A program made the position numbers and the translations under genes. A stretch of DNA of 40,204 nt from a virus. This document shows positions 1 through 40,204 of the stretch, in pieces. The notes below the pieces were generated by a model. It made no database searches and was not told the origin of the DNA. It saw only the letters and a program-made list of their open reading frames with translations. The stretch is taken from IMG/VR virus record IMGVR_UViG_3300023104_000127, positions 1 through 40,204 of that record. One strand, written 5' to 3'. The first letter of the stretch is position 1; every line of letters starts with the position of its first letter.

Positions 1-54
1 AAAAAGCAGGTTTTTTACGTCAAAAATTGGACGCAATTGTATTGGAAATAGAAA

Positions 55-77
55 AACCCGACCTGTTTGGGCGGGTT
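55..77 (-). terminator. Intrinsic terminator of the lysis operon
   Basis: Read on the minus strand, a 6-bp stem (AACCCG / CGGGTT, at 72-77 and 55-60) closes an 11-base loop and runs into a T-tract. It lies just past the stop codon of the last minus-strand gene (86-472), so it probably ends the transcript that begins upstream of the gene at 4525. Confidence 0.75.
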
Positions 78-85
78 CCTCATTA

Positions 86-472
86 TCAATATTTTAAAGC
101 TGATCTGAAATACGGGATACCAGTTATCCCTCCATACCGGGTTAAAAAAGGGATCCAGTCGCCTTCATTTGTCTGGTAATATAAATCTGGCTTGGTATAA
201 ATAGTTACGATTTCACCAGAACTATGTTTTACCAGAAAATGCCATTCGGGCGGATCATGATGAACTACCGGATAGCTAGAAGTATTTCCGTTACCGTCCG
301 ACGAAGTGCTAAACGTAACGTACGTATTTGCTTCCTTATAGGTTTTTTCCACAACAATCCCATTGGATTTTATTGTGTTTCCGCAAAGAAGATCTATCGT
401 TATGCCGATCGTTAATGTCAATAACAGTATCGCCAGAAAATGATACCCGTAGCTGTGAAGAAACCGGTTCAT
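86..472 (-). CDS. Hypothetical membrane-anchored protein, end of lysis operon
   Basis: The product is 128 aa and not recognised. Residues about 11-30 form one hydrophobic segment (LAILLLTLTIGITIDLL), so the protein is probably anchored in the inner membrane with the rest, rich in beta-prone residues, outside the cytoplasm. Its ATG overlaps the stop codon of the DUF5675 gene by four bases (ATGA), which indicates translational coupling and membership of the lysis operon. A terminator follows about 10 bases after the stop. A role in lysis or superinfection exclusion would fit the position, but nothing in the sequence proves it. Confidence 0.7.
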   Translation of the reverse strand: MNRFLHSYGYHFLAILLLTLTIGITIDLLCGNTIKSNGIVVEKTYKEANTYVTFSTSSDGNGNTSSYPVVHHDPPEWHFLVKHSSGEIVTIYTKPDLYYQTNEGDWIPFLTRYGGITGIPYFRSALKY

Positions 473-933
473 ATTGCAGTAGAATATGCTCTAACGATTT
501 CACACCAAACCGTTTCCCCGCGTTTAATAGCATCCGTTATTTTGATCTGCAGATCTTCGAATGCGGTTCGGCTTGTCCCGACTACAAAATCCTGTTCCTC
601 TTTCCAGTACGTTTTACCAGGCAGTAGGCAGCCGTCTGTATTATTATGGCGGTTACCCGGATGGATACGGATCCCGGCAAAGCCTGGCACGCCGACAAGT
701 ATAGGTAAAAGCCTTTTGAATCTGTTGGAATACGTAATTTGTACCTGGTAACGGCCCGAAGGGATGGCAGTTCTGCCATAAATCTTTTCGCTTTTGATCT
801 GGTCCGGTTCCATATCTGATCTTAGCCCGCGGTCACGGTCTTCCAGAATGAATTGATGCGCTTTTCCGTTGACTACAACGGTGCTGACGGTGCTATTTAC
901 ACCGCGCCAGCGTCTTGAAATAACTATTTCCAT
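469..933 (-). CDS. DUF5675 family protein, possible lysis enzyme
   Basis: The 154-aa protein carries the features I associate with DUF5675: GRTAIPSGRYQV near residues 53-64, then FAGIRIHPGN and TDGCLLPG near 86-106. His91 and Cys102, in an IHxGN...DGC arrangement, resemble the catalytic His/Gly-Cys of YkuD-type L,D-transpeptidases, although the family has no proven activity known to me. The gene follows the holin with a one-base stop/start overlap (TGATG). I chose the ATG at 933; an in-frame GTG lies one codon upstream. No classical endolysin is visible elsewhere in the window, so this is the best candidate for the cell-wall enzyme of the lysis cassette. That function is inferred. Confidence 0.75.
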   Translation of the reverse strand: MEIVISRRWRGVNSTVSTVVVNGKAHQFILEDRDRGLRSDMEPDQIKSEKIYGRTAIPSGRYQVQITYSNRFKRLLPILVGVPGFAGIRIHPGNRHNNTDGCLLPGKTYWKEEQDFVVGTSRTAFEDLQIKITDAIKRGETVWCEIVRAYSTAI

Positions 934-1400
934 CACATCAAATCTTTAAATTGCCCGGATTCGTCAAACTTTTTCAGCCTGGCCAATATCCAGGAAGGAA
1001 GAAGATTTGGCTTTATTTCACCTACATTTTCAAAGATGCTGATTGCTTCACGGACCATCATAGCACAATAAAGAACATCGTCCAACCAGTCAAATAGGCC
1101 GGTGGCGCTTCCGGAAATTGGAAAGCTCATTAGAACATGGGACATGATCAGTATCCCGCCATACAGCAAAATCTTTTCAAATAGCCTGGCATAGGCCCTG
1201 GATTCAAGGTTTTTCTGTTTCCAGGCTTTGTATGTACCCAAGATCGTATCCACGATGATAATACAGATCAGGAAATACACGAACTGCCAGTCCGAAAAAA
1301 TATAAGTGTCAAATACCGTTTTAAGGCCAGCGAACGCGGCGGAAACGGTCAAAAAGTGCTTATCAGAGATGTTTGCAAACATCGAATTAAGTGTTTTCAT
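933..1400 (-). CDS. Phage holin family protein
   Basis: The 155-aa protein has the layout of the Bacteroidota/Firmicutes phage holin family (toxin secretion/phage lysis holin, PF05105-like). A short N-terminal part is followed by a hydrophobic segment near residues 37-55 (FVYFLICIIIVDTILG), a charged stretch KAWKQKNLESR, and further hydrophobic segments near 75-90 and 100-115. The D-T-x-x-G-x-x-K-A motif after the first helix is typical. Holins form inner-membrane holes that start lysis. The start overlaps the upstream spanin-like gene's stop by four bases (ATGA) and the stop overlaps the DUF5675 start, so it lies inside a tightly coupled lysis cassette. Confidence 0.8.
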   Translation of the reverse strand: MKTLNSMFANISDKHFLTVSAAFAGLKTVFDTYIFSDWQFVYFLICIIIVDTILGTYKAWKQKNLESRAYARLFEKILLYGGILIMSHVLMSFPISGSATGLFDWLDDVLYCAMMVREAISIFENVGEIKPNLLPSWILARLKKFDESGQFKDLM

Positions 1401-1762
1401 AGTTTTAAAATGATTAATGTGCCTAACGTCCCTACACCTACACCCGTCCAGAACCTTCGGTTTGATTTCCGCCTGATTGCTTCCAGCCGGATTTTGAAAG
1501 AGCGGGCAGCCAGCTGGGCATCCTTGTCTTTCAAATCGTTTTGGATCCTTAGCGCCAGGTTCTCCTGGATCAGATGTTTGTTTTCCAGTTGAAGGTTGTA
1601 GGCAACCGGTTTAAGGTATTCGTACCGGATCGCGCTGTCCAGTACTGCCTGATCGAATTTTGTCTTTAAGATCTCGGCTGTATTTTGCGCGCAGGCTATC
1701 CCACAATGCAGAATCAGCCATAACAGCAGCATATTTTTGAAAAGAAGTGCCGACTTTTTCAT
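1397..1762 (-). CDS. Candidate spanin partner with signal peptide
   Basis: The 121-aa product starts with a strong signal sequence (MKKSALLFKNMLLLWLILHC...), with a likely signal peptidase I site after Ala-Cys-Ala near residue 25. Cys24 could be a lipidation site, but Gly at -3 is a poor lipobox. A charged helical middle (about 30-95) probably forms a coiled coil. A short hydrophobic stretch near 103-120 ends the protein. The first 152 bases are embedded, in another frame, in the 3' part of the upstream gene at 1611-1967, an arrangement known from overlapping Rz/Rz1 spanin pairs. It precedes the holin directly. The role in outer-membrane disruption is inferred from layout alone; the C-terminal hydrophobic tail is unusual for an Rz1-like lipoprotein. 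Confidence 0.6.
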   Translation of the reverse strand: MKKSALLFKNMLLLWLILHCGIACAQNTAEILKTKFDQAVLDSAIRYEYLKPVAYNLQLENKHLIQENLALRIQNDLKDKDAQLAARSFKIRLEAIRRKSNRRFWTGVGVGTLGTLIILKL

Positions 1763-1967
1763 GATAGAATTGGGCTGAATCGCGGTGTAATTGTTCCTGT
1801 TCGGAGTATTGAAATATGCTGTCCCTGATCAGTTCCCGGTCGGTTTCACTGTTGATTAGCGTGTCCTGGCCGCCACCTGTATTTCGATGTGTAAGGCCCC
1901 GAGCAATGTAGTAACCTAAAACCAGGCAAGCCAAAATCAGGATGATCGCGGCAACGTTCTTTTTCAT
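1611..1967 (-). CDS. Candidate i-spanin (Rz-like) protein
   Basis: The 118-aa product has an N-terminal membrane anchor (about residues 4-22, VAAIILILACLVLGYYIA) followed by a hydrophilic, helix-prone region of nearly 95 residues. This is the topology of an inner-membrane spanin subunit such as Rz, although the sequence itself is not recognisable. Its ATG overlaps the stop of the secreted-protein gene by four bases (ATGA), and its 3' third is overlapped in a different frame by the next gene. Both overlap and position before a holin support the spanin reading. A plain membrane protein of unknown role remains possible. Confidence 0.6.
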   Translation of the reverse strand: MKKNVAAIILILACLVLGYYIARGLTHRNTGGGQDTLINSETDRELIRDSIFQYSEQEQLHRDSAQFYHEKVGTSFQKYAAVMADSALWDSLRAKYSRDLKDKIRSGSTGQRDPVRIP

Positions 1968-4525
1968 AGATACTGAATTTTTGTGTGGATCCCGTTCCCA
2001 GCCACTTTTTCACTAACTATTTTCCCGTTTGGAAAAACTACGTCAATGGTATGCATCCGGTTGTCTGCGAAAGTGTTCAGGTAAAACCATGCGATCTTTC
2101 CATCTTTGCGGATTGAATAGGTGACGCCTCTTTTTTCAAAATAGGCGTCCACAATGTCATCAGCGTAAGCATTTTGAGGTTTTACCCAGTCGCCGCCGTC
2201 AATTCTGAATTCCAGGTACTGGGTTTCGCCATCTTCACACTTTCCCCAGGTATCTGCCCAAAGCTGCAAGCCAAAGCGGGAAAGGTCGGTGCTTGCATTG
2301 TAGCCAAAATAATAAGAATTGGTGCCGGTTTTGTGCGGGAATCCATGTATGTCGGTAGGTGTATTTGACCCATTTGCATACCAGGCACCCGTTGCCCAAT
2401 CCTGACTAAAATCCTTGGTGCTGATCTTGGCACCGCCGCCCCATTCTACAAACACTTTTCCATATACCTGGCTTAGGTAGGCGTATGAAATCAGTGAATT
2501 TGGGTCAATCGGAATTTTTTCGTTATTATACCATTTTCCATCCGGATAGCGGTATTCAACATAATTGTTCGGTTTCCATTCATGGACACCAGCAGGAAAT
2601 ATACCACCTTCATAGCCCAGGGCTTTAAATACATTCAGCTTGTAAATCGCATCGTAAACGGATCCGTTCTGAATATCCGGTGCGGATAAATAAACCGCTT
2701 CAACAATCAGGTTGGTGCTCGAAAGCGATCCGCCAGGGCTGAAATTGGTACGTGGCATATCTGCCGGTGCCTTACGCAAAAGCGCTTTGAGGGCATCGCG
2801 GCTGCTTTGTCCCAAATGATAGGCAGACGGCCAAAACATGAAGTAATTATGGCACCGGTACGATCTTATACCCTTGCTGTCAAACTTTGCAAACTGCTGT
2901 TCGCCAATTGTTTTGTAGAAATCAAACCAGAAAGGTTTTTCGGCCGGCATGAAGACGCTTCCTTCCATGGTCTCGCCAATCCAAAGGTTATCTACCCAGG
3001 TATAGCGTTTTGCCTGCTGGATTGCCCATTCTTTGGTCGGAACTCCTTTCTGCCAGTAGCGGGTATTATAGCCGTCCACCCACTTATCCACCCCGTTGTC
3101 ACCAAGTTCAAAAATGGAAATCATGGTAGGCACATCATTGTAGGTGATGCCCTGGTCTTTCAGCTGCATGGCCAGCGATTCATCACCGCCCGGCCGTGGG
3201 ATCTGGTGATGACTGATATGGGTGATGCCTTTTTTCATCACCTGCTCCATGCTCCATTCTCCGCGGTTCAGAAAGAAAACGCGTCCTTTGCTCAGCTTTA
3301 AGTCCGGCATGATATCCGCCCATTGCGGGGCTTGCAGATCCGGGTTATAGCTCTGCGGGATATGGTTTAAAAAGCCGGATTTCTGCTGTGGTCCCAGAAA
3401 AACACCGGTTTGCAGCCCGGCCGTAACGTTTGGATAAAAGGATTGTCCTGCCAGGTAGTCATAATAGCCGCCTTCTTCTGGCTTATCAGACCATTTATTT
3501 AAAGTTTCCAGGCCTTTTTTAGTCTGGAATTTAATCACACGAAGCGGGTTGTGCCCTGCAAAAATATAGTCTTTCAGCGGCGTAGATTGTTTGATCAGTT
3601 CGGCCCCGATCAGGTAACGGTATTCATAGCCGTCTGGCAATGGCGGATGGGATAAGTCATTCAAAAGCTTCACATCACCTGACTTTGTTACGGTCAGGTT
3701 CAAATGATTGTCATGACCTTTTGTGACAATGCTGTAATTGTAAGCAGTCGGATCGCCAGCCGGTGGATCCGTCACTGGTGGGACTATGACGCCGGTGCCA
3801 TTTTCCTTTATCGTAAAAGGTTGGATAAAAGGATCCCACTTGCAGCTGACCGGGGTAAGACGGATCAGATACTCACCAGGGCTTTGGATACCATACTTAA
3901 AATAAAGGGTATTGCTTTCCGGGTTATAGCTTGCCGATGTGATAGAAGTGGACGGATCCGAAAGCAAGGTTAAGGTAAGCGCTTTTAAATTTTTGGCGTC
4001 AAATACAACGGTCGCACCTTCGGGACCAGGTATAATACTGGTTATACTGGGCTTTTTTTCGCAGTCCTTCAAAACGGATCCGGTTTCACCAGGTATGGTA
4101 AATGGATACGTAAAGATTTTAGAGCTGCATGAAGATCCCCGGAAGGTAAGCGTATAGCTGCCGGGTGGCAATGCTTCAAACTGGATCCTGGGTTTGGAGT
4201 CTTCCGGCTTAACGTCCCCGTAACGAATTTCTTTCCCTGACGCGTCCAGGATTGCCCATTTGATACGGACTACATTTTCACCGTGAAATTCACCGTTCAA
4301 GCCCGTTGTCGAGACTGCAAAAACTCCCTTTAATTCAGGTCCGGCTTTACATGGATTGATACCTGTTGAAGGCTGCTCACCTGATACGGCCTTTCGGATC
4401 TGATCGATCACCCACTGTTTTCCGGCAATACTGTCAGGAAGGGTAAGGTCAACATTGATTTTCTGGCCTATGCTGCTCATACTTGTAAGCAGGACCAACA
4501 GCCAGATTGAAACAAATTTTTTCAT
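1964..4525 (-). CDS. Large secreted multidomain protein of unknown function
   Basis: The 853-aa product begins with a clear signal peptide (MKKFVSIWLLVLLTSMSSIG, cleavage near Gly20-Gln21), so it should be exported by Sec. Residues about 60-250 look like two or three beta-sandwich (Ig/fibronectin-like) repeats with paired cysteines. A proline-rich linker (VPPVTDPPAGDP, about 248-260) leads to a long central domain with many Trp, Tyr and acidic residues that resembles TIM-barrel glycoside hydrolases in texture, followed by a beta-rich C-terminus. I cannot assign a family. A signal peptide is odd for a virion protein, which favours a periplasmic, surface or released enzyme, for example one that degrades extracellular polysaccharide. 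It has its own GTCCTAC-type promoter. Confidence 0.75.
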   Translation of the reverse strand: MKKFVSIWLLVLLTSMSSIGQKINVDLTLPDSIAGKQWVIDQIRKAVSGEQPSTGINPCKAGPELKGVFAVSTTGLNGEFHGENVVRIKWAILDASGKEIRYGDVKPEDSKPRIQFEALPPGSYTLTFRGSSCSSKIFTYPFTIPGETGSVLKDCEKKPSITSIIPGPEGATVVFDAKNLKALTLTLLSDPSTSITSASYNPESNTLYFKYGIQSPGEYLIRLTPVSCKWDPFIQPFTIKENGTGVIVPPVTDPPAGDPTAYNYSIVTKGHDNHLNLTVTKSGDVKLLNDLSHPPLPDGYEYRYLIGAELIKQSTPLKDYIFAGHNPLRVIKFQTKKGLETLNKWSDKPEEGGYYDYLAGQSFYPNVTAGLQTGVFLGPQQKSGFLNHIPQSYNPDLQAPQWADIMPDLKLSKGRVFFLNRGEWSMEQVMKKGITHISHHQIPRPGGDESLAMQLKDQGITYNDVPTMISIFELGDNGVDKWVDGYNTRYWQKGVPTKEWAIQQAKRYTWVDNLWIGETMEGSVFMPAEKPFWFDFYKTIGEQQFAKFDSKGIRSYRCHNYFMFWPSAYHLGQSSRDALKALLRKAPADMPRTNFSPGGSLSSTNLIVEAVYLSAPDIQNGSVYDAIYKLNVFKALGYEGGIFPAGVHEWKPNNYVEYRYPDGKWYNNEKIPIDPNSLISYAYLSQVYGKVFVEWGGGAKISTKDFSQDWATGAWYANGSNTPTDIHGFPHKTGTNSYYFGYNASTDLSRFGLQLWADTWGKCEDGETQYLEFRIDGGDWVKPQNAYADDIVDAYFEKRGVTYSIRKDGKIAWFYLNTFADNRMHTIDVVFPNGKIVSEKVAGNGIHTKIQYL

Positions 4526-4530
4526 GGATA

Positions 4531-4566
4531 CCAGATTTAATTTTAAGTTTTGAAAATCAAATCTGG
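4531..4566 (-). other. Inverted repeat in the leader of the secreted protein
   Basis: CCAGATTT (4531-4538) and AAATCTGG (4559-4566) form perfect 8-bp arms around an AT-rich 20-base centre that can pair further. The right arm overlaps the proposed -7 element at 4558-4565. It could be an operator or a weak hairpin; nothing separates the two readings. Confidence 0.45.
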
Positions 4567-4592
4567 CATCCGTGAAGGGTTTTGAGTAGGAC
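4558..4592 (-). promoter_or_regulatory. Proposed phage late promoter P1
   Basis: On the minus strand GTCCTAC (4586-4592) is followed by 20 bases and CAGATTTG (4558-4565), which resembles the Bacteroidota -7 consensus TAnnTTTG. The start codon of the secreted protein lies 33 bases further on. It is one of six sites with the same motif and the same 20-base spacing. Confidence 0.6.
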
Positions 4593-4597
4593 GGTAT

Positions 4598-6070
4598 TTA
4601 CCTCTTAAACACTTCCAGCACTGATACATTAGATAAGGGCAAACTGGCTTTTATGGACTGTACAAAGTAGTCAACGCCCCGAATGTGTACGGCCATCTCA
4701 CTACCGCCTTGCCGGTGAAAATCCAGCCTGGCCAGCTCGGAGGAATTGAGCTGAACATTAGGTGAAGCCGGGAAAGTACTACCCCTGAAATTTTCATAAC
4801 GCTTCCAGAATTTATTTCGAAGATTGTTGGGCCCATTAAAAGAAAGGCGGGTGGTACCATATTCGTTTTTGGCCGTAGGAACGCCTGCAACCAGGCCATG
4901 CCAATACAAAAGGCGCGGCTTAAACTTCTTTTCCATTTGGCCGGTAAGGCTGGTGATTCCATTCTGTTCGGTGACCGGTAAGCCGGTTGCATCCATTTTT
5001 AAGGTCGAAAATTTCCCCTTAAGCGGGAAAAGTGTTTCATCGTTATGAAGTGCGGATGTATACTTTTCAAACTCTGGCGGCACGGTTTTCATCAAGCCGT
5101 CGTCAGTGTCCAGCTCCCAGTCCAGTTCCAGGCGTCTGTCTAAAATATTGCCTGGTAAAATTAAGGGTATCGTTCTTTCGGTGATATCCAGCTTTGTTGC
5201 CAGGGCCAGGCGGCTTTCGGTGTAATGCATGGTGATGATCCGGCGCTGCACATCGAAAAAGCTGGTCACCCCGAATGGCGGAAGTTTCAAAGCAAGAAAC
5301 AACATCCGGACCGAAAGATCTGACGGCATGTGATTTCTGTAATCCATCACTGTGGCCGGGGATCCTGGCGCGCCATCCAGGGAAAATGTATTATAAAGCA
5401 GTAGACGCTGGGCAGCCGGATCATCCATGAATTCACCTTGCACGCGGAAACCGCAAATTTCACCCAGTTTTCTAAGCACCCAGTGAAGTGAAAACATGGG
5501 CGTTTTCGGAGATCCGTTTTTATAACCGGATCCGGAAATATATTCATTCACTTTTCCGGTGAACCCGCTTACTGCATTGGTGCTATAAAACTGGCTGTTT
5601 AAAATGGTAGGTAGGGCGTAAACCAACTGTGGAACGCCGCCCGTACCCACTGCCATTTTTTCAACCGGAATGTTTGCGTGACTGGCAGGAAGCGCTTCAG
5701 TTCCAAAGGGTAAAAGGTTCAAAGGTACATCCTGGTAATCGCCAAAGAAGTCGCCCAGATTGGAGCCGAAACTGATCTCATATCCGGATGCTGTTACCTT
5801 TTCCAGGTAGGTAAATCCCCGCTCGATCGTATCACCGTCTGCAATCTTTTCGGTGTAATAATTCTGCGGGTCCCCGACTGCTTGCGGATCTGCTGCATAC
5901 TTGAAAATGCGGTTGTTGGTAGGGGAAAAGGGCACGGTAAACCTGTAAACTTTGGAACCTTGCACGGTTCCAAAGTCAAAAACAGGGTTGAACCTTTCCA
6001 GGGTGAAGCTTGTCCCTGGAAAAAGATCCAGTGGTGTGCCATCGATAAGAATATCAATTCTTTTTTTCAT
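4598..6070 (-). CDS. Putative tail-tip or baseplate protein
   Basis: The 490-aa protein starts MKKRIDILIDGTPLDLFPG and is predicted to be mainly beta strand, with no signal peptide or membrane segment. It follows the tape measure gene directly, the usual place of distal-tail, hub or tail-associated proteins, and N-terminal phrases such as VQGSKVYRFTVPFSPTNNRIF resemble proteins at this locus in other Bacteroidota phages. Assignment rests on position and general look, not on a catalytic motif. The gene is preceded by an 89-base gap after the tape measure and is followed by promoter P1. Confidence 0.55.
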   Translation of the reverse strand: MKKRIDILIDGTPLDLFPGTSFTLERFNPVFDFGTVQGSKVYRFTVPFSPTNNRIFKYAADPQAVGDPQNYYTEKIADGDTIERGFTYLEKVTASGYEISFGSNLGDFFGDYQDVPLNLLPFGTEALPASHANIPVEKMAVGTGGVPQLVYALPTILNSQFYSTNAVSGFTGKVNEYISGSGYKNGSPKTPMFSLHWVLRKLGEICGFRVQGEFMDDPAAQRLLLYNTFSLDGAPGSPATVMDYRNHMPSDLSVRMLFLALKLPPFGVTSFFDVQRRIITMHYTESRLALATKLDITERTIPLILPGNILDRRLELDWELDTDDGLMKTVPPEFEKYTSALHNDETLFPLKGKFSTLKMDATGLPVTEQNGITSLTGQMEKKFKPRLLYWHGLVAGVPTAKNEYGTTRLSFNGPNNLRNKFWKRYENFRGSTFPASPNVQLNSSELARLDFHRQGGSEMAVHIRGVDYFVQSIKASLPLSNVSVLEVFKR

Positions 6071-6159
6071 AATCAGAATTAAATTTTGTTCTGGATCCTG
6101 ATATCACAAGACCGGTCTAAGTTTTCTTTGGCAACTCCCCTGAATCCAGGGGAGTTGGT

Positions 6160-9100
6160 TTACAAATTGTTTCGTCCGGCCATGGCAGCGGCGTCTGCTG
6201 CCCGGTTGCCGGCGCTGGCAGCTGCCCATGATCCGTCTGCGGCTCTATTCATGGCGCCGATCAGCTGATCCATTTTTCCGGATATGTTTTCCAACGGTGG
6301 TTTAAGATCCAGTACGGCGTCTTTGGTCGCTGCTGTATTTTTTCCAATGGTTGCCATCATAGCTTGGGAACGGCCAATTTCTGCATTGGTGGATGCTGTT
6401 GTCCCGTCTGCGTCGCCACCTTCTACGTCACCATAAGGATTCATATCAGCATCATAGCCGCCCGTATCACCCAGCCCTGCATTGGCGGCGGCCAGTTCGG
6501 CATCGAGTTCTGCCTGCATTTCTGCGGCATCCGCTTCGGCCTGTGCCGCGGCTTCGTCAGCAGCTGCCTGGGCTTTTCTCTTTTTGGATCCGAACAGGTA
6601 AGACTCACCTTTACGAAGTGGTTCCAAAAGGCTGCGGTAATCACCTCCATCATTTCCAAAAACGGTTCCTTTGGCTGCATGGATCGGAGCGCCGTTTTTA
6701 TGAAGGGAAGAATCTAAAAGCGCATTGATCATCACCCGGTTGTTTTTGTACGTATTGCGCGATAAGATCATGATCGGTTCGTCTCCTTCCATTTCCCCAA
6801 CTTCTTCCCCGGTGTCGCGGCGTGTAAGTGCGATACCGGACTGACCATAACTTTGACCATGCTGCGGTCCTTGGGGAACACCGGCATTGCGGATGTATCC
6901 ACCCTTTGCCATACTTGGCGGCTGCTGGGATTTTATTATCCCGATTTGTACAGCGGCCAGGGCAGCTGACGCCACCACACCAATTAAACCCAACGGAAAA
7001 CCCATCATGGCCAGCGATTTCAAAGCAGCCATGGCGGCATTGATAAGCGCCATACCGATCTGCATTTTCTGTTCACGTTTCCAGGCTTTTACCTTGGCCT
7101 CGTGCTCCTTTTCCATTGCTTCCTTATTGATTTTCTCAATGCCGGATTCATAGTCTTCTTTGCTGATCAGCCCCTTTTCATACTTCTCTTTCCAGGATTT
7201 AAGCTGTGCCGTTTTTTCACTAGCAATGTCAGCCAGGTCTTTTTTGAGTTTTGCTTCAGATAACTTTTGCAAAACCTCCATTCCCTGTTTTGCCACAATA
7301 AGCATCTCCTGGCCTTTGGCTGTAAAGTTTTGCAGACCTTCCTGATTTGCCGCTTTTTCATTTCCCAGTTTTTTATTCAGTATCTCCATGAAGCCGGAAA
7401 AATCTCCATTCATCAGCGCCCTTATGGCGCTGAAAAAGCCCTGCTGATTGTTTTTTCTTTCTTCCAGGTTTTGGGCTTCATTGGTTTTCAGCGCGGTCTG
7501 GTGGGCAGCGTTTGCTGCTTCGGTTTGCGCGACGCGCTGTGAGTCGATAGCGCGAAGGGCCGCGGCCGTGTCCGTTTCAATCTGCTTTTTCTTGGCAGCA
7601 TCATCACCGGCAAGCTTCATGAGCTGGGCACTGGTTTCGGCTACTTTCGCCCGTTCCTTGGCAGCAACTTCCTCAATGCGCTCCAGCTCCATCTTTTTCT
7701 CCAATTCGATCAATTGAAGTTTTAGGGCCTGGCGCTGGGTTATGGATAGTTTTTCATTGGAAAGCTGGGTTTCCAGGATCGTTTTCTGAGTAGCATTTTC
7801 TTTTGCCTGGCGCTCAGTACGCTGGGCATCTTCCAGCTTGGCAATGTCGTTGATCCGCTTGGTTTCTTCGGCTACATGTTTAGCCCGGTAGTCGGCTTCA
7901 AACTTCTCGACCGCGGTTTTGTACTGGGAACGCAACGCAATTTCGTAGTCGACCTTTACCAGGTCATCCGCTTTGGATTTGGTATTGGCAGCCAGTTTTT
8001 CATTAAGTTCAAAAGCCATCTGAGCTTTTTTTCTTGCAAACTCGTCTGTCATGGCGTCGATGTTCATTTTTTCGATCGCCTTCGTCGCGGCTGAATTGGC
8101 CGTTATTTTGTCCGCTGCTTCCTTTTCAGCAGCTGCTTTTGCCTTGGCTTCCTCACTTTTGCGGTGGGCTTCATTTTCCTTCGCTTTATCGGCAAGTTCT
8201 TTGGCTTTTGCTGCTTTTTCAGCGCTTAGCTTTGCCTGGCGCGCGGCTTCTTCCTGTTTTTCTTTTGTAGCCAATTCATTGGCCTTGGCTGCGTTGGCAT
8301 CAGCTGCGATCTGGGCAGCCGTTTTTTTCTCATTAGCAGCTTTGTCAGTAAGGTGCTTGTCATTCGCAGCTTTTTGCTGGGCCAGGCTTCTATTATTTTC
8401 TTCCCCCACCAAACCAAAGAAAGAAGCAACGGCAGATCCGGCTTTTTTCATGCCTTCCCATAACCCGTCTATTACAGTCCGGACACTTTCCACATTCTTG
8501 TAAAGTGTAATAAGGCCGCCCACAAATAAGGCTATGGCCGCAACTACCAAACCGATCGGGTTTGCTGTCATGGCTGCATTCATGGCCCACTGTGCCACCG
8601 TTCCGGCTTCTGTCCAGATCAGCCGTCCTTTTTCGGCAGCTGCTAGGCCAATGGCTGACGCGGCAGCTGCTATATTAGCTCCATTTAAAGAAACCAGTGC
8701 TATGCCTAGCGCAAGAAACGCCTCTTTGTTTTCAGTGATGAAACCAGGAATGGCGATGATCCCCTTTACCAGTGCTGCAAATACTTGAATAGTGGATTCA
8801 ACCGCTGGAAGCCCTTTATCAATCAAGACACTGTAAAAACTGGTTATTGCCGGCGCCAGAATTTTTCCAATACTTGCACTTGTATTGGCATAGGCAGCGG
8901 CCATCTGCTTTTCTTTGAATTCCAGCGTTTCATTGTTTTTTGCAGCCATTTTATAAGCTGCATCCGTTCCAGTCAAAGCGGCTGTAAATTCCTTAACCTG
9001 TTCGCGGTGTGTTACCAGGTGCTGGGCGGCTACCACGTTTTCTGTTCCGAACATTTTTGCCAGTTCAGCCGTGGACATGTTCCGCTTTCCAAGGTTTTCC

Positions 9101-10170
9101 ATGGCTTTGTCCAGCCCGACAATCTGAGGGTTCAAATCCTCGGAGCTGCTCATCATTTTGATAAGAATGTTCCGGAAAGCGGTACCTGCCTGTTCACCTT
9201 TGATATTGATGGTGGAAAGGGATTGAAGCGCGCCGTTAGTCTGCTCGAACGATACACTGGCAGCGCTGGCAACGGTTCCGGAAGCTTTCAAAGCACCCGT
9301 CATGTCCACAATTTCAGCGGATCCAACTTGTGCGCCGGCTGCGATCGCATTAATAAAACGCCCGGCGTCTGAAGCCGGCGCATTAAACTGATTGAGCGCA
9401 CCGGCCATAAGTTCAGTGGCGGGTGCTAAGTCCAGCTTTCCAGCTTGCGAAAGGACTATGGCTTCCTTGGTAACAGCTGCCAGGGAAGCAGCGTTTTCTG
9501 TCAGGTCAGATTTAGCGGATCCCATGGCCTGGTAAGCAGCTAACATTTCATCGCCTGTCTTTCCCATTTGAGGTCCCAGCTCTTTGGCCTGGTCATTCAA
9601 ATATTCAAGATCCTTGCCGACAATATTGGTATTGGCGCTTAATTCTTTACTGGCAGCATCAAACTTTTTAAAGTTTTCAATACCATCAGAAAAGAATTGT
9701 TTTAACATTTGACCGGCTTCCAGAATGGCAGCAAACGTGAAGGCACTTGCAATCCAGGTTTTCAGATTTGTCCAGACGCTTTGACTTTCTTTCACTTCGT
9801 CTGATACTCCGCGCACGTCTTGCCTGACGTTGGCCAGACGGTCATTTACATCTTTTAATTCTTTGGTTTTTTCTATGTATTCAGCGGTTCCGGGCGTCAG
9901 GTCCTTGATTTCCTTATTCAGCTGCCTGGAATAACCTTCCAACTGCTTGACGGTCATACCGGCGTTGCCCATCTCTTCCCGGGTTTTTTTTATTTCCGCT
10001 TCGAGTTCTTTAATTTCCTGTTTGGAGTCGGTCCATTCCTTGGTCCCGCGTTTGAGGTCCTCCTGGGATTTCTTTACTCTGGCCAATTCGGCTTCCAGTT
10101 CTCCCAGGGCATTTAAGGCCGGTTTTCCATTGATATCGAAATTCCAGACCGAATTTTCAACTAAATTCAT
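6160..10170 (-). CDS. Phage tail tape measure protein
   Basis: At about 1336 aa this is the largest gene. An N-terminal coiled coil (about residues 20-125) leads to a TP901-type tape measure core (about 140-420, with phrases like FKKFDAASKELSANTNIVG and GTAFRNILIKMMSSSEDL), then hydrophobic segments near 430-560, a very long Lys/Glu/Ala-rich coiled coil (about 590-950), another hydrophobic segment near 1040-1075 and an Ala-rich C-terminus. The protein sets tail length and guides DNA ejection; at roughly 0.15 nm per residue it implies a tail of near 200 nm. I take the ATG at 10170, because an upstream in-frame ATG at 10191 lies inside a perfect 17-bp inverted repeat. It has its own promoter, P2. 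Confidence 0.92.
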   Translation of the reverse strand: MNLVENSVWNFDINGKPALNALGELEAELARVKKSQEDLKRGTKEWTDSKQEIKELEAEIKKTREEMGNAGMTVKQLEGYSRQLNKEIKDLTPGTAEYIEKTKELKDVNDRLANVRQDVRGVSDEVKESQSVWTNLKTWIASAFTFAAILEAGQMLKQFFSDGIENFKKFDAASKELSANTNIVGKDLEYLNDQAKELGPQMGKTGDEMLAAYQAMGSAKSDLTENAASLAAVTKEAIVLSQAGKLDLAPATELMAGALNQFNAPASDAGRFINAIAAGAQVGSAEIVDMTGALKASGTVASAASVSFEQTNGALQSLSTINIKGEQAGTAFRNILIKMMSSSEDLNPQIVGLDKAMENLGKRNMSTAELAKMFGTENVVAAQHLVTHREQVKEFTAALTGTDAAYKMAAKNNETLEFKEKQMAAAYANTSASIGKILAPAITSFYSVLIDKGLPAVESTIQVFAALVKGIIAIPGFITENKEAFLALGIALVSLNGANIAAAASAIGLAAAEKGRLIWTEAGTVAQWAMNAAMTANPIGLVVAAIALFVGGLITLYKNVESVRTVIDGLWEGMKKAGSAVASFFGLVGEENNRSLAQQKAANDKHLTDKAANEKKTAAQIAADANAAKANELATKEKQEEAARQAKLSAEKAAKAKELADKAKENEAHRKSEEAKAKAAAEKEAADKITANSAATKAIEKMNIDAMTDEFARKKAQMAFELNEKLAANTKSKADDLVKVDYEIALRSQYKTAVEKFEADYRAKHVAEETKRINDIAKLEDAQRTERQAKENATQKTILETQLSNEKLSITQRQALKLQLIELEKKMELERIEEVAAKERAKVAETSAQLMKLAGDDAAKKKQIETDTAAALRAIDSQRVAQTEAANAAHQTALKTNEAQNLEERKNNQQGFFSAIRALMNGDFSGFMEILNKKLGNEKAANQEGLQNFTAKGQEMLIVAKQGMEVLQKLSEAKLKKDLADIASEKTAQLKSWKEKYEKGLISKEDYESGIEKINKEAMEKEHEAKVKAWKREQKMQIGMALINAAMAALKSLAMMGFPLGLIGVVASAALAAVQIGIIKSQQPPSMAKGGYIRNAGVPQGPQHGQSYGQSGIALTRRDTGEEVGEMEGDEPIMILSRNTYKNNRVMINALLDSSLHKNGAPIHAAKGTVFGNDGGDYRSLLEPLRKGESYLFGSKKRKAQAAADEAAAQAEADAAEMQAELDAELAAANAGLGDTGGYDADMNPYGDVEGGDADGTTASTNAEIGRSQAMMATIGKNTAATKDAVLDLKPPLENISGKMDQLIGAMNRAADGSWAAASAGNRAADAAAMAGRNNL

Positions 10171-10175
10171 TTTAT

Positions 10176-10219
10176 ACAGAAAAAGGTACACTACGAATTT
10201 GCAGTGTACCTTTTTCTGT
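10176..10219. terminator. Perfect 17-bp hairpin overlapping promoter P2
   Basis: ACAGAAAAAGGTACACT (10176-10192) and its exact complement (10203-10219) flank a 10-base loop. Because each arm has five A or T next to a GC-containing stem, the element can act as a bidirectional intrinsic terminator. The proposed -7 element of the tape measure promoter lies in the loop. A transcript arriving from upstream would fold it, whereas one starting at P2 would contain only the second arm. Confidence 0.65.
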
Positions 10220-10228
10220 GAGTAGGAC
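10194..10228 (-). promoter_or_regulatory. Proposed phage late promoter P2
   Basis: GTCCTAC (10222-10228, minus strand), 20 bases, then CAAATTCG (10194-10201). The tape measure ATG at 10170 follows 24 bases later. Motif and spacing equal those of the other five sites. Confidence 0.55.
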
Positions 10229-10319
10229 GGGAATTATATGTATATTCAGCTATTCATTTAATCACTAATGATATACTCACTTTACAAAGTTTTAAGAACT
10301 CCAACAAATAATCTTTTAA

Positions 10320-11744
10320 ATGTCAGAAGATAAACCCAATTCGTCAAAAGCAAGAATAAAGATGGATTCCATTGAAGATTCTAATTCGTCAAAAGAGAAG
10401 GTAGTAAAAGAGAAAGTGGTAAAAGATAAAATACCTGTTCGCGAAACTATCAAAAGCGAAATCGAAAATACTAATTCTGGTTATACCTCAAAAGTGATAA
10501 ATTCTACAGAGCCTCTTGGACAGTACACGTCGAAACCTCTGTCAGGTTTATTTAGTGGGCCTGTTTATTCATCTATATTAGCTAACAAGCTTAACTCGGA
10601 TCTTTTTTCTACAAAAGCTTATGAATTAATTAATCCTATAAGTGAAATAAATAAAATAACTGACGTAAATCGAGAAGCACTCGCAATGCTAGGAAGCTCT
10701 CTGGCGGAAGCACAGCTTAAATTCAATAATAGTGGTCTGTTTGATACAATTGCAAATCTTAAGTCGAAGTCTATTGTCGCCAAGCCAGAGTACCTTCGAG
10801 ACTTAATTGAAAATTCTAAAATATTAAAAGAATCAAATGATTTACGAGCTCAGGAATTAGAAGAAGAAATTCTAAATCTTAAAAAACAGAAGAGACAAAA
10901 GGAAACTTCCTTAGTTGAGAAAATAACTCATGGAGCAGATGAAGATGCCGACAGCGAAATAAAGACAGATTATAAAAATCTTCAATTACTAAACAAAGAT
11001 CTAACTGATAAAATAGAATTACAGCATATTTTATCCAGGATTAATGAAGCTGCAAAAGATACCTTGCTGAAGTCTCAAAAGTTTAGAGATAGTTTCCTAA
11101 ATAAAAATGAATTTAAGAGTGTTGTTGTGTCAATTGATATACGACGATCAACAGATCTTATGTTAAAAGCAAGAACTCCACAACTTTATGCTAATTTTAT
11201 TACAGGTTTAACTAACAAGCTCTCGGAAGTAATTAAACAAAATTTTGGCATTTTTGATAAATTCACTGGTGATGGAATTCTAGCTTTTTTTCCAGACTTT
11301 TTTAGCGGAAAAGATTTGATTTATCATGCACTGTTGGCGGCACAACAATGTCACGACATTTTTAATTTGCATTATAACGAGCATAGATCCACATTCAATG
11401 TTTTTATATCGGATATCGGATTAGGGATCGGAATTGATTACGGAACAGTTTCGTTGGTTAATTCAGGAAGTGAATTAACCGTTGTGGGAATTCCTGTTGT
11501 CTATGCTTGCCGAATGTCAAGTGCTCCCGTAGGAATTACTTTATTAAATCAACCGGCAATGGAAAAGGCTTTACAGTTATATGATAAATTTGTGGATATT
11601 GAAGAAGAGTATATTCCCATAAAACATGAAGGGCAGGCTCTTGCATACACTACAAAGTTAAACTACAAAGCGATGAGTAAACCAGAAGCGCCCGACTGGA
11701 TTTCTTTTCCTGCTGATTCAGAAGATCAGAACGAAAAACAGTAA
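10320..11744 (+). CDS. Class III nucleotide cyclase protein, Pycsar-like cargo
   Basis: The 474-aa protein has a low-complexity N-terminus with short repeats (EKVVK twice near residues 26-35), a coiled coil near 160-250, and a C-terminal class III nucleotidyl cyclase domain (about 265-450). Metal-binding aspartates are Asp273 in SIDIRRST and Asp318 in KFTGDGILAFF; GLGIGIDYGTVSLVN (367-381) and VVGIPVVYACRM with Arg398 complete the active site. Cyclases of this kind make cUMP or cCMP in Pycsar anti-phage systems, but ordinary cAMP/cGMP cyclases share the motifs and nucleotide choice cannot be read here. No TIR or membrane effector gene adjoins. It runs against the phage genes, is AT-richer, and lies between the connector genes and the tape measure, so it is probably acquired cargo. 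Confidence 0.8.
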   Translation: MSEDKPNSSKARIKMDSIEDSNSSKEKVVKEKVVKDKIPVRETIKSEIENTNSGYTSKVINSTEPLGQYTSKPLSGLFSGPVYSSILANKLNSDLFSTKAYELINPISEINKITDVNREALAMLGSSLAEAQLKFNNSGLFDTIANLKSKSIVAKPEYLRDLIENSKILKESNDLRAQELEEEILNLKKQKRQKETSLVEKITHGADEDADSEIKTDYKNLQLLNKDLTDKIELQHILSRINEAAKDTLLKSQKFRDSFLNKNEFKSVVVSIDIRRSTDLMLKARTPQLYANFITGLTNKLSEVIKQNFGIFDKFTGDGILAFFPDFFSGKDLIYHALLAAQQCHDIFNLHYNEHRSTFNVFISDIGLGIGIDYGTVSLVNSGSELTVVGIPVVYACRMSSAPVGITLLNQPAMEKALQLYDKFVDIEEEYIPIKHEGQALAYTTKLNYKAMSKPEAPDWISFPADSEDQNEKQ

Positions 11745-11750
11745 TTTTCA

Positions 11751-11780
11751 TAAGTGACGATGGAAATTCAACGTCACTTA
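11751..11780. terminator. Bidirectional terminator between convergent genes
   Basis: TAAGTGACG (11751-11759) and CGTCACTTA (11772-11780) form a perfect 9-bp stem around a 12-base loop. It lies between the stop of the plus-strand cyclase and the stop of the minus-strand gene at 11785, and would serve both. T-tracts are weak. Confidence 0.6.
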
Positions 11781-11784
11781 CCAT

Positions 11785-12402
11785 CTAATCCGCCCGATCA
11801 TAAAAAGGCCTTTCATAATATTCCTTCATCGCCTGCATCATTACCGGGGGAAGTTTAGTCATGAGGTATAATGATATCTCCGAATAAACTTCCCCCTTAT
11901 TGACATTATAAAAGCTATTACCACGCCGTTTGATGGTGTTTTGCTGCATAATTGCCCGCCCCATCCCGTAAGCAACCCTTGTAAGTGCCCTGTCATACGT
12001 AAGCTCTTTGTTTTGCTTGCGGCCAATATGATAACCTGGAACATACAATTGAACATCCTTCCCATTGATCGAAACGGTTTCGTTTTTAATAAACTTATCC
12101 ACGCCCAGTTCTTCCACAAATTCTTTTAACATTTCTGCATTCGGGAATTTTGAATAACTGATCTGGCGCATATCCTTAAAACGGCCATACCCGCGCATAC
12201 CCATTCGGAATGAAGCTTCCAGCTGGTCGGTAATAAAGGACCGTTCAGAATACAGTGAATTTTTGAGCTGGTCGGTCAAAGAAATGCCGGCGCTTTCCAT
12301 ATCCTTTCGCATACGGCGTACTCCCTCCGTAAAAATCCGGTCACAGGCTTCTATGACCTGGCTTTCAAAGATCTTTTGAATTTCGGGCGTAACCTCAGAC
12401 AT
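11785..12402 (-). CDS. Putative tail completion or connector protein
   Basis: The 205-aa protein is soluble and mostly helical, with no signal peptide. It is not recognised by motif. The gene overlaps the previous one by eight bases and ends the operon that begins with the portal region, one slot before the tape measure (ignoring the inserted cyclase). In other phages this slot holds tail terminator, tail completion or chaperone proteins. I see no slippery sequence that would support a G/GT-type frameshift with its neighbour. Confidence 0.6.
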   Translation of the reverse strand: MSEVTPEIQKIFESQVIEACDRIFTEGVRRMRKDMESAGISLTDQLKNSLYSERSFITDQLEASFRMGMRGYGRFKDMRQISYSKFPNAEMLKEFVEELGVDKFIKNETVSINGKDVQLYVPGYHIGRKQNKELTYDRALTRVAYGMGRAIMQQNTIKRRGNSFYNVNKGEVYSEISLYLMTKLPPVMMQAMKEYYERPFYDRAD

Positions 12403-12937
12403 ACATCAGACCATTTACGGGTATGGTAACGTCGATATCCACCAGCCAGCCCTGAACATTCGCGTTTGCAATTTTACCTACGGGTAAAAGTTTGTCCTGA
12501 AAAATATTGAAAATTACCTCGTAATCCTGTCCGTCCACTTCGGTCATATTGGCCGCGTACCACTCTGACGCCAGACGAATGAGCCCAACTAAACGCAGCA
12601 TTTTTTTCCAGGTTTCGTTCCTGGCCGCCAGTTTCATATCAGGCGTGAGGGCTGCGGATCCCATCTTTTTAATGATCATCACCGTACAGGCAAATGTCGC
12701 GCAGGTTAGGCCAGCTGCGTTATCGGTTAACGGGGTTTCGGCAACCTGATAGGTACAGATATATTGGTCCGGTTTTACTTCGCTTTCAAACAGCTTAGCC
12801 ATTTCCTGCAGCCCGTCAGGACCGCCAGAAAGAGCGCGGGAAATATCAATTCCTGGAAGGTTCCGGACTGCGTGCTGGAAGAATTCTTTTAGGGTAATCA
12901 AATCGGTGATCACCACCATTCCGGTGTTAGTACTCAT
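12395..12937 (-). CDS. Hypothetical phage structural or tail protein
   Basis: The product is 180 aa if translation starts at the ATG at 12937 (MSTNTGMVVITDLITLKEFF), which overlaps the upstream stop by 11 bases. A longer in-frame start at 13015 would overlap the neighbour by nearly 90 bases and add a basic, unlikely N-terminus. No family is recognised. The C-terminal beta-rich part (VQGWLVDIDVTIPVNGLMYV) and position between portal-side and tail genes suggest a head-tail connector or tail terminator. This is inference from gene order. Confidence 0.6.
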   Translation of the reverse strand: MSTNTGMVVITDLITLKEFFQHAVRNLPGIDISRALSGGPDGLQEMAKLFESEVKPDQYICTYQVAETPLTDNAAGLTCATFACTVMIIKKMGSAALTPDMKLAARNETWKKMLRLVGLIRLASEWYAANMTEVDGQDYEVIFNIFQDKLLPVGKIANANVQGWLVDIDVTIPVNGLMYV

Positions 12938-13748
12938 AATCGTTGTCTTGTTTGTCGCGGTTTTCTTCCGCGGTGATTGTATCGTCCAGGGCAGCAGCGT
13001 AGACCAGGTGGGCATATTGTTTGCCTACACTATAAAAGTCGCCGAAATGCCCTTCTTTTGCAATATTTTTGATGAGCATGATCCAGCCGCGGCCGTCACC
13101 GTAACGTGGCTGGGCATCACCTCCAAATAGGCCCTCGTATTGCTCCAAAAATGATTTGGCCTGCACTTCAAAATAGGATAAGATGACCATTTTCATTTGC
13201 ATGTCCAGGCTGGCCAGGGCAGCGGACCGCTTCATCATACGCGCCTCGTTGAAGGGTTCACGGTCATCACCGGTCCAGTCCGGTGATTTTAAGAACGCTT
13301 TCAGATCCGGCCGGGCAGGACGGCACAAAGTCGAGATCAAGCGGTCCAGCGCCTTTGGATCCGGCTCATCCGGATCTGCAAAATCGGTGTAGGCGATAAA
13401 GGCCATCGACAATTCCAGGGTGGTGGTATCTGCAAAATTTTCTTCCGGAAGAATGTAGTCGGCGCCCTCATGCTTGAAGCTCAGAAAGGGCCGGTCAACC
13501 GGTGCGGTGAAAATCCACTTTACTTGATTTTTCAACATTTCCCATTCCATTGGGTTCATTGTCCAGTTCGCCCAGGCACGGGCAGGAATATCAAATGCAA
13601 TCTGGATTAACATTTCAAAGATTTCATCTGTGATATCCTTGGGTGATAACCTGGAAAAGACGATCAGCTTGGCAACCATTTCTGGCTGGCACTCGGCCCA
13701 GTTGGCAGGCGCCTGGTAGGTTTTGTTTTTGTACGTTAAAATATCCAT
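12927..13748 (-). CDS. Hypothetical phage protein, 273 aa
   Basis: The 273-aa protein is acidic and rich in Trp and Met, with no signal peptide or membrane segment. It starts with MDILTYKNKTYQAPANWAEC and is not recognised. The ATG shares one base with the stop of the DUF5977-containing gene (TGATG), so translation is coupled. The C-terminus ends in a charged tail (ENRDKQDNDYEY). Gene order suggests a role in head-tail joining or as a tail assembly factor. Confidence 0.6.
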   Translation of the reverse strand: MDILTYKNKTYQAPANWAECQPEMVAKLIVFSRLSPKDITDEIFEMLIQIAFDIPARAWANWTMNPMEWEMLKNQVKWIFTAPVDRPFLSFKHEGADYILPEENFADTTTLELSMAFIAYTDFADPDEPDPKALDRLISTLCRPARPDLKAFLKSPDWTGDDREPFNEARMMKRSAALASLDMQMKMVILSYFEVQAKSFLEQYEGLFGGDAQPRYGDGRGWIMLIKNIAKEGHFGDFYSVGKQYAHLVYAAALDDTITAEENRDKQDNDYEY

Positions 13749-15748
13749 CAGGCTGGCTCTACAATAATGATAAGTTCAGGATCGCCCCAATTGGTTACGA
13801 TGTTGGCAAACCGGTAGGTTTGAGGACCATTTAAAACCGGGCTTGTCTGGTTTTTCGATGGAATCCGGATCCGGTAGGATAGCTGCGGGCTACTTGAAAA
13901 GATAATCCTTACGTCTATATTCCGGGTTGCAGCCGGTAGCGTTTTATCAGCGTAACGACTGCTACCGCTTCCAGAATAGGCAGTATTAGAAATCATTTCT
14001 GCACCATCGATAAGTATGGCAGCAATCGGATTGTAAGCGCCGCCAATTTGCCCATTTCCATCTCCAAGGGCGTTGTTAATTAGACCCAGACGGATATTGA
14101 CAGCAGGGATACAGCTGCCATTCAGATTGGCATTTTCCTGCGTATCCATCGCAAGCCAGGCGGCCTGGGCTTTTGCCTGGGCATCGGCCTGGCTAAGCTC
14201 TGAACCGTAAGATCCGGCCGGTAGAACGATTGTCCAGGTTGTACCCACCTGACCATTGGCGCATGTGGATTTCTTCAAAAGGGACGGGCCGGAAATTGCC
14301 GTATTAAAAAAAGGTGTCGTCAGCGCTTCACAGGCGCCGGTGGCCCAGGGCGGAATATAGCCGTCAGTTCCGGAAATATTGGATTTTGTGGTAATGGGCC
14401 TGACGTTTTCACCAGAATCCAGATAAAATTTGACCAGCTCGTTCACCAGCTGTTTTCCGGTGCGGATCCCGTTGGCATCCAGCTCACAGCTCACAGACCA
14501 TTGTTTCCAGCCCGTTTGACGTGTTACCGGCACGATTTTCGGCAGCTTGCTATACCCGCCAATACCATTGGCATAGGTGAAGCTCAGGCTTCTTTCGATA
14601 GGCCATTCAGTATTACTCTGCGTAACCAAACCATTAAAATTGGGTGTTAGCGGGATAAACTCTTCACCGTCGACAATGAAAAATTCCTCAGATAACGCCA
14701 TATCTTCCAGGTATTCCCGGTAGTCTGAATTCAGCCAGTTACCAATATTGACGCTTACCGACCGCTGGCCGTTGACGTTGTTGATCAGCGCCTCGGAAAC
14801 CGTTGGCAAATAGTCGTAATCGGTGAAACGTTCCAGCAGCTGACGGCTGATACTAATAGACTCACTGGCCGATCCCACACAGCGAATTGTGTCATAGCCG
14901 CCCAGGCTATTTTGGAAAAGAATGTATTTTACCGATTCATAGGCGAACCTGTCCACGCGGTAAAACCGGGTTTCGCTAACCTGCTGACCGTTTTCATTTG
15001 ATAGCCATACCTCGTACCAAATTACCTGTTTTGGCCTGGCTTGCAGCTTTAATTCAGAGAATCCTACCGGAACAGAATACACCGTCATCGGCGTTACGTT
15101 GTCCACCGTTTTTGCCGTGAAGGTATCCGCTGAATGATCGGCGTAAAATGCCCGGACACGAAGATTTAAAGACTTCGGGGAAGGTGTGAAATTCGTTAAG
15201 AAATAAAGCCTTTCGGGCTGATCGGTACGGACCAGTTTGCCATTGGACTGCCAGGTTAAAAATTTACTAAGCTGGCCACCGATCACCTGGGTAAAGAAAA
15301 CGTCTTTATACATCGAATAATGGCGCATGGCCATTTGTGCACGGATTGCCCAAAATGTAGTGGATGTATCGGTTTGGATCAGTGCCTGGTCATTGTAACT
15401 TTTGCTGACGTAATAATACTGACGGGTCAGGTTCGGACAAATCGATATGAAGTGATCCCCGTAAACAGGCGGGGTTGCACTCAGCTGGTCATCAATCCGG
15501 GTCTGCACTTCAAAGTAAGCGCCGGGGCTGATCGTGTAGCCGTCAGGCACCGGCTTTTCTGACGCTTCCTGAACCGCTAAATTAACAAAATGACTATTCT
15601 GAAAAGATTTCTGGATCCGTAGTTCCAAAAAATAACGCAGATCCACCCGGCTGGATCCTGCTGATAAAACAACAGGATCCACCAGTACTACGATAGGGTT
15701 TCGACTCATTTGCAGCTTTTGATGCTGCATGGTAGCTAAGTAATCCAT
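13748..15748 (-). CDS. Large structural protein with DUF5977-like domain
   Basis: The 666-aa protein is largely beta strand. A segment near residues 490-545 matches the DUF5977 pattern seen in Bacteroidota surface and phage proteins: CANGQVGTTWTIVLPAG, then SQADAQAKAQAAW, then ANLNGSC. The C-terminal 120 residues look like a separate beta domain. It is linked to the preceding gene by a one-base stop/start overlap (TAATG). DUF5977 usually sits in extracellular or adhesin-like proteins, so this could be a virion surface or tail component, but its place among connector genes is unusual for a receptor-binding protein. Confidence 0.65.
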   Translation of the reverse strand: MDYLATMQHQKLQMSRNPIVVLVDPVVLSAGSSRVDLRYFLELRIQKSFQNSHFVNLAVQEASEKPVPDGYTISPGAYFEVQTRIDDQLSATPPVYGDHFISICPNLTRQYYYVSKSYNDQALIQTDTSTTFWAIRAQMAMRHYSMYKDVFFTQVIGGQLSKFLTWQSNGKLVRTDQPERLYFLTNFTPSPKSLNLRVRAFYADHSADTFTAKTVDNVTPMTVYSVPVGFSELKLQARPKQVIWYEVWLSNENGQQVSETRFYRVDRFAYESVKYILFQNSLGGYDTIRCVGSASESISISRQLLERFTDYDYLPTVSEALINNVNGQRSVSVNIGNWLNSDYREYLEDMALSEEFFIVDGEEFIPLTPNFNGLVTQSNTEWPIERSLSFTYANGIGGYSKLPKIVPVTRQTGWKQWSVSCELDANGIRTGKQLVNELVKFYLDSGENVRPITTKSNISGTDGYIPPWATGACEALTTPFFNTAISGPSLLKKSTCANGQVGTTWTIVLPAGSYGSELSQADAQAKAQAAWLAMDTQENANLNGSCIPAVNIRLGLINNALGDGNGQIGGAYNPIAAILIDGAEMISNTAYSGSGSSRYADKTLPAATRNIDVRIIFSSSPQLSYRIRIPSKNQTSPVLNGPQTYRFANIVTNWGDPELIIIVEPA

Positions 15749-16737
15749 TATTTCATCCGGAAGATTGAGTGGTACTGATCATTGTCAGGCAGCTTGTTCG
15801 TTGGGACCTCTATGGCAGCCTGACTAAGGGCGTAGTCCGGAAACTTTTCAAAGTTGCGTGACAAATAAGTACGCAGGGCGTTCTGCCATTTTTTAGATTC
15901 TGTTTCCGACGCACGCACCAGGCTCAAAATCGTTTCATTGTCCGGTGCCTTCGCATTGTAGATCCCGTCAAAGTCGGACAGTACCCGTATGTTTCCATTG
16001 CCCAGCATCACAAACTGCATGTTAGGCAGCGCCATATAATAGGCCGTATGAGAAAGCGCCCGGCGAATGGCAAACAAAAGTTCCTTTTCATCCGCTGTCA
16101 GCGTGCCAGCGACCAGCGCTGTTTTTAACCGGTCGAATTGTGCCCGGCCGATCCTTGGTAAAAGAAAATCACGCTCGGCCAGCTTTAAATAAGGGCGTAT
16201 GTTTAGAAACAATCTGTAATTGCCTTCAATGATGGGAAGGAATTCGCTCATGATCGTAGCAGATGAAACAAACAGTGCCCTGGTAGCTTTGGCTGTTTCT
16301 GAATTTTTGTAGTCCAAGAAATCAGACAGGTTTTGTTCCAGGTATAACAGCACAGCTTCTAAGGCCTGGACTGCGTTTCTTTCTGTTTCACGGATCCGTT
16401 TATCGAGTACACCAATCCGGACAGGCTGATTATTTTCCCCGCCCATTTCCTGAAGTCCGTTATCGCCGTCATTACCGATCGCAAACGGCAAATATTTCAG
16501 GTAAGCATACCAGGCCAGGGCGCGCTGGGTTTTTCTTAAAAGGATATCCATTTTAACATTGCCGGTTGGCGTGTCCCGGTATGCTTCCAGCGCCTGAATT
16601 ATTTCTGGTCCTAATGCTCTTTCCAGAATTGTTTCCTGGGCTTCATTGATGTAGGGTTTGATGAAATCATCGGTCGTAGCGCTCATGACCGCACGGCCCA
16701 GGTACAAAATAAGATCTTCGATATCTCTAAGCAGCAT
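15748..16737 (-). CDS. DUF6712-like phage protein
   Basis: The product is 329 aa from the ATG at 16737 (MLLRDIEDLILYLGRAVM), which overlaps the portal stop by 11 bases. An in-frame start at 16863 would overlap the portal gene by 137 bases and is less likely. The protein is almost wholly helical; the phrase DDFIKPYINEAQETIL and the position just after the portal are like DUF6712 proteins of Bacteroidota phages, as I recall that family. A head-tail adaptor role is plausible from position. Confidence 0.6.
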   Translation of the reverse strand: MLLRDIEDLILYLGRAVMSATTDDFIKPYINEAQETILERALGPEIIQALEAYRDTPTGNVKMDILLRKTQRALAWYAYLKYLPFAIGNDGDNGLQEMGGENNQPVRIGVLDKRIRETERNAVQALEAVLLYLEQNLSDFLDYKNSETAKATRALFVSSATIMSEFLPIIEGNYRLFLNIRPYLKLAERDFLLPRIGRAQFDRLKTALVAGTLTADEKELLFAIRRALSHTAYYMALPNMQFVMLGNGNIRVLSDFDGIYNAKAPDNETILSLVRASETESKKWQNALRTYLSRNFEKFPDYALSQAAIEVPTNKLPDNDQYHSIFRMK

Positions 16738-18106
16738 CGTTCTGTTGGGTTTGTTGTGAATTAGGATCCTTTGCGCCAGAATCCTGGCTAGTTTTTGATT
16801 CTTTGCCCGCTGGGTTTTTGTCATCGCTGACCAGTAAAATGTCAAAGAAACCGGCGTGGACATCCTCCGGAAGTTTCAAAGCGGCTTTTACATCGCGGTT
16901 GAAAGGTGAAAGGATTAGCTGCCGTTCACGGGGTGTACGAAAGAATTGCTGATAGTTGGCTGAAACTTTTAATTCAGATCCGGATCCGCCGATCGTCTTA
17001 CCGTCTGAAACGCCAGCCAGGGTAGGAAGTAATCTGGAAGCGTTGGCAAATGCACGGAGCGCGGTGTCGTAGGCTTCCTGTAATTCTTTGGCATTTAGTG
17101 ACCGCTTGATCTCTTCAAAGGCAATCATACCAGCCAGTTTTCCATCAGAGCCAAAGTCACATTCGTCAAAGATCACACGCGGACCGTCTTCGCTGACGAT
17201 CATCTTTTCTACATTTTTATAGAAATCATCGCGGACCTTTTGCTTTTCTTTTTCGGTGTCAAAACTATCGTCATTCTGGTTTTCCTCAAACGCTGCAGCA
17301 TTAGCCACCATTTGATCAAAATAAGAGGTAGCAACCCGGCAAATGTGGGCGATGTTCTTATTATGCTTAACAGTCTGGCCGATCGATTTAGCAATAAAGT
17401 TCATGACCTCGATCCACTGAACAGTTTCATCACCCCAGTACTGGGCAAAGCCGTAGTAAGGTTGTCCGGTTTGGAAAGGTCGTAGCTGGAAAATGGTTTC
17501 TTCCAGCTTGGCATTAGCCAAATTATAAGCAGGAACAGCGATCGTATTCTTGCTTACACTTTCAGAGCTGGCCCAATCCGAATTTAATAACCATGTTTCT
17601 ACATTCCGGGTGTGGGCGATGGTGGCCCGGCAAACCAAACTATCCTTGATGCTGTAAACCGGAAGTTTTCCCACCAGCGAGCGGTTTACAAAGATGTTTC
17701 CGGTTTCAATCAAAGACGTACACATTTGATTGACCACGTTCCCCAGATCATCCATTCCATAGGCTGCCAAATACTCTTCAGTAGCTTTGTTGGTGAATGG
17801 TTCGCGGGTGATGATCCCGTTTTTGTTGACGTGTTTGAACCATCCGAAACCACCACCATACAGAAAATCCGCCCTGGCTTCGATCAGGTTTTGAGCATCA
17901 CCGTTTGTTCTTAAAAGTTTTATCCGCTCGTTGGGCAAAAGGTTGTTTTCGCCCCAGGGATATAGCTCAAAGTCCTTGCCGTTGGATTTTACGGTCCGCT
18001 GAACATTACCGCGCGAACTGTTGATGTCGCGCTGCTGATCCGGATCCACGGACGCGGACTTTGAAAACGGGATCATCCTGATTTTGGGTCTTGTTTTATT
18101 TGACAT
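16727..18106 (-). CDS. Phage portal protein
   Basis: The 459-aa protein lies after terminase in the transcription order and has portal features: FELYPWGENNLLPNERIKLLRTNGDAQ near residues 47-73, a central helical region (about 85-160), and a C-terminal stretch with KVSANYQQFFRTPRERQLIL that fits a portal wing or crown. The last 35 residues are a Ser/Gln/Asp-rich, probably disordered tail. Portals form the dodecameric DNA channel at one capsid vertex. There is no classical signature motif that I can verify by eye, so size, order and general pattern carry the call. Confidence 0.75.
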   Translation of the reverse strand: MSNKTRPKIRMIPFSKSASVDPDQQRDINSSRGNVQRTVKSNGKDFELYPWGENNLLPNERIKLLRTNGDAQNLIEARADFLYGGGFGWFKHVNKNGIITREPFTNKATEEYLAAYGMDDLGNVVNQMCTSLIETGNIFVNRSLVGKLPVYSIKDSLVCRATIAHTRNVETWLLNSDWASSESVSKNTIAVPAYNLANAKLEETIFQLRPFQTGQPYYGFAQYWGDETVQWIEVMNFIAKSIGQTVKHNKNIAHICRVATSYFDQMVANAAAFEENQNDDSFDTEKEKQKVRDDFYKNVEKMIVSEDGPRVIFDECDFGSDGKLAGMIAFEEIKRSLNAKELQEAYDTALRAFANASRLLPTLAGVSDGKTIGGSGSELKVSANYQQFFRTPRERQLILSPFNRDVKAALKLPEDVHAGFFDILLVSDDKNPAGKESKTSQDSGAKDPNSQQTQQNDAA

Positions 18107-18118
18107 GGCTAATAAATA

Positions 18119-18424
18119 TTAAAATCTGTGATCAATTTCGCGGCCGTCGAAACTTCGCATCAAACACCAGAAAACTTCAAAGGGCTGCCAGGCTCCGGAA
18201 CGTGTCCGGTATTCCAGGATTGCCTTGCCGGCACGTTTGGTTTCATGTTTGATGCTGGCCAGGTCAACTTTGCCTTTGCTGTAATGGCCGGACCGGTTAC
18301 GGCATTCGCTTTTTTCGCCATAGGTCCCATCTTTTTTCTGATACGTTATGACAAAGGTTCTCTGTGATCCAGAAGAGAGCTGGATCTGGCGCATTGCGTC
18401 TTTTAAGTGGATTTTCATGACCAT
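18119..18424 (-). CDS. Hypothetical small phage protein before portal
   Basis: The 101-aa basic protein contains QRTFVITYQKKDGTYGEKSECRN and ends in DGREIDHRF. It is not recognised. It is the first gene behind promoter P3, whose -7 element ends only five bases before this ATG, so the message would be almost leaderless or translation may begin at the in-frame ATG at 18418. The portal starts 12 bases after the stop, so the two are co-transcribed. Confidence 0.65.
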   Translation of the reverse strand: MVMKIHLKDAMRQIQLSSGSQRTFVITYQKKDGTYGEKSECRNRSGHYSKGKVDLASIKHETKRAGKAILEYRTRSGAWQPFEVFWCLMRSFDGREIDHRF

Positions 18425-18428
18425 GAAG

Positions 18429-18463
18429 TAAATCTGGTCAGTGGAAGGGGGATTGGGTAGGAC
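18429..18463 (-). promoter_or_regulatory. Proposed phage late promoter P3
   Basis: GTCCTAC (18457-18463, minus strand), 20 bases, then CAGATTTA (18429-18436). It lies directly after the OLD-family cargo gene and ahead of the portal operon. Confidence 0.6.
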
Positions 18464-18523
18464 GGGAAATTGGGAAAGATGAACGAAGATCTGGTAATGT
18501 GGGAAGTGGATTGCCTATGAGCA

Positions 18524-18559
18524 GAAGGCAAATCTTAACATTGTTGTTAAGTCGCCTTC
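18524..18559 (-). terminator. Hairpin after the OLD-family gene
   Basis: GAAGGC (18524-18529) pairs with GCCTTC (18554-18559), and within it TTAACA (18535-18540) pairs with TGTTAA (18545-18550) around a 4-base loop. The two-part stem sits between the cargo gene stop at 18613 and promoter P3. The T-tract is poor, so terminator function is probable but not certain. Confidence 0.5.
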
Positions 18560-18612
18560 CGTCCAGGCCCATCCATTCAAAAGTTTTACATCAATTCGTC
18601 TTCGAAAATTTG

Positions 18613-20310
18613 TTAAGCCGCATTTCTTGTTACCTTCTCTAAAATCATTCTAACGAAGTGAATAAGTTGGTCAGATGTTTCCTTTAAGAATATCTTATTG
18701 AGAGCTAATACAATCCAATTGTTCTTCCTAGATGTACCTAATTGCATCCAGCCTTCTAATTCCCCGACTGGAATTATAAATATATTTTTATCATTAAGTT
18801 CATTTATTAATTCTAAAACTTTCGCCCTAGTCTCTTGGTCAAAACCATCTATTCCATATTTTTTGGGAATCGCCCACTTTGAGGTTTCTTTCCTAATTCT
18901 GTTCAATGCCCCTTTTGCGCCACCAAAAGAATGTTCCGAATTATTTAATTGTTCAAGAAATTCAGCGATATGTTGTTTTAGCCTTTCTAGAACCTCTTGT
19001 TCGGATGAATTGTCAACGGAATCCGCAATTTCTTCCCGGGCAGTAAGGAGTGCAGGTGTCGCTTCTGATTGTGTTACAGCTAAATATAAGTTTTTAAAGT
19101 CAGTTTCGTCATTTAATAAATCAATATCTGCAATAACACCGACTGGTATTTGGGTGGCTATTAGGAGGGAGGCAACATCTTTCAATGTTTGCTTATTGTG
19201 AGAGTACACAAATAACACTTCCTGATTATTATGATGTAAAGTTGATACAGTTTGGTAGACAATTCTATCAGCATCGGCTTCACATACAATTACAGCTTTA
19301 TGGAATATTGCTTCCAAAACACGTTGGCTGGAAAGCATTGGTGATTTTGCTAGATTTTCAGTTGCGTCGGGAGGAATCAGTCTAAAAGTAGTATCATTAC
19401 CATTTCGGTTAAGTCTGTAAATATCTACTTTTTTGTCGCTCTGTAATAAACCACTTAAAAAATTTGAATTATGTGTTGAAATAATTAGCTGTCCAGATAT
19501 TATATCAGAATTATCTGCGATCCATTTACCTAGGTACCTGGCCTGTGCAGGATGCAAAAATGCCTCAGGCTCGTCTAATAAAACTATCCGGTCTTGAGAA
19601 AATAATAAGCTGAGCACAATTCCGACAAAGCTTCTAAAACCGTCGCCTTGGTCATCTATTCTGTTAAAGTCTTTTGTAATCAAATATGCCTTGCGTGGAT
19701 CTTCTGGAATTTCAGGAAACTCTCTGGCAACTCTTAAGCAAAAGTCTTTTAGCCCACTGTAATCAAGCATTATCTCCATTCCAAATGCTTCATAAAATGC
19801 ACTTTTAAGTAATTCTTCGATATCCTTATTTAAAAAAAGGTTTTGAAGAATATTTTCTGGTTCTTCAGTATCTGGATTAAAGGAACCCGTAGCGTGAATT
19901 AGATTTAGTCTTGTAGAAGAGTCTAAATATGAGACTTTTAATTTACTAAGATTACCCAAGGTCCAATTCAAATCGTTTTGATTTTTAAAGCGATCTTCCA
20001 AAAACGCTTGGCTTATTTCAAAACCATCTTGACCTGTCAAATAATTGTTTATACCAGTTATTTTTTTATTTCCAACATTATTACGGCTATCTGTAACTTT
20101 AAGATTTACAAATAATTCTTCAATATTTTCTGGCTTGTGAAACTTGATTTCTGTGAGCAATACAAAATTGCTTGTTGGACCAACAAGCATACGTTGTTGA
20201 ATATCTTTAAGAGTTTGGGATTTGCCAACGTTGTTTGCTCCTACAAGAATTGAAATCTTCCCTAAATTTATTGTTTGCTCGTTCTTTAAAATAACACTTT
20301 CTATTTTCAT
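18613..20310 (-). CDS. OLD-family ATPase with TOPRIM domain
   Basis: The 565-aa protein has an N-terminal ABC-type ATPase and a C-terminal TOPRIM nuclease-like domain. Walker A is GANNVGKS (24-31), the signature region GDGFRS lies at 222-227, Walker B is RIVLLDEPEA (241-250) and the switch His is in ISTHNSN (277-283). TOPRIM residues are Glu344 in IVCEADAD and Asp395/Asp397 in IADIDLL, with GELEG near 516-520. Relatives include P2 Old, GajA of Gabija and related anti-phage ATPases. No UvrD-like GajB partner is adjacent. The gene is AT-richer than the phage genes and interrupts the usual terminase-portal order, so it looks like acquired defence cargo; its exact target is unknown. Confidence 0.85.
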   Translation of the reverse strand: MKIESVILKNEQTINLGKISILVGANNVGKSQTLKDIQQRMLVGPTSNFVLLTEIKFHKPENIEELFVNLKVTDSRNNVGNKKITGINNYLTGQDGFEISQAFLEDRFKNQNDLNWTLGNLSKLKVSYLDSSTRLNLIHATGSFNPDTEEPENILQNLFLNKDIEELLKSAFYEAFGMEIMLDYSGLKDFCLRVAREFPEIPEDPRKAYLITKDFNRIDDQGDGFRSFVGIVLSLLFSQDRIVLLDEPEAFLHPAQARYLGKWIADNSDIISGQLIISTHNSNFLSGLLQSDKKVDIYRLNRNGNDTTFRLIPPDATENLAKSPMLSSQRVLEAIFHKAVIVCEADADRIVYQTVSTLHHNNQEVLFVYSHNKQTLKDVASLLIATQIPVGVIADIDLLNDETDFKNLYLAVTQSEATPALLTAREEIADSVDNSSEQEVLERLKQHIAEFLEQLNNSEHSFGGAKGALNRIRKETSKWAIPKKYGIDGFDQETRAKVLELINELNDKNIFIIPVGELEGWMQLGTSRKNNWIVLALNKIFLKETSDQLIHFVRMILEKVTRNAA

Positions 20311-20649
20311 TTGCTTCTGGAGAGGATTTGTTTGAAAGTTTTTGTTTTTCTAGTTCGATTCACTATTAAGTCAACCTAAATCGGTTGAACATATATGTTG
20401 AATGGTTTTCGTAAGATAAACAGTTAGAACTAACTTTTTTTAAAAACCGTATAAAACATCTAAAATCTCCAATGTAATATTATTTATTAACATCATTCCG
20501 GTGTTTGTGATATGTTTTGCTTTGATAAACAGGAGCTTATATGAAGAAAGTGCCTTTTGTCTTCCGCTACTCTAATGGAAGGTTGCCCACCCTGTATCGG
20601 TTTGGCAATTGCCATTTGCTTTTTCCGTTATCTGTCGGGCGGTTTTTAG
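20311..20649. other. AT-rich intergenic region before OLD-family gene
   Basis: This 339-base stretch separates the terminase stop from the OLD-family start. It holds TCAACC/GGTTGA (about 20373-20390), the palindrome AGTTAGAACTAACT followed by seven T (about 20421-20441), and GGCAATTGCC near 20615. These are candidate regulatory hairpins or operators for the cargo gene. I see no clear TAnnTTTG promoter with proper spacing. A 59-codon plus-strand frame from 20541 is judged below as unlikely. Confidence 0.45.
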
Positions 20650-22248
20650 CTACCCTGATTTTCCAAAGCGTGGTCCGGATCCAGTCGCTGCAATCGGAAC
20701 AATTCGAGAATATTTTTTAAATAAAATGTAATCGAATGCATCAGAAAGGTGTGTTGCATATTGTTGGTCGAGCGTCTTAGAGTCTTCACTTGACTTGTCC
20801 TTTTCGAAGTTATCGCCAATTATTGGTGTGTGCTTAAGACTTATCAAAAGGCTTTTGCAATCCTGTTCATTGATCCGAATGCGAGGCGCTGAAGCATGTT
20901 TCTCTGAAAGAATTGTATTGATAACACGATAACGAATCTTGTATGGAGGATAAGAGTTCTGCACACAGTCTACAATTCGCCAATGGTGATCAGCCAATAC
21001 TTTCTTGTACAGCTGATAGTGTGTCTTGTTGCGCCCTGGATCGCCCTTCTTGCCGCTGTTGTCTCCATAGATGTACACAACCTTTTTAATGTGGTCCTTA
21101 TACTTAGTACAGAATTTATGGGCCAGCTCTTCCACTAGGCTGGTATCAGCACGTTTCACAAACAGGTTATCAATAAACCTTAGCTCTTTGTCGTGCTCCT
21201 GAGCGATGACTTGACAGGTAAACTTTGCGTTAAAGTCCAGGCTGATTTCAATGGGCTTGGTGGTCAGGTAATCCTTACGCTTGTAGATATAGAGCCTGGA
21301 TTTATCATCATACTGGTACTCGTACATATCGCTGTACGTGTGCCGGTTGTAGGATAGGGCGCTGTAATAAGCGTTTTCAATCTTTTCTACCCGTCTGTTC
21401 ATGACCTCAATATCAAAGGCTAGATCTGATTCAGACGCCTCTCTTTCCTGCTCGATCCAGTTACCTGGCAAATTGGCCAGGTTATCGTATGGCGTGGATT
21501 CCATGAAGAAATACTGATTAGGCTTACTTTTCATAAGCTCTTCAGTCCTGTAAATCCACTGCTGTTCTGGCGTCCATGCTGCGGATGTAAAGTCAGCGAT
21601 CAGCCAATGAAGGGGATGGTTTAATCCTTTTCTACCTTTCCTGGAATCCCGGTAGGTGTATTTATTGGCACGGACGGTTTTGCGTAAAACGGTATTGTAG
21701 AACGATTCTTTCAGCTTAAAACTCTCATCCATCACCAGCTGGTCCAGGTTTAAACCGCGTGCGGTGTCCGGACGATCGGCCGAAAGAAACACGATGGTAT
21801 AGCCGTTTTTGAAGCAAACGCAGTTGTCATACGTATTTACACCCTCCCAGGGATGCCACCAGCCTTCGGGCGGACGGCGGTTAATGACATAATGCCCCCA
21901 TGTCCGGATCTTTGGATCATATTCATGCAGACCATATTCAGCAAATACTTTCCGGCTCTGAGAAAGTACGACATCCTGAACGTGCCGGAAAGTCATCGAA
22001 GCAAGCCCCATCTTTGCACGTGGCAATTCAAACGCAGATTCTGCGATCAGTCGCATTAAAACGTTAGTTTTCCCACACCCCCTACCACCGTTAAAAGTGG
22101 CCCGAAATCCTGACTGATATCCAATTCCATCTTTGCCAATAAAATCAGCTTCGTTTTCCAGAACCTTAAAAAGGAAGTGGGCCTGTGCCGGATTAGGGTG
22201 TAGCTTGATATACGAGGGATCATCAACGTACTTCTGTACTTTCGACAT
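20650..22248 (-). CDS. terL: Terminase large subunit
   Basis: The 532-aa protein packages DNA into the prohead by ATP-driven translocation and cuts the concatemer. Walker A is GGRGCGKT (54-61), Walker B is LDQLVMDES (168-176) and the RNase H-like nuclease acidic residues are Asp338 in ISLDFNAKF, Asp396 in YGDNSG and Asp503 in HLSDAFDY. I chose the ATG at 22248 because a full AGGAGG (22255-22260 on the minus strand) lies six bases before it, a rare strong Shine-Dalgarno in this window. The gene overlaps the small-subunit gene by 26 bases. An in-frame start at 22293 would add 15 residues. Confidence 0.92.
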   Translation of the reverse strand: MSKVQKYVDDPSYIKLHPNPAQAHFLFKVLENEADFIGKDGIGYQSGFRATFNGGRGCGKTNVLMRLIAESAFELPRAKMGLASMTFRHVQDVVLSQSRKVFAEYGLHEYDPKIRTWGHYVINRRPPEGWWHPWEGVNTYDNCVCFKNGYTIVFLSADRPDTARGLNLDQLVMDESFKLKESFYNTVLRKTVRANKYTYRDSRKGRKGLNHPLHWLIADFTSAAWTPEQQWIYRTEELMKSKPNQYFFMESTPYDNLANLPGNWIEQEREASESDLAFDIEVMNRRVEKIENAYYSALSYNRHTYSDMYEYQYDDKSRLYIYKRKDYLTTKPIEISLDFNAKFTCQVIAQEHDKELRFIDNLFVKRADTSLVEELAHKFCTKYKDHIKKVVYIYGDNSGKKGDPGRNKTHYQLYKKVLADHHWRIVDCVQNSYPPYKIRYRVINTILSEKHASAPRIRINEQDCKSLLISLKHTPIIGDNFEKDKSSEDSKTLDQQYATHLSDAFDYILFKKYSRIVPIAATGSGPRFGKSG

Positions 22249-22765
22249 CGATAACCTCCTTCCCTTGGCTACCTGGTACATGAACATCGCCATTGACTAC
22301 GTATACACGTACGCCGGTTGGCATCGCTTCTCCTGGCTGGATTAGATTATCGACTTCATCCAGTTTGCTAAGCTTAGCAATCCGTTCGGCCGCTTTCATG
22401 ATCACATCCGGATCTGCATCGCGCTGGCCAATACTTAAAGCAAGGTAAAGCGCTTCAATTAAAATTTTAGCAATCCCACGTTTATCCAGATCATAGGCAA
22501 TTCCCCAAAGCTCGTAGGCATCCCTTAAAATCTGATACGCGTGGGTTTTTTCGTGGCCGTATTCATTGTGCAGCATGGCCACCACTTGTGAAGGGGAAAA
22601 CATTTTGCTGGACCAACTCCATGCTTTTTTCATTTTCTCAAAATACAGCTGATCCCGCTGGTTCAGCTTGGCGCCATTAACCAGGTGATCTTTATATTTG
22701 TCCATTTTGTGCTCACCCTTTTCAGGTAAGCCAGGCGCCCCCAAAGGCATTAGCTCATTATTCAT
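22223..22765 (-). CDS. terS: Terminase small subunit
   Basis: The 180-aa protein directly precedes and overlaps the large-subunit gene, the usual position for the DNA-recognition subunit. It is mostly helical, with a helix-turn-helix-like part near residues 55-85 (FSPSQVVAMLHNEYGHEKTHAYQ written in pieces: SPSQVVAML, then THAYQILRDAYEL). The C-terminus is a beta-prone oligomerisation-like tail with VRVYVVNGDVHVPGSQG. The internal strong ribosome site for the large subunit lies in its last codons. Its promoter is P5, and an inverted repeat ends at the start codon. Confidence 0.8.
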   Translation of the reverse strand: MNNELMPLGAPGLPEKGEHKMDKYKDHLVNGAKLNQRDQLYFEKMKKAWSWSSKMFSPSQVVAMLHNEYGHEKTHAYQILRDAYELWGIAYDLDKRGIAKILIEALYLALSIGQRDADPDVIMKAAERIAKLSKLDEVDNLIQPGEAMPTGVRVYVVNGDVHVPGSQGKEVIDVESTEVR

Positions 22766-22790
22766 ATCATTGCGTTTTAGGCAATGATAT
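22764..22790. promoter_or_regulatory. Inverted repeat over -7 element and start of terS
   Basis: ATATCATTGC (22764-22773) and GCAATGATAT (22781-22790) are perfect 10-bp arms around seven bases. One arm covers the P5 -7 element and the other touches the start codon at 22763-22765. As DNA it could be an operator; as RNA it would be complete only in a transcript begun upstream. Confidence 0.5.
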
Positions 22791-22816
22791 TTGAATCCAT
22801 GGGCTATGAATAGGAC
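22782..22816 (-). promoter_or_regulatory. Proposed phage late promoter P5
   Basis: GTCCTAT (22810-22816, minus strand), 20 bases, then TATCATTG (22782-22789). It drives the terminase pair and lies between that pair and the divergent AbiGi-family gene. Confidence 0.55.
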
Positions 22817-22872
22817 ATAAAAATTAACTGTTTACAAAGAATATATAGTATGATTGAAGTATAATTTGGAAT

Positions 22873-22880
22873 TAACTTTG
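22873..22880 (+). promoter_or_regulatory. Bacteroidota-type -7 element before AbiGi gene
   Basis: TAACTTTG matches TAnnTTTG exactly and lies 24 bases ahead of the plus-strand ATG at 22904. A TTTG element at the expected upstream distance is not clear, so only the -7 box is called. Confidence 0.4.
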
Positions 22881-22903
22881 GTTTTCACTTTAATCTTTCA
22901 ATT

Positions 22904-23920
22904 ATGCCAGAAGTAAATGTGCCAGTAGTTAGTTCAGATTCATTTTTACATTTCACAGGTGGCGGTTTGCATGTACTTAAATTAATTCTGCAAAACGGCT
23001 TTAGACTTGCTATCTGCGATGAGATAACAGGATTTAGGAACACAGAAACCAATGAGCAAATGGTCACGGCAATGGCAGTTCCGATGATATGCTTCTGTGA
23101 TATTCCGCCACGTGCAATAGCTTCTCACGCTGAATTTTATTGCAAAAACGCTGCCGAACAGGAAACTAAGTTTTTTGGAATTGGTATGACGAGAGAATGG
23201 GGATTGCGGATGGGATTGAATCCTGTTGCTTATACAAGCCCTAGTAGTCATAGCTATAATATCAGTTTTCTCGAGGACTTAACTTATCATCATCTGGTAG
23301 ATCAGTATCGCAGAGTTGATAGAGAAACACACAGATATCCTTTGGGGCAAGCTATGTCAATACATAATGTTGTAGTGAATCACCAGTATGGAGTTGCTGA
23401 ATTCCATCCTAGGCGTTCTTTATTTGATAAATTAACTACCGCGGATTACTACCGTTTAGATAAAAGTCAAACTTACGACGCAGATGGAAACATCATACCA
23501 AGGCCTTTTAGAGATTATTTTGAAATAATTCCAAATCACAATTTTTACAATGAACGTGAATGGCGCTATATTCCACATTGGTTAGAGGAAATAAAAGTTT
23601 TTCAAAGTACATTCAAAAATGATTTTTTAGCAGAAGCGGTACAGCGGGAAGATGGTGTAGTATTTAACGAGGAATTTGCAAACGAAGCGTTCTATGGATA
23701 TTTAAGTGAGCAGAGATGGTTTCAACCTGGATTTTTAAAATATTTGATTAACGATATATCAGTTATCGTTGTAAACGATGAAGATGCCAAACAGCAACTG
23801 ATAGATAGTATTGCCGAGCTAACATCTTTTGGAGGTTATGATATTGATCATGATGCAATAAGAGATTTGCCCAGACTTATTAGAACATATGAAGAGCTAA
23901 AACAGCTGGAAAATATATAG
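22904..23920 (+). CDS. AbiGi-family abortive infection protein
   Basis: The 338-aa protein matches what I know of the AbiGi family (PF10899, antitoxin side of the AbiG abortive infection system): SSDSFLHFTGGG near residues 10-21, LKLILQNGFRL (25-35), VPMICFCDIPP (about 63-73), and FGIGMTREWGLRMGLNPVAY (about 92-111). A later REWRYIP motif near 217-223 is also typical. No AbiGii-type nucleotidyltransferase toxin is adjacent, so the partner is missing or the protein acts alone. It lies on the plus strand between minus-strand phage genes, is AT-richer, and is fenced by a terminator on one side and promoter P5 on the other, consistent with acquired cargo. Confidence 0.8.
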   Translation: MPEVNVPVVSSDSFLHFTGGGLHVLKLILQNGFRLAICDEITGFRNTETNEQMVTAMAVPMICFCDIPPRAIASHAEFYCKNAAEQETKFFGIGMTREWGLRMGLNPVAYTSPSSHSYNISFLEDLTYHHLVDQYRRVDRETHRYPLGQAMSIHNVVVNHQYGVAEFHPRRSLFDKLTTADYYRLDKSQTYDADGNIIPRPFRDYFEIIPNHNFYNEREWRYIPHWLEEIKVFQSTFKNDFLAEAVQREDGVVFNEEFANEAFYGYLSEQRWFQPGFLKYLINDISVIVVNDEDAKQQLIDSIAELTSFGGYDIDHDAIRDLPRLIRTYEELKQLENI

Positions 23921-23930
23921 AAACTATAAA

Positions 23931-23959
23931 ACACCCGGCCAGTATAACCAGCCGGGTGT
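23931..23959. terminator. Bidirectional terminator
   Basis: ACACCCGGC (23931-23939) and GCCGGGTGT (23951-23959) make a perfect 9-bp GC-rich stem with an 11-base loop between the convergent AbiGi gene and the minus-strand gene ending at 23971. A short T-run follows on the minus strand. Confidence 0.75.
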
Positions 23960-23970
23960 ATGTAATAAAA

Positions 23971-24240
23971 TCACACTTTATAAGGGATATCCCTTACAAG
24001 CTTCTTTCCGAACTTACCGATCTCGATGTAATCGTCTGCACCAATAACGCCTCGTTCAATCCATTTAGAAACCACTTGCGTGGTTACATTGTACTTTTGG
24101 GAATACTCTGAAATACTGAGCCATTTGCTCAGTTCCAAAACTTTCCCTTCATTGACAATAAAATCAGATCCCTCTTTAATAAGCTGATCCGCTCTTTTAA
24201 GAAGATCCTCAATGTTAACTTTTTCAAATGTTGCTGCCAT
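23971..24240 (-). CDS. Small helix-turn-helix DNA-binding protein
   Basis: The 89-aa protein has an N-terminal helical arm (about residues 1-35) and a C-terminal MerR/excisionase-like winged helix: LSISEYSQKYNVTTQVVSKWIERGVI (about residues 41-66; quoted core SEYSQKYNVTTQVVSKWI), then a short beta wing ending FGKKLVRDIPYKV. Such proteins act as excisionases or small transcription regulators. It follows a 53-aa gene behind a host-type promoter with a palindromic operator, so it may control its own operon or the phage late genes. That regulatory role is inference. Confidence 0.75.
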   Translation of the reverse strand: MAATFEKVNIEDLLKRADQLIKEGSDFIVNEGKVLELSKWLSISEYSQKYNVTTQVVSKWIERGVIGADDYIEIGKFGKKLVRDIPYKV

Positions 24241-24278
24241 TTTATATTGTATTTTAAGGGGGATTGCTCCCCCTTGGT

Positions 24279-24440
24279 TTAACTTTCCAGTTGTTTGAGA
24301 ATGTCCAGTAGGTAGGTTAGCCGATCTAACAATTTGTCTACCTGATCCGGTGTTAATTCTGCTTCTTCTGAGTCACGGAGTGCCTGCCTTATGGCTGCTG
24401 TTTCCATTCTGAGATTGAAGATTAGTTGTTTTTTATCCAT
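24279..24440 (-). CDS. Small helical protein, 53 aa
   Basis: ATG at 24438-24440 opens a 53-codon frame (MDKKQLIFNLRMETAAIRQA...) that ends 38 bases before the helix-turn-helix gene. The product is charged and predicted to form one helical hairpin (LTPDQVDKLLDRLTYLLDIL). It is not recognised. A well-formed promoter 24 bases upstream supports that it is a real gene and the first of a two-gene unit. Confidence 0.6.
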   Translation of the reverse strand: MDKKQLIFNLRMETAAIRQALRDSEEAELTPDQVDKLLDRLTYLLDILKQLES

Positions 24441-24463
24441 TCCGTGTGATTTTGATTACTCTG

Positions 24464-24495
24464 TAAAGGTAGTAAATGACACGTTACGTGTCAAA
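24464..24495 (-). promoter_or_regulatory. Host-type promoter with palindromic operator
   Basis: On the minus strand TTTG (24492-24495), 20 bases, then TACCTTTA (24464-24471) fits the Bacteroidota TTTG/TAnnTTTG promoter. The spacer holds a perfect palindrome, TGACACGT-T-ACGTGTCA on the plus strand (24477-24493), placed where a repressor would block polymerase. It differs from the GTCCTAC sites in its -33 box. Confidence 0.7.
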
Positions 24496-24523
24496 TGTTT
24501 TGATAAATATTTTGAATTTTTTT

Positions 24524-25183
24524 TCACAAAACAGCCCTTTTCATTTCCGTTTCTTCGATCACCGCTTCCAGCTGCGCCAGTTCAATTTCCCATTTGCTTT
24601 TTAAAGCCTGGGAAGCTTTGGGATTTGCCATTTTACTTTTAAGTTTTGACCGTTTTTCCCTGCTCTGCTGCAATTTGACCGATAGTTCAGCTTTACTAAG
24701 TACTGCCTGAACCGGTCTTTCAATTACCTGCTGATCGTGTGCAGGTTTTGCCGGTCCTTCAAACTGATTACGATCAAGAAAATTCTTTTCATCCCAGATG
24801 TTTTCTATTTTTTGGTGCAGGTCTAAAATCTTATCCACCAGATCCGGACATGGTGTCCCAGGGTCCACTTTCACCAGCATGTTACTTAGTTCTGCCTGGT
24901 CACGTCTGAGCCTGGAAGCTTCAAGGCTCAAAGCGCTATGTTTTAAGGCAAAAATATCAGAATTGACATCCTTCATAATCGCCGTTACTTTCTTGGACAT
25001 TCGGGGCGCTGCTGCCTGGTGATCACCAGGATTAACGGCATCTGAAACCAGATCCGATTTTAATTTATTCAGTTCATTGATGGCAGCTTCCAGCTTTTCC
25101 GGCCGTGCCCGGTTAGCAGATACCATTTGCCGTATCATCTCCACGGCTGCTTCCTGTTGTCTTATTCTATTATTCATCGTCAT
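24524..25183 (-). CDS. Coiled-coil hypothetical protein
   Basis: The 219-aa protein is charged and almost entirely helical, with heptad-like runs at about residues 1-50, 80-150 and 165-215 (AELSVKLQQSREKRSKLKSK). It has no membrane segment and no recognised motif. The gene overlaps the preceding 72-aa gene by 14 bases and both follow promoter P6. Its place between the tail-tube block and terminase could suit an assembly factor. Confidence 0.6.
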   Translation of the reverse strand: MTMNNRIRQQEAAVEMIRQMVSANRARPEKLEAAINELNKLKSDLVSDAVNPGDHQAAAPRMSKKVTAIMKDVNSDIFALKHSALSLEASRLRRDQAELSNMLVKVDPGTPCPDLVDKILDLHQKIENIWDEKNFLDRNQFEGPAKPAHDQQVIERPVQAVLSKAELSVKLQQSREKRSKLKSKMANPKASQALKSKWEIELAQLEAVIEETEMKRAVL

Positions 25184-25388
25184 CCAGGTCTACATCTTCG
25201 TTTAACAAAAGGGAAAATTCAGCAATCGTGCTGCGAAAAACCCAAACCTGGTGATCTGTTAACCGGTCAGCGTCGGTTTGTCCGTTTTCAGCCAAGTACT
25301 GTGAAAGAACAGTTCTAAGCCACGCATGATCAATTTGTTTACTGTGAAGAAATAATCGTATGTCGGTAAAATTTGCAGGTAGTGCCAT
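25170..25388 (-). CDS. Small acidic-tailed hypothetical protein
   Basis: The 72-aa protein starts MALPANFTDIRLFLHSKQID and ends in an acidic tail (NEDVDLDDDE). It is not recognised. It is the first gene behind P6, whose -7 element TACATTTG ends 24 bases before the ATG, and overlaps the next gene. Confidence 0.6.
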   Translation of the reverse strand: MALPANFTDIRLFLHSKQIDHAWLRTVLSQYLAENGQTDADRLTDHQVWVFRSTIAEFSLLLNEDVDLDDDE

Positions 25389-25411
25389 TGTATTTATAAA
25401 TTGATGCTGGT

Positions 25412-25446
25412 CAAATGTAAGTGAAGCAGCGGCCTAGGAAAGGGAC
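25412..25446 (-). promoter_or_regulatory. Proposed phage late promoter P6
   Basis: GTCCCTT (25440-25446, minus strand), 20 bases, then TACATTTG (25412-25419), a perfect TAnnTTTG box. The -33 motif is the most divergent of the six, but the spacing is identical and a terminator ends just upstream. Confidence 0.55.
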
Positions 25447-25458
25447 GGCAATTGCCAT

Positions 25459-25496
25459 AAAAAAAACACCGGTAAGATCTCACCGGTGTTTTTTTT
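25459..25496. terminator. Strong bidirectional intrinsic terminator
   Basis: Eight A plus CACCGGT (25459-25473) pair with ACCGGTG plus eight T (25482-25496): a perfect 15-bp stem with an eight-base loop and T-tract in both directions. It ends the head-gene transcript just before promoter P6. Confidence 0.9.
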
Positions 25497-25514
25497 CTCT
25501 CTTATTTGTGGCGT

Positions 25515-26123
25515 TTATTCTCCGTCAACGGGCCGCCTGTTTTCAATCTCGGTTTTTAAACTTACTAAGCCTAAACGGTGGCTTTCAAATTCCTCGCTAT
25601 TGATATTGATGTTTTTGAAAGCCTCAGTGCTTTTATTGTAACGGTCTATAAGATCCTTTAAAGAAAGATCAGCAAGAAGTGGGTCAACAATATTTGCAGT
25701 GGCATCTGAATTTTCATCCGGATCTGTTTCGGGATCTACATCCTGGTCAGCACCTGGATCATTGTCAAGATCAGTATCAGGATCAATGATCTGTTCTTCG
25801 CCCTGCAGAACTGGTTCAGTTGTGCGTAGTGACTTTAACAGCTCACCCGCCTGATCGCGCAAAGAAGTCAATTGCTGTTTGCGTTCTTGATTTTTCAGCT
25901 CGACAATCTCATCGTATTCCAAACCGTCAAAGCGTTCATTTTCTTCAAGTTCGGCCAGATCCTTTTGAAGCGCCCGAATGATATGGTTTGCAAGCCCTGG
26001 AAGGGCAGCATTTTCTACTTCGGGTAGATGTTCATTTCTGTTTAAAACGTCGTAGGCTTTTCTCAGCGCGCTTGTCACGCCGCCAATTACGGCCACGATC
26101 GCTTTTTTGTCTTTACTTGCCAT
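25515..26123 (-). CDS. Hypothetical protein with Asp-rich linker
   Basis: The 202-aa acidic protein has a helical N-terminal half (about residues 1-100), an Asp/Pro-rich low-complexity linker (about 113-145, with DPDTDLDNDPG) and a short helical C-terminal domain. It is not recognised. It is the last gene of the head/tail-tube transcript, overlapping the 63-aa gene before it by 11 bases, with a strong terminator after it. Position after the tail-tube paralogues suggests a tail assembly or capsid accessory role. Confidence 0.6.
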   Translation of the reverse strand: MASKDKKAIVAVIGGVTSALRKAYDVLNRNEHLPEVENAALPGLANHIIRALQKDLAELEENERFDGLEYDEIVELKNQERKQQLTSLRDQAGELLKSLRTTEPVLQGEEQIIDPDTDLDNDPGADQDVDPETDPDENSDATANIVDPLLADLSLKDLIDRYNKSTEAFKNININSEEFESHRLGLVSLKTEIENRRPVDGE

Positions 26124-26304
26124 CAGGTTGGGCTGTTTGGGCGGTCAATTCCAAAAATACGGCCACGGATGAATTTTCAGCAAATGCTGAAAGCTGCTCC
26201 TGGCTTAATGTATTGGAAAGAACCACGTGTTTACATTCGGTTTCGACCGTGACGCGCCCTTCATATTTCGGAAGGACACGCCACACTTTTTCTGTTTTCG
26301 GCAT
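26113..26304 (-). CDS. Small hypothetical protein after tail-tube genes
   Basis: The 63-aa product (MPKTEKVWRVLPKYEGRVTV...) is not recognised and has no membrane segment. The gene starts six bases after the second tail-tube paralogue stops and overlaps the next gene by 11 bases, so it fits the operon well. Confidence 0.6.
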   Translation of the reverse strand: MPKTEKVWRVLPKYEGRVTVETECKHVVLSNTLSQEQLSAFAENSSVAVFLELTAQTAQPDGK

Positions 26305-26310
26305 TGATTT

Positions 26311-26883
26311 TTAAGTCGTTAAAAAGGGCATAGGTTTCACAGCGGTTGCATCAGTTACCAGGGCCACACTAGCAGCCAGGAAAGGCGCATGAAATGGCAG
26401 ACCATCGGATTTTCCTTTAAAACTGATCGCATTCTGGTCATCCGATTTTGCGCCTGAATCGTCACTGTCTTCAATGACCAAAGGGTTCCAGCTTGCGCCA
26501 TACACACGGCGCGTACCGTTTTTGTAGTAGGCTACGGCCACACCGCCTTCGTTAAGAAATTTCTGGACCGCTTCTAGCTGGGTAGGATCAACGCCGGCAA
26601 ACTTGCACTCGACATCGTGCTCCATATTCTGATATCCCAGCGTACCCTTTTTACTGGATTTCGCGCGTGCTGTATTTAAGTCAAAACTTAATTCAGCGAC
26701 GATTACGCCGGCTAATAGGGGTGGAGCGGCCGAAAGAACGCCGGCCACAATTTGCGTTTCCAGCGGCCAGCCCGCTGTAAAATCTGATTCTGCAAACAGA
26801 ACCATCCGGGCAATCCCGCCCAGGTTGGCCAGTCCCCTGGCCCGGTAGGCGATATTTTTAAACTTGCTTGTACTTGCAGGCAT
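26311..26883 (-). CDS. Tail-tube-like major tail protein, paralogue 2
   Basis: The 190-aa protein is beta-rich and nearly a copy of the gene just upstream. Shared blocks include YRARGLANLGGIARMVLFAE, DVECKFAGVDPTQLEAVQ and EDSDDSGAKSDDQN. The two differ mainly near residues 40-65 and at the C-terminus. Size, fold texture and place after the major capsid gene fit a tail-tube or capsid-decoration protein; I favour tail tube because of the single-domain alpha/beta-barrel look. A specialised second copy is unusual. Confidence 0.6.
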   Translation of the reverse strand: MPASTSKFKNIAYRARGLANLGGIARMVLFAESDFTAGWPLETQIVAGVLSAAPPLLAGVIVAELSFDLNTARAKSSKKGTLGYQNMEHDVECKFAGVDPTQLEAVQKFLNEGGVAVAYYKNGTRRVYGASWNPLVIEDSDDSGAKSDDQNAISFKGKSDGLPFHAPFLAASVALVTDATAVKPMPFLTT

Positions 26884-26922
26884 GTCTTTAAAAGGGTTAA
26901 AATGATTGTATCATTGAGGTTT

Positions 26923-27492
26923 TTAGCTCACCACAAATGGTTTCGGTTTGGCAGCTGCTGTATCGGTCGGCATCACCAGCGCATCTTGAAGGAAAAGGGC
27001 AGGGAACGGGTATCCGTCACCCTTCGCTTTAAAGCTGATACCATTTTGGTCATCCGATTTTGCGCCTGAATCGTCGCTGTCTTCAATCACCAAAGGGTTC
27101 CAGCTGGTGCCATAGATACGGCGCTTGCCATTTTTATAGTAGGCAATCACCACACCGCCTTCGTTGAGAAACTTCTGAACAGCTTCCAGCTGCGTAGGAT
27201 CCACACCGGCAAATTTGCATTCGACATCGTGCTCATAATTCTGGTAGCCGATCACACCCTTTTTACCGGATTTGGCACGGCCCGTATTTAAATCAAAGGT
27301 GATTTCAGCCGGTACCGTGTTAGCAATGATGCGCGGCAAAACCGTACATTCTCCCAATAGTCCGATATCTGCCTGGATAGGCCATCCGGCTGTAAAATCT
27401 GATTCTGCAAACAGAACCATGCGGGCAATACCGCCCAGGTTGGACAAACCACGTGCACGGTATGCAATATTTTTAAATTTTGATGCAGGCAT
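26923..27492 (-). CDS. Tail-tube-like major tail protein, paralogue 1
   Basis: The 189-aa protein is the first of two tandem paralogues. It shares long identical blocks with its neighbour (for example AGVDPTQLEAVQKFLNEGGV) and differs in a loop near residues 40-65. A strong terminator separates it from the capsid gene upstream, and no GTCCTAC motif is visible in the 72-base gap, so its expression may depend on read-through or an unseen promoter. Confidence 0.6.
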   Translation of the reverse strand: MPASKFKNIAYRARGLSNLGGIARMVLFAESDFTAGWPIQADIGLLGECTVLPRIIANTVPAEITFDLNTGRAKSGKKGVIGYQNYEHDVECKFAGVDPTQLEAVQKFLNEGGVVIAYYKNGKRRIYGTSWNPLVIEDSDDSGAKSDDQNGISFKAKGDGYPFPALFLQDALVMPTDTAAAKPKPFVVS

Positions 27493-27512
27493 CTTTTCTA
27501 ATTGAAAAGGTT

Positions 27513-27554
27513 AAAAAAAGCTGATATCCTGCTTTCAAATTCAGCAGGATATCA
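27513..27554 (-). terminator. Intrinsic terminator after the major capsid gene
   Basis: TGATATCCTGCT (27522-27533) and AGCAGGATATCA (27543-27554) form a perfect 12-bp stem with a nine-base loop, and on the minus strand seven T follow (27513-27519). Placed inside the structural operon, it could lower expression of the downstream tail genes relative to the capsid. Confidence 0.85.
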
Positions 27555-27564
27555 ACCAAAAAGA

Positions 27565-28566
27565 TTACTTCCAAAGAACGATCAAGCGGCCATCTGCATA
27601 GTCCACGTTCGCTTCGGCATCAATCAGCACGCTTAGGTCACGGCCGACCTCCTGGAATTTCATTTTAGGGATATCGCCTTCCACATCCTGGTGCAGATAG
27701 AAAAGGTTTCCTTCCACGGTCCAGAACATGTTATTAACCCCGATCATGTAGGTACGTGGCTTAATTTCCGTGTTTGGCAACGCGTTCAAAAACAGCTTAT
27801 CACCCTTTTTAGTCACGACCTGGCTGCCGTTAGAAAGCGCAGAATCCAACGCGTTCAGTATCCACTGATACCAGATCGGGTTAATGAACACGCTTCCGTT
27901 TTCTTCACGATATTCCACCAGGTCTTCATTGCTCAAAATAACTTCAGTCAGTTTTTTAAGCTCACCCAGGATATTGGCCTCGGTCATCGTTGCTGCTGGG
28001 CTGGCCACTTTGTTGCCGATTGGAATGTCTTCTTTTCCACCGTTGGCAACGGTCGCATACCCTTCTGTGAATTTGAAGGCAAGCCCGTCAAATAAGTTAA
28101 GACCACCTTGCAGTCCAGTATTACGGTTTTCAACCCCTTTAACCAGGGTACGGTTGATCTCTTTACCGATACGTTCGAAGATCCTGCCCATGATGTAGGT
28201 ACGTCCTGGCAAAGAATGGATATCCTTTGGATCACCCGGTTCACGGCGTCCCAGATAAGAGGTGCGAAGGTTGTACAAGTCAACCTCGGTAAATTTGATA
28301 TCACCTTTTACAGGTTTCAACGTAGCACGTCTGTACTTCTGTGTGATCACGTTTGTGGTGTAATTTAAAACACCGGTGCGTCCTGGCTGGGTGATATTGC
28401 CAAGTTCATCGCGGACCAGATCCATGTCCTGGTTTAGTCCCATTACGACAAAATCGGGTTTGGCTCCAAAGCCGGATGCCATTTTTAGACCAAAGATTTT
28501 TTCATAATCTTTTTTGTCCCTTGTTAAATTTTCGGATAACGCCGATACGTCAACTGTTCCTGCCAT
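27565..28566 (-). CDS. Major capsid protein
   Basis: The 333-aa protein follows an S49 protease and a scaffold-like protein and precedes tail-tube genes, the standard place for an HK97-fold major capsid protein. Sequence support includes the N-terminal arm region, a central helix-rich part with RIFERIGKEINRTLVKG (about residues 128-144), and a C-terminal beta part with IGVNNMFWTVEGNLFYL (about 279-295). There is no family motif that can be proven by eye, so the assignment rests mainly on order, size and texture. Confidence 0.75.
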   Translation of the reverse strand: MAGTVDVSALSENLTRDKKDYEKIFGLKMASGFGAKPDFVVMGLNQDMDLVRDELGNITQPGRTGVLNYTTNVITQKYRRATLKPVKGDIKFTEVDLYNLRTSYLGRREPGDPKDIHSLPGRTYIMGRIFERIGKEINRTLVKGVENRNTGLQGGLNLFDGLAFKFTEGYATVANGGKEDIPIGNKVASPAATMTEANILGELKKLTEVILSNEDLVEYREENGSVFINPIWYQWILNALDSALSNGSQVVTKKGDKLFLNALPNTEIKPRTYMIGVNNMFWTVEGNLFYLHQDVEGDIPKMKFQEVGRDLSVLIDAEANVDYADGRLIVLWK

Positions 28567-28616
28567 GGCTAATAAAAAAGGAAAAAGAATTAAAAATTAA
28601 TATGTAGGATGGCTTG

Positions 28617-29147
28617 TTAGATACCTGCCATCAGGCTACCGTGCTTCTTACGGAGTTCAGCGTATTCATCCGTAACGGTGTAATCTGCTTTGGAATCGTC
28701 TGCCTTCGCGCCTGCACTATCCGATGAAGGTTTTCCACCATCCAGGGCAGCCTGGTAAGCATCCCAGCGGTCCGCTTTTGCTTTTAGGCCTTTGTTTTCT
28801 TCGGTTGCATCAATGGCCAGTGATGCCATGCTCACCAGTTTGTCGTAATCTTCCAGGCTCATCGAAACGGTGTTGCCCATAGCTGTTGAACTGGCGCCTT
28901 TTTCTGTTTCAACCTTTCCCGATTCAGTGTTCTTTTCAGCGCCGTCATCGGTTATGGTTTCATCCGCTTTCGGCTCATCGGTCTTACCGGAATCAGGATC
29001 ACCAGCGGGGGCAGGATCCGGTTTATCCGCTGTGTCAACCTTGGTTTCAGTGGTTGTTTCCGTGGATGCAGATTTGCCGCCAGCCAAGCCCATAACAGAC
29101 TGAAACGACGCTAAAATTTGCCCTAGGGACTTTCTATTCATGTTCAT
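28617..29147 (-). CDS. Scaffold-like capsid assembly protein
   Basis: The 176-aa protein has a short N-terminal helix, a long disordered acidic Thr/Asp/Glu/Lys-rich region (about residues 25-90), a helical stretch near 95-140 and a small C-terminus. It lies between the S49 prohead protease and the major capsid protein, where scaffold proteins are found. Scaffolds guide prohead assembly and are removed by the protease. The function is inferred from position and composition. Confidence 0.6.
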   Translation of the reverse strand: MNMNRKSLGQILASFQSVMGLAGGKSASTETTTETKVDTADKPDPAPAGDPDSGKTDEPKADETITDDGAEKNTESGKVETEKGASSTAMGNTVSMSLEDYDKLVSMASLAIDATEENKGLKAKADRWDAYQAALDGGKPSSDSAGAKADDSKADYTVTDEYAELRKKHGSLMAGI

Positions 29148-29159
29148 AAATAAAGACGG

Positions 29160-30017
29160 CTAGGCCGCGTTTTGTAGGTTACTAAGTTCAAATACTTCTG
29201 TTACTGCATCGCCCAGGAATCCGATAGAATCAGCCATTCCTTTGGTGATCGCAACGGCTCCATTGTACATGCCACCTTCGAAAATAGTCTCATCGGTAAT
29301 GTCCGGACGGCCTTTTTTTACCTGGTGGACAAACTCATCCCGGATTGGCCTCATTTCCGCTTTTACCGTGGCCGTGATTTCAGGCGTAAGCTTTTCAATT
29401 GAATTGAATAAGGCCTTTCCTTCAGAGCCGTCAGCTCGAATAATCGTGATCTTATGCCCTTCTTTTTCGTAAGCTTTCGAAGAATCAACATGCATGGCCA
29501 AAACGCCAATGGATCCAACTTCCGAACTGGCAGCGCTTTCCATGACAATTTTGTCGCATTGGCTGGCAACCCAGTAGGCAGCGCTCGCGCAAACACCCAT
29601 CACATAGGCAACAACAGGCTTATTACGCTGGCGGATGACAGCCGCTAACAGCTCAGTGCCATTGACTGCACCACCCCCTGAATCGATTTCGACAACCACA
29701 CCGATCACATTCGGATCCGCGTAGGCCTCCAACAGCCAGCTGGCAATATCTTCGGTCCCCCAGCTGCAATAATCACCGAAACGTGACATGGTACCGATCA
29801 AAGGAATGACCACGACCAAGCCTTTTTTAGTGCTCATCCGTGGCAAATAGCCGTAGTACGAATCAGCCGACGCTTGCGGCTGGCTTTCAAAATAGACCAT
29901 CTTTCTGTTTTCTTTGAAAGACTTGTAATCCAGTTTGTCAGCCAGGGCCAGCATGGCCATGCGTTCATGGAATCGGGGTTCAAGTGCCCATTTTTCGGTA
30001 AGAAGTTGATGCAGCAT
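29160..30017 (-). CDS. S49-family prohead protease
   Basis: The 285-aa protein is a SppA/ClpP-like serine peptidase of family S49, used by phages to process capsid and scaffold proteins. The core shows VVVIPLIGTMSRFG (about residues 48-61), VVEIDSGGGAVNGT (about 97-110), the nucleophile serine in GVCASAAYWVASQ (about 133-145), EVGSIGVLAMHVD and a later KEGHKITIIRADGSEGK stretch that carries the likely base lysine. It starts the head-gene operon behind promoter P4 and lies 12 bases before the scaffold-like gene. Confidence 0.85.
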   Translation of the reverse strand: MLHQLLTEKWALEPRFHERMAMLALADKLDYKSFKENRKMVYFESQPQASADSYYGYLPRMSTKKGLVVVIPLIGTMSRFGDYCSWGTEDIASWLLEAYADPNVIGVVVEIDSGGGAVNGTELLAAVIRQRNKPVVAYVMGVCASAAYWVASQCDKIVMESAASSEVGSIGVLAMHVDSSKAYEKEGHKITIIRADGSEGKALFNSIEKLTPEITATVKAEMRPIRDEFVHQVKKGRPDITDETIFEGGMYNGAVAITKGMADSIGFLGDAVTEVFELSNLQNAA

Positions 30018-30042
30018 CAGTCGTAGTTACAATATTTCGATG

Positions 30043-30077
30043 CTAACTTCTCAGGGATTTCTTAAATGAAGTAGGAC
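30043..30077 (-). promoter_or_regulatory. Proposed phage late promoter P4
   Basis: GTCCTAC (30071-30077, minus strand), 20 bases, then GAAGTTAG (30043-30050), the weakest -7 match. It begins directly after a terminator T-tract and precedes the protease ATG at 30017 by 26 bases. Confidence 0.5.
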
Positions 30078-30112
30078 AAAAAAACATCCTGACAGAAAGC
30101 TCTGTCAGGATG
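30078..30112 (-). terminator. Intrinsic terminator of the fibre-gene operon
   Basis: CATCCTGACAGA (30085-30096) and TCTGTCAGGATG (30101-30112) form a perfect 12-bp stem with a four-base loop, followed on the minus strand by seven T. It ends the unit that closes with the DUF1353 gene; the next promoter starts at once. Confidence 0.9.
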
Positions 30113-30143
30113 AAAACACGCATTACACACTACATAAAATCTT

Positions 30144-30521
30144 TTACTTAATCCACCATCTGCGTCCAAACGCCCGGATCATGTAATAAATAAATATGGC
30201 CTGCCAGACCGGTACTGCTTCTTTAATACATTCAATTAAAAATAAATCGTCTGCAATGATCCGGGCTTGATACTGGCCCCACAGGCTTTCGTTAATCCGG
30301 TTATCATACATATAATCATGTAAGATGGCTGCATTGGCCATACGGCCATGTGGTGGAAAGATCGGCCATAAAAACCGGGGAACTGACGCGAAATCGGTCC
30401 GGTAACCTTTCGGGATGATGATGCCTCCAGTGCACTGGCAATCTTCGGCTACTTCAAACCAGTCCGCTTTTGCATCCTTATCCAGGCATTTTTTTAAGAG
30501 AATATTAGGGAATTCTGTCAT
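30144..30521 (-). CDS. DUF1353 family protein
   Basis: The 125-aa protein carries the DUF1353 (PF07087) core: GIIIPKGYRTDFASVPRFLW (about residues 33-52), then PPHGRMANAAILHDYMY with a conserved His-Asp. A hydrophobic C-terminal stretch (VWQAIFIYYMIRAFG) follows. The family is common in phage tail and lysis regions; its biochemical role is unknown to me, though the HD pair hints at metal binding. The ATG overlaps the upstream stop by four bases, so it ends the fibre operon. Confidence 0.8.
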   Translation of the reverse strand: MTEFPNILLKKCLDKDAKADWFEVAEDCQCTGGIIIPKGYRTDFASVPRFLWPIFPPHGRMANAAILHDYMYDNRINESLWGQYQARIIADDLFLIECIKEAVPVWQAIFIYYMIRAFGRRWWIK

Positions 30522-31921
30522 ATCTTATGAAAAGCGGAATTGAGCATGAAGCCGGTCTGTGCGGCCGCCCCGTTAATATATACCACCCTGTAATACCGGG
30601 TTACTACCGGGATGTCCAGCGTCACCGCGGTGTTAGCTGCCAACGGCGCTTCGGGTGCAGCGGGCCGCCAGGTGGCAGCATCATTGCTCATATCTACGCG
30701 GATGGTGCCAGCTTGCAAAGAGAAGGCAGTAGCTACAAATCTTCTGAAAACATTGGTAGCGGTGGCATCGCGGCTTTGGCCGGTAAACGTGGCCGATGCG
30801 GCCAAATTCGTAACCGAATCATTGTAAACCGTTGGCGTCATCACCATGTTTGCTGATCCTGTTACGGATACGGCTGGTGTGCCAACGATCGCAGCCTGTA
30901 CCATCGGCGCGTTTTGCGTATCAGCCCGCCCGGCAATCTGGGCAAAGTCAACGGATATGCGGCTTGAATCTAAAACACGGACAAAATGGATTCTGAAATC
31001 AGTGCTGGAAGCTGGAGAAACACCCAGGTTTTTAACCCGGATCCTGATCGCATACAAACGGTCTGATTCAGGAACGCACTGATTTCTTTTTACATAGGTA
31101 CCCGCCGTGGAACTATCCACCGGATTGGTTTGCCAAATCGCATTTTCAGTGGCCAGTGCAAGATCAAACATAAAGGCCGGCATGAAGTTTGGACCTGCGC
31201 CTGTGGCCACGGAATTGGCAGTGCCGAACGCTGTGGAGCCAGAAACAAGCTCAGAGGTACCGCCCGCCCGGCTGTAATAGATTTCATTGGCACTGACTGT
31301 ACCCTCAAATTTCCACCCGGCTCCGTTTCTTACATTCCGGATATTGGGAGCGGTGCCCAGGGTAACATCCTCAATGACATTGCCGCTTTCATCCACTTCT
31401 ACAACTTCAAAGTAGGATTCTGTATTAGCAATCCGCTGAGAAAGGGTAAGCGCGCCAACGACCCGGAAGGGAAGTGTAAAAAGCTTTTTGGAAATAATGA
31501 TCGTCTCGGAGTTAACCGTTGTTCCCGAAGCGATATTTAAGTAGCGGGAACCATTGGCCACCCCGGCAACACTTACCGCCATACCCGGACCTGTCTGCAC
31601 TAGCGTCCAGTTTTCGGCCGTGTCAAACAAGGCAAATTCATCCCTGAACTTCTCACGGACATTACCTACCAACATTTTTCGTCCATCGTAAGCGCCGATT
31701 TCGTTGATCATCTTTTTGATCTGGCGAAAAAGGTCTGCGTTTGAAGTAGCAGCTGGCGCGCTTACCTCCGTAAAGTCAGAAATTTGTAAAACCAGCTTTG
31801 TGCCGCAAACAAGGTTGATTTTTGTATCCAGTGAGGCGCTTAAAAGATCTTTGGAAAAGAAACAAGCCGTTTCTCCATCGACAACCCGTAACACCTGGCC
31901 ATCGTCAAAAAATTGTATCAT
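30518..31921 (-). CDS. Putative tail-fibre or adhesion protein
   Basis: The 467-aa protein is rich in Ala, Ser, Thr, Val and beta strands. The N-terminus (about residues 1-90) may be a virion attachment domain with a helix (LFRQIKKMINEIGAY); the middle (about 100-330) resembles carbohydrate-binding or jelly-roll domains; the last 110 residues form a further beta domain ending FMLNSAFHKI. It has no signal peptide. With its neighbours it forms a fibre-like block, but no receptor-binding motif can be named. Confidence 0.55.
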   Translation of the reverse strand: MIQFFDDGQVLRVVDGETACFFSKDLLSASLDTKINLVCGTKLVLQISDFTEVSAPAATSNADLFRQIKKMINEIGAYDGRKMLVGNVREKFRDEFALFDTAENWTLVQTGPGMAVSVAGVANGSRYLNIASGTTVNSETIIISKKLFTLPFRVVGALTLSQRIANTESYFEVVEVDESGNVIEDVTLGTAPNIRNVRNGAGWKFEGTVSANEIYYSRAGGTSELVSGSTAFGTANSVATGAGPNFMPAFMFDLALATENAIWQTNPVDSSTAGTYVKRNQCVPESDRLYAIRIRVKNLGVSPASSTDFRIHFVRVLDSSRISVDFAQIAGRADTQNAPMVQAAIVGTPAVSVTGSANMVMTPTVYNDSVTNLAASATFTGQSRDATATNVFRRFVATAFSLQAGTIRVDMSNDAATWRPAAPEAPLAANTAVTLDIPVVTRYYRVVYINGAAAQTGFMLNSAFHKI

Positions 31922-31934
31922 AAGTTGTAAATAG

Positions 31935-32321
31935 TTAATTAAATCGTCCTAACAGGGATGCTTCCAAAACGGCACCTTCTGAAATCGTAAAAGGATTTGC
32001 CCCGGTTTCCACTGCAAGTTTTAACCAGGTATACTGGCCGACGGATCCAGCCGGGTACTGACCATTGGAACCCTTAAAAACAAGCTTTCCGGTCTTCGGA
32101 TCCACAAAACTGGAATCGTCAGCTACCAAAAGGAAAGGGTCCCTTTCAATGGCTGCAAATGCACGTAGCCTGTTACCATCCTTATCATAGTGTTCAATCT
32201 CACAGATAAGCGTAACGGATCCGTTTTTGTAATCTTCGTTTTTGCCAACAACGGCAATTTTACGCACCACATCCGGGTATCCCGGGGAAGGTGTAATCAG
32301 AATTCTTTGAACTGTCAGCAT
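31935..32321 (-). CDS. Hypothetical virion-associated protein
   Basis: The 128-aa beta-rich protein (MLTVQRILITPSPGYPDVVR...) is not recognised. It lies three bases after the beta-helix-like gene and 13 before the large fibre candidate, in one operon. A small fibre chaperone or connector is possible from position. Confidence 0.55.
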   Translation of the reverse strand: MLTVQRILITPSPGYPDVVRKIAVVGKNEDYKNGSVTLICEIEHYDKDGNRLRAFAAIERDPFLLVADDSSFVDPKTGKLVFKGSNGQYPAGSVGQYTWLKLAVETGANPFTISEGAVLEASLLGRFN

Positions 32322-32324
32322 AGC

Positions 32325-33281
32325 TTAATAAGTGGTCCAGGCAATTTTTTTGATTACCCCGCCATTTTTTCTGAATAAAAAATTATTGTCTGCTACCATT
32401 TCTCCCTCGATCACTTTGGCGTCGGTTGAGCTGGTAGGTGTGTAGGCACGTGGAAAAAGCTTGTTGCCATTAAATCCAGAATCATAGGTGGCATTTGTGC
32501 CCAGACTTGGGGAGTATAGCTGCCCGTAGAAGATATAGGAAGTCTTCATGTAGTCAACCGGAAATACACCGTCCTCATGGCCTGCAAAAATTGTGGTGTT
32601 TGCACCGGCAACCGTGCTAATAACGACAACACTTATTGCTTGGATTTTGTATCCGGAACGCCAGTCATCAACGGGCATTTTAAGCAGCCTGATTGCACCT
32701 TGCTTACTGCCGTAGATTTCCGGCGTTTCCGATGCTACGTTGCCTGCGTGCGCTTCTGTTTCAATAATACCTAGCCCTGCGCCAGGCGTTAAAAACTGCG
32801 TATTAAGAGCGTCGATCAGTAGGTAATAATTACCGTTGTTTGTTGGCAACTTCCGGAAATACATCCTGCCTGTGTCTAAGAATAGAAACCATAGGTTGGT
32901 TGCCGAAATCGTCAAATTCGATTTGATCTCGATGGTGCCGATGATGAAGATCGTCAAATTGACCGCTTTGCCTGAATACAGCTGAATGATCCGCTCCATG
33001 GTTTTTACAGCTGTTGCAAAGCTGGTACCGGTATTTGCATCGTTTCCATTTGTTGCATCCAGGTAACAGGTCGTATTTAGATTAAGGGACCTTGCAACAA
33101 AATTTGTGTTAAGTGCTTCACTGGCCACTCTGACATCTTCGGCGTATTTTGCAGAATCCGTGAGCGCATCAATGATGTCTTGTTTGACGAGTCCATCATT
33201 TAAAAGGCCCCGTTTCGGTTTGTTAAAACGGGCCGTAATCGTGTCTATAAAGTTTTGAATACTGTTGAAATAAGCCATCAA
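32325..33281 (-). CDS. Beta-helix-like tail-fibre protein
   Basis: The 318-aa protein has a helical N-terminus (about residues 1-65) and then CYLDATNGNDANTGTSFATA (about 72-91), the typical start of right-handed beta-helix/pectate-lyase-like repeats in phage fibres and surface proteins. Short hydrophobic strands such as NLTIFIIGTIEIKSNLTI follow. It could bind or cleave host polysaccharide; no catalytic triad can be shown. The ATG overlaps the upstream stop by four bases. Confidence 0.6.
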   Translation of the reverse strand: MMAYFNSIQNFIDTITARFNKPKRGLLNDGLVKQDIIDALTDSAKYAEDVRVASEALNTNFVARSLNLNTTCYLDATNGNDANTGTSFATAVKTMERIIQLYSGKAVNLTIFIIGTIEIKSNLTISATNLWFLFLDTGRMYFRKLPTNNGNYYLLIDALNTQFLTPGAGLGIIETEAHAGNVASETPEIYGSKQGAIRLLKMPVDDWRSGYKIQAISVVVISTVAGANTTIFAGHEDGVFPVDYMKTSYIFYGQLYSPSLGTNATYDSGFNGNKLFPRAYTPTSSTDAKVIEGEMVADNNFLFRKNGGVIKKIAWTTY

Positions 33282-33856
33282 GCATTAAAGTCAAGTGAAA
33301 AGTCAATACCAAAATCGGTGTCTCTGAAATGATCAGCAAGGACGAGACCGGCCGGGGAAGCCTCTAAAAGGAAGGCCGGAGTCGCAAAGTTTCCGGCTAA
33401 ACTGACTGTATTGGCATTAATGGAATTCACGGTCTGGCCGATCTGCATCATCAAACCGCGTTCTTCATTGCCCACCACATAGGCCAGGCGGTTGGCATCT
33501 TCTATCAGTCCTACAAAACGCTTTTGCCAGTTTTCCATGTAAAACGCTAAAATATCCTGGCGGCTGGCCGGCATGGAGAATTCAATTTGGACCTTGCTGA
33601 TAAGACCGCCATCTGTGCGTTCAATGGTTTGGATATAGGAGCATGCCAGCGGTGGGAACTTCATTCTGGTGATCATCGCCCCGCGGCTTAGAAGAATTCC
33701 CCCGGCTGCAATGGTGGTCATAGATGCGCCGGGGATCCGGTGGCGGACCGGATCCAGGACCGACAAAACTTCTTTGGTATCGATCAGATATAAGTTTAAT
33801 ACACCGGGAACATTCGCCCCGGTGTACCCACCAATTTTTTGCTGTTGGGTGGTCAT
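33278..33856 (-). CDS. Hypothetical structural protein, fibre operon start
   Basis: The 192-aa protein starts MTTQQQKIGGYTGANVPGVL and mixes strands and helices without signal peptide. It is not recognised. It opens the fibre-like block and is coupled to the beta-helix gene. A weak promoter candidate (GTCCCAA, 20 bases, AAATATTA on the minus strand, 33888-33922) lies upstream inside the 3' end of the previous gene. A perfect TAnnTTTG box also lies at 33866-33873, too close to the ATG for the usual layout. Confidence 0.55.
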   Translation of the reverse strand: MTTQQQKIGGYTGANVPGVLNLYLIDTKEVLSVLDPVRHRIPGASMTTIAAGGILLSRGAMITRMKFPPLACSYIQTIERTDGGLISKVQIEFSMPASRQDILAFYMENWQKRFVGLIEDANRLAYVVGNEERGLMMQIGQTVNSINANTVSLAGNFATPAFLLEASPAGLVLADHFRDTDFGIDFSLDFNA

Positions 33857-33906
33857 TCTATTTACAAATTTAGGTGGGACAACTTTTTAATATTTGGGTA
33901 CTACTT

Positions 33907-34434
33907 TTAAGCGTATTGGGACGCTTTTTTGACAGAATGGGACGTTTTTTTAGCGTCTGCACGCTTGTAATTTTCACGGACCTTGTGTCTGTACCTTTTG
34001 CAGATGGCCCTTAACGATTCTTGTTTTATCGGGTCATCATCGATCATGAATTGTTCATAAACCCTGGCAATTGCGCCGCGTTCGGATCCTGCCCGGGCAG
34101 TATATCCCATCGAATAAAAGATGATGAACATTTCAAACATGTTGCCAAGTAGCTCACCGATGTAAAGCAGATTGCTTTCGTCGATAAACTCTTTGCGCAT
34201 AGGAAATGAGGTGTCAATTGACAACTTAGCCAGCTTGTCCGATGCAGGCATATCCGGAACAAATCTTGATGCGTAAAAGTCGTCCATATCAAACGGACCT
34301 TTCTTTGCAATCATGATCAGCAGCATACCAAGCAAAGTGTCTTTGCGGGCTTTGATAGGGAGTTCGGCCCCATACATTTCAGGGCTAGTAAAAAATTGAT
34401 AAACATGTTGTTCAACAGGAATATCCAGCTTCAT
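33907..34434 (-). CDS. Helical hypothetical protein, possible regulator
   Basis: The product is 175 aa from the ATG at 34434 (MKLDIPVEQHVYQFFTSPEM); a longer in-frame start at 34476 is possible but less natural. It is helical and ends in a strongly basic region (RYRHKVRENYKRADAKKTSHSVKKASQYA, quoted core KVRENYKRADAKK), which could bind nucleic acid. No family is recognised. It stands between the early genes and the fibre operon. Confidence 0.6.
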   Translation of the reverse strand: MKLDIPVEQHVYQFFTSPEMYGAELPIKARKDTLLGMLLIMIAKKGPFDMDDFYASRFVPDMPASDKLAKLSIDTSFPMRKEFIDESNLLYIGELLGNMFEMFIIFYSMGYTARAGSERGAIARVYEQFMIDDDPIKQESLRAICKRYRHKVRENYKRADAKKTSHSVKKASQYA

Positions 34435-34488
34435 AGAAGTTATAATGATTAAGCGTACATTTGAGGCGCAATGCAATGATACCGTTTA

Positions 34489-34570
34489 CCTCTATCGGAC
34501 ACTTAACCGTTTCACGGCGATAACTTCGATGACTTACCCACCCAGTTGGCGCTAGGTGGGTTTTTGTTTT
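34489..34570 (+). other. Structured intergenic region with rightward terminator
   Basis: Within the 152-base gap 34435-34586, TATCG/CGATA and CCGT/ACGG pairs can stack, and ACCCACC (34536-34542) pairs with GGTGGGT (34555-34561), followed on the plus strand by TTTTGTTTT. The T-tract points rightward, where no protein gene ends. It may be the end of a small plus-strand RNA, or simply a hairpin in the minus-strand leader. Confidence 0.4.
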
Positions 34571-34586
34571 GCTGCTATAAACGTAA

Positions 34587-34760
34587 TTACTTAGACCGAT
34601 CAGAAGTAGGGCGCTTTAATACTTTGACAGGATCTTGCAGACGTTGAACCTTGATTACTGTTTCAATTGCCACCTGGTTTTTATCGCGGAATGTACAGTA
34701 CGCTTCATAGGATCCATGCAGCCTTATTTCGTCTGCGAGTTTTGATACAATACTGCTCAT
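34587..34760 (-). CDS. Small early protein, 57 aa
   Basis: ATG at 34758-34760 opens a 57-codon frame (MSSIVSKLADEIRLHGSYEA...) whose start overlaps the stop of the upstream 64-aa gene by four bases (ATGA). The product is basic near its C-terminus (VKVLKRPTSDRSK) and not recognised. The overlap is the main support. Confidence 0.55.
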   Translation of the reverse strand: MSSIVSKLADEIRLHGSYEAYCTFRDKNQVAIETVIKVQRLQDPVKVLKRPTSDRSK

Positions 34761-34951
34761 TTAACCAGTTTGATTAGATCTTTACCATGATTGTAGTCAT
34801 CTGCCCAGTACTTGCCATTGGCCTGCCAATAGCCATTTCCGGATCTTACTGGAAATGCACCGTTGTTTTCCACTATTTCATCAATGAGGATTGTGGATCT
34901 ATTGCGGGTTTGCCAGGTCTGGCCAGCTTCAATTTTTGGTATGGTGCTCAT
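34757..34951 (-). CDS. Small early protein, 64 aa
   Basis: The product (MSTIPKIEAGQTWQTRNRST...) is 64 aa, rich in Trp, Asn and Tyr, and looks like a small beta-barrel (SH3-like) domain; no family is recognised. It lies 23 bases after the SSB-tail gene and is coupled to the 57-aa gene. Confidence 0.6.
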   Translation of the reverse strand: MSTIPKIEAGQTWQTRNRSTILIDEIVENNGAFPVRSGNGYWQANGKYWADDYNHGKDLIKLVK

Positions 34952-34974
34952 ATTCGCTTCAAATTGGTTAAAGG

Positions 34975-35253
34975 TTAAAATGGTAGATCATCTTTTTCTG
35001 CGTCCGTAGCGATCCGGGTTCCGCTGGCGCTATCCCAAACTATTTCGCCGTTCCCTAACCAGACACGTTTTGCGTCAGCTTCTCTTTCTTCCTTGGTTTG
35101 CGAATGCCAGGCGGACACGTCTTTTCCGTACTGGTCTTTGGTATCCTTCGTTCCGACTGAAATGTTCAGATACAATTTCCCATTTTTACCTGTTGTGATT
35201 TTGCTTTTATCGATGTCAGATAAGCAGATTGATAATGACAGAATTAAACTCAT
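34975..35253 (-). CDS. Small protein with SSB-like C-terminal tail
   Basis: The 92-aa protein has beta strands near residues 1-40 (MSLILSLSICLSDI, then KNGKLYLNISVGTKD), a helical charged middle and a C-terminus EKDDLPF. The acidic tail ending Leu-Pro-Phe resembles the DDDIPF tip with which single-stranded DNA-binding proteins recruit partners. A small OB-fold DNA-binding protein is plausible near a primase-helicase and a putative origin, but the fold cannot be proven here. Confidence 0.55.
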   Translation of the reverse strand: MSLILSLSICLSDIDKSKITTGKNGKLYLNISVGTKDTKDQYGKDVSAWHSQTKEEREADAKRVWLGNGEIVWDSASGTRIATDAEKDDLPF

Positions 35254-35330
35254 GATTTTGAATTAATTGGTTGTGAAAAAATAAGTTTTGAAAGTTTTGG
35301 TGATCAGTTCGACGCTATCAAACAGTATCG

Positions 35331-35633
35331 TTAGACAATCGGCATTTCGTTTTTCCAGGGTTTTAGCTTTTCAAGGCGTATAAAATGGATGAAGTCTTTA
35401 ATTTCTATGTACTCTACTTTTTCTTCCGGAACGATCAGCACGTCCACCGCGATCCGGTCAAACCCTTGTGAATGCTTATTGTTAGGATCCAGGCCATGAT
35501 AAAAACCTGTGATGATAAGCAGGCGATCCCTTGAATCAACCCACCGGCTCCATTTATGTATTGGATAGCGGTTTGCATCGATCCGCGTTACTTTTTCAAA
35601 GTTTTCAATTGCACTTTCCTGAGATATCTCCAT
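35331..35633 (-). CDS. Hypothetical early protein
   Basis: The product is 100 aa from the ATG at 35633 (MEISQESAIENFEKVTRIDA); an upstream in-frame ATG at 35669 would give 112 aa. It is soluble, with WSRWVDSRDRLLIITGFYHG in the middle, and not recognised. It is the first gene leftward of the TACTACA repeat array. Confidence 0.6.
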   Translation of the reverse strand: MEISQESAIENFEKVTRIDANRYPIHKWSRWVDSRDRLLIITGFYHGLDPNNKHSQGFDRIAVDVLIVPEEKVEYIEIKDFIHFIRLEKLKPWKNEMPIV

Positions 35634-35677
35634 GATTTTAACAGAAAAAAATTCGTGAGTTTTGACCAATGTTTTTT

Positions 35678-35866
35678 TACTACACTACGCTGATTTTGTA
35701 AGTAATTGATAAAGAGTGACGTATATCCCAATTAGGTGTAGTAGCGCTGTTACTACATCTACTACACATACTACATTACTACACCTTTACTACACTTTTA
35801 CTACAACTTTACTACACATTTAATATTGATTATCAATTACTTATCTCCCTTTGTAGTCTTGTAGTA
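35678..35866. repeat. TACTACA iteron-like array with flanking inverted repeat
   Basis: Seven direct TACTACA copies start at 35751, 35760, 35769, 35777, 35788, 35799 and 35810; the last four are spaced exactly 11 bases. Another copy lies at 35678, and inverted copies (TGTAGTA) at 35737 and 35860. A perfect 14-bp inverted repeat (35699-35712 and 35830-35843) brackets the main array, and the sequence is AT-rich. Iterons of this kind bind initiator proteins at replication origins or act as operators. Its place right after the primase-helicase gene favours an origin; this is inference. Confidence 0.7.
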
Positions 35867-35889
35867 GATTTTTATTTACTTTTTATTTT

Positions 35890-38625
35890 TCAGGAAATAG
35901 AATTTCCTGTTGATCTGTTTTGAAAGTCTATTCCAAAACTTTGTTGTATCTGCTTATATTCCAGCTCACAAGATCCCGAATGGGGTAGGGTTGTGGCCTT
36001 TGAATTTGAGGTCCCATCGTTGGCAAATCTGATCCCTTTTGAAATTTCCTCCCAGTCTGATTTTCCGCAAAGTGTAGCAAGTTCTGACTGGATCGTGTCC
36101 CGATCGGGCGGAGACTTGTAAAAAAGCTGCCGATACTTCTGAGAAAACAAATTGTACAATTTCCGGAAATTCAAAAGGATCGTATTGCCGGTAAACCGGA
36201 AGTGAAATTCTTCATGGATCTGATTGACATCATATAGCATCTGCAGGATTTCGAAGAATTCAGACACCGCTTTGCTATCGTTCATAATACGCCACTGGCG
36301 CATGATGAAGGTTTCGCCCATGCTCAGATATTCCTGCAAAATTTCTTGTTCGTCGGTAGTCTCAAAATCAAGCAGGTTGATCTTTCCCATACACTGCAGC
36401 GTATAAGATGCGGCCAGGATCTGAGACATATTTGCAAAAAGCCTTTCGGGAACGCTCTGCCCTTTAAAGTTCTTTTTCAGTCCGGCATATAGCCGGTTGT
36501 AACTGGTGCCATAATTCCCATTTTCCAAAAGATGCCGGTATTTAAGCAGCTCAACGGTCATGCTGCCCAGGCCGCCTTCCTGTATTTCTTCCAGGGCATA
36601 GAAAGCCGTACGCTGTTCGTCTGTTTTGTTTTGCGCGGTGATTGGTACAAAAAGACATCTGGAAAAGAAAATCGGGTTCGCCGGTATGTAATTACTTGTC
36701 AGGGCCAGGGCACTATGGATATCCACTGTAGCTGTATCAATGGAATTGAAATCAGAAGTTGATTTATGATAGCCATCATTGTCATAGGCAGCCTGCAGGA
36801 GCCCTTCATTGGTCAGCTCGTTGTGGAATTCATCAAACCAAATAATACTATTGCTGGTCTGGCTCATAAGCTTTACCAGGGCGGCATCCGTGTTTTTACT
36901 TTTCAAGTTTACACCTTCCTGTTTGCGGCCAAATCCAGCGGTCAGGATGCGGATCATGGAAGACTTACCGGTGCCGGCGCCACCCTTCAAGAAAAGGATT
37001 GGTGAAAAGTTTTTAAACTGTAATCCCAGATCCCGGAACAGGCTGAAAATATAAAAGCATACAGGTAAAAAAGCGTTTTCCTTTAAATGGGCAATAGCGT
37101 AGATTTTCCAGAACTGTTGAAATTCCACTACCTGGTCCGTCAGCGTGTAGCGCATTTGCCGGATCTTTGTTTGCTGTGGTATTGAAAGGTGTAAATTATT
37201 GGCTTCAATAATTCCAAACTCGTCAGGGACCAGCATTGCACCAGTTTTTAGATTGAGTGCCTTATTAGCGAAAAAATAAACCTTGCTATCCGGATGATAT
37301 CCATAACGCAGCACCTTCATGGCAGTACTGAACTTGGTGCGGGTGAACAAATAAGAATGAAGCTCGTCCAGGTGGCCGTCCTTAATTTTGAAACCCAGCC
37401 GTTTGGTGGCCAGCATATTTTTCAGCTTTCGGGCGCTGCAAAAATCATCGTGGATCACTTCAATGAAAATCTGGGTGTCATCATTTTTGCGGATCTCTAA
37501 CACCCAGGTAACATTTTCCTGTTCGTCCTCTGTCCGGTATTTTATAAAGACCTGAAAGTTTGGTGCTACTTCGTCAAAGTACTTTCCTGATTTGATTTCC
37601 ATTCCGCCATCCTTATACCAGACCGTTGGGTGAATCCTGTCTTGTTTCTCCTTTTTAGATTTGGTGTTGTTTGTCAGAGTGTTATGGTTAACTGTATTTT
37701 TAGTTATGTCACTTTCTTTGGTAGGCTTTTCCTTTTTCGGTGCGCTGGTATCAATGCCGTAGTCCTTACAGATAGAAACAAGCTTGGCAATGTTGGTGAA
37801 GCGTGAAGTTTTCAGCGCGTTGTCAAACTTCGCGTCAGTAGCCTTTTCATCATACTTCGCGTTCTGTTTGCTGATCCGGTGAAAATACGTGCGGCCGTTT
37901 TCGCGCAGTACTGACAAACTGAAAGCAATCAATAGCCATTCCGTGCCATAGTCATTACAGATATCCATGGTGTTGGCTTCAATCCGGTCAGTAAGCACAG
38001 AAACCCATTTTTCCAGCTCAGTGGCGTCCTTTTCGATCTGGCGTTCAGACTTTGGCTTTTCCGGAATTCTGTTTTGGATCGTGTAGACTTTTGAATCAGG
38101 ATTATAGTATACCGCTGGATCGTGTGAAATAAAGCATGCACGGGATACGTCGGATCCGCTGGGATCTACCTTTTCCTGGTCAGATAGGTTGTAAGATTGG
38201 TTAAAGTAAAACGCTAGGTCCGCAAATGTTTCCTTATGTCGATCACCATCTTTGATCTTGATAACAACCTTTAATCCATTGCCCGATGGGGAAATGAAAC
38301 AGGCATTCACAAAAGGATCCTGCTGAAATTGCATCTTCAGACTTTCCGGATCCTGGATGTGATCCAAATCGATAACGATCAGGCCGCTATGTTCTTTTAA
38401 ATTAGCAGCTAAGCGGGTCGGGGCAAAAACTCCGGAGAATGTTACAAAGTCCAATGACTTCTTTTGGAACGCCGCTTCTTTGGTATTTGAAGCAGCCCGG
38501 ACATTACCGATCTGAGCGGCATACTTACCATCCCGGATCCAGGCAATCACTTCCGGCAGGGAAGTGGTACGATCGGGTTTTCTTACGTTGATACCTCCTA
38601 AAAAGAGGCTAAAAATATCAGGCAT
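35890..38625 (-). CDS. Primase-helicase with BT4734/VirE-N domain
   Basis: The 911-aa protein combines a BT4734-like/VirE N-terminal primase-type domain (about residues 10-185, with VIDLDH at 84-89 holding Asp86 and Asp88, and SPSGNGLKVVIKI at 112-124), a PriCT-like helical region (about 200-292), a Lys/Asn-rich linker (about 296-330), a middle domain, and a C-terminal SF3-like helicase ATPase. Walker A is GGAGTGKS (548-555) and Walker B SIIWFDEF (593-600). Such proteins start and drive phage DNA replication. An iteron-like array follows the stop codon and a structured leader precedes the start. Confidence 0.85.
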   Translation of the reverse strand: MPDIFSLFLGGINVRKPDRTTSLPEVIAWIRDGKYAAQIGNVRAASNTKEAAFQKKSLDFVTFSGVFAPTRLAANLKEHSGLIVIDLDHIQDPESLKMQFQQDPFVNACFISPSGNGLKVVIKIKDGDRHKETFADLAFYFNQSYNLSDQEKVDPSGSDVSRACFISHDPAVYYNPDSKVYTIQNRIPEKPKSERQIEKDATELEKWVSVLTDRIEANTMDICNDYGTEWLLIAFSLSVLRENGRTYFHRISKQNAKYDEKATDAKFDNALKTSRFTNIAKLVSICKDYGIDTSAPKKEKPTKESDITKNTVNHNTLTNNTKSKKEKQDRIHPTVWYKDGGMEIKSGKYFDEVAPNFQVFIKYRTEDEQENVTWVLEIRKNDDTQIFIEVIHDDFCSARKLKNMLATKRLGFKIKDGHLDELHSYLFTRTKFSTAMKVLRYGYHPDSKVYFFANKALNLKTGAMLVPDEFGIIEANNLHLSIPQQTKIRQMRYTLTDQVVEFQQFWKIYAIAHLKENAFLPVCFYIFSLFRDLGLQFKNFSPILFLKGGAGTGKSSMIRILTAGFGRKQEGVNLKSKNTDAALVKLMSQTSNSIIWFDEFHNELTNEGLLQAAYDNDGYHKSTSDFNSIDTATVDIHSALALTSNYIPANPIFFSRCLFVPITAQNKTDEQRTAFYALEEIQEGGLGSMTVELLKYRHLLENGNYGTSYNRLYAGLKKNFKGQSVPERLFANMSQILAASYTLQCMGKINLLDFETTDEQEILQEYLSMGETFIMRQWRIMNDSKAVSEFFEILQMLYDVNQIHEEFHFRFTGNTILLNFRKLYNLFSQKYRQLFYKSPPDRDTIQSELATLCGKSDWEEISKGIRFANDGTSNSKATTLPHSGSCELEYKQIQQSFGIDFQNRSTGNSIS

Positions 38626-38646
38626 TGATTGAAAGAAAGGTTTATT

Positions 38647-38722
38647 CCCCCTGCTCTCAGAGCCGGCACGGCCGGCAAGAGAAGCGTATTACTACCCTCC
38701 AATAAGATCAGAAAGCAGGGGG
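38647..38722 (-). promoter_or_regulatory. Structured leader of the primase-helicase gene
   Basis: CCCCCTGCT (38647-38655) and AGCAGGGGG (38714-38722) close a long loop that contains a second hairpin, GCCGGC (38662-38667) with GCCGGC (38671-38676), flanked by CTCT and AGAG. The whole fills most of the 105-base gap before the start codon at 38625. It could be a translational control element, an attenuator or a protein-binding RNA; I do not recognise a known riboswitch. Confidence 0.55.
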
Positions 38723-38730
38723 TGAATATT

Positions 38731-39090
38731 TTAAATTGATGAAAATGCTAATTGAACCTTATTTGCCATCTTGTAAAGGGACATGATTTCCAATTCCTGA
38801 AACTGTCTTAGAAATCCGTCAGGAAGCTTTTTCATGTTTTCTGCCAAGTTTGCGCAGTAGGTGGATATATAACGCCTCATGTATATACGTTCCTGATCAG
38901 TAAAGATCTGGGTGATGGATTCCGAACGGTATGCCCCAAACTTGGCGTCCTCAATTTTTTTGGCAAGCGATATATGTGCAGGGTGCCAGATATCAACGTT
39001 TTCCGTAGCTACACTGACGAATATAACCGTATGAGCCAAAACCCATTCATTTAATCCCAAAGTGACATTTTTAATCGTTCCACTGCCCAT
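38731..39090 (-). CDS. Hypothetical early protein, 119 aa
   Basis: The 119-aa protein (MGSGTIKNVTLGLNEWVLAH...) is helical, with a C-terminal half rich in Met, Lys and Leu. It is not recognised. Its ATG shares one base with the upstream stop (TAATG), so the two early genes are coupled. The structured leader of the primase gene begins after its stop. Confidence 0.6.
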   Translation of the reverse strand: MGSGTIKNVTLGLNEWVLAHTVIFVSVATENVDIWHPAHISLAKKIEDAKFGAYRSESITQIFTDQERIYMRRYISTYCANLAENMKKLPDGFLRQFQELEIMSLYKMANKVQLAFSSI

Positions 39091-39371
39091 TAGTAAGTTG
39101 ATTTCAAGGCTAGTGGCCTGGTGATAATTTTATTAAAATCATCCTGCAGCGTTAACGATGCGATGGCCAATTGAATGGCAAGTGAGATTTCTGCATACTG
39201 GATCTGCTCATTCATGAGCATACAGGCAAGCTTCCGGTCTGTAGTTGTTCGCCAGGTCTCAAACGTTACTTTTTCGCAGTTATCAATTTCTTTTTTACAA
39301 GCTTCAAGCGTGCTGATGTCTTTGGGCAGGGCATTATTTTCCCAGGCCTGGATTATTGTAATCAGGTTCAT
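39090..39371 (-). CDS. Hypothetical early protein, 93 aa
   Basis: The 93-aa protein (MNLITIIQAWENNALPKDIS...) is almost entirely helical and acidic in its first half. It is not recognised. It lies 18 bases after the zinc-ribbon gene and is coupled to the next gene. Confidence 0.6.
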   Translation of the reverse strand: MNLITIIQAWENNALPKDISTLEACKKEIDNCEKVTFETWRTTTDRKLACMLMNEQIQYAEISLAIQLAIASLTLQDDFNKIITRPLALKSTY

Positions 39372-39389
39372 ATTGGAGGAATTAGGTAT

Positions 39390-39587
39390 TTATTGAATTG
39401 ATTTCCAGTTTTCTTTTTTGATCACAAAACTGCACGTAGTACAGTGATGCAGGTATTTTTTAATCGGGTATGTCAGGATGATCTTTGCACTTTGAATTTT
39501 TCTGCAATTGGGGCATTGGATATGGTCCAGCTCAAATGGCATCTGTTCCAAATCGGTTTCGATAGTGAGCTTCTTGCTTTTTTTCAT
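39390..39587 (-). CDS. Small zinc-ribbon protein
   Basis: From the ATG at 39587 the product is 65 aa, with CPNC near residue 26 and CTTC near residue 50 in a C-x2-C...C-x2-C zinc-ribbon arrangement, probably nucleic-acid or protein binding. A longer frame from a TTG at 39683 would cover the neighbouring membrane-protein gene in another frame and gives an unlikely N-terminus. The chosen start overlaps that neighbour by 56 bases. Confidence 0.55.
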   Translation of the reverse strand: MKKSKKLTIETDLEQMPFELDHIQCPNCRKIQSAKIILTYPIKKYLHHCTTCSFVIKKENWKSIQ

Positions 39588-39690
39588 AGGTTTCGACCGC
39601 ATAAGATTTAGTAAGTTCTTTAATAAGAATGGTAGCAGTGACCAGCATTTTAACAACCAGTAGGATCCACAGGAATATTTCAAAGATCAT
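39532..39690 (-). CDS. Small membrane protein, 52 aa
   Basis: ATG at 39688-39690 opens a 52-codon frame with an N-terminal hydrophobic helix (MIFEIFLWILLVVKMLVTAT) and a charged tail. Its start overlaps the stop of the upstream 55-aa gene by four bases (ATGA). It overlaps the zinc-ribbon gene in a different frame. No function can be named. Confidence 0.5.
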   Translation of the reverse strand: MIFEIFLWILLVVKMLVTATILIKELTKSYAVETYEKKQEAHYRNRFGTDAI

Positions 39691-39854
39691 AGTCGCCGCC
39701 GGTTGCTACGTTTTACGGAAAACACCAGCAGCATAGAAAAAACAAAACATACAGCAGCGGTAACATAAGCGGGATGTTTTACGCAAAGTTCAGTGACTTT
39801 ACCGCCAAAAATAGCCTGGCCGATATTAGAGGATAGGGTATCACAATGTTTCAT
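39687..39854 (-). CDS. Small membrane protein, 55 aa
   Basis: ATG at 39852-39854 opens a 55-codon frame (MKHCDTLSSNIGQAIFGGKV...) with one hydrophobic helix (about residues 29-47, AYVTAAVCFVFSMLLVFSV) and a basic end (KRSNRRRL), so the C-terminus is probably cytoplasmic. Four-base overlaps with the genes on both sides support it. Confidence 0.55.
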   Translation of the reverse strand: MKHCDTLSSNIGQAIFGGKVTELCVKHPAYVTAAVCFVFSMLLVFSVKRSNRRRL

Positions 39855-40132
39855 AGAGTTTTGGAATTTGAAAATCCGTGTTTTTTTAAAATTTTAGATT
39901 TAGTTGTGCCGGCAATTACTTTTTTCATATCTCCTATAATCAAACGTAAGGCTTCATTGCCAGTGGTTCCATTACTTATGTTCTGCCAAGCTCGTAAACC
40001 TTTATCTGTGGCATGCCATGGATTATGTTTTTTTAACACAGATCTCCACTTCCGAGCGTGATAGGGGTACAGCCGTTTAAATTCACCGATCAGCGCCTGT
40101 TTATTACCGTTTATTAAATCTGTTGTATCCAT
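39851..40132 (-). CDS. Hypothetical basic protein, first early gene
   Basis: The product is 93 aa from the ATG at 40132 (MDTTDLINGNKQALIGEFKR...). It is basic and helical, with HARKWRSVLKKHNPWHATDKG in pieces: HARKWRSVLKK near residues 24-34. An in-frame ATG at the window edge (40204) lies inside the promoter region and is less likely. The gene appears to head the leftward early operon and could bind DNA; no family is recognised. Confidence 0.6.
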   Translation of the reverse strand: MDTTDLINGNKQALIGEFKRLYPYHARKWRSVLKKHNPWHATDKGLRAWQNISNGTTGNEALRLIIGDMKKVIAGTTKSKILKKHGFSNSKTL

Positions 40133-40152
40133 TGTTATTTTCTTTATTACAT

Positions 40153-40197
40153 TTACATCGTAATAATTCGTTATGTTATAATTACAACGTAAAGGTA
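40153..40197 (-). promoter_or_regulatory. Early promoter -7 box with paired operator-like repeats
   Basis: TACCTTTA (40190-40197, minus strand) is identical to the -7 box of the promoter at 24464; its -33 box would lie beyond the window. Two near-identical dyads, TTACATCGTAA (40153-40163) and TTACAACGTAA (40182-40192), lie 29 bases apart, one overlapping the -7 box, as repressor operators often do. Confidence 0.5.
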
Positions 40198-40204
40198 ATA
40201 ACAT

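Follow-up and report, generated by a model that had tools for sequence, protein, structure and literature searches.

We conclude, with a probability of roughly 85%, that positions 35678-35866 of the window (the whole stretch of DNA analysed, i.e., the full length, 40,204 bp, of one IMG/VR virus record) form the replication origin of this tailed phage of Bacteroidota, that the origin is of the SaPI/PICI pri-rep-ori type, and that it is bound by the phage's own primase-helicase. The evidence consists of the anatomy of an iteron array, its conservation in relatives, its linkage to VapE/SF3 initiators with a position on the 3' side of their genes, and a joint change of iteron and initiator wing in related phages. 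The first-pass annotation had proposed a candidate origin beside the primase-helicase gene, and this proposal gains support since array and gene are associated in both directions across diverged phages, from the word to the gene and from the gene to any word, and since their order matches that of the pri-rep-ori replicons (PMC6092414).

Genome Context of the Array

The window carries genes for a tape measure, a large terminase (20650-22293, ca. 13 kb from the array), and an S49 head protease, which identifies its source as a tailed phage; the ends of the record are not established and it may, therefore, be incomplete. The closest homologues of its primase-helicase come from Dyadobacter, Rhabdobacter, and Rudanella, and its gene order is paralleled by that of Flavobacterium phage laban6-1 (family Duneviridae). 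The array is located in a 255-bp gap that separates the 3' end of the primase-helicase gene from the start of a small gene (ATG at 35633; Table 1), homologues of which (27-74% identical) occur solely within the window's own group. The cumulative GC skew reaches its minimum near the array, at 36.6 kb, a weak sign as nearly all genes run one way.

Several other features of the window deserve mention. Between the structural genes, on the minus strand, an OLD-like AAA ATPase/TOPRIM gene (18613-20310; G+C ca. 0.36) looks like a cargo defence gene, and a low-G+C gene of the AbiGi family (PF10899; 22904-23920, plus strand), oriented opposite to its neighbours, is probably phage-defence cargo. A further low-G+C gene on the plus strand (10320-11744; 474 aa) matches no Pfam family and a PHROG only weakly, and close to it a 17-bp inverted repeat (10176-10219) spans the start of the tape-measure gene and the gap upstream of it.

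Anatomy of the Iteron Array

The core of the array consists of direct copies of TACTACA that start at 35751, 35760, 35769, 35777, 35788, 35799, and 35810. These exact coordinates confirm what had been described, i.e., seven copies in 66 bases, the last four at a period of exactly 11 bp. An eighth copy is present at 35678, and the inverted copies reported on both sides of the array were recovered at 35737 and 35860, the latter preceded by TGTAGTC at 35852. The copies at 35737 and 35751 together form a palindrome with arms of 7 bp and a spacer of 7 bp, which the relatives possess as well, and the outer pair nearest the primase stop (ACTACAnnACTACAA) is conserved in all six aligned sequences. The interval 35678-35866, as originally delimited, exactly brackets the outer site pairs, and the array starts 24 bp from the primase stop. 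Read in gene sense, the element opens with an inverted tandem pair and an IHF-type site to which TTGATAATCAA is fused; the seven direct sites come next, then the opposed site that completes the imperfect palindrome, and the second IHF-type site and a direct tandem pair close the element. The gap between the genes holds eight exact copies of TACTACA and two of TGTAGTA, compared to 0.29 expected when this gap is modelled as a first-order Markov chain (mean of 5000 trials; maximum 4). In a scan that made no assumption on the motif, ACTACA, with 11 copies, was the top short-word cluster of the 40.2-kb record. The T-rich stretch next to the primase stop is possibly the segment that melts.

Table 1. 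Coordinates of the candidate origin and its neighbouring genes in the window.
Feature	Position	Strand	Remark
Small conserved gene following the array, ca. 101 aa from ATG	35331-35633	-	
Far-side outer pair, TACTACA overlapping a second copy (gene-sense CGTAGTGTAGTA)	35678-35688	+	
Left arm of 14-bp inverted repeat	35699-35712		Perfect IHF-consensus-type site
Lone inverted TGTAGTA	35737-35743	-	Imperfect palindrome with copy at 35751
Core iteron array, seven TACTACA (gene-sense TGTAGTA)	35751-35816	+	Kept in relatives' alignment
11-bp palindrome TTGATTATCAA	35826-35836		Same word inside laban6-1 array
Right arm of 14-bp inverted repeat	35830-35843		Perfect IHF-consensus-type site, overlaps TTGATNATCAA palindrome
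Outer tandem pair nearest primase stop, TGTAGTC + TGTAGTA, spacing 8 bp	35852-35866	-	
T-rich stretch, 95% A+T	35871-35890		
Primase-helicase, 911 aa	35890-38625	-	Proposed initiator

An exact 14-bp inverted repeat is by itself mildly unusual, ca. 1.2 such repeats being expected per 40 kb. Both of its arms are perfect matches to the IHF consensus WATCAANNNNTTR, of which 0.025 would be expected per 255 bp, and the relatives have similar sites at the positions of the arms, without perfect complementarity (e.g., 10/14 in D. crusticola). Judged from these sequences, the repeat is, therefore, probably best taken as two conserved bend-type protein sites rather than as a hairpin. The earlier description of a framing inverted repeat thus holds as far as its exactness is concerned, and is refined as to what the arms may represent. 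A host protein of the HU/IHF family would be their user.

Conservation and Linkage to Initiator Genes

Absence of the array beside the primase gene in close relatives had been named as an observation that would speak against an origin; the array turned out to be present in every close relative found. It directly follows the primase stop in all loci with a homologous primase (L007-L015), the primase relatives that were fetched (47-76% identical) all have the same layout at the same place, and few columns in the alignment of the window with its relatives are conserved as well as the iterons. Two of the loci (L008 and L009) show a concerted variant of the array with TGTAGTC and a few TGTAGTT. The array was also found intact in bacterial genomes, with phage genes on both sides; a strict three-site pattern occurred in only 2 of 396 bacterial genomes of the phylum, being too strict to be informative. 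A literature search in open-licence papers, which misses most subscription papers, returned no report of the TACTACA word, the layout, or an origin in Bacteroidota phages.

Viral contigs were scanned for three TACTACA sites at a spacing of 10-11 bp, which yielded 54 contigs, compared to 14 for the reversed word as a control; the counts do not represent independent lineages, as there are several nearly identical loci among them. Loci with at least six sites in 260 bp encode a VapE-like or window-type helicase, and the array is always on its 3' side. The exceptions are L038, with a D5-type helicase, and L042, L053, and L056, which are cut by contig ends; in L062 the VapE gene shares the contig with the array at a distance of ca. 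6 kb. A VapE/SF3-type helicase gene is absent from all 26 loci that have 3-5 sites and from all 14 reversed-word controls. In L019, L026, L028, and related loci with 3-4 sites, TGTAGTA forms short tandem repeats that lack the multi-part layout; the large gene near the three named loci is a terminase rather than a helicase, and loci of this type are possibly a different kind of site.

The search in the opposite direction took alignments of the proteins of two VapE groups as its starting point, with an array defined as a non-simple 6-mer occurring at least six times in 250 bp. Arrays lie within 640 bp 3' of the gene for 41 of the 74 dereplicated VapE initiators, a count that includes related loci, vs. 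3 of 72 within 640 bp on the 5' side (Fisher p = 1.9e-12). As controls, shuffled sequence gave 0 arrays, and 11 of 550 other 700-bp segments of these loci contained one. The other 33 of the 74 initiators lack an array by this 6-mer definition, which misses degenerate or displaced arrays; for some VapE initiators (L099-L178, the A3 distant set) no array is visible within 2.6 kb, and such initiators have either degenerate words or another type of origin. The words found 3' of VapE initiators include ACTACA, GTTGTA, GTAGCA, GTGGTA, GGAAAC, and CTGTAA. Flavobacterium phages laban6-1, which is syntenic, and 1H carry GTTGAGA arrays directly 3' of the primase, and these share the layout of outer pairs and core. 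A GGTAAC array is located one gene further in mumin9-1 and a TGTCCGA array in the replication region of Mea-Yong924-1, and scans of phages P12024S and phi46:1 revealed no visible array. The arrays of named phages were placed at 38195-38355 (L091), after 5983 (L089), at 17453-17708 (L094), and at 11726-11961 (L095).

The Proposed Initiator Protein

The primase-helicase contains a BT4734-like N domain and a PriCT_2 domain, both above the Pfam cut-offs, followed by an SF3/AAA-type motor, for which the AAA match was sub-threshold and the Walker A (GGAGTGKSS) and Walker B (IIWFDE) motifs were recognised from the sequence, and by a winged-helix-like end (residues ca. 786-889). In a structural model of low confidence (pLDDT 58), its C-terminus has the winged-helix order of elements seen in the VapE initiator L140, and the best Foldseek match of this low-confidence model is SaPIBov1 Rep (8tch; E = 2e-3). 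Sequence searches of the PDB with profiles A3 and A4 gave no match.

What reads the iterons is indicated by three VapE initiators that are 83-84% identical, two with the iteron TGTTGTA (L140 and L141) and one with TGTAGTA (L142). Their aligned arrays differ by a T to A change in 8 out of 8 aligned iterons. The columns at which L140 and L141 agree with each other and differ from L142 are concentrated after the recognition-helix motif GQALTALGY (14/24 vs. 24/361 elsewhere; p = 7e-10). In the model of L140 (mean pLDDT 90), which as a whole matches PriRep1 with dsDNA (7pds; E = 8e-15), these switch positions fall in the wing of the C-terminal winged helix (residues ca. 334-387). The comparison of TGTAGCA with TGTAGTA points weakly to the wing (5/27 vs. 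19/362; p = 0.02), and among diverged pairs the pairwise wing identity has no clear trend. Within the window family, the diagnostic residues for TGTAGTC vs. TGTAGTA show no C-terminal excess (3/103 vs. 15/761). Support for a covariation of iteron word and initiator wing is thus drawn from relatives rather than from the protein encoded in the window. The primase-helicase and the neighbouring small proteins had both been suggested as binding partners of the array; of these, it is the primase-helicase that probably reads the sites, and not a neighbouring small protein.

Proposed Mechanism

We envisage that the primase-helicase, whose gene lies directly upstream, would bind to the TGTAGTA iterons via its C-terminal winged helix and line up on the central array with its 11-bp period and on the inverted outer pairs. 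Bending by an HU/IHF-type protein at both arms of the 14-bp repeat would bring the central array and the outer pairs together. The initiator would subsequently open up the A+T-rich flank, be loaded in the form of a hexameric SF3 helicase, and then prime DNA synthesis, and it is in this way that the origin would presumably fire in this phage.

Whether tailed phages with VapE/SF3 initiators generally share one replicator blueprint 3' of the gene, in which inverted tandem pairs enclose a central array of direct copies plus a single opposed copy and only the word, read by the wing, changes, seems to us an evenly balanced question. If they do, natural switches would amount to a readable protein-DNA code, and sequence alone would suffice to predict origins and pair initiators. 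The origins of most uncultured phages are unknown, and the rule suggested here is to look 3' of the VapE/SF3 initiator. Natural matched pairs of initiator and iteron also point to the residues that read DNA, L140/L141 vs. L142 being a ready-made specificity-switch pair.

Alternative Explanations

The array could instead be an operator, at which a phage regulator, or the primase regulating itself, controls the following gene or genes, and its sites, lying in the intergenic gap, indeed precede the small gene in the direction of transcription. However, the constant partner of the array is the SF3 helicase on its 5' side, while the gene on the other side varies by group (a small protein, a DEAD helicase, or a protein of 163-176 aa), and in groups C and D the array reaches into the helicase gene's end or lies directly against it. 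Moreover, the iterons change their base in step with the helicase wing, and an operator would not need as many as eleven sites in a fixed layout of several parts. We consider an operator alone unlikely; dual use as origin and operator is possible. Other types of nucleoprotein site, i.e., for packaging (cos/pac), partition, or phage attachment, can all pair repeats with IHF-type sites, and the truncated contigs L053 and L056 have their arrays near terminase genes. In the window, however, the large terminase gene is far from the array, and neither ParB nor an integrase was found among the window proteins scanned (a subset of the ORFs). The array is not a crossover site, since it is intact in bacterial genomes between phage genes. 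We regard this group of explanations as very improbable. A tRNA-type attachment site was rejected for the same reason and because the window has no tRNA, and a structured RNA because Rfam yielded no match over 35000-36600 at E ≤ 0.1.

It is similarly hard to believe that the arms of the 14-bp repeat pair and that a cruciform is recognised instead of the iterons, as in a hairpin origin of the pRN1/BIP-1 type. The arms in the window are perfectly complementary, and pRN1 requires a stem-loop of ca. 100 nt 3' of its primase-SF3 helicase gene (PMC4234260). Yet the single-strand DNA fold is only mildly better than that of shuffled sequences (z = -2.0; 8 of 200 shuffles were equally good), and in the relatives the iterons are kept while the arms are imperfect complements, conserved as IHF-type sites instead. 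An iteron origin remains our preferred reading.

Comparison With Known Replication Systems

Several replicons resemble the proposed origin in part. The alpha protein of phage P4 is a primase-helicase initiator that works with iterons, a likeness to the present case, and P4 needs two sites, ori and crr. An ori/crr system of this type was rejected because the 40.2-kb record, which may be incomplete, contains a single array only. Origins of the lambda O/RepA type have direct repeats about one helical turn apart, A+T-rich neighbouring DNA, and IHF-type sites, all of which have counterparts here; they differ in that a host helicase is loaded there, whereas the candidate initiator is here itself a primase-helicase. 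In the crenarchaeal plasmid pRN1 (ORF904) and phage BIP-1, the origin is likewise located just downstream of the element's own replication gene, which encodes a primase-SF3-winged-helix protein, but it is described as a long stem-loop (PMC4234260) instead of a conserved set of iterons. With the weak fold and with arms that relatives do not keep as complements, a stem-loop origin of the pRN1 type was rejected.

The closest counterpart is the pri-rep-ori module of the SaPI/PICI replicons, whose tested origin lies 3' of pri-rep and whose iteron word varies by element (PMC6092414), as it does here between phages. Both have a primase and an SF3 helicase, sometimes fused, with the origin immediately 3' of the gene. 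The window has a primase with an SF3/D5/VapE-type helicase and, directly after the 3' end of the rep gene, a region that resembles an origin. That the word is specific to its initiator is indicated by L140/L141/L142, in which the change of word tracks the wing. The folds are alike as well, the initiator of the relatives resembling PriRep1 (7pds) and the low-confidence model of the window primase resembling SaPIBov1 Rep (8tch). The element is not itself a PICI since it sits in a phage with virion genes of its own; the carrier here is a tailed phage of Bacteroidota hosts, there a satellite. The PICI layout has two iteron sets that flank an AT-rich segment; in the phage, outer pairs also flank A+T-rich segments, yet an additional central array, with an opposed copy, is located between them. 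We do not claim that the layouts are identical, but the order in the phages is closely similar, with the central array as an extra element.
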